From Methanosarcina sp. Ant1 (GTDB lineage Archaea; Halobacteriota; Methanosarcinia; Methanosarcinales; Methanosarcinaceae): DNA of 46,337 bases. Under the pieces are notes generated by a model. The model worked only from the letters and a program-made list of their open reading frames with translations, did no database searches and was not told the origin of the DNA. Positions 1 through 46,337 of this stretch are shown in pieces. Each line of letters starts with the position of its first letter. Within the stretch, counting starts at the first letter, position 1. The DNA lies in the NCBI GenBank assembly GCA_001714685.2, contig MDTP02000059.1:1-46337 (forward strand). Reading direction: 5' to 3'. The translations under genes were made by a program, and so were the position numbers.

Positions 1-432
1 TCTATGGATAAGATGATTTTCAATTCAAGACCGCGTTGGTTTTTATGAGGATATCCACACAAAACAACGAAGAGCCCTAAATTTCAACGCAGCCCAATTG
101 CTCAGGTCAACATCCAGATCAAAGAGTTTAGATCAAAGGATCTAATAGAATATTAATATCTGTTTAAAAGAAAACAGCGTGATTTTTTATTCGTGGCTGA
201 GGTCAGAATCTTATTTTTAACCTCAGCTTTCAAGGTTTAATTCTCATCTATGGGCAAAGGTGATTATTTTCCATATACTGTGAAAATTATTGCCTTCCTT
301 ATTATTATGTTTGTTTATATATAAAAAATAAGTTATTTGGAGAATATTCCAAATACCCAGCCAGATAGAATTCTTATTATACGATTTACCCTCTTGATAT
401 TGTTTTTCCTGCATTACAGGTTTTTAGCTCCA
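1..432. other. Intergenic stretch left of npdG, no confident gene
   Basis: No convincing gene is visible. A plus-strand frame from base 1 is open up to a TGA near position 48 and is open again to a TAA near 165, which could be the end of a broken gene entering from the left, but I do not recognise the peptide. An 8-bp inverted repeat (GCTGAGGT at 196-203, ACCTCAGC at 220-227) next to T-rich sequence could be a transcription terminator. The rest is AT-rich. Confidence 0.4.
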
Positions 433-1140
433 TCAGGAAAAGTTCATTCCAAGATCTTTAAGTCCATTGAGTTTTGCCAGGTTGATCAACATTGGTGTAA
501 GAGATTCCATAATACTTGCCTGGTTAAGAGGACCTCCATCCAGGGGTCTCAAGCATCCCATATTCTTTGCAAGTTCCATGACCAGCTTTTTTGCTTCGGC
601 ATCGTCACTGCATACGATTGCATCGTGTACGGCTTTACATTTAACAATATCTTTGAGTTTTCCTGCCGGGATGTTGTGGAAAGCTGCAACAACTTTGGTA
701 GATTCCGGGACTTTTTTCTGGATTGCAAGAGCAGCTGAGCCTTCTGCTGGAGGTTTATAGATGAAAAGGTTTCCTTCTTTTGCCATAGGAACTACAGGAG
801 TGACAAGAATCTTGTTTTCAAGAGCCTCCCGGCTTTCATCCAGCAGAGGCAAAACATGGTCAAAACGGATTGTAAGAATTATTAATTCAGCTGCCTTTGC
901 AGCTTCAAGGTTTGTGTTTCCTGTGATGATTATTTTGGATGTATCGAACCCACAATTCCCAAGTTCTAATAAGGCTTGTTTTGCGGCTTCGTCTGCAGTT
1001 TCCCTGGACCTGGACCCTATAATTACCTCATTCTTTACACCATCAGTCATAAGGTTTTGAAGGGCTAGCCTGAGAACCATGCCCTCCCCGATATTGCCGG
1101 TCCCTCCCAGGATAGCGATTTTTAACTTATCAGGATTCAA
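433..1140 (-). CDS. npdG: NADPH-dependent F420 reductase (F420H2:NADP oxidoreductase)
   Basis: Soluble enzyme that moves hydride between reduced coenzyme F420 and NADP+, supplying NADPH for biosynthesis. The 235-residue protein starts with a dinucleotide-binding motif (ILGGTGNIGEG, about residues 10-20), as in the F420-dependent NADP reductase family, and the length fits that family. The start is a TTG at 1138-1140, supported by a strong GGAGGT ribosome binding site 9 bases upstream; no ATG lies close by in frame. It is a single gene with a repeat-rich spacer upstream. The assignment is based on the family's N-terminal fold and overall sequence; the chance that it is another NADP/F420 oxidoreductase is small. 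Confidence 0.9.
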   Translation of the reverse strand: MNPDKLKIAILGGTGNIGEGMVLRLALQNLMTDGVKNEVIIGSRSRETADEAAKQALLELGNCGFDTSKIIITGNTNLEAAKAAELIILTIRFDHVLPLLDESREALENKILVTPVVPMAKEGNLFIYKPPAEGSAALAIQKKVPESTKVVAAFHNIPAGKLKDIVKCKAVHDAIVCSDDAEAKKLVMELAKNMGCLRPLDGGPLNQASIMESLTPMLINLAKLNGLKDLGMNFS

Positions 1141-1460
1141 TTTAAAAAGACCTCCAGTTTGCTATGTATTCCATAAAAGATATCAGAGAGTTAATATAAC
1201 TTCCGTCTTTAATTTGTACTATACGTATAAATATTTGCGGAATGCTCCTCTCGAAGTAATAAATTCGCTCTTTGCTGTTTTGTGTGGATTTGTCCCTTAA
1301 CTGCAAGTTTAAATGAAAGGATAAAATGCCGCCAGCGCGGAAAATGTGGAATAAAAAAAGCACAGGAACAATCCTTCCGCGTTTTCCGCGGTTATGGAGT
1401 TTCTTGATTAGGTTTTCCTGCCTTTCTTTCCGCGGTTCAACTTTACATTGAAGATGAGGG

Positions 1461-1980
1461 GCGAAATTTTAGTACTTGATGATAAATTAATCTGTCAGTT
1501 TGTGAATTGTTGATTTTTACTGTGAGCACCATAATTCATCCATTGACTACAGTTTAAACGAAAGGATAAAACGCGGAAAACGCGGAAAAAAAACTGTGAT
1601 TTTTGAACTTATCTTTCAATTAGCCTTCTTGAGCGAAGCGAAAAGGGCAGCGTACTCCCGAGGAGCAATTCGGGAGGCGAAATTTTAGTACTTGATGATA
1701 AATTAATCTGTCAGTTTGTGAATTGTTGATTTTTACTGTGAGCACCATAATTCATCCATTGACTACAGTTTAAACGAAAGGATAAAACGCGGAAAACGCG
1801 GAAAAAAAACTGTGATTTTTGAACTTATCTTTCAATTAGCCTTCTTGAGCGAAGCGAAAAGGGCAGCGTACTCCCGAGGAGCAATTAGGGAGGCGAAATT
1901 TTGGCACTTGATGATAAATTTATCTTATCCAGTTTGTGACGTGTTGATTTTTAATGTGAGCACTATAACTCAAGTTTTTA
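1461..1980. repeat. 216-bp tandem repeat, two full copies plus a partial third
   Basis: Copy 1 is 1461-1676 and copy 2 is 1677-1892, nearly identical. A third, diverged and truncated copy runs from 1893 to about 1980 and stops at the end of the DUF2284 gene. Each unit holds a doubled ACGCGGAAA motif and a short hairpin (CTCCCGA / TCGGGAG in copy 1, damaged in copy 2). A degenerate piece of the same unit lies upstream at about 1309-1365. No convincing coding potential is seen. Confidence 0.85.
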
Positions 1981-1987
1981 CCCAATT

Positions 1988-2527
1988 TTATTCGAGCAGC
2001 AAAATTCCAACACATACGGTTTTCTCCGGCTTGCAGAACTCAAGCACAAGTCCTGAATTTTCCATTGCCTTCTGGAGGTTTACCCCCACAGCTTCCGGTG
2101 CAAAACGCCTCATTTCCGGCTTTACGCACTTCTGAAGGTTACAGACTTCGCACTCGTTACAGGAGCCAGGCCTTAAGAGATGTGCAAAGGTAAAACCTTC
2201 CCTGAAAGCTTCCTGTTCAAGCTCGAACATTTTATGGAAAGAGTCCTTCCGAAGCTCTGACCAGGCTTCAAGGATATCGGGCACTTCTGCCGTATCGTGT
2301 TCATCTACAAGGAGAAGTGCACTGCTGTATTCCGCTATCACCTTCCTGAACTCATCGATTGACATAACATAAGGTGGACAGCTCAACCTTGTTCCATAAC
2401 CTTTGCAGCCGTAAGCACACTTCAGAGCAGTCCGGTTTTCAATCGGAATGTTCTTTGCATCCAGAAAATAAGCTTTAAGTCCCATTTCAGAAGCCTTTTC
2501 AACAAGGTCCTCGTATTTTACAAACAT
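1988..2527 (-). CDS. DUF2284 predicted metal-binding protein
   Basis: A 179-residue cytoplasmic protein of the DUF2284 family, which is widespread in anaerobes and has no established function. Seven cysteines are placed as expected for metal or Fe-S ligands: C37, C41 and C50 in the N-terminal half and C123, C126, C129 and C134 in a CxxCxxCx4C cluster. The start ATG at 2525-2527 has an AAGGGG ribosome binding site. It stands alone; its 3' end touches the 216-bp repeat block. Fe-S binding is inferred from the cysteine spacing only. Confidence 0.75.
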   Translation of the reverse strand: MFVKYEDLVEKASEMGLKAYFLDAKNIPIENRTALKCAYGCKGYGTRLSCPPYVMSIDEFRKVIAEYSSALLLVDEHDTAEVPDILEAWSELRKDSFHKMFELEQEAFREGFTFAHLLRPGSCNECEVCNLQKCVKPEMRRFAPEAVGVNLQKAMENSGLVLEFCKPEKTVCVGILLLE

Positions 2528-2585
2528 GATAACCCCTTTTCAAAAACTATTTTTGTTTTACTTTTTGTTTCCTTTTAATGTGTAT

Positions 2586-2644
2586 CCTTGCTAGTTATTT
2601 TTTCTGTTTTGAAAACCTTGCTAGTTATTTTTCTGTTTTGAAAA
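2586..2644. repeat. Tandem direct repeat of about 30 bp
   Basis: Two adjacent copies (2586-2615 and 2616-2644), each beginning CCTTGCTAGTTATTTT and ending CTGTTTTGAAAA, differ only by one T in a homopolymer. They lie between the divergent DUF2284 and M24 peptidase genes. Confidence 0.85.
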
Positions 2645-2810
2645 AGAACCAAAATTTATACTGTGCCAGCAACTTGTTTCTTCATTTTAGAATTTATCAT
2701 AAAAGATCAAACGTAACCTTTTACCTCTCCCGTAGTAAGTTTCTACTATACTCACTATGTGGGTTACACTTCTATAATTGAGAGCAGATAAACTTAGTAA
2801 AGGGATTCAC

Positions 2811-4004
2811 ATGATTAAGAAAGTACCTTTAACTGAACTGGAAAACCGCATGAGATATTTCAGAACACGAATGGATATCTCTAATCCCGAGTGGGAAATA
2901 GCCGTCATCTTCAGCAAAATAAACCTTTATTACTTTAGTGGCACGATGCAGGATGGAATGCTGATTATCCCGAAGAACGGAGAAGCAACTTTCTGGGTAC
3001 GGCGCAGCTATGAAAGGGCGCTGGACGAATCATTATTTCCTAATATAGAACCCATGAACAGTTTCCGTGATGCTGCAAAAGGTATAAGCGGGCTTCCTGA
3101 AACTGTTTATACGGAGACCGAAGTGGTTCCTCTGGCTTTATACCAGAGATTTCAAAAACACTTCCCTTTTAAAAATGTTAAATCAGTTGATGCCCAAATC
3201 TGCGCTGTCAGAGCAGTAAAAAGTGAATATGAACTATCGCTGACGAGAGAAGCTGGAAAGATTCACCAGCATGTACTGGAAGACATTTTGCCAGAGATGC
3301 TGCGGGAAGGGATGAGTGAAGTAGACCTGTCAACAGAAATCTTTTCGGTTATGGTCGAGGAAGGGCACGATGGATTATGCCGTTTTGGCATGTTCGATAC
3401 TGAGATGTTTCTGGGAAAAATCTGTTTTGGTGAAAGCTCAATTTATCCATCTTATTTTGATGGGCCTGGAGGGAGTTACGGGATGAGCCCTGCAGTTCCT
3501 CTGATCGGAAGCCGTAATAGGAAACTACTAAAAGGCGATCTGGTCTTTATTGACATTGGGTCCGCTGTTGAAGGATATAACACAGATAAAACTACAACAT
3601 ATATGTTTGGCTCTTCACTTCCCAATTATGCTATAGGCGTCCACAATAAATGCGTGGATATCCAAAATGAAGTTGCGGAGATGTTAAAACCCGGCGCCGT
3701 TCCTTCAGAAATATATAATTCCATAATGAACAATCTCGATGAGGATTTCCTGCAAAACTTCATGGGTTATGGGAAACGTAAAGCTAAATTCCTCGGTCAT
3801 GGGGTTGGGCTATTAATCGATGAAACACCTGTAATTGCAGAAGGATTTGATGAACCTCTGCAGGAAGGAATGGTATTTGCTCTCGAACCCAAAAAAGGAA
3901 TTGAAAAAATCGGGATGGTGGGAATTGAAAATACATTTATAGTAACTTCTAAAGGTGGAGAGTGTATTACAGGAGATAATCCAGGTTTGATTCCTGTATT
4001 TTAA
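2811..4004 (+). CDS. M24-family metallopeptidase (Xaa-Pro aminopeptidase-like)
   Basis: Protein of 397 residues with a creatinase-like N-terminal domain (about 1-160) and a pita-bread M24 domain (about 170-397). All five metal ligands of the family can be seen: Asp in FIDIG, Asp in NTDKTTT, His in LGHGVG, Glu in FALEPK and Glu in GIENTF, so it is probably an active dimetal aminopeptidase cleaving before proline or a related imide hydrolase. I chose the ATG at 2811 because AAAGGGA precedes it; an in-frame alternative start at 2778 lacks such a site. It is monocistronic. Substrate cannot be deduced. Confidence 0.85.
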
Positions 4005-4084
4005 GTAACGAAAATTAAAGCATAAAATAAAAAAGTGAGAGATGGAGTTTGGTATCTCCATCTAAAGCTCATTTGAAGTTAATT

Positions 4085-5119
4085 TTATTCCCTTTTCCTT
4101 GCAAGCTTCTTCTTGGCAAGCTTTTCGATTATCTCAAGATTGACTTCCCCGCCTACGCTCAGTTTCTTGTTTGCAACCGCGCTGTCAAGGAGGTGTTGCC
4201 CGACGAGGGTACGAACGACAAGGGTAGTGTAGCCGTCAGGACTTCCGACCGACCCGGCTGAAATGTCGGCCTTGAGTGCGGTAAAGTCTGTACAGATGCC
4301 ACAGCCTGGGCGGACAGTGTCTTCGAGTTCGGCAAGGGGGATTACATACTGAGTCCCATCATTGAGAGTAATCTCAAGTTTACCTTTTACATCGATGCGG
4401 CAGACTTTCATAGGCTCGAGGGCGTACTCGCTTTTCAGTTTGCCTGCAATGAGTTTCTCGTAATCGAAGCTTTCAGTGCAGAAGAGCCCAAGCACAAAAC
4501 GAATAGATCTCTTATACGGGCCCACAAGCTGGTGGTCTGTTTCAAGCATCTTGCGGACTGCCTGGACTACGCAGGGAACTCCGACAACTGCAATATTCCT
4601 GTATTTCCTCTTTACGACCGCTTCTTTGAGGGACGAGACCAGAGGGACCCACCAGTTGTAGCGGCTTCCGGCTAGGGAAATAAGGGCTTCACTTCTGGTG
4701 ATTACCATCGAGTGCGGCTTGAGGGTCCATGGGTCTTCAGTAACCGTAACCACAGCATCTACAAGGCCTGTATCCAGAGCATTTGCAAGAATTGCTGTGA
4801 CGGCTCCTCCGCTCTGCTTTTTCGGAATATTAAATTCGGCTTTTCCGGCAGTGATTTTAAGATAGTCTCCGAGAAGGCTTGAAGGCTGTTCATCGAGTCT
4901 TGGACATACCTCATAGCAGGCTCCGCAGGGCACATCGTCAATAGCTGATTTACAGTAACCGCTGCTCTGTGGGTGTGTGGAATTCCCGCCGGTTTCGAAG
5001 TACAGGGCGTCAGCAGGGCAGACTGCAATGCAGGCCCCGCAGCCTGAGCAAAGGCCTTCGTCCCAGACTTTGGATTTTAGGTCAAAGTAATTCTTACTTA
5101 CTGGTTTCTGTTCTGCCAT
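4085..5119 (-). CDS. FrhB-like F420-binding subunit with two [4Fe-4S] clusters, glutamate synthase associated
   Basis: The 344-residue protein has an N-terminal two-cluster ferredoxin region (C24, C27, C30, C34; then C56, C65, C68, C72) followed by the coenzyme F420 hydrogenase/dehydrogenase beta-subunit domain (FrhB/FpoF type, about 90-330), which in characterised relatives binds FAD and exchanges hydride with F420. It begins 6 bases after the GXGXG-domain gene and is the last gene of the glutamate synthase operon. By position and domains it most likely feeds electrons from F420H2 through Fe-S clusters to the FMN domain. An alternative is a sulfite-reductase or hydrogenase subunit, but no such partner gene is near. 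Confidence 0.8.
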   Translation of the reverse strand: MAEQKPVSKNYFDLKSKVWDEGLCSGCGACIAVCPADALYFETGGNSTHPQSSGYCKSAIDDVPCGACYEVCPRLDEQPSSLLGDYLKITAGKAEFNIPKKQSGGAVTAILANALDTGLVDAVVTVTEDPWTLKPHSMVITRSEALISLAGSRYNWWVPLVSSLKEAVVKRKYRNIAVVGVPCVVQAVRKMLETDHQLVGPYKRSIRFVLGLFCTESFDYEKLIAGKLKSEYALEPMKVCRIDVKGKLEITLNDGTQYVIPLAELEDTVRPGCGICTDFTALKADISAGSVGSPDGYTTLVVRTLVGQHLLDSAVANKKLSVGGEVNLEIIEKLAKKKLARKRE

Positions 5120-5125
5120 GTCTGA

Positions 5126-5875
5126 TCACTCCCAGACGTATTTGTTTGCAAAAGGTCGGCTGCTTGCAGGTCCGATCCTTGTGTAGTTTGTGTCCAGAAA
5201 CTCTGTGGGGTCAAGCTCGAAGTGTTCGCAGAAACTCTTTATTACCGGGGCAATGCGTTCGAGGTCGCTCTCAGTAAACTCGATTTTCTTGGCTCCTACG
5301 CCAAGGAGATAGTCGTCCACTTCTCCGCGGATAATGATCTCTCCACCGTGGATTCCACTTCCTATGCCCCTGTCGGTCATAGATTTTTCCTTGCCTATAC
5401 CCAGAACAAGCACAAGGCCGCCTGCCATATACTCCCCGAGGAAAGAATGGGCTGTCCCCCCTACGACAAGTACGGGCTTAGCTTCCACTTCATACTGTTT
5501 CATGTGGATGCCTCCCCGGTAGCCAATATTATTCTTTACAAAGACTTTTCCTCCGCGCATGCTGTGGGCGACTGCATCACCTGCGCTTCCGTGGATCACA
5601 AGCATGCCTTTGTCCATTGTATTTCCTGGGGCATGTTCGGCATTCCCATGTATAATACAGGTTGGCCCGCTCATGAATACGCCTAAGTCTCCGCCTGGGA
5701 CTCCGTTAATTATGATCTTGACATTTCCCCTTAAGCCGTCTCCGATAAAACGCTGTCCGAGCACATTGTCAAGGGTAATCTCTTCTACTCCGTCAGCAAC
5801 TGCAGCCCTTATTTTCTGGTTCAGAGGAGTGTAGTGCATGCCTTTTGCATCGATCCTTAATGTCTTCATTTCCAT
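5126..5875 (-). CDS. Glutamate synthase GXGXG-domain subunit (GltB domain 3)
   Basis: A 249-residue protein made of the right-handed beta-helix GXGXG domain that forms the C-terminal part of bacterial glutamate synthase large subunits and is a separate protein in many archaea. Glycine-rich repeats run through the middle (for example GVPGGDLGVFMSGP and GGTAHSFLGEYMAGG). The domain is structural and holds the amidotransferase against the synthase domain. Its ATG overlaps the TGA of the upstream FMN-domain gene by one base, which argues for translational coupling and equal production. Confidence 0.88.
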   Translation of the reverse strand: MEMKTLRIDAKGMHYTPLNQKIRAAVADGVEEITLDNVLGQRFIGDGLRGNVKIIINGVPGGDLGVFMSGPTCIIHGNAEHAPGNTMDKGMLVIHGSAGDAVAHSMRGGKVFVKNNIGYRGGIHMKQYEVEAKPVLVVGGTAHSFLGEYMAGGLVLVLGIGKEKSMTDRGIGSGIHGGEIIIRGEVDDYLLGVGAKKIEFTESDLERIAPVIKSFCEHFELDPTEFLDTNYTRIGPASSRPFANKYVWE

Positions 5876-7386
5876 CAGGCCCCCGCTGGCAATACATCCA
5901 GGATTTTAAGCATTCCTTCATCCAGCATATATCCGCGCAAACGGTCCCTGTTACCACGCAGACTTTCTATACTGTTGATTCCTGCAGCTCCCATAAGCTC
6001 GCTCAGTTCTAGAGTCCAGCCCTTGATCAAGTTTGCAACCTGAACTGCTCCCATCTCCGGATCAATCCTATTCATCAGTTCCGGCTGCTGGGTAGCAATG
6101 CCCCAGGGGCAGAGGTTTCTGTAACAGTTGCCGCAGACTCTGCAGCCAAGAGAAACAAGGGCAGCAGTCCCGATATAGACAGCATCTGCACCAAGTGCAA
6201 TCGACTTGGCAAGGTCAGCGCTGCTTCTGATTCCGCCGCTTGCAATAACTGAGATCTCGTTTCTTACACCCTGTTCCCTGAGTTTCTGGTCAACGCTTGC
6301 GATTGCAACTTCAATCGGAATTCCTACATGGTCCCTGAAGACCTTCGGGGCTGCACCTGTCCCTCCGCGGAATCCGTCAATTACCACTGCATCTGCAGAA
6401 GAGCGGGCAATACCGGCAGCAATAGGCGCAACGTTATGAACCGCTGCAATCTTCACAAATACCGGTTTTTTCCATTCGGTTGCTTCTTTCAGGCTTCTAA
6501 TAAGTTGAACAAGGTCTTCAATACTGTAGATATCATGGTGCGGAGCCGGGCTAATTGCATCACTGCCAAGAGGAATCATACGGGTCTTTGAGACTTCCTC
6601 GTTTACTTTTTCTCCGGGGAGATGCCCTCCTATGCCCGGTTTTGCTCCCTGACCAATCTTGATTTCAATGGCAGCGCCTCTCTCAAGGTAATCAATGTTC
6701 ACACCAAAACGGCCTGAGGCGACCTGGACAATCAAGCGATCCTGGTACGGATAGAGAGCCTTATGCAGTCCTCCTTCACCGGTTCCCATGTAAGTTCCGG
6801 TCTCTTTTACTGCCTTTGCCATGCTGAGATGGGAGTTCAGGCTGATAGCTCCGAAACTCATGTGCCCAATCATAATTGGGGTATCAAGCTTGAGGTTTGG
6901 AGCAAGTTTTGTTTCCAGTTCTACGTCTCCGCTCTCGGTTTTTCTGAACTTAAGTTTGGATGGTTTCTTTCCTATGTAAGTCCTGAGTTCCATGGGTTCT
7001 CTCAGGGGATCGATGCTCGGGTTTGTGACCTGGCAGGCATCAAGGAGAAGGCGGTCATAGATAATTGGTAGATCCCTGGCGTTTCCCATTCCCGAAAGGA
7101 TAATCTTCCCGCTGCGGGCCTGATTTATTATGTCTTCTCTTATCTCCCTTGTCCAGACAGGGTGGGAACGGTAGTCCACTGGTTTCTCTGTAATGGTTAT
7201 TGCATCCCTCGGGCACATCGCAACACAGCGGAGGCAGGCCGTACATTTCCTGGATTCAATCAGGATTTTATCACCCTCTCTCCGGTACACTTCATAGGAA
7301 CAGTTTTCAATGCAGCGTCCGCAGTCCATGCACTGGTCACGGTCTATGCCGACCTTGAATTTTGGGGGTACACTTCCGAGCGTCAT
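5875..7386 (-). CDS. gltB: Glutamate synthase central FMN subunit with N-terminal ferredoxin domain
   Basis: A 503-residue protein corresponding to the synthase part of GOGAT: it makes glutamate from 2-oxoglutarate and ammonia passed on from glutamine. Residues 1-65 carry two [4Fe-4S] motifs (C19, C22, C25, C29 and C48, C51, C54, C58). The FMN-binding barrel follows, with GEGGLH, GQGAKPGIGG and GGIRSSADL motifs. A late cysteine cluster (CRVCGNC, before PWGIATQ) matches the family's 3Fe-4S site. The gene overlaps the amidotransferase gene by ATGA. No NADPH-binding small subunit is present; the FrhB-like gene takes its place in the operon. Confidence 0.9.
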   Translation of the reverse strand: MTLGSVPPKFKVGIDRDQCMDCGRCIENCSYEVYRREGDKILIESRKCTACLRCVAMCPRDAITITEKPVDYRSHPVWTREIREDIINQARSGKIILSGMGNARDLPIIYDRLLLDACQVTNPSIDPLREPMELRTYIGKKPSKLKFRKTESGDVELETKLAPNLKLDTPIMIGHMSFGAISLNSHLSMAKAVKETGTYMGTGEGGLHKALYPYQDRLIVQVASGRFGVNIDYLERGAAIEIKIGQGAKPGIGGHLPGEKVNEEVSKTRMIPLGSDAISPAPHHDIYSIEDLVQLIRSLKEATEWKKPVFVKIAAVHNVAPIAAGIARSSADAVVIDGFRGGTGAAPKVFRDHVGIPIEVAIASVDQKLREQGVRNEISVIASGGIRSSADLAKSIALGADAVYIGTAALVSLGCRVCGNCYRNLCPWGIATQQPELMNRIDPEMGAVQVANLIKGWTLELSELMGAAGINSIESLRGNRDRLRGYMLDEGMLKILDVLPAGA

Positions 7387-8435
7387 TCTATAAACCTCCC
7401 TATGATGGGTTCTCCTGCCCTGGGAGTGTAAACATTCTTAACTTCGGGATCAAGGCCCCTTATTGCAGCTTCTTCACTGGAGATGTAGAGTTTGCTCCCA
7501 TTTTCGCCAACAACCAGGGGACGCAGTTTAATCCTGTCGGTAAATCCGACAATTCCGTCCTCCGTTCCGACTACGATTGCAAACGGCCCATTCATAAGGG
7601 CAGACCCATATGTCAGGCGGATTGCCTTATTTAGCTCGGATTCCTTTGCAGGCATCCGGTCTATATCGTCCCAGAATGGGGGAGCAAGAGCTCGAACAAC
7701 CATTTCATGGGAGAGCTCATGCTGCCTTCCGAGCAGGTCGAACAGGTAGGCTACAACCTCGGTGTCAGTAAACAGGGTACATTTGTATCCATAGCCTTCG
7801 ACATAACGCTGGTTTGTACCATATGAAGTGATTTCTCCATTATGCACTACTGACCAGTTAAGCAGGTTAAAGGGATGGGCCCCTCCCCACCAGCCAGGAG
7901 AGTTTGTAGGATAACGATTGTGGGCAAGCCAGATATATCCCTTGTAATTCTCGATCCCATAAAAGTTTGCAACATCCTCTGGCCAGCCGGAAGCCTTGAA
8001 GACTCCCATATTTTTCCCGGAGGAAAAGATTGTAGCTCCATTTACATTGGCGTTTACTTGCATGACTATGTATGTAATAACGTCTTTTTCAGAAGCCATT
8101 CTTCCTACCATCAGGTCTTCTGAAGGTTTGAAGAAGTATCTCCAGGGAATATGGACTTTCCTTATACCCGGCTGCGGGATTGTTGGGATCTCTTCCTGGT
8201 GAACAATTTCTCCCCACTGCTGGAGGAGCTCATCAACCTTCTTTTTTGGTTCAGCTAGGTTGTCAAAGAAAACATGGAGAGCATAATAGTCCGCATACTC
8301 AGGATAAATCCCGTATGCTGCATAGCCTGCCCCGTCTCCACTGCCTCTTTCGTTCATGAGACTGAGGGCGGCTTTTATGCTCGACCCGTCCATTCTGGAC
8401 TTTGTTCGATCTATAAATCCTATTATTCCACACAT
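7383..8435 (-). CDS. Glutamate synthase class II glutamine amidotransferase subunit
   Basis: A 350-residue Ntn-type glutaminase that releases ammonia from glutamine for the synthase subunit. The nucleophile is Cys2 (MCGIIGF), exposed after removal of the initiator methionine; HNRYPTNSPGWWGGAHPF and VVHNGEI are the class II glutamine-site motifs. The start is fixed by this Cys and by GAGTGATC just upstream. It is the first gene of the four-gene operon (amidotransferase, FMN domain, GXGXG, FrhB-like). The upstream leader is unusually long if the promoter near 8834 is used. Confidence 0.9.
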   Translation of the reverse strand: MCGIIGFIDRTKSRMDGSSIKAALSLMNERGSGDGAGYAAYGIYPEYADYYALHVFFDNLAEPKKKVDELLQQWGEIVHQEEIPTIPQPGIRKVHIPWRYFFKPSEDLMVGRMASEKDVITYIVMQVNANVNGATIFSSGKNMGVFKASGWPEDVANFYGIENYKGYIWLAHNRYPTNSPGWWGGAHPFNLLNWSVVHNGEITSYGTNQRYVEGYGYKCTLFTDTEVVAYLFDLLGRQHELSHEMVVRALAPPFWDDIDRMPAKESELNKAIRLTYGSALMNGPFAIVVGTEDGIVGFTDRIKLRPLVVGENGSKLYISSEEAAIRGLDPEVKNVYTPRAGEPIIGRFIE

Positions 8436-8488
8436 TTTTGATCACTCTAGAAATGAATACGGATGAACATGATGTAAAATACATTCTT

Positions 8489-8580
8489 TAGAGGATTTCG
8501 AAAAACTCCAAGATTTGGCCGGTTGTTTATAGGGGATATGAACAATTCATTGAAATCAAGGTTTATCGAAATTCTCTTTA
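8489..8580. repeat. 92-bp dispersed repeat, copy A
   Basis: This stretch aligns over its full 92 bp, without net length change, with 11660-11751. Shared blocks include TAGAGGAT, CAATTCAT and GGTTTATCGA. Both copies are non-coding, in the same orientation, and lie 3.1 kb apart on either side of glnA and tspO. It sits in the predicted leader of the glutamate synthase operon. Confidence 0.7.
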
Positions 8581-8810
8581 TGATTTCCTAGATAATTTAT
8601 GTGGCTCGTTTTTGAGAAATAGTTCAAAAAACTTGCCAGCTGGAGAAACTGGGTCTAAGGTGTAATCTTTTTTAGTTTTCATAAGTTAGGTAGATCTTTA
8701 ACTAGATTTATCTTATCCGAATATGTAATTAATGTGAGTAAATAGTAACGCTCCCAATTCTGATTTTACTTTTAACATATGGATTGAGAGGGTAACCACT
8801 AGGGGAAGTA

Positions 8811-8844
8811 AGTAATTTACTACCTATTTGGCAATATATATATG
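8811..8844 (-). promoter_or_regulatory. Candidate promoter and NrpR-type operator for glutamate synthase operon
   Basis: On the minus strand a TATA box (about 8834-8844) is followed 10 bases later by GGTA-GTAAAT-TACT (8811-8824). This differs in one base from the GGTA-N6-TACC motif reported for the nitrogen repressor NrpR in Methanosarcina. The spacing to the TATA box is the same as at glnA. Transcription from here would give a leader of about 370 nt before the amidotransferase start, so a nearer promoter cannot be excluded. Confidence 0.5.
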
Positions 8845-9216
8845 TTTCTTTTTTTTGATTAAAAGTTCTTGAAGTAATACTGCTAAGTGTGGCGCTTTAG
8901 CTATTAAATATTCCTTTCTTCCCTTATTATCTCTTATCATGAACTTTCCAGAATATTGCACTACTATCGTCTTCAGAGCTCCAACATCATTTGTCTGTGT
9001 AATGTAGCCAAGAGCTGCTCCCCATTAAAAAAATAATGCTATTAAAACTCAGAATTTTCGAAGGAAAGCATTTTATATTAATATTCTTTTCAGGCTGAAC
9101 TTTTCGCAAGAAAATAAAACGAAACTTCTCTATAAAAGAAACGAATCGGTAAAAGAAACGAATCGATAAAATGGGATCCTTCCTCTTTAGTCCACTGGAG
9201 CGTTTTTTTAAAATTG

Positions 9217-9244
9217 AAACACACCTACCTGAATAGGTGTGTTT
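9217..9244 (-). terminator. Hairpin downstream of glnA
   Basis: Perfect 11-bp inverted repeat (AAACACACCTA / TAGGTGTGTTT) with a 6-base loop, 77 bases after the glnA stop codon, followed in the direction of transcription by a T-containing stretch. Confidence 0.6.
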
Positions 9245-9320
9245 AGGAAATATATTTCCTCTTAAAATCTGCCGGAGCAAATCTTGCAGGCATATGCAAG
9301 TTCCAGAGATTTCCTTATGC

Positions 9321-10664
9321 TTACAGCATATGGAGGTAGGTAGAAAGTTCCCAAGGGTGAACAATTGATTTATATTCGTCCCATTCCATATTTTTCGCAC
9401 AGAGATAGTGGCTGAAGACGTGATCCCCGAGCACCTCCTTTACGAATTTGCTGCTTTTCATCTCATCGATTGCCTCTTTGAGATCTGCAGGAAGGGAGCG
9501 AATTCCTCTTTCCTCGCGCTCTTTTTCCGTAAGGTGGAAAATGTTCACATTAGTCGGCTCTCCAGGATCGATCTTGTTTTTGATCCCATCAAGGCCAGCT
9601 CTGAGCATTAGGGCGAAGGCAAGATACGGGTTACATGCCGGATCCGGACATCTGAGTTCAATCCTTGTCCCGTTTCCGCGAGTTGCGGGAATGCGTATCA
9701 GTGAACTCCTGTTCTTTGCAGACCAGGTTATATAGACCGGGGCCTCGTATCCGGGTACGATCCTCTTATAAGAATTAACAACAGGATTTGTGACAGCTGC
9801 AAATTCCCTTATGTGCTTCAGCAGCCCACCGATGTAGTACATTGCATCTTGGGAAAGCTGGGTTGAAGTATTCGGGTCATAAAACACATTCTCCCCTTCC
9901 TTGAAAAGGGACTGGTTGCTGTGCATACCCGAGCCATTTACGCCGAAAAGAGGCTTAGGCATGAAAGTGGCATAATATCCTTTGTGGTAAGCGATGGCCT
10001 TTACTACATATTTAAAAGTTATGACATTGTCTGCCGTGCTAAGCACATCGCCGAATCTGAAGTCAATTTCGTGCTGCGAGGGGGCTACTTCATGATGAGA
10101 TGCTTCAATCTGGAATCCCATAGATTCGAGGGCATAATCAATATCCCTGCGTACATCCTGTGCACGGTCAAGGGGTGCAAAATCAAAGTATCCTCCCTGG
10201 TCGGTAAGCTCTGTAGTAGGGTTTCCGTTTGCATCAAGCTTGAAAAGGAAAAACTCCAATTCTGGCCCTGCCTGCATTGAGAAACCCATCTTCTGAGCTT
10301 CTTTAATTGCACTCTTAAGTACATACCTAGGGTCTCCCTGGAACGGCCTTCCGTCAGGGAGATATACATCCCCTAGAATTCTGGCTACTGCACCGGCTGT
10401 AGGTCTCCAGGGAAGTAGCCTGAAAGTAGACGGGTCAAGCACGAGTTTCATATCAGATTCTTCAATCCTTGTAAAGCCCTGAATAGAAGATCCGTCAAAC
10501 ATTACACCGTTTTCAAATGCTTCTTCCAGTAGTTCTGCAGGAATTGCCCAGCTTTTGATGATACCGAGTGTGTCCGTAAACTGGGTCCGGATAAATTTCA
10601 CGTCTCGTTCTTTAACAGTCTCTAACACATCTTCTTTGGTTGTACACTTTTTATTCTGCACCAT
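9321..10664 (-). CDS. glnA: Glutamine synthetase, type I
   Basis: Condenses ammonia with glutamate using ATP; the entry point of ammonium into metabolism and the source of glutamine for the neighbouring glutamate synthase. The 447-residue length and the motifs MFDGSSIQGF (substrate/latch region), AGPELEFFLF and VAPSQHEIDFRF (metal-binding glutamates), NGSGMHSNQS and RSSLIRIPATRGNGTRIELRCPDP are those of GS-I. There is no adenylylation loop of the GSI-beta type (Tyr in NLYDLP is absent), so control is probably transcriptional and by effector binding. I set the start at the ATG 10662-10664, which has AGGTGA upstream; the open frame continues to a TTG at 10685 without support. A NrpR-type operator lies in the promoter. 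Confidence 0.96.
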   Translation of the reverse strand: MVQNKKCTTKEDVLETVKERDVKFIRTQFTDTLGIIKSWAIPAELLEEAFENGVMFDGSSIQGFTRIEESDMKLVLDPSTFRLLPWRPTAGAVARILGDVYLPDGRPFQGDPRYVLKSAIKEAQKMGFSMQAGPELEFFLFKLDANGNPTTELTDQGGYFDFAPLDRAQDVRRDIDYALESMGFQIEASHHEVAPSQHEIDFRFGDVLSTADNVITFKYVVKAIAYHKGYYATFMPKPLFGVNGSGMHSNQSLFKEGENVFYDPNTSTQLSQDAMYYIGGLLKHIREFAAVTNPVVNSYKRIVPGYEAPVYITWSAKNRSSLIRIPATRGNGTRIELRCPDPACNPYLAFALMLRAGLDGIKNKIDPGEPTNVNIFHLTEKEREERGIRSLPADLKEAIDEMKSSKFVKEVLGDHVFSHYLCAKNMEWDEYKSIVHPWELSTYLHML

Positions 10665-10687
10665 TGATTTCACCTTACTAGGCAACA

Positions 10688-10723
10688 GGTAACCCTTTAC
10701 CCATCTAATTGTATATATATTTT
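10688..10723 (-). promoter_or_regulatory. glnA promoter with NrpR-type operator
   Basis: A perfect GGTA-N6-TACC palindrome (GGTAACCCTTTACC, 10688-10701) lies 24 bases before the glnA start codon and 10 bases downstream of a TATA box (about 10711-10721). It would overlap the transcription start, the usual place for a repressor. GGTA-N6-TACC is, to my knowledge, the NrpR box of Methanosarcina mazei nitrogen genes. Confidence 0.75.
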
Positions 10724-10998
10724 CCTATTGTTTTTAGATAAAATAATCTTTAAGTTCCAGATAGATTACATGCTTTCAAAAATATTCTATGATTTATCCC
10801 CACTTTATTACATATATTTCCAATATCTCTTATATAAAGCTCATTTAGAGAAGGAGAGCTTCCTTAATAAGATCTGAATTTAAGTTATTTGACATTACAG
10901 TTGTAAAACAGCTATAAATTCTGGGAGCAGGAAAATAAAGCTTTTTTTCGACTTCAAAGTTAATATTGTTAGAAGACAAAATATTCTAGGTGCCTTAT

Positions 10999-11480
10999 AT
11001 GTTTCAGAAGGTCAATTCCTTTAAGCTTCTTGCCTCAGTGTTGCTTTGCCAGCTTGCTGGAGCAGTCGGCTCAGCATTTACGGCTTCGTCTCTTGAAAAC
11101 TGGTATCTTTTGCTTGAAAAGCCGGCTTTCAACCCTCCGTCATGGATCTTTTTTCCGGTCTGGATTGTGCTTTATACGCTTATGGGGATCTCCCTCTACA
11201 TTGTTTGGGAAAAGGGGCTGCAACAGAGGGAAGTAAAAATAGGATTGCTTATTTTTGGAATACAGTTAGGCCTTAACTCTCTCTGGTCCTTTTTGTTCTT
11301 CGGGCTAAAGTCCCCATACTATGCTTTTGTTGAGATCATTTTTCTCTGGCTTGCTATCTTTCTGACAATAGTTCAGTTTAGAAAAATCTCAAAATAGCTT
11401 CTTACCTGTTGCTTCCTTATATTTTCTGGGTCAGCTTTGCAATGCTACTTAACTATTATATATGGATTCTGAACTCGTGA
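10999..11480 (+). pseudogene. tspO: TspO/MBR-family membrane protein, interrupted by a one-base frameshift
   Basis: The ATG at 10999 (AGGTG upstream) opens a frame for the first four TspO helices, with the family motifs KPAFNPPSW and FPVWIVLYTLMG. The frame ends at a TAG (11395-11397), cutting off the fifth helix. That helix is intact in the -1 frame directly after: IASYLLLPYIFWVSFAM and LNYYIWILN, ending in TGA at 11478-11480. Adding one A to the AAAA run at 11391-11394 restores a protein of about 160 residues, the normal family length. So this is either a recent inactivation, a sequencing error in a homopolymer, or a slippery site. TspO proteins bind porphyrins and sterols in membranes. Confidence 0.85.
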
Positions 11481-11659
11481 CTGAGGTTTGTGAAACCATC
11501 TTTGAATCTACAGGCTACTCAAGACTAGCTGCTATCTTAATCGACATCTGAACCCGCAATTCGTGATATGAAAAAATACTTAATGAAAAAAAAGCCGTAA
11601 AAAGAAGTTTGCCCTGAAAGTCCCTGGATAAACATCCAAGCTTCAAGATTGAAAATCTA

Positions 11660-11751
11660 TAGAGGATATAGAAAAACCCGAATACCTGGCCTTTTGCTTA
11701 TAAATAGTATATAAGCAATTCATCAAATCAGAGGTTTATCGAATTCTCCAT
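11660..11751. repeat. 92-bp dispersed repeat, copy B
   Basis: Partner of 8489-8580, same length and orientation, ending right at the stop codon of the DUF1059 gene. Divergence between the copies is spread along the sequence, so the duplication is not recent. Confidence 0.7.
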
Positions 11752-11752
11752 A

Positions 11753-11962
11753 TTAGAGGGCACCACAGCCGCAACTTCGTCCTAAGAGGGTTGATACCCG
11801 ATGCTTCAGGTGGCTTATATCATCTTCAGACATCTTATCAAGCTCATCTTTATGTTCTTTTTCTATATGGTCAAACATGGTCTTTTCAACCTCTTCCAGT
11901 TCATTACCAGCAGCCATAAAATTACACTTGAAACCCAGATCGCCGCATTTAATTATTTTCAT
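11753..11962 (-). CDS. DUF1059 small protein
   Basis: A 69-residue protein. The N-terminal IKCGDLGFKCNFMAAG is the hallmark of DUF1059, a family of small cytoplasmic proteins of unknown function. A central charged helix (about 20-50) and a C-terminal SCGCG follow; four cysteines (C6, C13, C64, C66) suggest possible metal binding, which is inference. The ATG at 11960-11962 has a clear AGAGGT site 6 bases upstream. Monocistronic, next to the small heat-shock genes. Confidence 0.8.
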   Translation of the reverse strand: MKIIKCGDLGFKCNFMAAGNELEEVEKTMFDHIEKEHKDELDKMSEDDISHLKHRVSTLLGRSCGCGAL

Positions 11963-12084
11963 AAAATTACCTCTATATAAATAGAATAAAAAAATGATCT
12001 ACATCGATTCAAATAAAAATAATAAAAATGATAGGATATAAAATTAAGCTTTTTAAGACGTTTTTCGGTGTGGAGTTCTTTGCC

Positions 12085-12393
12085 TTACTCAATCGGAATA
12101 TTCCTTGCACACATAAAACGTTCTTTATAGGGAACTCTAATTGTGAGCATTCCTTTATTATTTACCGCAATAGCCTTTTCAGAATCGACAGGCCCGTCAA
12201 GGAAAAAAGCTCCCAGGTATTCCACCGTTTCACTGAAAGCCTTCAAGTAGAAACTGTTTTCATGCATCACAAGGGTTATATGTTCACTCTCTACATCAGG
12301 AAGTTCAACTTCCAGGGTAAGATTTTCACGTTTGTCATCGTGATACATGGCCAATATCGGAGTTTTCAGTATCCTGGGTACAGGATTGTTCAT
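12085..12393 (-). CDS. Small heat-shock protein, Hsp20/alpha-crystallin family
   Basis: A 102-residue protein consisting almost entirely of an alpha-crystallin domain: ENLTLEVELPDVESEHITL corresponds to strands 2-3 and KGMLTIRVPYKERF to the strand 8-9 region. The N-terminal arm is very short and there is no IXI tail beyond NIPIE, so oligomers may be small. The start at 12391-12393 follows GGGGGAG at the right distance; the open frame extends 14 codons further up without a ribosome site. A decayed paralog lies directly upstream. Function as an ATP-independent holdase is inferred from the family. Confidence 0.75.
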   Translation of the reverse strand: MNNPVPRILKTPILAMYHDDKRENLTLEVELPDVESEHITLVMHENSFYLKAFSETVEYLGAFFLDGPVDSEKAIAVNNKGMLTIRVPYKERFMCARNIPIE

Positions 12394-12436
12394 AACACTC
12401 TCCCCCTTAAAAAAGCTTGAAGTGAAATTCGCCATC

Positions 12437-12746
12437 TTACTCGATTTCTACATTAAATGCTTTTTAAAAGTGTTCCTTATGAGACACTGTAACTTTAAGT
12501 ACACCTTTTGAGTAGTTAGCAACTGCTTTTTATGGGTTTTACCGAGCAGCAACTGAATAGCTATCCGCAGATTCAACTCCTTCTTTATAGCTTTTATATA
12601 AGCCGTTTTCGGAGATCTTAAAAGAAATATCTTTCTTTTCGACTCCCGGAAGAACCACATCAATTTGAAGGTTTTCATATTTATAGTCAGGATGCCGTCA
12701 GGATATGCACAGATAACTGGTGATAGTCTCAACGTTTCTGCACCAT
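12437..12746 (-). pseudogene. Decayed Hsp20-family paralog
   Basis: A ribosome site (GGGGGT) and ATG at 12744-12746 are still present, but the frame breaks after a few codons. Pieces of an alpha-crystallin domain are readable in shifted frames: ENLQIDVVLPGVEKKDISF, then NGLYIKAIK, then EGVESADSYSVAAR followed by a stop, then NYSKGVLKVTVSHKEHF followed by a stop, and KAFNVEIE. At least three frameshifts and two stops are needed. The order and content match the intact gene just downstream (for example YLKAFSETVEY and MLTIRVPYKERF), so it is a tandem paralog that has been lost. Confidence 0.85.
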
Positions 12747-13353
12747 ATTACCCCCAAATAACATCACCAATTAACGTATTTATATGTATCTTACTCACAT
12801 ACTTTGATAAATTCATAATTGTACGCTGTATTTAGTCTAGTTCAGGTAGGACAAACTTTTTTGAAAAATTGACCAGTCTATAATTGACAGTCTATTAGAG
12901 TTCAGAAAATCCTGTAGTTAACAGTACCAAAAACAGTAATGAACTCCAAATTTCAATTATTTTTATAAGATAAATGTTAACTCGGAAATAAGTTCCATGA
13001 TATAAACTTTTCCCACATTTATCCTGCATCTCAATTCTAAATAATAAGGAAGGGAATTTTTGAAAAAAAGCAAAAGGGAGAAGTTATTGGAGATGTTTCT
13101 CACAGAATCGGACAGAATTAATCAAAATACACTGTTTTTTAGAAGTAAGCAAAACAGAAAACAAAGAGCTACTAAGAAGTTAGTTTAGAAGCTTTATTTC
13201 CTATTTATATAAACCATCCGAGATACAACTACTTGTGTAAACTATCAAGAGATTTATCCAAACTTAATAGTTTCAACAAACAAATTGCTAATTGATAGCC
13301 ACTCAAAATGGGGTTTAATTGAGTGGCAGAGTAGATCTTATTTGGTAAAGGAA
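12747..13353. other. Intergenic region upstream of the ABC exporter
   Basis: About 600 bp of AT-rich sequence without a convincing gene. The only structure I see is the hairpin at 13298-13327 listed separately. Confidence 0.5.
13298..13327 (+). promoter_or_regulatory. Perfect inverted repeat upstream of the ABC exporter
   Basis: GCCACTCAA (13298-13306) and TTGAGTGGC (13319-13327) form a 9-bp perfect stem with a 12-base loop, 43 bases before the first GTG of the duplicated start region. It could be an operator for a dimeric regulator or an RNA hairpin in the leader. Confidence 0.45.
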
Positions 13354-13476
13354 AGGGGTTGATTTACTAGTGACCGCAAATGTCATAGAAGTAAATAATC
13401 TTGAACATAAAAAAGGGGAGGGGTTGATTTACTAGTGACCACAAATGTCATAGAAGTAAATAATCTTGAACATAAA
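13354..13476 (+). repeat. Direct duplication of the exporter gene's translation start (58 bp, offset 65)
   Basis: 13354-13411 and 13419-13476 are identical except for one G/A difference. Each copy contains AGGGGTTGATTTACTAGTGACC, i.e. ribosome site, GTG start and the first codons. The second copy is the real start of the ATPase gene. Confidence 0.95.
13370..13435 (+). CDS. Possible 21-residue leader peptide made by the duplicated start
   Basis: The upstream copy of the start gives a frame beginning at GTG 13370, sharing its first 14 residues with the ATPase except T-A for T-T, then KGEGLIY and a TAG whose G is the first base of the ATPase GTG start at 13435. The stop/start overlap would allow termination-reinitiation. 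Whether it is translated is not known; it may be a passive by-product of the duplication. Confidence 0.35.
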   Translation: MTANVIEVNNLEHKKGEGLIY

Positions 13477-14424
13477 TACGGCGACTTAAAAGCAGTAGAT
13501 AATATCAGCTTCACCGTGAAAAAAGGGGAGATATTCTCATTTCTCGGTCCAAATGGGGCAGGTAAGAGCACAGTAATAAATATTCTAACCACACTTCGGA
13601 AAATCCAGAAGGGCGAGGCTAAGGTCAACGGATATGATGTGGCAAAAGAATCAAAAGAAGTAAGAAAATCAATAGGAATTGTTTTTCAAATGATGTGCCT
13701 TGATTATGAAATGACTGTATTTGAAAACTTGGAATATCATGGCATGATATACTCAATGGCAAAAGAAGAAAGAAGAAAAAGGATAGATGAACTCATTAAA
13801 CTTACTGAACTGGAAGCTAAAAGGAATGTCTTGGCTAAAGATTTAAGTGGGGGTATGAAGCGGAGACTTGAACTTGCAAGGGGATTAATGACAAGACCTG
13901 CAGTCCTCTTCCTTGATGAGCCAACGGTAGGTTTTGATATTCAGACAAGATTGAGAATGTGGGAATATTTGAGAAATGTCAAAAAACAGGGTACTACCAT
14001 TTTCTTGACTACTCACTATATGGAAGAAGCTGATCAGCTCAGCGACAGAATCAGCATCATCGATTACGGAAAAATAATCGTAACAGGGAGTGCATTGGAA
14101 TTAAAAAATCAGCTTGGTAAAGATCTGATTTATCTGGAGACCAGCGATAACAAGGCTGCTGCAGATATTTTAAGGACACTTGAATCGGTAAAAGGGGTAA
14201 ATGAAGATGCAAAATTCCTGAGAGTAATGCTTGGGGTAGATGTCACGCATATATTACCGAAAATTATGGATCTGATCGGACAAAATGGGATAGAGATCAC
14301 AACAGTAAACATCAAAAAGCCCTCAATGGATGATGTTTTTGTTCACTATACAGGACACGATTTAAGGGAAGGAAAACCAGAAGAGAAACATGATGAGAGC
14401 AAAACTGTGGAGGCGTTGAGATGA
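13435..14424 (+). CDS. ABC transporter ATP-binding protein, DrrA-like
   Basis: A 329-residue ATPase of the ABC-2/DrrA group that powers export together with the permease encoded next. Walker A is GPNGAGKST (38-46), the signature is LSGGMKRRLELA (about 139), Walker B is LFLDEPTVGFD (about 159), and the switch His is in TTHYMEEA. The C-terminal part (about 220-310) is the regulatory extension typical of DrrA proteins. The GTG at 13435 is preceded by AGGGG. The last bases overlap the permease ATG (ATGA), so the two are translationally coupled. The substrate cannot be deduced; drug or lipid export are the usual roles. Confidence 0.92.
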   Translation: MTTNVIEVNNLEHKYGDLKAVDNISFTVKKGEIFSFLGPNGAGKSTVINILTTLRKIQKGEAKVNGYDVAKESKEVRKSIGIVFQMMCLDYEMTVFENLEYHGMIYSMAKEERRKRIDELIKLTELEAKRNVLAKDLSGGMKRRLELARGLMTRPAVLFLDEPTVGFDIQTRLRMWEYLRNVKKQGTTIFLTTHYMEEADQLSDRISIIDYGKIIVTGSALELKNQLGKDLIYLETSDNKAAADILRTLESVKGVNEDAKFLRVMLGVDVTHILPKIMDLIGQNGIEITTVNIKKPSMDDVFVHYTGHDLREGKPEEKHDESKTVEALR

Positions 14425-15254
14425 GTTTGGCGTTCCGTGCTGTATACTGGAGAGAAATGGTAAAATTTTTCAGATTCAAATCAGTGCTCTTCAGTTCCTT
14501 GATTCAACCCGTAATGTGGCTTGCATTTTTTGGGCTTGCAATGTCAAAGAGTTTCGATAAACTAACTTCCATGATTCCAAGCACTCCAGGTGTCCCAACT
14601 GTTGATTACCTTACCTATATGGGAGCTGGAATAATTGCGATGGATGTATTATTTAGCAGTCTTTTTGGGGGTACCACTCTTCTATTTGATAAGAAATTCA
14701 GCCTATTAAAAGAGACTCTCGCAAGTCCCATCTCACGAATCAATATTGTCGTGGGCGTTGGACTTTCAGGCATGACAAAGGCCTTCATTCAGACGGCTAT
14801 TATAATTGTATTTGGAAGATTTATCGGGATGAATTTCTTTAAAGGGTATGATCCGATTCAAACTCTTGTCTCAGTCGTGGGTATCTTTTTATTAGTAGGG
14901 ATTTTCACCTTAGGATTTCTCTTCCTTTCAGGTTCAATCGCCATTACCGTTGAACAACCCGAAGGGATGCAGTCTATTCTAACTCTGCTTAGCATGCCTC
15001 TATTCTTCATAAGCAATGCTCTATATCCTGTTGATGCTTTTCCTGAGATTCTCCAGTTTCTATCAATATTCAACCCTTTAACTCTTCTAGCAGATGGAAT
15101 TCGCTATTTTGCGTTAGGGAGTAATTTCTCTGTGATGGGAGGTCACTATATTTATACGACAGCAGATATCGCTATGTCCTTCCTGGGTCTCGTGTTCTTT
15201 GCCTTAACAATGCTATCCGTCGTACTCTGGAGGTTTAATAAAGTAGATATCTAA
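14421..15254 (+). CDS. ABC-2 type permease, DrrB-like
   Basis: A 277-residue membrane protein with about six hydrophobic helices in the ABC-2 arrangement. The family region LLSMPLFFISNALYPVDAFPEILQFLSIFNPLTLLADGIRYF is split over the last two helices. It forms the pore of the exporter with the ATPase encoded immediately upstream, with a 4-base overlap. No other component follows; a 13-bp hairpin 38 bases beyond the stop probably ends the transcript. Confidence 0.92.
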   Translation: MSLAFRAVYWREMVKFFRFKSVLFSSLIQPVMWLAFFGLAMSKSFDKLTSMIPSTPGVPTVDYLTYMGAGIIAMDVLFSSLFGGTTLLFDKKFSLLKETLASPISRINIVVGVGLSGMTKAFIQTAIIIVFGRFIGMNFFKGYDPIQTLVSVVGIFLLVGIFTLGFLFLSGSIAITVEQPEGMQSILTLLSMPLFFISNALYPVDAFPEILQFLSIFNPLTLLADGIRYFALGSNFSVMGGHYIYTTADIAMSFLGLVFFALTMLSVVLWRFNKVDI

Positions 15255-15292
15255 TCACAGTAATTGATTTTTAGTATGTAGCCGCTGAATAC

Positions 15293-15330
15293 AACGCAAT
15301 AATATACTCACTGAAGGATATTATTGCGTT
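15293..15330 (+). terminator. Inverted repeat after the ABC exporter operon
   Basis: AACGCAATAATAT (15293-15305) and ATATTATTGCGTT (15318-15330) form a perfect 13-bp stem with a 12-base loop. Its place right after the permease stop suggests a transcript end. The rest of the spacer up to the thiC end (15331-15621) is AT-rich and shows nothing else. Confidence 0.55.
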
Positions 15331-15621
15331 ACTTATGAGCTTGATATGCTTACTAAGATTTTATTGCTAAAGAACTACTTTATTGCTAAAAAATTATTGA
15401 AAAATGAAAAATAGAACACTTTTTTATATTTTATAGGGGAAAAATTTAGCATTGGTTCAGCTGGCAGTTGACCGCCATCAATCAAAAATTAAGAAAACAA
15501 CAAAAATGCTGAATGAAAAGCAATAAAAAATACTTGAGTGAGAAAAACCACAAAAAGCAGATTAAAAAGATAAGATAAGTAAAGCCCGAATGCCTTACTT
15601 TGCTAATTCACCAGTACCTTC

Positions 15622-16908
15622 TTATTTTGCGAGGTTGTAGCTCTGGTTGACAATCTTCAGAGCGCAGTAGTTACCGCACATAGTACAGGTGTCGGTATCT
15701 TCAGGTGCTCTGCTGGCCCTTACTGCTCTTGCATGTTCGGGGTCGATTGCAAGGGAGTACATCTTTTCCCAGTCAAGTTCTCTTCTGGCTCTGCCCATAG
15801 CGAGGTCCTGTTCTCTTGCTCTGTCTGGGTACTTTACCATGTCGCCTACGTGAGCTGCAATCCTGGAGGTCTTGACTCCAGTGATGACGTCTTCGAGGTT
15901 TGGAAGAGCAAGGTGTTCTGCAGGAGTCACGTAGCAGAGGAAGTCACAGCCATAAGATGCAGATACGGATGCTCCGATTGCGGTTACGATGTGGTCGTAG
16001 CCGGGGGCGATGTCAGTTACAAGCGGGCCGAGCATGTAGAAGGGCTTATGACCGCTCATTTCCTTCATAAGTTTTACGTTGGTTGCGATCTGGTCGAGAG
16101 GGACGTGGCCAGGACCTTCAACAATGACCTGCAGACCCTGTTTATGGGCTTTATCGGCCAGTTCAGCGTTGATGATGAGTTCCTGGATCTGAGCACGGTC
16201 AGTTGCATCGTGAATTGCACCTGCACGCATTCCATTTCCTGTGGAGAGTACAACTTCGTGTTCCTTGAGGATTTCAACGAGGTAATCAAAGTTGGCAAAG
16301 AGTGGGTTTTCCTTTTCGTTGTGAAGCATCCAGGAAGTCATGAAAGCCCCACCACGGGAACAGAGACCTCCGTACCTGCCGTGGGCTTTGAGCCGATCCA
16401 TAGTGATATTGTTGATCCCTGTATGGATTGCCATGAAGTTGGTCCCGAGCTTTGCCTGGTCTTCGGTCGCCTTGAAGAGTTCGTCTTCAGTCATATGAAC
16501 AATTGAGCCATACTTCCTTGCGGCCTCAATGAAAGCCTGATAGAGGGGCACGGAACCTACAGAAAGGGAGATACTGTCAATGACCTTTTTCCTGATTGCA
16601 AGGAAATCTCCGCCTGTACCGAGTTCCATAAGGGTGTCTGCGCCTGCGGCTTCAGCAGCCTGAGCCTTCTTGACTTCCATATCTATATCAACAATGTCTG
16701 AAGATACACCGATGGATGCATTGACTTTGGTCAGGAGTCCTTCTCCGATACCGCAGAGCTTTACCTGCCTGTAAGGGGAAGTTGGAATAACGATTCTGCC
16801 GGCTGCAACACCGCGGCAGATAAATTCAGGGTCAAGTCCTTCGCCCTTTGCAACGATCTTCATCTCTTCGGTGATTATTCCTTTTTGAGCATCTTCCACA
16901 ATTGTCAT
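15622..16908 (-). CDS. thiC: Phosphomethylpyrimidine synthase ThiC
   Basis: Radical SAM enzyme that rearranges aminoimidazole ribotide into the pyrimidine of thiamine. Length (428) fits the short archaeal/bacterial form without the N-terminal extension of larger ThiCs. The C-terminal cluster motif CTMCGNYC (CxxCx4C) is intact, as are EGPGHVPLDQI, MLGPLVTDIAPGYDHI and GASYGCDFLCYVTPAEHL-type motifs. The ATG at 16906-16908 follows TTGAGGT. It is a single gene; I find no recognisable TPP riboswitch in the 60 bases between the start and the TATA-like ATATATAA near 17010. Confidence 0.95.
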   Translation of the reverse strand: MTIVEDAQKGIITEEMKIVAKGEGLDPEFICRGVAAGRIVIPTSPYRQVKLCGIGEGLLTKVNASIGVSSDIVDIDMEVKKAQAAEAAGADTLMELGTGGDFLAIRKKVIDSISLSVGSVPLYQAFIEAARKYGSIVHMTEDELFKATEDQAKLGTNFMAIHTGINNITMDRLKAHGRYGGLCSRGGAFMTSWMLHNEKENPLFANFDYLVEILKEHEVVLSTGNGMRAGAIHDATDRAQIQELIINAELADKAHKQGLQVIVEGPGHVPLDQIATNVKLMKEMSGHKPFYMLGPLVTDIAPGYDHIVTAIGASVSASYGCDFLCYVTPAEHLALPNLEDVITGVKTSRIAAHVGDMVKYPDRAREQDLAMGRARRELDWEKMYSLAIDPEHARAVRASRAPEDTDTCTMCGNYCALKIVNQSYNLAK

Positions 16909-17321
16909 ATTTAGTACCTCAAGCTTTCATTTGTCCGTAAGATTCTCATGCGAGATTCATATGTAAGTAAAAGGATTGTGAATTAGCTCATAGAGGCGCG
17001 TAATTATATATAACATTATTTAAAAAATTAACTTTAATCTTAATCAATTTTACTTTACTTCACTTTGCTGTGGAGTTTGCAGATGTCAAGAAAATAAGCC
17101 CCGCCAATAAGATAAATCTTTGGAGATGAAAGTCTAAAGTCATTTTGAGTAAAAAACAAGTGAAGTTGTTTTAGGAAAAACTGAACAAAAATGGCGTAAC
17201 AAAAGGTAAAACGCAAAAAGCACAAGCAAGCATGTGAAAAAAAATAGTAAGCTGAAAAGTGCTGGATTTTCTGCCAGCCATCTAAAGGACATCTCAAATT
17301 TTAGTTATCTGAGATATTTTC
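16909..17321. other. Intergenic region between thiC and the glycosyltransferase gene
   Basis: Holds the thiC promoter (a TATA-like stretch near 17003-17013) and, at 17291-17315, a short inverted repeat (ATCTCA / TGAGAT) that could end the glycosyltransferase transcript. An 80-codon frame on the minus strand here has no ribosome site and no recognisable content. Confidence 0.45.
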
Positions 17322-18239
17322 TTACTTTTTCTGTCTATTTATCTCCTGAATTAAATTTATTGTTTGCCTGTGCAAGGTTACTATAAGATCACTGAGCATG
17401 CCGAAGATAAACATTTGCAGACCGAATATGACAAAAAGGGCCGTGAGAACCGAAAGGGGAATACGTGTGATTCCCTGGGACCATTGGATTATCACGAAGG
17501 CTCCCGTAAGCAGGCCTGCCAGGACAAAGAAAGAGCCTATGATCCCAAAGTAAAACATCGGATTGTGTACTTTGACAAGCCTGTAAATAGTAGACCCGAT
17601 CCGAAACCCATCTTTTACAGGATTTAGCTTGGTTGCTCCCTTTTCGCTTCTGGGAAGGTAAGTAATCGGGACTTCTTCAACTCTCTGAGCTTTAAGGATG
17701 CATTCCACGGAAATTTCGGTCTCAATTTCAAATCCTGTCTTGTTAAGTTCCAGTTCTCTCATACTATCGAGAGTAAAAGCACGGTAACCTGAGAGAATAT
17801 CTTTTAAACTAACCCCGTAAGCAACGTCAAAAAATATATTAATCAGACGGTTGCCCACAATGTTAAGCTTTGTAAAAGCCCCTGGAGAATAATTTTCAAG
17901 CCGGTTACCAATAACATGGTCAGCTCTGTCTTCCAGAATAGGTTCGAGAAGAGATGGAGCTTCACAGGCAAGATATGTGCCATCGCCATCAATCATTACT
18001 ACATAAGGGCTCTCTATAAGCTCGAAAGCCTGGATCATTGCCTGCCCTTTACCTTTTCCGTTCTGCATGACAACTCTTGCGCCTTCAGCCTCCGCAATTT
18101 GCCCTGTGCCATCCCTGCTGTTCCCGTCAATGACCAGAATATTAGAAAAACCATCTTTCTTAAAATCTTTGATAAGCTGCCCTATTGTTGCAGCTTCGTT
18201 CAGGGTGGGAATAAGAATGCAAACATCTGCGCTGTTCAC
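17322..18239 (-). CDS. Family 2 glycosyltransferase with two C-terminal membrane helices (AglJ/dolichyl-phosphate sugar synthase-like)
   Basis: A 305-residue enzyme with a GT-A catalytic domain (1-about 220) and two hydrophobic helices near 229-250 and 262-290. Motifs: IPTLNEAATIG at the nucleotide site, VIDGNSRDGT, the DGD metal-binding motif at 84-86, and LSGYRAF, as in enzymes that load a sugar onto a polyprenyl phosphate. Archaeal relatives such as AglJ start N-glycan assembly on dolichyl phosphate for S-layer glycosylation, which is a likely role here. The start is a GTG at 18237-18239. It is next to tbp but ends the region as a single gene; the sugar is unknown. Confidence 0.82.
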   Translation of the reverse strand: MNSADVCILIPTLNEAATIGQLIKDFKKDGFSNILVIDGNSRDGTGQIAEAEGARVVMQNGKGKGQAMIQAFELIESPYVVMIDGDGTYLACEAPSLLEPILEDRADHVIGNRLENYSPGAFTKLNIVGNRLINIFFDVAYGVSLKDILSGYRAFTLDSMRELELNKTGFEIETEISVECILKAQRVEEVPITYLPRSEKGATKLNPVKDGFRIGSTIYRLVKVHNPMFYFGIIGSFFVLAGLLTGAFVIIQWSQGITRIPLSVLTALFVIFGLQMFIFGMLSDLIVTLHRQTINLIQEINRQKK

Positions 18240-18327
18240 GTTTCACACATATCCTTTGTCGGAATTTCTACGCGTGTCGCAGAATCCGTTTTATTGTAAA
18301 ATTCCGTCAATATTCTTTTCCGTAGAA

Positions 18328-18370
18328 AAGAACCCGAAAAGGGGTATAATGTAATGAATTACGGGTTCTT
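18328..18370 (-). terminator. Hairpin at the end of tbp
   Basis: AAGAACCCG (18328-18336) and CGGGTTCTT (18362-18370) form a perfect 9-bp stem that overlaps the tbp stop codon, followed in the transcript by a T-rich stretch. Confidence 0.5.
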
Positions 18371-18920
18371 ATAAAAGCCCCATGTTGTCGAGCTGCTGGC
18401 GGACGACTTCGACGCCCCTCTCACAATCTTCAGGAGACTTGCCACCTGTAACCACCAATTTTCCGGAACTGAATATAAGAACAACTACCTTGGGCACATC
18501 GATCCTGTACACAAGACCTGGGAACTGCTCGGGTTCATATTCGATATTTTCAAGTCCAAGCCCGATTGCAATTGCATTAAGGTTCAGGATGGTGTGCAGG
18601 TCTGCTGAAGCAACAATATTCTGGACAGTAATATCGGGATTTTCTAAGGTCTTGATCCCTATGCCGTTCAGCTTTTTTGCCATATTACCTATAACTGTGT
18701 GCACATCGGCGACATTTTTTGCCCCTGTACAGACAACCTTTCCAGAAGTAAAGACCAGGAATGCAGCTTTAGGGTCTGTAACCCTGTAGACGAGCCCGGG
18801 AAACTTCTGCTTGTTGTACTCGGCCCCTTCGAACTCGGATTCGATAACAGTTAAGTCGAATTCTTCAGCGAGTTTGGTGGATGCGACCACATTTTCAATC
18901 TTGATGCTAGATTCGCTCAT
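18369..18920 (-). CDS. tbp: TATA-box-binding protein
   Basis: General transcription factor that binds the TATA box and recruits TFB and RNA polymerase. The 183-residue protein is the typical two-repeat saddle: [18 protein letters not shown] with [11 protein letters not shown] in repeat 1 and [18 protein letters not shown] with [11 protein letters not shown] in repeat 2. There is no N-terminal extension, and no acidic tail as seen in some archaeal TBPs. GAGGG precedes the ATG. Methanosarcina species carry several tbp genes; this looks like a full functional one. The promoter contains several TATA-like elements. Confidence 0.96.
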
Positions 18921-18965
18921 TAGTCAACCCTCAGTATATAAAGCAAAAGTAATAGCCTCTAACCG

Positions 18966-19027
18966 GTATATAAAGCTATAGTTAAATGCTCCGCATTCTA
19001 TATAAATGCTTTATATAAGGATATAAA
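18966..19027 (-). promoter_or_regulatory. tbp upstream region with multiple TATA-like elements
   Basis: Within 62 bases upstream of tbp there are four AT-rich TATA-like elements (about 18966-18973, 18998-19006, 19011-19018 and 19020-19026). Only one is needed for a promoter, so alternative starts or self-regulation by TBP occupancy are possible. Confidence 0.4.
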
Positions 19028-19112
19028 CGCGACAGAAAAGCTTAAATTTAGGGCGCCCGCTTTTTTAAAAAAGTCAAGAAGAATGAGACAACAGCATCGG
19101 TTTTCAGACATC

Positions 19113-20228
19113 TCATTTTTCAAAATTATTCAGGCCTTCAAGAATAGAATCATACTTTTTGCAGACTCTCTGGAGGAGGTCGCCCTCTATGCTACGGTGA
19201 GTGGGTATTAAGATTCGAGCTCCTTTCTCTATCTTTACGCCGCTTCTTGAAGTCTCGTAGTCCGGAGCAACAAGAATGCCGTCTGAGGAGATTCCAAGGG
19301 AAAGGTCATTTACGATCCTTGAGACCATTTCAGTTGCCGGTTTTACCTTTTTCTCGATAAGAACAGAGGAAGAAACATACTTTTCCCGGGTATCCCTGAT
19401 ATTCTTAAGAGTATTTTCCACTTTTTTAAAGTCCACATCATCGGGAAGTTCTTCAGCGAGTGAAGAAACTGCTTCTATAAGATCTTCAAAAGTTGTTGAA
19501 TGCATCTCGAGGATTTCGCCGTCACAGTACTGCCGTAAAGTATCAATGTAACCGGCTGAGACCACCAGCACATCAACCTCAAGCAAGCGTGAGACCTCCT
19601 GCTTCGAAGGCGAGTAAGCATTGACAACCGAGTATTCTTTGATCCCACACATGCTCATGAGAGATTCATACATCGGAGTCACGGCAATTGTCTTTTTTCG
19701 TAACCACAGGTTGATCTCACTCTGCCCACCCTGCGACTTTAAAAGTTCAAGGATTTTATCCTTTATGGCTTTCGGGTCATTTTTTTTAAGCCCGAAATAA
19801 TCTGCAAAAAGAGATGTTGTGGAAAGCTGCCTGCTCCTTCCGCTGGGTACGGACTCCACAAATCCTCGCTCTATCAGGTCCTTAATATGATCATAAGCCC
19901 CGCTCCCCCTCATATCAATGAGATCTGACTGTAGCAAAGGCTGGTGATAGGCAATCATGGAAAGAGTACGGAGTTTCGGGGCTGAGAGCTCTTTTGGGGC
20001 AACTTCCCGCATGAGTTCTGAGTATTCGGGCTTGACCTGCATGACATAACGTTCCCCAAGGTCGATAATCTCAATGCCAGACCTTCTGGAAGAGTAAGCC
20101 TTCATCAGCTCCTGTACTGCCGACAGAACAGCTTTTTTGGGTTTTCCGGTTATTTTTGTAAGCTTCTCGATACTTACTGCCCTTCCAGCAGCAAAAAGCG
20201 CCGCTTCGATAATTTCAAGCTCACTCAT
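19113..20228 (-). CDS. scpB: Segregation and condensation protein B with a long C-terminal extension
   Basis: Kleisin-associated subunit of the SMC complex. Residues 1-about 170 match ScpB: two winged helices, beginning LEIIEAALFAAGRAVS and including KLRTLSMIAYHQP and RGFVESVPSGRSRQLSTTSLFADYFGL. Bacterial ScpB usually ends soon after this; here about 195 more residues follow (371 in all) that I cannot assign. They hold a predicted helical part (EDLIEAVSSLAEELPDDVDF) and a mixed C-terminal part. I chose the ATG at 20226-20228; a TTG five codons upstream is possible. It is the last gene of the smc operon, separated from scpA by 204 bases containing a tandem repeat. Confidence 0.88.
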   Translation of the reverse strand: MSELEIIEAALFAAGRAVSIEKLTKITGKPKKAVLSAVQELMKAYSSRRSGIEIIDLGERYVMQVKPEYSELMREVAPKELSAPKLRTLSMIAYHQPLLQSDLIDMRGSGAYDHIKDLIERGFVESVPSGRSRQLSTTSLFADYFGLKKNDPKAIKDKILELLKSQGGQSEINLWLRKKTIAVTPMYESLMSMCGIKEYSVVNAYSPSKQEVSRLLEVDVLVVSAGYIDTLRQYCDGEILEMHSTTFEDLIEAVSSLAEELPDDVDFKKVENTLKNIRDTREKYVSSSVLIEKKVKPATEMVSRIVNDLSLGISSDGILVAPDYETSRSGVKIEKGARILIPTHRSIEGDLLQRVCKKYDSILEGLNNFEK

Positions 20229-20277
20229 GAGTTTCACGTCCAAAAAAGGATAAAAACGTTCTTTAATCGGATTAACT

Positions 20278-20397
20278 GTTAATCACGTAGATGTTAATCA
20301 AGTAGATGTTAATCAAGCAGATGTTAATCAAGCAGATGTTAATCAAGTAGGTGTTAATCAAGTAGATGTTAATCAAGTAGATGTTAATCAATTGAAT
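20278..20397. repeat. Eight tandem 15-bp units between scpA and scpB
   Basis: The unit GTTAATCAAGTAGAT begins at 20278, 20293, 20308, 20323, 20338, 20353, 20368 and 20383 with exact 15-bp spacing; units vary at one to several positions, mainly at the ends of the array. It lies in the spacer of the smc-scpA-scpB transcript. Confidence 0.95.
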
Positions 20398-20432
20398 CTG
20401 TTATTTACAGGTTTCAATTAAAGGATAATATC

Positions 20433-21458
20433 TCAAAGTACTGTTTTCTCGGGCTCGTTATCCACTTCCTCATCCAGGAAGATTTCACCTGTAAAATCTG
20501 CTTCCAAGGAACCCATAATTTGATACCCTGAAAATTCGCCTTTTGATTCTAACCATATCTCATGAAAGAGAGAGGGATTACCTTCTGTAGAAAAACCGGA
20601 CTTTTCTCCTGGATATATGTACAATTCCCCGAAAAGCTCATTCTGGAAAAGCCATATCTTCCTGCTTGAAGCAAGAAAGAGGAGAGAGAGATAATCCATA
20701 ATCTTGTCTTCACTTATTTCCAGGAAGCTGGAAAAAACCACTACATTCTGCATCATAAATAATTCAGCAAGCCTGGCCCAGATAAGCACCAGCCGCGAGC
20801 CAATGGCTTCCTCATGTGCAATGCCAAGGACATCCCCAGTTGTAAGCTGAGGGCATGAAAGAAGATGAGGATCTTCTGCGACCTGACGGGCTTTTTTTTC
20901 ATTTTTTCTGGAAAGAGTATTTTCGGCTTTCTTAAGTTCAAGAATAAGCTCGTTGAGGGTAACGGGTCTAGTAGAAACGCGGCGCACCGGAAGCTTCGGG
21001 ATAGGAAATTCATCAGGCTCAGGCAGATCCAGTTCGTCGAAAAAATCAGAATCAAATTCATTAACCTCTTCCTCTTCTACCTCGAGGATTCTCGAGGATT
21101 TCATACGAAGAAGAATAGCAGAATAAAGAAGTGTTCGTGAGGAAATTCTGAGGTCCATTTTCTTAAGTTCTTCCACCCTTCCCAGGAAACTGTCAGTGAG
21201 CTGTAAAATATCGATATCCCATGGGTCTATCTTCCCTTCCTGAGCAAGCTCAACCAGTATGCCCAGTGGTTCATAGGTCTCAAACTCTGAGATATCAAGC
21301 AGATTCCAATCAATTCCAAGATCTGACAGGGTGGTTGGCAGTCCATAAGTTTCTGGATCTAAAAAAAGGGATTCATTTTCTTCTGATTCACGAAAATCGC
21401 GAGCCTGAAGTCTGGGAACTTCCAGTGCCGCTCCCGCGTCATCCATAAGTTCATCCAT
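20433..21458 (-). CDS. scpA: Segregation and condensation protein A (kleisin)
   Basis: Kleisin subunit that bridges the SMC head domains. The 341-residue protein has the family core: YEPLGILVELAQEGKIDPWDIDI followed by LTDSFL and then SRTLLYSAILLRMKS. An acidic linker (EVEEEEVNEFDSDFFDELDLPEPDEF) comes next, and a winged-helix C-terminal part that contacts the SMC cap is expected at about 230-300. It is longer than the usual 240-270 residues, owing to about 45 extra N-terminal residues and the acidic linker. Its ATG overlaps the end of smc by 8 bases, so the two are coupled. Confidence 0.92.
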   Translation of the reverse strand: MDELMDDAGAALEVPRLQARDFRESEENESLFLDPETYGLPTTLSDLGIDWNLLDISEFETYEPLGILVELAQEGKIDPWDIDILQLTDSFLGRVEELKKMDLRISSRTLLYSAILLRMKSSRILEVEEEEVNEFDSDFFDELDLPEPDEFPIPKLPVRRVSTRPVTLNELILELKKAENTLSRKNEKKARQVAEDPHLLSCPQLTTGDVLGIAHEEAIGSRLVLIWARLAELFMMQNVVVFSSFLEISEDKIMDYLSLLFLASSRKIWLFQNELFGELYIYPGEKSGFSTEGNPSLFHEIWLESKGEFSGYQIMGSLEADFTGEIFLDEEVDNEPEKTVL

Positions 21459-24400
21459 TAAGCTTCACTCCGGTAATGCTCGTGATATTCTTTTCCTGCA
21501 TTGTGACTCCTATAGTCCTGCTTGCGGCCTGAATCATGGGTTTTCTTAAGGAAACAACTATAAACTGAACTTTTGACCCTGAAGATTTTACCCGCCTTGA
21601 AACCCTTTCCACATTCCAGCCATCCAGGAACATATCAATTTCGTCAAATGCATAGAAAGGAGCAGGACGATATTGCTGGATCGCAAAAATGAAAGCAAGA
21701 GCTGTAAGGCTTTTTTCCCCACCGGACATGGCTTCGATCCGCTGGAGGGTCTTTTCTTTGGGCTGAGCCCGGAGGGTCATTCCTCTTGCAAAGGGATCGT
21801 TAGGGTCTTCAAGTAAGAGCTCACCCATGCCGTCAGAAAGCTCATGGAAAATAACTTTAAAGTTGGCATTAATGCTTGTATAGGCTTCCATAAAAGAATT
21901 CCGCTTTAGCTGCTCGTACTGGTCGATGCGCTCCAGGAGCTGCTCCCTCTCGGTAAAGAGGATATCCCGCTTTTCCTGCATATCCGAAAGCCTGTGTTCT
22001 ACTTCGTCATACTCGTCAATTGCTCTCATATTCACGGGCTCAAGCCGTTTGAGGGCTTCTTCGATTGCCTGAAGTCGCATATAAACGGTTTCATAATTCG
22101 GAACCTCATCAATTTCCTCTATGCCCCTTCTCTGGATTTCTACCATGAACTGCTTTTCCTGGTCAAGAAGCGCATTTCTTGTAGCTGTAAGCGTAACCAC
22201 CTGTTGTTTTGCCTTTTCCAGAGTAGTTGTGGCAATGCTGACCCTGCGCTTCACAGCCCCATGTTCGGCCTGAAGACTTTCTCTTTCTTTTTGAAGCCCT
22301 ATAAGTTCATCGGAAAGTTGAAGTTCCCGACTCTTCTTTTCCTCGAGCTTTTCCTCGAGTTCCCTGATCTTCACCTTTAAAGAGTCAACTTTTTGCAGCC
22401 TGGTGGCTTTCTTTTCATCAAGGTCCCGAATAAGTTCCTTTGCTTCGGCAATCTTCTGTTCCGCATATTCTTTTTCAAGCTGTAGAGCATTCAGGCTTGC
22501 CTCAGTATCCCGGATTCTGCCTTCAAGCCGCCTGAGTTCCTGGTCAACAAATTCCACTTTTTTATTGATCTGGGGCAGAGGGGAGTCAGCAAGTTTTGTC
22601 TCAATTTCGGAAATCTGTACTTCAAATTCAGCTATAGCTTCTTCTTTTTCAGCCTTTTCCGAAATGACTTTATCCATTTCAGCCCTGAGTTCGGTTCTGA
22701 AGTTCTCGATTGCTTTGAGATCCGCCTGTTTAGTTTCAAGAAGTTCTGCAAGTTTAGCTTCCCTGCCTGCGATTTCCTCAAGCTCACGTTCCTGTCTTGA
22801 GATCGTAGCTTCACAGTCCCTAATTTTCCGGCTCAATTCGAAGAGGTGACTTTCAATACTGTCCTGTTTGCCTATAGCTGCAGTCCGGCTTGCATCTAAG
22901 GAATTGAGCTCTTCTGCAAGCTCAAGAAGTTTATCCTTTTCTGCAGCTGCAAAAGAAATTCCCGACTTCGAAGCGATGGAACCTCCTACCATCGCCCCGC
23001 TCTTTTCCAGGAGTTCGCCTTCAAGGGTAACCATCCTTGCCTTTCCCATGAGGCGGCGAGCACTTGCCATGTTTTCCATCACAAGGGTATCCTGGAAAAC
23101 GTACCAGAAAGCAGGTTCGAAATCGGAATCAAATTCTATCAAATCAATTGCGTAACCTATTACTCCATTTTCATAGCTAAGGTTTTCAAGCCGCCTTGAT
23201 TCTTTCATTTTGTTTAGGGGGAGGAAGGTAGCTCGCCCCCCTTTTCTACGCTTCAGGTATTCTATTGCTTCAGCCGCATCGGCATCCGTATCTACGACGA
23301 CTGCCTGCATCCGGTTTCCTGCGGCAATCTCCAGGGCTGTTGCATACTGCCTGTCCACCCTTCCTAACTGGGCAATCGTCCCGTGTATTCCAAAGAGATC
23401 TTCCTGTCGCGCAGCCCCAACTACCATCTCAACGGCCTTTGAATAGCCGCCCCCCTGTTCAGACGCCCGGACCCTCGCTTCAGTGATAGCATATTCCTGC
23501 TGAAGGTCATGAAGTTTGAGTTCAAGTTTCCTGATATCTTCCTTGATTCTAAAGTGACTTCTCTCGATATCGTCATGGTCTTTTATAAGAGATTCCATAT
23601 TTTCGGAAAGCTTTTCGATCTCATACTTCACAGAAAGTGCGTCGCTGTCAGAAGTAGTAACTGCTTCTTCTGCATCCCTTATCTGATTTTCAATTTCCCG
23701 GAGTTCCGAAGATTTTCTCCTGAGGGTATCCAGAAGCCGATCTTCGGTTCGGATGAGCTCATTCTTCTCGTTCTTTATGTCCTCAAGTTTCTTCCTGGCA
23801 GCCATGAGCTCATCCCTTGTCACAGCGTATTTTGTATCTACATCTGCAATCTTGCTCTGGAGCAGTATGCGTTCGGTTTTACGCTCGGAAAGTTCTGACG
23901 AGATGCTATCCGTTCTCAGATTCTCGGCTTCGATTTTCTCATCGAGTTCCCTGATTTTGCCTTTGGTGGAATCTATCTCTACAAAGGCTTTCCTGCGCCG
24001 TGAATCAGATTCTTCAAGTTCTGATTCCGAAAGCTCAATGCTGTCTACACAGCGCGAAATTTCTCCCTTTGTCTCTTCTATTTCCCTCTTGACCTGGAGC
24101 TGCTCATCCTCCCCCTTTTTCTGGATTTCAAGGGAAAGCTTTTCAAGAGCTTCTTCTAGAGCCTGGAGTTCCTGCATCCTCTCGTTTAGCAGGACCTGAA
24201 TTTTCTCAAGGTGCTCTTCTTTTCCAGCAAGCTCCTTATCAATATTTTTCTGTTCGATCCTTGCATCCTTGAGCTTAGAAAGCAGGATATAACCTTCAAA
24301 TTTGACTTTTTCAGTCTTGAGTGCCTGGTATTTTAAGGCCTGATCACGTTCCCCGGCCAGTTTCCCCAGCTGAGTCCGTACCTCTTCGAGAATAATATCT

Positions 24401-24978
24401 ACACGCTCTATCTGCTGTCTGACAACTTCCAGTTCACCCAGAGCCTTTTGCTTGCGCTCGTCAAATTCCGCAACTCCTGCAATTTCGTCGATAATCTTTC
24501 GCCTTTCTACAGAGCTCATTGAAATTATCTGTGTGACATCCCCCTGCATGACCACATTGTAACCTTCAGGAGTCACCCCGGCTTTTGCAAGCTGGGAATG
24601 TATTTCCCCAAGGCTTACGGCTTTTCCGTTGAAGTAAAAATAGCTGTAGTACCCGCTTTTTGTCCGCCGAACCTTTCTTGAAATCTCAACCTCGTCAAGA
24701 TCCAGAGGCATCTTGCGGTCGGCATTATCAAAACGGATCGTAACCTGGGCAAAATCAGGCTTCTTTGCCTCGTCGCCGTTGTATATAAGGTCCGTAAGTT
24801 TCTCAGCTCGAAGAGTTCTGGAAGTGGTAAGCCCGAGTGCAAAGAGAATCCCATCTATGATGTTTGACTTCCCACTTCCATTAGGACCGGAAATAGTGGT
24901 AAAGTCATTATAAAAGGGAATCTTTACTTTTTTTCCGAAGGACTTAAAATTAACGAATTCGATCTCTTTTATATACAC
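21451..24978 (-). CDS. smc: Chromosome segregation protein SMC
   Basis: Long ATPase (1175 residues, normal length) that forms the ring of the prokaryotic condensin. The N-terminal head has Walker A GPNGSGKSN (31-39) and the Q-loop region. Two coiled-coil arms (about 170-500 and 670-1000) flank a hinge near 510-660 (GIHGTIAQLGRVDRQYATAL). The C-terminal head has the signature MSGGEKSLTALAF and Walker B YAFDEIDMFLDG. It is the second gene of an operon beginning with an unrecognised coiled-coil protein 48 bases upstream, and is followed by scpA (8-base overlap) and scpB. Confidence 0.98.
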   Translation of the reverse strand: MYIKEIEFVNFKSFGKKVKIPFYNDFTTISGPNGSGKSNIIDGILFALGLTTSRTLRAEKLTDLIYNGDEAKKPDFAQVTIRFDNADRKMPLDLDEVEISRKVRRTKSGYYSYFYFNGKAVSLGEIHSQLAKAGVTPEGYNVVMQGDVTQIISMSSVERRKIIDEIAGVAEFDERKQKALGELEVVRQQIERVDIILEEVRTQLGKLAGERDQALKYQALKTEKVKFEGYILLSKLKDARIEQKNIDKELAGKEEHLEKIQVLLNERMQELQALEEALEKLSLEIQKKGEDEQLQVKREIEETKGEISRCVDSIELSESELEESDSRRRKAFVEIDSTKGKIRELDEKIEAENLRTDSISSELSERKTERILLQSKIADVDTKYAVTRDELMAARKKLEDIKNEKNELIRTEDRLLDTLRRKSSELREIENQIRDAEEAVTTSDSDALSVKYEIEKLSENMESLIKDHDDIERSHFRIKEDIRKLELKLHDLQQEYAITEARVRASEQGGGYSKAVEMVVGAARQEDLFGIHGTIAQLGRVDRQYATALEIAAGNRMQAVVVDTDADAAEAIEYLKRRKGGRATFLPLNKMKESRRLENLSYENGVIGYAIDLIEFDSDFEPAFWYVFQDTLVMENMASARRLMGKARMVTLEGELLEKSGAMVGGSIASKSGISFAAAEKDKLLELAEELNSLDASRTAAIGKQDSIESHLFELSRKIRDCEATISRQERELEEIAGREAKLAELLETKQADLKAIENFRTELRAEMDKVISEKAEKEEAIAEFEVQISEIETKLADSPLPQINKKVEFVDQELRRLEGRIRDTEASLNALQLEKEYAEQKIAEAKELIRDLDEKKATRLQKVDSLKVKIRELEEKLEEKKSRELQLSDELIGLQKERESLQAEHGAVKRRVSIATTTLEKAKQQVVTLTATRNALLDQEKQFMVEIQRRGIEEIDEVPNYETVYMRLQAIEEALKRLEPVNMRAIDEYDEVEHRLSDMQEKRDILFTEREQLLERIDQYEQLKRNSFMEAYTSINANFKVIFHELSDGMGELLLEDPNDPFARGMTLRAQPKEKTLQRIEAMSGGEKSLTALAFIFAIQQYRPAPFYAFDEIDMFLDGWNVERVSRRVKSSGSKVQFIVVSLRKPMIQAASRTIGVTMQEKNITSITGVKLNG

Positions 24979-25026
24979 AGAATGCCTCTGTAATTGCGTT
25001 TTTGAGGAAGTCTCTGTTTTTAAGCC

Positions 25027-26019
25027 TCAATACGCCTTGGAATTCTTCCGGCTGCAGGTGATAAGTTCTGCGTCCTCATTTTCCCGCAGGTCCACAGACT
25101 CTTCTATTAAATGCTTTTTTGTAGACTTTTCAGCGATTATATATTCACACTTATAATCATCTGCAGGTTTGGCTCTTACCGGGTCTGCCTTTACGGGAGC
25201 AGGCTGTCTGGAAGGTGCCGGCTGTCTAACAGTAGACGGCTGTCTAACAGTAGATGGCTGTCTGGAAGGTTCCGGCCTTATAAGTTCCGCTCTTCCCAAA
25301 GGCTGCTGTCTCATATTGCCTTTAAAACGTCTTTTATCTCCGCTCTCGGCAATAATATACTCGCATTTTGTTTCAATTTCTTCTTCATCAAGTTCTCTTG
25401 GCTCGATCTCTCTAAGCTTCAGCTGAACTCTCGCACTGGTGCCTGGTAGGGGGGCAGGCGTTTCCCTGAATTTAGTCATTCCGCATGTTGGAGTTTCTTT
25501 TCTGAATTCGGGGTTGTGCTTTGGCTTTATGGAAAGAGGAGGGAGATCCAGAGGGTCTTCAGGAAGAGTAAGAGAAACAGAAGGAGATGGAGCCTGAGTA
25601 GTGCTCTTCATTTCCTCCAGCTTTTTAGTGAGGTTTCCGACCTCAGTCTCTAATTTTTTTATAAGGATTTTTTGGTCAAGCATTTCCCGGACGAGTCCAT
25701 CCTGAATCCCGGCAATTTCCCTCAGCCGCCGATCAGCTGCTCCCAAATCATTTTCCCTGGGAGCTTTTAATTCCATTTTCAATTCATTGAGGATTGAAGT
25801 CTTGAGTAAGGCAGGATTAGGGATCCCCATCAGTTCGGTCCTGATTTCGGAAAGTACCGTATCCTTTAAGGATTCCTGATCGGAAACGTGTTCCATTTCG
25901 GCTCGTAGTTCATTGATAACCGAAACCTTTATCGATTTCTTGAGAGTCTCGAGCTCCTCATAGCTTATTGACAGTCGCCTTTTAGGTGTATTGTGCACGT
26001 CCCTCTGTCCAGTTATCAT
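25027..26019 (-). CDS. Unrecognised coiled-coil/proline-rich protein heading the smc operon
   Basis: I do not recognise this 330-residue protein. Residues 31-42, 52-63 and 73-84 are three copies of a helical repeat (KVSVINELRAEM, KDTVLSEIRTEL, KTSILNELKMEL) with an exact 21-residue period, i.e. three heptads. A coiled coil follows at about 95-140. The next 150 residues are proline-rich and probably disordered, with RQPSTV and RQPAP repeats (253-275). The motif KCEYIIAE occurs twice, at 218-225 and at 290-297 near the C-terminus, like a short binding module. The ATG at 26017-26019 follows GAGAGGT; an earlier start at 26037 is less likely. It ends 48 bases before smc, so a link to chromosome organisation is an inference from the operon. 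Confidence 0.8.
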   Translation of the reverse strand: MITGQRDVHNTPKRRLSISYEELETLKKSIKVSVINELRAEMEHVSDQESLKDTVLSEIRTELMGIPNPALLKTSILNELKMELKAPRENDLGAADRRLREIAGIQDGLVREMLDQKILIKKLETEVGNLTKKLEEMKSTTQAPSPSVSLTLPEDPLDLPPLSIKPKHNPEFRKETPTCGMTKFRETPAPLPGTSARVQLKLREIEPRELDEEEIETKCEYIIAESGDKRRFKGNMRQQPLGRAELIRPEPSRQPSTVRQPSTVRQPAPSRQPAPVKADPVRAKPADDYKCEYIIAEKSTKKHLIEESVDLRENEDAELITCSRKNSKAY

Positions 26020-26136
26020 AAAAATACCTCTCATCATAAATAGGGTCCGATTCCCTGATTGCCTGCAGTTTTTTGCCAGCAGAGCACATCAGCACAATTA
26101 TAATAAATTGATTCGCTCAGACAAATTTAAATAATG

Positions 26137-26172
26137 TGTACAAAGTACATGTAATATTACTTTATATATATA
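26137..26172 (-). promoter_or_regulatory. Promoter of the smc operon with a TGTAC-AAA-GTACA palindrome
   Basis: A minus-strand TATA element (26161-26172) lies about 140 bases before the first gene. About 11 bases downstream of it is TGTAC-AAA-GTACA (26137-26149), a perfect palindrome placed where a repressor would cover the transcription start. No regulator is identified. Confidence 0.45.
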
Positions 26173-27090
26173 TGGTAATCGATACTATTTTTCAGCCTTA
26201 CGTGACTTACAATCATAGTCAGCACAGAAAATATTTACACTTTATAAATTTGGCTCTATTATAAGAATGTGGTTCAAAAGTGTAATTAATTCGTGAGGTC
26301 ATTGTAAATTAAAATAAGACTTACTTTGATAATGTTTTCGAAAATATTTGTAAGAACCAGCTTGGAGAAGAGAAACAGAAAGAAGTATATTGCAAAACAC
26401 GGATAAAAGTAGAGAAAAACAGACTCAGATTAATGCAAAATTGGGGAATGAAATCCAATATTAACTCTAAAATAAAATGAATTAAAGGGTTGGATTTCAG
26501 TCAGGGGATAGAAATTTGTTAAGGGAAGTGTTAGTTGATGGATGGAAAAGAATTTTCGAAATCGATTAATACGTTCTCCCTGGATTGAATTTTGGAGGGC
26601 GTACAGTCCATTTCCACAGCGTTTTCGTTAACAATAGAACCGTGGGTCCCAGTGCTCTCAAGGAAAAATTGAACCTCTTCAAGTTCAGGCTCGCGGAAAT
26701 GATCCATTTCTATAATATCCATAATAACACTCAACACGTTTTTGTGTAAGTGATTGGTAATTCGGGTCATCGAGATAAACACGATATGCTAAGTATTAAT
26801 AATTTGCGGTAAACAAAACATCAAGAAATGAATAAATAAACATATTAACATATAAATATTGTGCCTGGGGTACAATAGAGTGCCTTCCATAAAATGATCT
26901 TAAAAATCGATGAAGAAAATTGTTTGTTTTTGGGATCCAATATCATAAAAATTAACAAAAGTTTCTTTAATTTATTTCTTTTACTACACCTTAATCTGTT
27001 TTGTTTTCTAGCTCATTCCTTCACCTAAAGGGAGAAAAGCGAACAGAAGTAAATAGAAGAATGAAAAAGAGAAAGAATAAAAGGGAAAAC
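26173..27090. other. Intergenic region between the smc operon promoter and feoB
   Basis: About 900 AT-rich bases. One short possible gene (26531-26722) is listed separately; nothing else supportable is seen. The feoB frame ends at 27091 without an obvious strong hairpin. Confidence 0.45.
26531..26722 (-). CDS. Hypothetical small acidic protein (63 residues)
   Basis: An acidic small frame starting MDIIEMDHFREPELEEVQFF, with GAGTG before the ATG at 26720-26722. The frame is open up to 26782. I recognise no family. It may be a real Methanosarcina-specific gene or a chance frame in a long spacer; the non-random acidic composition is the only support. Confidence 0.3.
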   Translation of the reverse strand: MDIIEMDHFREPELEEVQFFLESTGTHGSIVNENAVEMDCTPSKIQSRENVLIDFENSFPSIN

Positions 27091-29070
27091 TCAAAGGAAA
27101 GAAGGTCCGAAAACCCTGATCAGAATACCTACTCCAAGGGCCAGAAATATAGTGAAAAGGACTATCAAAGCCGTATCTTTTACTCCAAGCTCGTGCTTTA
27201 GTACTGCAATAGTTGCGACACATGGCACATAAATTGTCGTGATGACAGCAAACTGGTACATCTGAACAGGTGTCATTACAGCTGCAAAGTTGGCTGTGCC
27301 TGCGAGTACGGCCAGTATCTGGAGAGCCATTTCTTTTCGAAGAATTCCAAAAACAAGAGCTGTTGCAGCAAATGCCGGAAGGCCCAAAAGGCCAACGGAT
27401 ATAGGTTCTACAAAGTTCTGGAAGATCGAAAGAAGGCCCAGAGCATCGGCGATTCCGAGAAACGCGCTTCCAAGAAGCAGAAGTGGGAAAGCAATAAATA
27501 AAAACTCCCGACTTTTCATCCAGGTTTTCCGCAGGACAGATTTCAGTTCCGGCTTTCTGAGGGGAGTCATTTCCATGATAAAACCACTTCTCTGGCCTGG
27601 AAGAGTCTTTCCGAGAATCCAGCCCATGGAGGCAATGATAAGAATCTCCATGACATAAATTGAAACAGCAGGCCAGAAGCCTACAAAAGTTCCCACTAGT
27701 CCCAGGATGATAACTGTTCTGGCAGAGCAGGGAATAAGGGCTATCAGAAGAGAAGCTATCCTCTTTTCCCGCCGCGTGCCGAGGGCATGCACTGCCATAA
27801 TTGCAGGAACATTACAGCCAAACCCCAGAACCAGAGGGATGACAGCTCTCCCATGAAGCCCAAGCTTATGAGTGAGGTTGTCCAGGAGAAAAGCTGCCCT
27901 GGTGAGGTAGCCCGAATCCTCGAATATGGAAAGGATGGCATAAAACACTGCAATATAAGGAATTGCAATTGCAAATCCGGCTTCCACCCCCCTAAGGGAA
28001 TACAAGATGATATTTCTCAGGACAGGCGACATGCCTAAAGTCATAGTTTCTACAGGCAGGATTACATGGGGCTCAAATAAATCGTTCACAATCCAATTCT
28101 CAAGGAAACCTCCTACACGAAAAACAAGAAGGAAAGTAAGGAGCAGTGCAGATATAAGTACCACAATTCCGAAATTCGGGGAAGTAAGTATCGCATCTAT
28201 CCTACCCTTTATGCTTTTTTTGGGCTCGAACCTCGAGACCACGCTGTCCACTATATATCCGGCTTCCCCATACAAATCTCTTGCAACTGTGTCAGGTACA
28301 GAAATACCGTGCTCCATCTCGAGATTCTGCCTTAACCGCCTGGCAAAAGACAGCAGAGCATTAGCCTCAGGCGGCATACAGCAGAGTTCTACAAACTCGG
28401 CATCATTCAGGAGCGCTGCAGTCTTTACACTTAAAGAGAGATTTGGAAAAGAATAGTCTAGTTTGGACAGAGCCCGTTGGATCCAATGACTGTACTCTAC
28501 ACGGTGGTGTATCTGAGTTTTTTCCATCTCTTCAAGGGCTACGAGCACTACCTCATCAAGTCCTACCCCCCAGGTCGCAACCGTTGGCACTACAGGCAGA
28601 CCAAGCAGTTCAGAGAGCCTTTCGACGTCAACAAGGACTCCAAGATCTGCAGCCAGATCCACCTGGTTTAAGGCGATGACCATAGGGATATCGAGTTCCA
28701 GGAGTTGCAGGGTAAGAAATAGATTTCTTTCAAGCCTGCTTGCATCCAGAACGTTGATGATGATATCCGGTTGATCCTCAATGAGAAATTTCTTGGTTAC
28801 CTTTTCATCTTCATTTGTAACCCCAAGGGAATAAATTCCAGGAAGGTCAACTACTTCAATGTTTTTACCCCGAGCCTTTACGATTCCTCTTTTAAGTGCA
28901 ACTGTCGTGCCCGGGTAGTTTGAGACCTCAACACCTACGCCTGTAAGCCTGCTGAAGAAAACACTTTTTCCAACGCTTGGATTACCTATGAAGGCAATCG
29001 TCATATCATAAGGGGTTTTGCTCTTACTTGAGTTTCCAGAAGTACAGCATGAGCTAGAAATTCTAATCAC
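27091..29070 (-). CDS. feoB: Ferrous iron transport protein FeoB
   Basis: Membrane Fe(II) transporter. The 659-residue protein has an N-terminal G domain with G1 GNPSVGKS (29-36), G3 DLPG and G4 NQVD (in MVIALNQVDLAAD). A helical GDI region comes next, and then the permease part with about eight membrane helices, including the gate-like motif GFGCNVPAIMA and the repeat YSLRGVEAGFAIAIPYIAVF. The N-terminus has CC (8-9), as in several archaeal FeoBs. The start is a GTG at 29068-29070 with GGAG close by; an ATG at codon 23 is a less likely alternative because it lacks a ribosome site. No separate feoA or feoC lies beside it. It follows a DtxR-type regulator by 52 bases and is likely co-transcribed. 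Confidence 0.95.
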   Translation of the reverse strand: MIRISSSCCTSGNSSKSKTPYDMTIAFIGNPSVGKSVFFSRLTGVGVEVSNYPGTTVALKRGIVKARGKNIEVVDLPGIYSLGVTNEDEKVTKKFLIEDQPDIIINVLDASRLERNLFLTLQLLELDIPMVIALNQVDLAADLGVLVDVERLSELLGLPVVPTVATWGVGLDEVVLVALEEMEKTQIHHRVEYSHWIQRALSKLDYSFPNLSLSVKTAALLNDAEFVELCCMPPEANALLSFARRLRQNLEMEHGISVPDTVARDLYGEAGYIVDSVVSRFEPKKSIKGRIDAILTSPNFGIVVLISALLLTFLLVFRVGGFLENWIVNDLFEPHVILPVETMTLGMSPVLRNIILYSLRGVEAGFAIAIPYIAVFYAILSIFEDSGYLTRAAFLLDNLTHKLGLHGRAVIPLVLGFGCNVPAIMAVHALGTRREKRIASLLIALIPCSARTVIILGLVGTFVGFWPAVSIYVMEILIIASMGWILGKTLPGQRSGFIMEMTPLRKPELKSVLRKTWMKSREFLFIAFPLLLLGSAFLGIADALGLLSIFQNFVEPISVGLLGLPAFAATALVFGILRKEMALQILAVLAGTANFAAVMTPVQMYQFAVITTIYVPCVATIAVLKHELGVKDTALIVLFTIFLALGVGILIRVFGPSFL

Positions 29071-29122
29071 ATCTCCATTTATTTTGCTCTATGCCAGTTA
29101 TATGCCTGCTTAGTTCCTGACT

Positions 29123-29788
29123 TTACATGCGTTTATTACTGGGGGTTATGAAAATTTTCTTTGCAATGTCTTTTCCAAGAGCAATTTCCGACCCCATTGT
29201 TATAACCGAGATGCAGCCTTGTTTTTGCTTACGCCTAACTTCAAGATCTTCCCCGGTAAGGATACCGAGGGAGTTTAAGCGCTCCCTTGTTTCCCTGGGA
29301 AGGGTCACTCGGGCAACTTTGCCAGTGCTTCCCTCTTCCATTTCATCAAGAGGGATGAATCCGTCTTCTCGCTTGATATTGCTTTTATCAATATTAATAG
29401 AGTGCCCGTCAGGGCAATATTCGGGATTACCCATAAATTCGTAAATCTTCTCAAGTACAGAGTCAGATACTGCATGCTCAAGTTCGCAGGCTTCTCTATG
29501 AGCTTCCTTCCGATCAAAACCAAGGACATCAACCAGGAAAGTCTCAAGCACCTGATGCTTCCTTTTAATTCTGATGGCTTCCTCAGTCCCTTTTTCTGTC
29601 AATTCGACCCCCTGATAAGGTGTATACTCCACAAGCCCTGAAGAATTTAATTTTTTTATCATTTCCGTCACGCTAGGCGGAGATACATTGAGTTCTTCAG
29701 ATATCTGTTTAGTTTTTGCAGGACTCTTGTTTTTTGTGATAAGGTAAAAAATAGTTTCAAGATATTCTTCAAGTCTATCTGTATTCAT
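29123..29788 (-). CDS. DtxR/IdeR/MntR-family metal-dependent transcriptional regulator
   Basis: A 221-residue metalloregulator. It has a winged helix-turn-helix (about 1-65: TKQISEELNVSPPSVTEMIKKLNSSGLVEY split by the turn), a metal-binding/dimerisation domain (about 66-140, with HREACELEHAVSD and C/H residues in NPEYCPDGH) and a C-terminal FeoA/SH3-like domain (about 150-221). With Fe(II) or Mn(II) bound it should repress. The ATG at 29786-29788 follows GGGAGGG. It precedes feoB in the same operon and has a DtxR-box-like palindrome in its own promoter, so it probably controls iron uptake by feedback. Confidence 0.93.
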   Translation of the reverse strand: MNTDRLEEYLETIFYLITKNKSPAKTKQISEELNVSPPSVTEMIKKLNSSGLVEYTPYQGVELTEKGTEEAIRIKRKHQVLETFLVDVLGFDRKEAHREACELEHAVSDSVLEKIYEFMGNPEYCPDGHSINIDKSNIKREDGFIPLDEMEEGSTGKVARVTLPRETRERLNSLGILTGEDLEVRRKQKQGCISVITMGSEIALGKDIAKKIFITPSNKRM

Positions 29789-29800
29789 TAACACCCTCCC

Positions 29801-29861
29801 GCCAGCAAAGGCTGGCTTCAGGCAGATTATTAGGCTAACCTAAAAAATAGAACTGCCTGAA
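29801..29861 (-). promoter_or_regulatory. DtxR-box-like operator and leader hairpin before the dtxR-feoB operon
   Basis: TTAGGCTAACCTAA (29830-29843) agrees with 14 of 19 positions of the bacterial DtxR/IdeR consensus and has one half-site perfect. It lies 20-30 bases downstream of a TATA-like ATTATTTATT near 29862, over the likely transcription start. It is flanked by a larger inverted repeat (TTCAGGCAG 29817-29825 / CTGCCTGAA 29853-29861). A second hairpin GCCAGC-AAAG-GCTGGC (29801-29816) directly precedes the ribosome binding site and could affect translation. Confidence 0.7.
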
Positions 29862-29929
29862 TAAATAATTATTGGTCTTTGGCTACTTCGCTAGGATCGA
29901 AAAAATAGAAAAGAAAATTCCTGAAACGT

Positions 29930-30385
29930 TCAGGAATTAATTGACTTCACAACAGCAATTTCATTGCAGTCTGGAAATTTTGGGCATCTCAGGCAGCCAG
30001 ACCAGATTTTTCTGGGAAGGCTATTTTTGTCAACGATCTTAAAGCCCAGAGTTGCGAAAAATTCAGGCACATAAGTAAGAGCAAAGACCTCCTTCATACC
30101 TAGATCTTCGGCATCCTCGAGGCAGGCCGAGACAAGCTTTGTGCCCATTCCTTTTCTTGAGCATTCGGGTTTCACGGCAAGGGCAAGTATCTCTGCAAGA
30201 TCTTCCCAGACAACATGCAGGGCACAGCAGCCCACAACCTTTTCATTGATCTCGCAGACATAGTAATCCCTGATATTCTCGTACATTTCACTCAACGAAC
30301 GGGCAAGCATGAGCTCATCCTTGGAATAAGAACTAATAATCTGCTTCATTACAACAACGTCACTTACCCTAGCTTTCCTGATCAA
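29930..30385 (-). CDS. GNAT-family N-acetyltransferase (N-acetylglutamate synthase-like)
   Basis: A 151-residue acetyl-CoA-dependent acetyltransferase. The GNAT core is clear: VVGCCALHVVWEDLAEILALAV (strands 3-4) and the acetyl-CoA loop CSRKGMGTKLVSACLEDA (about 95-112). The C-terminal GFKIVDKNSLPRKIW then a CxxC...C group (CLRCPKFPDC) matches the short ArgA-like branch, which acetylates glutamate or a related amino acid. The exact substrate is not certain. It stands alone between the iron operon and a tRNA gene. Confidence 0.82.
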   Translation of the reverse strand: MIRKARVSDVVVMKQIISSYSKDELMLARSLSEMYENIRDYYVCEINEKVVGCCALHVVWEDLAEILALAVKPECSRKGMGTKLVSACLEDAEDLGMKEVFALTYVPEFFATLGFKIVDKNSLPRKIWSGCLRCPKFPDCNEIAVVKSINS

Positions 30386-30645
30386 TTTCGATTTCCTCTG
30401 AAGTTGAATTTCATATTCTAATTAAGTATACTGTTCTGAATAATATTGCTTTAAAATACTATCTCTAGCTACGAGACTACTCTTTTTTCAGATAAGAAAT
30501 TACCCCCGAATTTAGGGAAATATTTCCATAATTTAGCAAAATCTGCTTCTTTGCTGAACAGACAGTAAATATTCAAAAATTAATAAAACGCTGATGAATT
30601 TTTGTTCCGAGACGAAGCATGCAAAAACAGGTAAAAAGAAATTAG
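30386..30645. other. Intergenic spacer before tRNA-Arg(CCU)
   Basis: AT-rich sequence with no gene; it contains the acetyltransferase promoter. Confidence 0.4.
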
Positions 30646-30720
30646 CGGGCGCGAAGGGATTCGAACCCCCGATTTACAGCTTAGGAGGCTGCCGCCATAT
30701 CCGGGCTAGGCCACGCGCCC
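30646..30720 (-). tRNA. tRNA-Arg (anticodon CCU)
   Basis: Folds as a 75-nt cloverleaf on the minus strand: acceptor GGGCGCG pairs with CGCGCCC, the anticodon loop is CTCCTAA with anticodon CCT between stems GCAGC and GCTGT, and the T loop is TTCGAAT. CCA is not encoded and there is no intron. It reads AGG codons. Confidence 0.95.
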
Positions 30721-31159
30721 ATGAGACAATTTCCGAGAGAATACAGACATGCAACTGTCTGCTGAATCTGCATTTCAAGTGAAGTATCCATAATAGCGGT
30801 ATAAGATCTATATCTAATTGTCGCTCTGAAAAGGAGTAAAGTCCACCTGAAAGATAAGAGCTGATTATTCCGGAAAGTTTTAAATCCAATGTAAACCATT
30901 CGTTCTAGTCAGGTTAACAATACCCTTATATTTCAATGGGTTATCTATCCCACAGGGGTTAAGAGATTAAGAATTATAGAGTTACTGCTATGAGAACTGA
31001 CAAGTAACTATGAGTCAGTTTCAGTCTCTATTACACCTTTTACCTTTCATTAGGGTTATGCTTATCTTCCTGTTTCAGGGCACAAAGGCTTTGACAGGCT
31101 GGCAAGAGACGAAAAAAGAGAAAAGCCTAGTAAAAGTAAAAATGACAAGAGGAAAAAGT
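30721..31159. other. Spacer with the bioY leader
   Basis: AT-rich sequence between the divergent tRNA and bioY genes. The bioY frame is open upstream to 31010 with no ribosome site for its earlier starts. Nothing else is recognised. Confidence 0.4.
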
Positions 31160-31723
31160 GTGCACATAAAACATAGCCAACCCTATTCATCCCACACGCC
31201 TGAACTCAGAATGATGGTCTTTGCATCCCTTTTTGCGGCCCTAACTGCCGCAGGCGCTTACATACAGATTCCTATGCCTTTCTCCCCTGTACCTGTCACA
31301 CTTCAGGTTTTCTTTGTTCTACTTGCCGGAAGTATCTTGAAAAGCAAATGGGGAAGCCTGAGTATGATAGTATACACCCTTCTTGGCATTGCGGGGCTTC
31401 CTGTCTTTGCTGGAGGCAGTTCAGGAATAGGGGTACTTCTTGGACCCACCGGTGGGTACATAGTCGGTTTCATTCTGGCTGCTTATGTCATAGGAAAGCT
31501 TTCCGAGAAAACTGAAAATGCTGCCAAATCCAGTCTAATTATTAATGCCCTAAACATGAGCTTAGGAGTCCTAATTATTTATGCATGCGGGATTTCTCAG
31601 TTGATGTTGGCAGCTAAGATCGGGCCAGGGGCAGCTCTTACCCTTGGTGTGATCCCTTTTCTGCCGGGAGAAATAATAAAAACAGCAATTGCAGCGTACA
31701 TTGCTTCAACTCATGAACTCTAA
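31160..31723 (+). CDS. bioY: Biotin-specific ECF transporter substrate-binding component BioY
   Basis: Membrane S-component that binds biotin. About six helices; the family signature AYIQIPMPFSPVPVTLQVFF and GLPVFAGG with GPTGGYIVGF are present. I placed the start at the GTG of 31160 because AGAGGA lies 6 bases upstream and it gives the normal length (187 codons); upstream in-frame ATGs at 31010 and 31142 would add a non-family N-terminus. It is followed by two ATPases and an EcfT, so it is a dedicated BioMNY-type transporter. Biotin is needed for pyruvate carboxylase in Methanosarcina. Confidence 0.9.
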   Translation: MHIKHSQPYSSHTPELRMMVFASLFAALTAAGAYIQIPMPFSPVPVTLQVFFVLLAGSILKSKWGSLSMIVYTLLGIAGLPVFAGGSSGIGVLLGPTGGYIVGFILAAYVIGKLSEKTENAAKSSLIINALNMSLGVLIIYACGISQLMLAAKIGPGAALTLGVIPFLPGEIIKTAIAAYIASTHEL

Positions 31724-31804
31724 AACCCTCTAATTTTAGTTTTTTCTTAAGATACTGAAGTCTTCCGGAGAATTTAAAACGAGAAAATGAAAGTTTGACT
31801 AAGC

Positions 31805-32629
31805 ATGATCAGGCTCGAAAAAGTAAGTTACAGTTATCCTGATGGGACCCCTGCGCTTGAGAACATAAATTTGGCGATAAAAAAAGGAGAATTCATAGCG
31901 ATAATTGGTAAAAACGGTAGTGGAAAATCAACACTTGCCCTCCACCTTAATGGGCTTCTGAAACCCCAGAAAGGTAAGGTAATAATAAGAGGTATGGATA
32001 CCCGTGACATTTCAAAGCTTCCAGGAATTCGGAAGCTTGTGGGTATCGTGTTCCAGAATCCTGAAACTCAGTTTGTGGGCAGAACCGTAGAAGAAGATCT
32101 GGCTTTCGGCCCAGAAAATCTCTGCCTTCCTCCTGTAGAAATTCGTAAGTGCGTGGATATGGCTCTTGCCGAAACAGGATTTGAGAAATACAGATATCGC
32201 TCCCCAAAAACCCTGAGTGGAGGACAGGGACAATTTGTGGCCCTGGCCGGGATTCTTGCAATGAGGCCTGAATGCCTTGTTTTTGATGAGGTAACTTCCA
32301 TGCTTGATCCGGATTCCGGAACAGATGTCCTCGAACGCATTAGAAAACTGCAGAGAAAAGGAAAAACTGTTGTATACATTACTCATAATCTCGAAGAGCT
32401 TCATGCTGCAGACAGGATTATTGTGATGGATAAAGGAAGAATAGTACTTGAAGGAGATCCTGAGAGCGTTTTTGCGGATCCTTCCCTTCAAAGCCTGGGG
32501 CTTACCCTGCCTTCCCTTATTGAGCTTGCAGCCCGTCTGAAAACTTGCGGAGTCGCAATTCCCTGGGAAAAGACCTCTTCACCCCACAGCTTTGCGGAGG
32601 AGATATGCCAATTATTCTTGAAAACGTAA
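31805..32629 (+). CDS. ECF transporter ATPase (EcfA1)
   Basis: A 274-residue ABC ATPase of the cobalt/energy-coupling-factor group. Walker A GKNGSGKST (35-43), signature LSGGQGQFVALAG (about 138) and Walker B LVFDEVTSMLDP are intact; the signature has GQ where many have QR. The ATG at 31805 is 81 bases after bioY. The gene overlaps the next ATPase gene by 25 bases, so the two ATPases are coupled and likely form a heterodimer. Confidence 0.9.
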   Translation: MIRLEKVSYSYPDGTPALENINLAIKKGEFIAIIGKNGSGKSTLALHLNGLLKPQKGKVIIRGMDTRDISKLPGIRKLVGIVFQNPETQFVGRTVEEDLAFGPENLCLPPVEIRKCVDMALAETGFEKYRYRSPKTLSGGQGQFVALAGILAMRPECLVFDEVTSMLDPDSGTDVLERIRKLQRKGKTVVYITHNLEELHAADRIIVMDKGRIVLEGDPESVFADPSLQSLGLTLPSLIELAARLKTCGVAIPWEKTSSPHSFAEEICQLFLKT

Positions 32630-33450
32630 GTTTTTCGTACTCTAAAAAAACCCCTCTTGAAACTTCTGCCTTAAGAAATATTAATTTGAGGATAGAGAAA
32701 GGGGAATTTGTAGGGATCCTGGGGGAAAAAGGTGCAGGTAAATCCACTCTTTTAAAGCTATTTAATGGACTGTTGAATCCGGAAACCGGAACAGTGCGTG
32801 TGGACGGGCTTAATACTTCTTCAAGAGAGGCAAAACGCAGGATAGGCATGGTATTTCAACAGGCTGCGGACCAGCTCTTTTGCAGGACCGTATATGATGA
32901 GATAGCTTTCGGACCTTTAAACTTCGGGTACTCGAGAAAAGAAGCCGAAGAAAGGGTTCTTGAAGCACTTGAAGCTGTTTATCTTGATCAGACAATGCTT
33001 CATAGAAACCCATTCAGCCTGAGCGGAGGAGAAATGCAAAGGGTAGCGCTTGCAAGTGCCCTTGCCCTCAGGCCTGACTATCTCGTACTGGACGAACCCA
33101 TAACAGGGCTTGACCCGGTTGGGAAAAAAGAGATTCTCGAGACTTTAAAAAAAGTAAAAGATGAGGGAACTGCAGTTATAGCGGTAACCCATAACCTTAA
33201 AGGGTTTTTCCCTCTACTGGAAAAGATTGTGCTTATCAGGGAAGGAAAGATAGCTTTCCAGGGGACCAAAGAGGATTATCTTAAAACCGGCTGTGTACCT
33301 CTCCCGCCTATCACCTCTTTGATGAGGGAACTCAAAGAAAGAGGCTTGCCAGTTAATCCTGCCGTATTTACGGTTGAAGATGCTCTTCAAGAGATACTAA
33401 GAGTGAGATCAGTAATTGAAAAAGAAAGTACTTCGAATACTGGGAAATAA
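32605..33450 (+). CDS. ECF transporter ATPase (EcfA2)
   Basis: The second ECF ATPase, 281 residues. Walker A GEKGAGKST (about 40-48), signature LSGGEMQRVALA and Walker B LVLDEPITGLDP are complete. I chose the ATG at 32605 with GGAGG upstream over an earlier in-frame start at 32545; the overlap with EcfA1 is 25 bases. It pairs with EcfA1 and EcfT to power BioY. Confidence 0.9.
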   Translation: MPIILENVSFSYSKKTPLETSALRNINLRIEKGEFVGILGEKGAGKSTLLKLFNGLLNPETGTVRVDGLNTSSREAKRRIGMVFQQAADQLFCRTVYDEIAFGPLNFGYSRKEAEERVLEALEAVYLDQTMLHRNPFSLSGGEMQRVALASALALRPDYLVLDEPITGLDPVGKKEILETLKKVKDEGTAVIAVTHNLKGFFPLLEKIVLIREGKIAFQGTKEDYLKTGCVPLPPITSLMRELKERGLPVNPAVFTVEDALQEILRVRSVIEKESTSNTGK

Positions 33451-33631
33451 ATTACATATAATTCGAAACGCAGTCAAAGTAATAAAATCACAATCTGAGC
33501 AAGAAATTACAATCCGAATGACAATCATTGAAGGATAGTCTGACTGAGAAAACGCCTGGGCAAGTTAAACGGGAAACTCTGAAAAAAAGAATTCATGAAA
33601 AATATATTAAAAAAGAAAACGGTGAGAAAGC

Positions 33632-34405
33632 ATGCATGAGCCGGTCTTCAGTTATGTGCCTGGAGTTTCTCCCCTCCATAAGCTTGACCCCAGGACAAAA
33701 CTTGTAGTAGTGATGTTACTTGGGATTCTGGCTTTCAGGATTGAGAATTTTGCAGGAATAGGAGCTCTATTCATTCTTTTCTTTGCCCTCACTTTACTCT
33801 CACGGTTACCAATGACGGTATTTTTTAGGGCAGTCAGGCCTATGATGCTGTTTATTATTTTTATATTTCTTGCGCAGCTTTTCTTCTCAGATGGAAGACC
33901 CCTTGCTACATTCTGGGTCCTGCAACCGAGTATGGAAGGGCTTGAAAATGGGCTTACGCTTGTCTCCCGGTTCATACTCCTTTTGCTTTTTGCAGCCCTT
34001 CTGACAGCCAGTACCGATCCTTCTGCAATTACCTGTGGTATAGAAAGAATGCTTAGACCTCTACCACTTCAATGGCTGGGAATAAGCTCCTTTGAGCTTG
34101 CTACAATGATGAATATTTCTATAGCCTTTCTTCCACTTCTTTTTGAAAGAGTTGAGCGGACAAAAGCTGCGCAGGCTGCAAGGGGAATGGATTTTGTGAA
34201 GAATCCTTTTCATTCTGTTCCTGCGCTTGCGATTCCCTTGCTAAGGGGCGTAATCAGAGACGCAGAAGAACTGGCCCTGGCAATGGAAAGTAGGGGTTAC
34301 CAGGGAAAGCGTCGGACCTCAATGCACGAGCTTTCCATGCAGAACAGAGACTGGATAGCCCTTTTTGTCATTGTACTTTTTATCATTATTGTTCTGAATC
34401 TTTGA
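33632..34405 (+). CDS. ECF transporter transmembrane component EcfT
   Basis: A 257-residue membrane protein with about five to six helices. The family's cytoplasmic coupling motif is ERTKAAQAARGMDF, and EELALAMESRGYQG is the second Ala-Arg-Gly-type coupling helix, which docks to the two ATPases. The ATG at 33632 has GGTGA just before it. It is 181 bases after EcfA2, still in the same orientation, completing the biotin transporter. It is probably shared only with BioY here, as no other S-component is nearby. Confidence 0.9.
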   Translation: MHEPVFSYVPGVSPLHKLDPRTKLVVVMLLGILAFRIENFAGIGALFILFFALTLLSRLPMTVFFRAVRPMMLFIIFIFLAQLFFSDGRPLATFWVLQPSMEGLENGLTLVSRFILLLLFAALLTASTDPSAITCGIERMLRPLPLQWLGISSFELATMMNISIAFLPLLFERVERTKAAQAARGMDFVKNPFHSVPALAIPLLRGVIRDAEELALAMESRGYQGKRRTSMHELSMQNRDWIALFVIVLFIIIVLNL

Positions 34406-34484
34406 AACAGGGAATTAAAAATTTTGAGAAAAACAACGACCCTAAAAAGCTTCCTTAATTGCCTTAAATTTAAAACGATATCAA

Positions 34485-34506
34485 TATATAAACATATGTT
34501 CATATA
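34485..34506 (+). promoter_or_regulatory. ArsR-type palindromic operator
   Basis: An imperfect 11+11 palindrome centred on ACATATGT (TATATAAACATATGTTCATATA, one mismatch), of the form bound by ArsR/SmtB repressors, 24 bases before the start of the broken arsR. It appears intact. Confidence 0.6.
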
Positions 34507-34530
34507 GTAATACAAAAGAATTGTGAAAGA

Positions 34531-34680
34531 GTGAATGCAAAACAAATGGGAAACCTGGTACAAAAGGTTCACGATTCCGAAAGTATCACGCGGATGGCTG
34601 CAGTTTTTCAGGCACTCCAATCATACACTCGTCTGAAAATCCTTTTTTGCTAAGGCAGAAAGAGATTTTCCTACTCAATT
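34531..34680 (+). pseudogene. ArsR-family regulator remnant
   Basis: From GTG 34531 (or ATG 34546) the frame encodes GNLVQKVHDSESITRM, then AAVFQALQSYTRLKIL, typical of the first helices of ArsR/SmtB regulators. It stops at a TAA around 34640. The next family strand is readable in the -1 frame (LLRQKEIFLLNS), so a frameshift is present, and after it homology passes into permease-like sequence. The DNA-reading helix and metal sites are lost. Confidence 0.75.
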
Positions 34681-34724
34681 CCTGAAAGCCTCATACAGAA
34701 TCACCCTGTGGCGGCATCGGGTCA

Positions 34725-35084
34725 ATGTTTTTCATGCTTTTAGTTGGGATTCCCCTTTACATATGTGCTACAGCGTCAACTCCTCATGCCGCGAGTCTAA
34801 TAGCCAAGGGAATAAGTCAGGGCACAAACTTTGTTTTCCTCCTTGCAGGTCCGGCAACCGATGCAGCGACTATAACGATGGTTGCCCGTTTCCTGGGAAA
34901 GCGTTCTGCAGTCCTTTATGTGGGAGTGATTTCTCTCTGTGCCCTGGGATCAGGAATTCTGCTGGACTGGATTTACCTGAAACTGGGAGTTAGCGTAAGT
35001 GCAACCCTGGGAACTGCAATAGAACTGCTTCCCGAAGATCTGAAAGTAAGTTTTGCGATTTTACTGCTCCCCTTGATGTTATAA
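34725..35084 (+). pseudogene. C-terminal fragment of a predicted permease (DUF318/SO_0444-like metal efflux)
   Basis: A 119-residue frame, FFMLLVGIPLYICATASTP then LIAKGISQGTNFVFLLAGPATDAATITMVARFLGKRSA, matches the second half of the permease family that includes predicted copper/zinc or arsenic-organic efflux proteins. The first half, normally with its own cysteine or GP motifs, is missing, and the frame abuts an ArsR remnant. A large internal deletion of a former arsR-permease pair is the simplest reading. The fragment has no good ribosome site, so it is probably not expressed as a functional protein. Confidence 0.72.
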
Positions 35085-35214
35085 GGGATTTTCCCCAGGA
35101 AAAAAGAGTGCAGTTGTCCCGAATGCCCCTGAAACAAGAGACGAAACAACAATATTAAAAAATACAGAGAAAAGTACCAGAATAGTATAAATCCTCAGGA
35201 ATAGAATAATCAAT

Positions 35215-36042
35215 ATGCAAGAAAACTCAGACTCTCAAGAAAAAAAGGAAACGAAGAAAACTCAAGGCAACTTCTTTGAAGCTCCAGGAGTCCTTAGATC
35301 TGATTTTAAGGGGGAATCTGGAATAAAACCAGAGGGAAAAATCGAAGAAAAAGAGACCAGTATAGATTCCGAATTCCAGAAAAGAAAAGAGCCGAAAGAA
35401 AGTGATTTCAAAGCTCCAGAGGAGCTTGAAACTGGCTATACAGAGAAATCAAGAGCAAAACCTGAGGAAACAATGGAAGGGAAAGAAGTCAAAGAAGAAG
35501 TCGCATTCCAGGAAAGAAAAGAACCGAAAGAAAGCGATTTCAAAGCATCAGGAGAACTTGAAACTAGCTATACAGAGAAATCATGGGCAAAACCTGAAGA
35601 AAAAACTGACGAAAAAACCGCTGGAAGAGCCGAAGAAGCCAGACAAGAGGCTGGGGAAGAAGCTAAAGAAAGAGAAGCTAAAGAAAGAGAAGCTAAAGAA
35701 AGAGAAGCTAAAGAAAGAGAAGCTAAAGAAAGAGAAGCTAAAGAAAGAGAAGCTAAAGAAAGAGAAGCTAAAGAAAGAGAAGCTAAAGAAAGAGAAGCTA
35801 GAGAAGAAAGACGCACTGTCTACACTATGGAGAAACGCCTGACCAAGAGCAAGACTGACCGTAAGCTCTTTGGGGTATGTGGCGGCCTAGGAGAGTACTT
35901 TGGGATCGATCCTACTCTAGTAAGGCTTGCTTTTGTACTCCTTGCCCTATTTAACGGAATAGGGCTGGTGCTATATATCATCTTAGCCGTAATTATTCCT
36001 TCAGAAAAGAATGTTGAGATGGTCCCCAGTTATCGGAAGTAA
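35215..36042 (+). CDS. PspC-domain protein with long repetitive charged N-terminus
   Basis: A 275-residue protein. Residues 1-about 150 contain about three degenerate units of 40-50 residues (core RKEPKESDFKAP, ELETGYTEKS, KPEE). About 45 residues of perfect EAKER pentapeptide repeats follow, and then a C-terminal PspC domain (about 205-270: TKSKTDRKLFGVCGGLGEYFGIDPTLVRLAFV plus a membrane helix GIGLVLYIILAVIIP). PspC proteins are stress-responsive membrane proteins; here the highly charged N-terminal rod probably lies in the cytoplasm. The PspC part could start separately at ATG 35827. It follows the broken arsR-permease locus and is monocistronic. Confidence 0.8.
   Translation: MQENSDSQEKKETKKTQGNFFEAPGVLRSDFKGESGIKPEGKIEEKETSIDSEFQKRKEPKESDFKAPEELETGYTEKSRAKPEETMEGKEVKEEVAFQERKEPKESDFKASGELETSYTEKSWAKPEEKTDEKTAGRAEEARQEAGEEAKEREAKEREAKEREAKEREAKEREAKEREAKEREAKEREAKEREAREERRTVYTMEKRLTKSKTDRKLFGVCGGLGEYFGIDPTLVRLAFVLLALFNGIGLVLYIILAVIIPSEKNVEMVPSYRK
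35662..35796. repeat. Nine perfect 15-bp tandem units coding for EAKER repeats
   Basis: The unit GCTAAAGAAAGAGAA begins at 35662 and repeats nine times without a mismatch, followed by one diverged unit at 35797. It lies inside the PspC gene and keeps the frame, encoding an alternating charge helix. DNA-level identity indicates recent expansion by slippage. Confidence 0.97.
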
Positions 36043-36461
36043 AGTCCTGAATAGCCGTAAAAGAAGCAGGACGGAAGACTGATCGAGGCCAGATGTAGAA
36101 CGTAATCATTACTATCTGGCTCTGTCTTTTACTCAGGCACTGGAAATAAACTATCAGGAGATTACACCGGGAGAATGCCAGAGAATTTACAGTCTTTTTG
36201 TTTCTCCGGGAAATTTTATTTTTCTATTTTTTCAGCCTTCGCCCTATTTCAAACTCTACTTTTGATTTCCTTTCGATTTTCCGCTTCTTTGAAATCAAAA
36301 ACGGTGCAGATTCCTTAAAAGCTGCAGCTATGTTAGAATCCGTTAATGCAAAGAACCCAATAAGCTAAAGAGTTGAGATTTTTAGGAAAAGAATAAAGCA
36401 CGTCAGAAAGAGAGTCAGAGAATTCACTGCGAACTAATTAAAAGTTAGCAAAAGGGATAAG
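36043..36461. other. Spacer with a terminator-like hairpin, between pspC and tRNA-Arg(UCU)
   Basis: At 36088-36120 an inverted repeat (GCCAGAT-G-TAG / CTATCTGGC) followed by TCTGTCTTTT could terminate the PspC transcript. The rest is AT-rich; no other feature is supported. Confidence 0.45.
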
Positions 36462-36536
36462 CGGGCTCGAAGGGATTTGAACCCCCGACGTCTGGGTTAG
36501 AAGCCCAGCGCTATATCCAGGCTAAGCCACGAGCCC
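36462..36536 (-). tRNA. tRNA-Arg (anticodon UCU)
   Basis: 75-nt cloverleaf on the minus strand: acceptor GGGCTCG / CGAGCCC, anticodon loop CTTCTAA with anticodon TCT between CTGGG and CCCAG, T loop TTCAAAT. No intron, no encoded CCA. With the CCU tRNA at 30646 the window holds both tRNAs for AGR arginine codons. Confidence 0.95.
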
Positions 36537-36890
36537 AATTTGCTTTTCCTATTGCGGAATACGAAATGCGCGTTTTAAGATAAAAGCTTTGTGCATGAAC
36601 ATGTTATTTGGAGCTGTAAAAAATGTTAAAATATTTATGTAGAAGCGGAATTGTAATATATATTCAGTATCTATCCGCGTATTCAGCATTTTAATTAAAA
36701 ATTTGCCAGTATGGAAACTTCCCCTAAAGATTTGAGTTCCTTTAAGAACCCTGAGTAGAGCTTACATACTGTCAATGAGTGAGAAAATTAAATGATCTGT
36801 TGAGGCTTGTAAGTTAAAGATTACTTAGATTGAAAATATCAAAACAGGTACACTATACAAGGTAGTGAAATTTCAGAGGATTGTTCGCAG
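36537..36890. other. Spacer with the ilvE promoter
   Basis: AT-rich spacer between the divergent tRNA-Arg(UCU) and ilvE genes; TATA-like sequence near 36657-36662. No gene is seen. Confidence 0.4.
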
Positions 36891-37769
36891 ATGAGTGAGT
36901 TGCTAATTTACTTGGATGGGAAATTTGTTCCCAAAGCCGAAGCCAAGGTTTCGGTCTATGACCACGGTTTCCTCTATGGTGACGGTGTTTTTGAAGGTAT
37001 AAGGGCATACAACGGGCGTGTCTTTAAGTTAAAGGAGCATGTTGACAGACTTTACGACTCAGCAAAGGCAATTGCAATGGATATCCCCTTTACAAAGGAT
37101 GAGATGACCGAGATAATCCTTGAAACCCTGAGGAAAAACAATCTCATAGATGCATACATCCGCCCAATCGTTTCAAGGGGAATCGGAGATCTCGGGCTTG
37201 ATCCCCGCAAGTGCGAAAAGCCCACTGTGGTTGTTATAGCTCAGGGCTGGGGAGCCATGTACGGTGACCTCTATGAAGTCGGGCTCACAGGAGTCAGCGT
37301 CTGTATCCGAAGAAATGCGCCTGATGCTTTATCCCCGAATATCAAATCTCTTAACTATCTGAACAATATCCTGGCAAAGATCGAAGCCAACGAGAAAGGA
37401 GGAGACGAAGCCATCTTCCTGGACCATAACGGCTTTGTGTGCGAAGGCTCAGGAGACAACATTTTTATTGTCAAGAACGAAAAGGTCTATACACCCTTTA
37501 CAATCAGTAATTTAAAAGGGATCACCAGAGCCACAGCTATCGAACTTCTGGACGAAATGGGATACAAAACCATCGAAGCAAATCTCGGCCTGTTTGATCT
37601 TTACACAGCAGATGAAATATTTGTTACCGGCACGGCAGCCGAATCTGCTCCCCTGACCAAACTTGATGGAAGACTAATAGGCACAGGCAAACCCGGGCCT
37701 CTAACAATGAGGATGGTTGAGGCCTTTGAAAAAATAACCCAGAGTACGGGCACACCAATTTATAAATAA
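36891..37769 (+). CDS. ilvE: Branched-chain amino acid aminotransferase
   Basis: PLP enzyme of fold type IV that makes valine, leucine and isoleucine from their keto acids with glutamate as amino donor, so it draws on the glutamate synthase product. The 292-residue protein has [18 protein letters not shown] at the start, the catalytic Lys152 in [10 protein letters not shown] and the phosphate-binding GITRAT with [25 protein letters not shown] precedes the ATG at 36891. D-amino acid aminotransferase is the nearest alternative, but length and motifs fit IlvE. Confidence 0.92.
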
Positions 37770-37862
37770 AAGGGCAGGTCCTGAAGAATAAAAGGAAATA
37801 AATCGAGCAGGACTTCCCCCTGCTTCTTTTTTGGTTAATATCTTTTGAATGAGCTTTTCATA

Positions 37863-37946
37863 ATAATCTTGCTTTCTATGGTTCCACGCAATAATCTTGC
37901 TTTCTATGGTTCCACGCAATAATCTTGCTTTCTATGGTTCCACGCA
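37863..37946. repeat. Three perfect tandem copies of a 28-bp unit
   Basis: The unit ATAATCTTGCTTTCTATGGT... (28 bp, ending TTCCACGCA) starts at 37863, 37891 and 37919 with no mismatch. It lies in the spacer after ilvE. The remaining spacer (37770-38127) shows no gene. Confidence 0.95.
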
Positions 37947-38127
37947 AAATTATCTCTTGCATGCTTGTCCAAGTCACCTATAACGGCTCTTCTCTGAGCT
38001 GAAACTCCTTACCCTAACTGTCACGAATACTTTCCGTCAAAGGAAAAATAGGTATAATACAGGGCGGGAAATGCTATTAAAGTAAAAAATCCATCTGGAA
38101 GCCCGGTAGAATTAAGGTTCGGTTCTT

Positions 38128-40056
38128 ATGAAGCGCAAAGAATTTCGGAAACTTGTCTCTGTAGATAAGGCACGGGAAATAATAAACAGCCTGCAGGTTC
38201 TTCCCGGAAAGGAAAGCTCGGCTCTTGAAAACGCCCACGGCAAAATCCTTGCAGAGGACGTCGTTGCCGATATTAATGTCCCCCCCTTTCCAAGAGCTGT
38301 AATGGATGGCTATGCAGTCAGGGCAGAAGATACGTACGCATGCAATGAGACCGAGCCTGTAAGACTCAAGGTGCTCGGGAATCTTCCAGCAGGTTCGGGT
38401 GCAAAATTCAAGGTTTCGGCAGGGGAAGCTGTGGAAATCGCAACTGGAGCACCTATCCCTAAAGGAGCTGATTCTGTGGTTATGGTCGAATACAGCTCGG
38501 AGGAAGACGGAAACGCGCTTATCTTCAGACCTGTAACTATAGGAGAAAACATCATGAAAGCAGGTTCTGACATCCTGAAAGGAGAACGTGTACTCAGGAT
38601 GGGAAAGAAACTCGGAACCAGGGAAATTGGAGTTCTCGCTTCGGTAGGGAAAAAAGAGATACCCATCCGCAGGCTGCAGGTAGGGATAATCTCAACAGGA
38701 GACGAACTCGTCATTCCAGGAGAAAAGCTGGCTGCAGGACAGGTATATGACGCCAATTCTTATACACTGTATGCCGGGATAAAGGAATTCGGGGCATTCC
38801 CCTTGCTTTACGGGATTGTAAAGGACAATGAAACTGTCATGAGAAATGCACTTGAGACCGCGGTTTCGGAATGTGCTCTGATCCTGACGTCTGGTAGCAC
38901 GTCATCAGGAGCTGGGGATGTGATGTATCAGCTAATAGATGAGATGGGAGAAACCCTCGCCCACGGAATTAATATCAAACCTGGAAAACCGGTGGTCATT
39001 GGCGTAATAAAAGGAATCCCAATTATAGGGTTACCTGGAAATCCAACATCCGCGTTAATGATTTTTAACGAGTTCGTAGCTCCACTTATAAAGAAAAACC
39101 TTGGAGCGGATAAAGGACTCAAAAAAGTAGAAAAAGGAATTATGGGCACCGACCTCCGTTCAGAAGGAAGACAGCAGCTCCTTCCCGTAGGCCTTATCCG
39201 GGGACGGGTGTATCCTGCAGACAGAGGCTCAGGTGCAATAACATCCCTTTCCGGGGCAGATGGATTTATCGAGATTCCTTCCAGTATCGAATTTATCGAA
39301 GCAGGGACGCCAGTAGAAGTGACCCTTTTCGGAGACGTTGAAAAGCCTGATCTCCTGATAGCAGGCGGCTTCTGCCCGGGTATTGACTTGCTTGAAGACC
39401 TGAGCAAACTCCGATTCAGAACCCTCTACACTGGCTCAAGCGGGGGTTTCAGTGCAATTGCCTCAAATACAGCAGATATTGCAGGCGTGAATATGCCTTC
39501 CGGATACTCCGAAGGACAGACAGGCATCCGGTACAATATCCCGACAATCAAGAGCATGGGGCTTTTAGATGTTGTACTTGTCAAAGGGTACAGAAGAGAA
39601 ATAGGGCTTATTGTTAGGCAGGATAGCACAATCTCAGGACTTTCAGACCTGCCCGGAAAACGCCTGATCAACCGGAACCTGGGCTCAGGCACAAGAGCTC
39701 TTCTTGAGCTGAAAATTGCAGAGCTCGCAGCTAAAAAAGGAATTAGCAAAAAGGAATTTACTGATTCGGTACCTGGTTATTCCTCTGGATCGAAATCGGA
39801 GGTTGCGATCTGTGAGGCTGTTATCTCAGGAAGGGCCGACGCAGGAGTAGGAATAAGAAACTGTTCCGAGAAGAACAGCCTGAAGTTCATAAAATTTGCA
39901 GAAGAAGAGTATGATTTTCTGATGAGAAATGAGGTACTGGACACTCATGAGGCAAGGAGATTTCTGGAAATCCTGAACTCCAAAGAATTCGCTTCAAAGC
40001 TTCCTAGAGGGCTGCAGGTGTATGAGAGAACAGGAGAAATAATCCCCATTGAATAA
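38128..40056 (+). CDS. moeA: MoeA molybdopterin molybdenumtransferase fused to a periplasmic-binding-protein-like domain
   Basis: Inserts molybdate or tungstate into adenylated molybdopterin; the cofactor is needed for formylmethanofuran dehydrogenase in methanogens. Residues 1-about 400 are MoeA (MDGYAVRAED, TGAPIPKGADSVVMVE, STGDEL near 190, LTSGSTSSGAGDVMYQ, PGNPTSALMIFNEF). Residues about 410-642 form a LysR-substrate-binding/PBP-like domain (LLIAGGFCPGIDLLEDL, SSGGFSAIASNTADIAGV, NLGSGTRALLEL). This is a recurring fusion in archaea and anaerobes; the second domain may sense molybdate or tungstate or a pterin. The ATG at 38128 follows AAGGTT. Its transcript is monocistronic. Confidence 0.93.
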   Translation: MKRKEFRKLVSVDKAREIINSLQVLPGKESSALENAHGKILAEDVVADINVPPFPRAVMDGYAVRAEDTYACNETEPVRLKVLGNLPAGSGAKFKVSAGEAVEIATGAPIPKGADSVVMVEYSSEEDGNALIFRPVTIGENIMKAGSDILKGERVLRMGKKLGTREIGVLASVGKKEIPIRRLQVGIISTGDELVIPGEKLAAGQVYDANSYTLYAGIKEFGAFPLLYGIVKDNETVMRNALETAVSECALILTSGSTSSGAGDVMYQLIDEMGETLAHGINIKPGKPVVIGVIKGIPIIGLPGNPTSALMIFNEFVAPLIKKNLGADKGLKKVEKGIMGTDLRSEGRQQLLPVGLIRGRVYPADRGSGAITSLSGADGFIEIPSSIEFIEAGTPVEVTLFGDVEKPDLLIAGGFCPGIDLLEDLSKLRFRTLYTGSSGGFSAIASNTADIAGVNMPSGYSEGQTGIRYNIPTIKSMGLLDVVLVKGYRREIGLIVRQDSTISGLSDLPGKRLINRNLGSGTRALLELKIAELAAKKGISKKEFTDSVPGYSSGSKSEVAICEAVISGRADAGVGIRNCSEKNSLKFIKFAEEEYDFLMRNEVLDTHEARRFLEILNSKEFASKLPRGLQVYERTGEIIPIE

Positions 40057-40459
40057 TTTTTTATTTATTAGGACTTACTCACTTGAGCATCAAAATCAAG
40101 TACAATAGATATTGCTGTCTAGATTTATTTTATAGACGGCTCAAAGTTTCAAGTTACTAATTTCTCAGTTCAACTGTGTAATTTCCATTTAAATTTGCCA
40201 GGACCATCCCTCAATAAGCTTTAAATATTATTATACATAGTAAGAAATACAATTAAACCGGAATACTCTTACCATTTCCGGACCAGTAAATAAAATCATT
40301 CCATAAGTATATATATTGCATTCAACTATTCAGGATAAAACATCCAGATAAAGGATCTGTTTTTTATCAAAAAAGGTTTGCAGAGATCGTTTGGATGCGG
40401 TTTCTTTTTTCAAGTAATATGAAAATCATTTCTTCAGTCCCGAAGTCGGCAGGTTCTAG
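40057..40459. other. Spacer before the DRG GTPase
   Basis: AT-rich; a TATA-like ATATATATTG near 40308-40318 probably serves the DRG GTPase gene. No other feature is seen. Confidence 0.45.
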
Positions 40460-41554
40460 ATGAGCAGTATACAGGAGCAAATACAGGAAGTCGAAGACGA
40501 AATACGAAAGACCCAGTACAACAAGGCAACTTCCCATCACATAGGCAGGCTGAAAGCCAAGATAGCTCGCCTTCGGGATGATGTGGAAAAAAAAGCCTCG
40601 GCAAAAAGCGGAGGGGATGGGTATTCGGTCAGAAAATCGGGAGACGGAACTGTAACCCTTGTTGGTTTTCCATCAGTAGGGAAATCCACGCTTCTGAACA
40701 AACTCACAGATGCAAAGTCAGAAGTGGGAGCATATGATTTTACCACCCTTACAGTTGTACCAGGAGTGCTTGAGCACAAAGGTGCAACAATCCAGTTCCT
40801 AGACGTACCAGGGCTTGTGAAAGGTGCGTCTTCAGGGCGCGGGCGCGGAAAAGAAGTTATTTCAGTTATCCGGAACTCGGACATGGTTATATTTTTGCTT
40901 GATGTATTCCAGCCCAAGCATTACGAAGTACTTATGGATGAACTTAATCAGGCAGGGATCCGGGTTGACGAAGAGCCCCCTGATGTGGTCATCAAGAAAA
41001 AAGACAGAGGCGGGGTAGAGATCAACTCGACCATCGAGATTGATCTGGACGAGGAAACTATCAAAGCTGTACTGGATGAGTACAAGATTCATAATGCCAG
41101 CGTACTTATTAGAGAAAATATCACAGTTGACCAGCTTATTGATATTGTGCTGAACAACCGGAGTTATGTCAGATCCCTTATAGTTATTAACAAGGTTGAC
41201 CTTGGCTACCCCCAGTTAATTGAAGAATGCAGAAAAATATACCCAAACTCAATCTTCATTTCAGCCCACAAAGGTATCAACATTGAAACCCTCAAGGACT
41301 CCATTTACGACCGTCTGGGATTTATCAGGGTCTACTTAAAACCGCAGGGCGAGCCCGCAGATATGGAAGATCCCCTGATAGTTATGAGCGGGACCAATAT
41401 AGGCCAGATATGTGACCGCCTGCACCGAGATTTCCGCAGGAAGTTCCGATATGCTCAGGTATGGGGTACGTCAGCAAAGCATCCTGGGCAGCGAGTAGGC
41501 CTCGATCACAGAATGCAGGATGAAGATATCCTTACAGTCATCATTCAGAAGTAA
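40460..41554 (+). CDS. DRG-family (Obg-like) GTPase
   Basis: A 364-residue translation-associated GTPase conserved in archaea and eukaryotes. It has an N-terminal helical part (1-about 60), a G domain with G1 GFPSVGKST (69-77), DVPGLVKGASSGRGRGKEV and NKVD motifs, and an inserted S5D2L-like helical region near 170-230. A C-terminal TGS domain (about 285-364, starting near LGFIRVYLKPQGEP) follows. These are the features of DRG (Rbg) proteins, which bind RNA and ribosomes. AGGT precedes the ATG at 40460. The gene is convergent with the methyltransferase/ATP-grasp gene, with 62 bases between stops. Confidence 0.93.
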   Translation: MSSIQEQIQEVEDEIRKTQYNKATSHHIGRLKAKIARLRDDVEKKASAKSGGDGYSVRKSGDGTVTLVGFPSVGKSTLLNKLTDAKSEVGAYDFTTLTVVPGVLEHKGATIQFLDVPGLVKGASSGRGRGKEVISVIRNSDMVIFLLDVFQPKHYEVLMDELNQAGIRVDEEPPDVVIKKKDRGGVEINSTIEIDLDEETIKAVLDEYKIHNASVLIRENITVDQLIDIVLNNRSYVRSLIVINKVDLGYPQLIEECRKIYPNSIFISAHKGINIETLKDSIYDRLGFIRVYLKPQGEPADMEDPLIVMSGTNIGQICDRLHRDFRRKFRYAQVWGTSAKHPGQRVGLDHRMQDEDILTVIIQK

Positions 41555-41616
41555 AGAAAACCTGGGAAGCGAAAAGGAAAGACAAGAAACTTTCGCATCC
41601 CGCACTTTTTTTGAAA

Positions 41617-43728
41617 TTATACGCTCTCAAAGGCCTGTACTGTTTCGGAAGTATCTGAGAAAACACTCCTTTCACTGTCATCTTCGGAATCCATAGAGCT
41701 ACTAGCCTCAACTTCCTCCTCAAATTCGACAGCAAATTCAGCCGGACTTTTTCTGTGAGCACTTTCTGGTATTCCATAAGGAGTCTCGATTTTTCCTGCA
41801 GCTCCGAGACCATATCTTTCCTTTGCAGCTTCGAGAATGGCTTCAAGCATTCCGGGATAGGAAATATCGGCATAAGCTGCCATTTTTGCCAGATGCCCAT
41901 CCCAGCACCACCCAGGATTGGGATTTACTTCAAGTAGCCTGGGTCTGCCTTTGGCGTCAAGCCTCCAGTCAAAACGGGCATAGTCCCGACATCCCAGCCT
42001 GCTGAAGAGAGCGAGACTGGACTGCACAATTTCGTTTCTGGTCTTTTCCGGGAGATCGGCAGGCACGGATTTGACTTTCCAGTATGGAGAGTCCGGAAGC
42101 CACTTAGCCTCATATCCACAGATTCTTGGGAGATCTTCCGGAACTGCAGAGTAGTCCTCTTCAATAATAGGCAACACAGTACATGCAGGAGGGTTCCCAA
42201 TGATGCCAACACTGATATCTTTTCCCGGAAGGAACTCTTCCAGCAGGAAAGGCTTATCAGATCCTATTATTTCCCGCGTTTCCGCCATAATTTCGAGAAG
42301 TTCCTCCAGGCTGTGGGCAATGCTTTTCTGTGTGATTCCAAAACTCGAGTCCCCGGAGTTAGGTTTTACGAGCAAGGGAAAATGAAGAGGAAGTTTTGAA
42401 AGATCGGGATCCCCAATGACAAGTGTCCCCCTTGCAACAGGAATTCTCATCTCCCTTGCAACTCCCCTTACAATGGACTTATCATAACAGAAGGCAAGGC
42501 ATTGAGGACCTCCTCCTGTATATGGGATATTTAATTGTTCAAGCAGAGCCGGAACATGAAGCTCTTTCGTAGGGTCATTGCAAAAACCTTCATCACATAG
42601 GTTAAATACAAGGTCAATTTTTCCTGCCTTTTTCTTAAGATCGTCAAGCAGGGTTTCATGCCTGTCAAAGAAAGTGAATTTCATGAAAGGAACCTCTGCA
42701 AGAGCTTTTTTCATTAACTCAAGGGTATTGAAATCATCATCATCAAATACACAGGCAGGCTTGACTTCATCTTTTTTTCTCGGATCCCCCAGCAAAACTG
42801 CGATGTTCAGGGGTTTTTTACTCTCAGATGTCTGAAGAGGAGAAAGCCAGGCTTTCTCAACAGAAGCAGAAAGCAGGATTCTCTGTTCCATCATACCTGC
42901 ATCCTGAGTGCCTGCGGATACCGAGCTGAAGGTTGTGTGAAAAGTGGGACTGCTAAACCCTGACGCAGTAAGCAGTTCAAAGAGGCTTTCCTTGTTGTAT
43001 AACCTCTCAGCATAAAACTGATCTGCAATTATCCCTTTGTCGATGCGGCTTATAACTTCTCTGCAGATTAGCCGGTCACCATCTGCGGAAAGAGCCCTCT
43101 CTCTGCAGACAAAGTACCTTCTGTCCAGCCATTCCCATGATCGGGGCTGGAAATTCTTTTTAATATGATCTCCGTCTGAAGTATCAATAAAAACCCTACC
43201 TTCTGGCTTCAGTACTCTGAAGATTTCTTCGAGGACTTTTCTATCATGAAAAGTAGAATCAAAATAACCAAAGCTATTACCAAGTATAGTGACCACATCA
43301 AAAGTGTCAGAAGGATAGGGCAGCTTTCTTGCATCCCCTTCTCTGAACCTGACCTGCAGGTTTTCCTTCTGAGCTCTTGTTCTAGCTTTTCTTATTAGGT
43401 ACTGTGACCTATCATACCCCTCGACATTTGAGAACCCCCTTCTTGCCAGCTCAAGTACATGCCTGCCCTGTCCGCAACAAAGATCAAGGACTTTTTCTTC
43501 AGGAGCTAGCCCCAAGATGGAGACAATGAGATCGACCTCTTTCCTAGTAATCTCCATATCATCCAGAAGATCGGCATCGGTCTTAAGATAAAGGGAGTTA
43601 AAAAGAGTCTGCCACCAGTCGGACCGGACATGAACTTCAAGATCCTCAACAGGTCCGAGAGTTTTGCCCTGTACGGTACATTTAGCGCGTTTACGCCTGG
43701 TATTTGCATCTGTATTATTCTGGGTCAT
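41617..43728 (-). CDS. Fusion of a class I SAM methyltransferase and a D-Ala-D-Ala-ligase-like ATP-grasp enzyme
   Basis: 703 residues. The N-terminal half (about 60-290) is a Rossmann methyltransferase: VLDLCCGQGRHV (80-91) is the SAM motif, with DVVTILGNSFGYFD and LKPEGRVFID later. The C-terminal half (about 305-645) is an ATP-grasp ligase: LNIAVLLGD, PYTGGGPQCLAFCYDKSI, FPLLVKPNSGDSSFG, FLLEEFLPGKDISVGIIG and the metal-site RLLEVNPNPGWCWDGH. It ends in a 50-residue acidic tail. Ligases of this fold join a carboxylate to an amine. Methanosarcina has no murein, so the product is unlikely to be D-Ala-D-Ala. A peptide-like product that is methylated and ligated is an inference from the two activities. 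Confidence 0.85.
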   Translation of the reverse strand: MTQNNTDANTRRKRAKCTVQGKTLGPVEDLEVHVRSDWWQTLFNSLYLKTDADLLDDMEITRKEVDLIVSILGLAPEEKVLDLCCGQGRHVLELARRGFSNVEGYDRSQYLIRKARTRAQKENLQVRFREGDARKLPYPSDTFDVVTILGNSFGYFDSTFHDRKVLEEIFRVLKPEGRVFIDTSDGDHIKKNFQPRSWEWLDRRYFVCRERALSADGDRLICREVISRIDKGIIADQFYAERLYNKESLFELLTASGFSSPTFHTTFSSVSAGTQDAGMMEQRILLSASVEKAWLSPLQTSESKKPLNIAVLLGDPRKKDEVKPACVFDDDDFNTLELMKKALAEVPFMKFTFFDRHETLLDDLKKKAGKIDLVFNLCDEGFCNDPTKELHVPALLEQLNIPYTGGGPQCLAFCYDKSIVRGVAREMRIPVARGTLVIGDPDLSKLPLHFPLLVKPNSGDSSFGITQKSIAHSLEELLEIMAETREIIGSDKPFLLEEFLPGKDISVGIIGNPPACTVLPIIEEDYSAVPEDLPRICGYEAKWLPDSPYWKVKSVPADLPEKTRNEIVQSSLALFSRLGCRDYARFDWRLDAKGRPRLLEVNPNPGWCWDGHLAKMAAYADISYPGMLEAILEAAKERYGLGAAGKIETPYGIPESAHRKSPAEFAVEFEEEVEASSSMDSEDDSERSVFSDTSETVQAFESV

Positions 43729-43918
43729 GATCTTATATCTTCCAGAAAAAAGTTTATGTGCTTAGAGTATATCAAGTTTATTGGAGGGTTGTGGCCCTTT
43801 ATATATACCTTGAAGAAAGAAGGCAGATATATAGAAGAATTAATAGCGTTTTTAAGCCTGTTTTAAGCCAAAAATGGGGTCTTATTTTTATTCAGGGAGA
43901 ATTTATTGCTTTTAAGGT

Positions 43919-45181
43919 CTAAATAAAGATAAAATAAATAATAACGTCTAAAAAGGTAATTAAAGCCCCAATTCTGGAGAATTCTGCAAATGAGAGTGTT
44001 TCTCCTTCTTTTTCAGCATTTTGGATAATTATAACATTGCTAGCAGCTCCCAGAATGAGCAAATTACCCGCAATTGTACTTCCCGCAGCAAGCGCCATCA
44101 GTTGTCTTTGAGAAACAACACTACCCATTGCAGGCAGATAGAGCGCAACAAAGGGAACATTTGAAATAAGCTGACTCAGTCCAATACTGAGGGTAAGGAT
44201 CATTGGCACAGAGCCTAACTGCGGAGACAGTTTGCCAAGCAGTCCCTGACATGTTCCGGAAATCCATACGCTTTCCATCAGCACGAACATTGAAACGAAG
44301 AAGATGAGAGTTGTCCAGTCAATATTTTTCAAGACTTCAAAGCGCTTTCTGCTGAGCAGCACAGGCGATGCAGAGAGAAGAGCAATCCAGCTCAGATTAA
44401 AGTTCCAGGCAGGCAAGAACTCCACCAGAAAAATCTTACAGGCTATAAGAGTCAGCATAAGGAGAAGAGCCATTTTTGAAACCCTGGCGAGCTCAGGATC
44501 GGTAATAACTTCTTCAGAATGGATCTGTATCGATTTCCCGAATTCCCTTCGGAAAAAAAGTTTAAGCGCGGCATAAGCAATAATAAGGCATATAAGTGTT
44601 GGCAGGGCAAGCCAACGAAAAAAAGTTACAAAAGGGGCATCAAGATTTCCATCAATTGCTATGAGAAGGTTCTGCGGGTTTCCGATAGGGCTCATAACAC
44701 TTCCTGTAGTTACTCCGAAAGCCAGGGCAAAGAGCATAAGCTTGGGAGAGATGCCATACTTCCGGGAAAACTGCAGAACAAGCGGCGTTCCCATAATAGC
44801 CAGGGTGTCATTCATAAGGATTGCAGAAAGAAGCCCTGTAGAGAAGAGCACAAGCAAGACAAGTTGATCCGTATTCCTTGCCCTGGAAACTATCCTGCTC
44901 CCGAGACAGCCCAGATATCCGCTCCTGTTCAAAGCCTCTCCTACACAAAAGGCCCCGAAGAGAAAGATGAGCACATCAATATTAATTGCCCCAACTGCTT
45001 TTTCAGGAGAAATCTCTCCTAGTACCAGCACTAACAGAGCTCCAATTGTCATGACCTGCCAGATCTGCAGTCTTAAAGACCCAACCTGCCTGAGAGCGGT
45101 AAGTACAAAGACGCCCAGAAGGATAAGCACTGAAGGGTCAGGTAAAGATACAATAGAGAATAGCATAGACCCTGTTGCCAT
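43919..45181 (-). CDS. SLC13/ArsB/CitM-superfamily membrane permease
   Basis: A hydrophobic protein with about 11-12 membrane helices and the two-fold repeat of the ion transporter superfamily. The two substrate-site loops MSPIGNPQNLL and LGAASNVIII, one in each half, are those of ArsB, NhaD and SLC13-type carriers of anions. FLFGAFCVGEALNRSGYLG lies near the N-terminus. The frame runs on to 45283; I prefer the ATG at 45179-45181 (420 residues) because the added 34 residues are charged and atypical. Substrate (arsenite, sulfate, dicarboxylate or Na+) cannot be chosen from the sequence. Confidence 0.82.
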   Translation of the reverse strand: MATGSMLFSIVSLPDPSVLILLGVFVLTALRQVGSLRLQIWQVMTIGALLVLVLGEISPEKAVGAINIDVLIFLFGAFCVGEALNRSGYLGCLGSRIVSRARNTDQLVLLVLFSTGLLSAILMNDTLAIMGTPLVLQFSRKYGISPKLMLFALAFGVTTGSVMSPIGNPQNLLIAIDGNLDAPFVTFFRWLALPTLICLIIAYAALKLFFRREFGKSIQIHSEEVITDPELARVSKMALLLMLTLIACKIFLVEFLPAWNFNLSWIALLSASPVLLSRKRFEVLKNIDWTTLIFFVSMFVLMESVWISGTCQGLLGKLSPQLGSVPMILTLSIGLSQLISNVPFVALYLPAMGSVVSQRQLMALAAGSTIAGNLLILGAASNVIIIQNAEKEGETLSFAEFSRIGALITFLDVIIYFIFI

Positions 45182-45335
45182 AGAACCCACTGACTTAAAA
45201 AATATAAATTTAGAATGTGATATATACGTAAGTATAAAATTCCTGCGCTTGTGGAAGTATTCTACAGAAAAAGCAGCTTTCAAGATACGAAGAGTACGAA
45301 ATCCTTAAACATACACTGATAGATACATTTAGAGC

Positions 45336-45527
45336 ATGACAATATGGTTTCCTTTCTCAGCAACTATCCTTAAGGAAGGGAATTCTTATGTTTCAATCTG
45401 CCCGGAAGCTGATGTAATTTGTAAAGCAGAGACTGTCGAAAAAGCTCTCGAAAAACTGAAAGAAGAGGTTGAAAAATTCCTGGGAGAAGAGCTGCCTCAG
45501 GGATTTTCGAAAATTGTGTTTTACTAG
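45336..45527 (+). CDS. HicB-like small protein
   Basis: A 63-residue protein with the small alpha/beta HicB/UPF0150 pattern: FSATILKEGNSYVSICPEADVI, then ETVEKALEKLKEEVEKFL. The ATG at 45336 lies 154 bases from the divergent permease start. Toxin-antitoxin antitoxins of this shape normally sit beside a HicA toxin, and I find none, so it is probably an orphan with another role. Confidence 0.65.
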   Translation: MTIWFPFSATILKEGNSYVSICPEADVICKAETVEKALEKLKEEVEKFLGEELPQGFSKIVFY

Positions 45528-45588
45528 ACTTACAAACAAAAAAGAAAGAAGAAAAGGGAAATAACCCCTTTTAATTAGCTTACATTTA

Positions 45589-45777
45589 TCAGGCAGCTTC
45601 TGCTGCTTTTTTTATTCCATTAAATTTTGCCCCATTAACCAGTGAAATCACTTCAGCGGGAATATAGACCTTCCCAGTCACGGGAGCGTAGACAACTGTT
45701 CCTTCGAGTTCATCAGTTACGCCATTCTTGATAAGAATGTTCTTGCTCACTGGCAGTTCGGCATCTCCGATTCTCAA
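45589..45777 (-). CDS. Hypothetical small protein (62 residues)
   Basis: A frame with VVYAPVTGKVYIPAEVISLVNGAKFNG. Its only in-frame start is a TTG at 45775-45777, without a clear ribosome site. A run GCTGCTTTTTTTATT follows its stop on the plus strand and could be part of a terminator for the neighbour. The residue pattern is protein-like, but no family is recognised and it may be a fragment. Confidence 0.3.
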   Translation of the reverse strand: MRIGDAELPVSKNILIKNGVTDELEGTVVYAPVTGKVYIPAEVISLVNGAKFNGIKKAAEAA

Positions 45778-45856
45778 AATGGGGAAAAAGAGATTACATT
45801 TCCAATCAAATTCAGATAATTAACAAAAAAAGTAGAAAGTACAGTAGTAGAAGTAT

Positions 45857-45934
45857 AGTAAAAAAGCACAGTAAAAAAGCATAGTGAAAAAGCACAGTAA
45901 AAAAGCACAGTAAAAAAGCACAGTAAAAGAAGAA
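45857..45934. repeat. Six tandem 13-bp A-rich units
   Basis: The unit AGTAAAAAAGCAC begins at 45857, 45870, 45883, 45896, 45909 and 45922 with exact 13-bp spacing and few substitutions. It lies in the spacer (45778-46274) between the small hypothetical and the transposase; the last unit is degenerate. A minus-strand frame across it (45820-46011) gives a low-complexity Phe/Cys-rich peptide that I do not count as a gene. Confidence 0.92.
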
Positions 45935-46181
45935 TTAGAAAAAGCCCGGAAGTGCCATGTTCCTTTTACTGTAGCCCCCGATACAGTCGCTTCGAAAATA
46001 TGCTCCCCCAAGCATATTAATCTGGAACATGACTATGAGAACAGGATCTATGACTTCCGGGCGACTCTTTTACTTATTTATTCATTACCCCTTCGTTTAG
46101 TCACTCTTTCCGATCTGTTCACTCCTGGTTGCAATATACAATTATCCCACTTCGTTATTTAAATTAATTATACAAAAAATT

Positions 46182-46274
46182 GTGTAACTATTCAGATAGC
46201 CTTTCAAAGGCTACAATTTTTTCTCGTTTCGAGGAAAAATTGCATATAAATTGAATCCTATTTGTTTCGTTATT
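46182..46274 (+). mobile_element. Probable left end of an IS66-like insertion sequence
   Basis: The sequence from GTGTAACTATTCAGATAG (46182) onward, directly before the transposase start, contains two hairpins: TAGCCTTT-C-AAAGGCTA (46197-46213) and an inverted repeat around CTCGTTTCGAG (46225-46242). Where the terminal inverted repeat begins cannot be proved because the other end is outside the window. Confidence 0.35.
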
Positions 46275-46337
46275 ATGCTTACACGTGAAGAGATTTTTGT
46301 TATCTATGAAGCTGGTCCTGAAGCTGTAATTTCTGTA
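46275..46337 (+). CDS. IS66-family transposase, N-terminal part (continues outside window)
   Basis: The 21 codons present encode MLTREEIFVIYEAGPEAVIS, which matches the N-terminus of IS66-group transposases (typically an IYEAGPEAVV motif followed by a coiled coil). The gene is cut by the right edge of the window, so its integrity is unknown. Confidence 0.75.
   Translation, partial: MLTREEIFVIYEAGPEAVISV

Follow-up and report, generated by a model that had tools for sequence, protein, structure and literature searches.

A coiled-coil gene directly upstream of smc: a probable, overlooked partner for the SMC machine of archaea

It was the gene neighbourhood of smc that led to the proposal of ScpA and ScpB. 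In the window analysed here, a contig (G000:C59) of 46,337 nucleotides from a 4.29-Mb Methanosarcina genome, that neighbourhood holds one gene more, which we call gene X, and we asked whether its product belongs to the SMC machine. A sequence-only reading of the window had described an unrecognised coiled-coil protein and proposed that it is an added subunit, loader or regulator of the archaeal SMC complex, with a duplicated motif as a short binding peptide for a partner. A phylum-wide gene fixed beside smc would be a concrete candidate in archaeal SMC loading or regulation, one that is genetically testable in Haloferax and Methanosarcina.

The locus and the encoded protein

On the minus strand, the genes follow in the order gene X, smc, scpA and scpB, and the identities of SMC, ScpA and ScpB were confirmed by Pfam and NCBIfam matches (Table 1). 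The gap between gene X and smc measured 48 bp, the distance given by the sequence-only reading. A second in-frame ATG at 26037 would give a gene X protein of 336 aa; the orthologs start with MRTGQRD, which corresponds to the ATG at 26019, and this was taken as the start. Further upstream, feoB adjoins a gene for an iron-dependent repressor with a fused FeoA domain (27091-29794, minus strand). Between feoB and gene X lies a small open reading frame (26531-26782, minus strand) that encodes 79 aa from an internal ATG (MTRITNHLHKNVLSVIMDI...ESTGTHGSIVNE); it is clearly conserved in the neighbouring-genus loci L044, L045, L046, L060 and L061 and had no match in Pfam or NCBIfam.

Table 1. Positions of gene X, its parts and the adjoining features in the window
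Feature	Coordinates	Strand	Remarks
Gene X (SMC-upstream coiled-coil gene, DUF7518-related)	25027..26019	-	330 aa
N-terminal helices, residues 20-84, with three 21-residue repeats	25768..25962	-	AlphaFold and self-alignment
Coiled-coil core, residues 92-141	25597..25746	-	AlphaFold helix; signature G-L/V-x-x-E-L/M-L-D-Q-K
Disordered proline-rich, charged tail, residues 142-330	25030..25596	-	pLDDT below 50
Tail motif 1, KCEYIIAE, residues 218-225	25345..25368	-
Tail motif 2, KCEYIIAE, residues 290-297	25129..25152	-
C-terminal acidic/beta-like segment ENEDAELITCSRK, residues 313-325	25045..25083	-	Family conservation as EDxExITxxR
smc	21451..24978	-	GTG start; TIGR02169, 1444.7 bits
scpA	20433..21458	-	8 bp overlap with smc end; PF02616
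scpB	19113..20243	-	PF04079, TIGR00281
TATA-like stretch ATATATATATAAAG, possible archaeal operon promoter	26160..26174	-	Sequence reading

The AlphaFold model, built with 15 sequences, placed helices at residues 20-64, 69-84 and 92-141 of the gene X protein, with an overall mean pLDDT of 54.7. Mean pLDDT exceeded 90 at residues 111-130 and stayed below 50 almost throughout from about residue 142 onwards. Within the coiled-coil core, G108, E112, D115 and K117 were invariant in alignment A1. The N-terminal repeat cores are KVSVINELRAEM (31-42), KDTVLSEIRTEL (52-63) and KTSILNELKMEL (73-84); self-alignment of residues 16-90 scored +44 at an offset of 21, a value reached by none of 2000 shuffles (mean at the best offset, 0.1). 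Both KCEYIIAE copies are exact, are invariant among 15 Methanosarcina sequences and have no further encoded occurrence in the genome outside gene X. The exact 21-residue period, the coiled coil with its disordered tail and the twofold motif, all of which had been read from the sequence alone, were thereby borne out.

Gene X proteins range from about 70 to 477 aa across relatives, and two parts are constant throughout the phylum. The first is the N-terminal helix with the coiled coil (RDxLIERLExKLxEKExEI ... GLxxELLDxK). The threefold repeat is limited to Methanosarcina and near genera, and other members carry the helix once; the comparison indicates that the repeat is a local expansion. Since most genera have a single copy, the idea that the repeat defines the protein was rejected. 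Internal repeats of another kind, NTQVLSQKSL/NTQVLDQNPS-type units unlike the 21-residue helix repeat, were seen in genus g4 (L044, 7654-8721), and a second gene X of this genus (L043, 2582-3706) holds an insert that differs from that of L044 and is also distinct from the helix repeat.

The second constant part is a set of one to three small hydrophobic, acidic-flanked motifs, approximately [YIL]-I-[IV]-[AVC]-[EDS], that lie within the tail or close it. All 22 representative members contained at least one copy, where shuffling predicts 0.01-0.18, the pattern having been derived from these same sequences. The motif takes the form EYIIAES or CEYI(I/V)AE in Methanosarcinaceae, DIIIA/IIIA in families f2 and f3, EYIVAS in f5, SDYIVAS with SDLIVAE in Methanomicrobia, MIIAD with LIYAD in Methanocellia and a C-terminal DEIIIVD in Archaeoglobi; in most haloarchaeal members, DIIVA is the exact C-terminus. 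Each lineage representative examined has a variant in its tail, which strengthens the earlier suggestion that the duplicated motif may be a short binding peptide.

Linkage of gene X to smc

A single-sequence search recovered gene X in 9 of the 14 genera of its family. Profiles built from relatives (A1 and A3) extended this to 176 of the 186 genomes in the order, including all 118 near-complete genomes and all 27 genera. In the phylum sample, the profile search was positive in 271 of 393 genomes, which is an underestimate because genomes missed by the profile also carry gene X before smc: nine such genomes (haloarchaea and Archaeoglobi), the weak positive G290 and further missed genomes all have it upstream of smc. 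Position was checked locus by locus, and weak profile scores were not accepted alone. The names of the lineage groups were inferred from protein content and named relatives.

Of the 94 homolog loci that could be assessed, 92 had gene X and smc on one strand, with gene X immediately upstream; two loci (L047 and L054), in which the contig end precedes any view of smc, were excluded from this count. The linked loci comprised 14/14 in Methanosarcina, 17/17 checkable loci of the family, 20/20 in the order, 20/20 in the phylum and 21 more that include haloarchaea. The sequence-only reading had named homologs lying mostly away from smc as the finding that would tell against it; the loci show direct linkage across most of the phylum. 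No gene X was found upstream of smc in the SMC-bearing groups f6 (G424 excepted), f12, f17, f20, f21, f22, f30 and f35, and therefore gene X is not required for SMC everywhere.

The two unlinked loci were found in G443 and G321. In G443 (L190, 1480-1893), gene X lies away from smc and keeps the motifs GEVIIAE, GQIIIAE and EDIIITAS. In G321, it follows aspS at a contig end, and smc-scpA-scpB lie elsewhere. Retention of gene X with its motifs away from smc in two lineages shows that the protein is maintained in its own right and acts as such, not only in cis. A gene for a calcineurin-like phosphoesterase was also observed shortly downstream of the G443 gene.

The sequences are under purifying selection, yet the gene X protein evolves several times faster than SMC: three of four pairs gave a dN/dS of about 0.20 and the other gave 0.42, compared with 0.06-0.09 for SMC.

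Relation to known families

The gene X protein alone gave no meaningful match in Pfam, NCBIfam or PDB. Sub-threshold Pfam matches to DrrA_P4M and Cep57 (E 0.02-0.06) were taken as coiled-coil noise, as were the weak matches of its sequence profile to PDB (best E 0.012); when the fold of the AlphaFold model was searched for in PDB, no match was found. Against DUF7518 (PF24362), the protein showed no match at E<=0.1 and so stays below the Pfam gathering score. Nevertheless, profile A3, built from Methanosarcinales, retrieves the haloarchaeal, Methanomicrobia and Methanocellia genes that reach the Pfam cut-off for this family, which establishes homology through intermediates. Among 20 order-wide A3 members, 13 matched PF24362 at E<0.1, mostly weakly (best 1.4e-8), and the one Archaeoglobi member tested had no match. 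The earlier description as unrecognised thus holds for the protein alone and fails for its distant homologs, which are filed as DUF7518.

Pfam records no function for DUF7518, and we found no open-access paper that mentions it or describes an archaeal smc-upstream factor. DUF7518 genes share the site before smc with gene X, whose protein differs in its greater length, its expanded repeats and its possession of two tail motifs. The gene X family is therefore partly catalogued by Pfam, its reach and function not being captured there; fast sequence drift and the small size of the haloarchaeal members may explain why it was filed as DUF7518 only. ScpA and ScpB resemble gene X as smc-linked accessory genes in the same operon. 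However, the gene X protein matched neither the kleisin ScpA (PF02616) nor the KITE protein ScpB (PF04079, tandem winged helices); its model consists of helices and disorder only, a coiled coil with a disordered tail, and separate scpA and scpB are also present here.

Likely partner and role

We compared the occurrence of gene X with that of SMC. SMC was present in all but one (G197) of the 271 gene X-positive genomes. Conversely, 58 genomes of the 393-genome sample had no SMC at E<=1e-30, and every one of these except G197 also lacked a gene X match, although this co-absence reflects few independent events because most of the listed SMC-less genomes belong to one family (f10). In families f2, f3 and f5, gene X lies 0-116 bp from smc and scpA is on another contig; in G117, a single contig, gene X and smc are located at about 204 kb and scpA at 859 kb. 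ScpB was undetected in Halobacteria and most Methanomicrobiales, and none of the six archaeal ScpAs tested bound its putative ScpB (PMC7055376). Gene X is present in both Halobacteria and Methanomicrobiales. Because it stays by smc where scpA has moved and occurs without ScpB, SMC itself appears a likelier partner than ScpA or ScpB. The separation of scpA from smc in the order families f2, f3 and f5 was observed at loci L094-L107.

The fixed place of gene X before smc across most of the phylum, from methanogens to haloarchaea, indicates that its product probably works with the archaeal SMC machine as a partner that has been overlooked. The core idea, a factor tied to archaeal SMC, is well supported by the comparative evidence; linkage and co-occurrence support the proposed added factor, and the subunit, loader and regulator that had been offered for it are indistinguishable here. 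We consider it fairly likely that gene X encodes an accessory SMC-machine protein across most SMC-bearing Halobacteriota and that its tail motifs serve as docking peptides. In the mechanism that we propose, the coiled coil would form an oligomer, and each oligomer would display several tail peptides; these would dock as edge beta-strands on SMC, or less likely on ScpA, and the docked protein would tether or regulate SMC dimers. The Halobacteriota SMC complex, reported as a binary SMC-ScpA assembly without a KITE protein, would then have a third component that has been overlooked and is new in kind, a multivalent coiled-coil protein whose short tail peptides bind SMC and which acts on SMC as a loader, tether or regulator; we put this fuller model forward tentatively, at slightly less than an even chance.

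Gene X could instead encode an adaptor, with the coiled coil or N-terminal helix holding SMC and the tail recruiting another machine (replication, division or transcription) or a loading platform. Such a protein fits the conservation seen in the signature of the coiled coil as well as in the tail motif, and it fits the linker between the two, which varies widely in length like a tether; however, the loci show no constant linkage to a second partner gene and no motif-binding domain was identified, and we regard the adaptor as unlikely. It is improbable that the linkage is inherited gene order only, with unrelated function: an aspS-gene X-smc order is conserved in some lineages, but the neighbours (aspS, feoB and rad50-like genes) change between groups as the gene X-smc pair persists, and gene X co-occurs almost completely with SMC.

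SUMO-interacting motif (SIM) proteins, by analogy only, resemble the gene X protein in their repeated short hydrophobic motifs, acidic flanks and disordered tails, and archaea possess ubiquitin-like modifiers (SAMPs). The I/V-rich hydrophobic cores of the tail motifs, acidic-flanked and often duplicated, might thus bind SAMPs and couple SMC to modified proteins or turnover, but such short patterns are degenerate and we consider this very improbable. Least probable of all is that gene X is mainly a cis element whose translation couples to and tunes that of smc, its protein having no SMC-related role: the gaps to smc are short, in places 0-4 bp or overlapping, but gaps of up to 100-270 bp also occur, G443 and G321 hold the gene away from smc with motifs intact, and dN/dS is about 0.2.

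Returning to the preferred reading, an accessory protein that docks on SMC, we compared SMC between lineages with and without gene X and found no matching surface. SMC columns changed solely in f6, which is mostly without gene X, lie together in the N-terminal lobe of the head (F22, T27, T106, G109, Y111 and Y113). This cluster was rejected as evidence for a gene X docking surface because it belongs to a single clade and other lineages without upstream gene X retain the YYS residues, which are kept in f11, f12, f17, f20, f22 and f30. Across loci L199-L207, f6 SMC carries clade-specific changes at the otherwise constant positions F22, T27, G49, T106, G109, Y111, Y113 and F1063.
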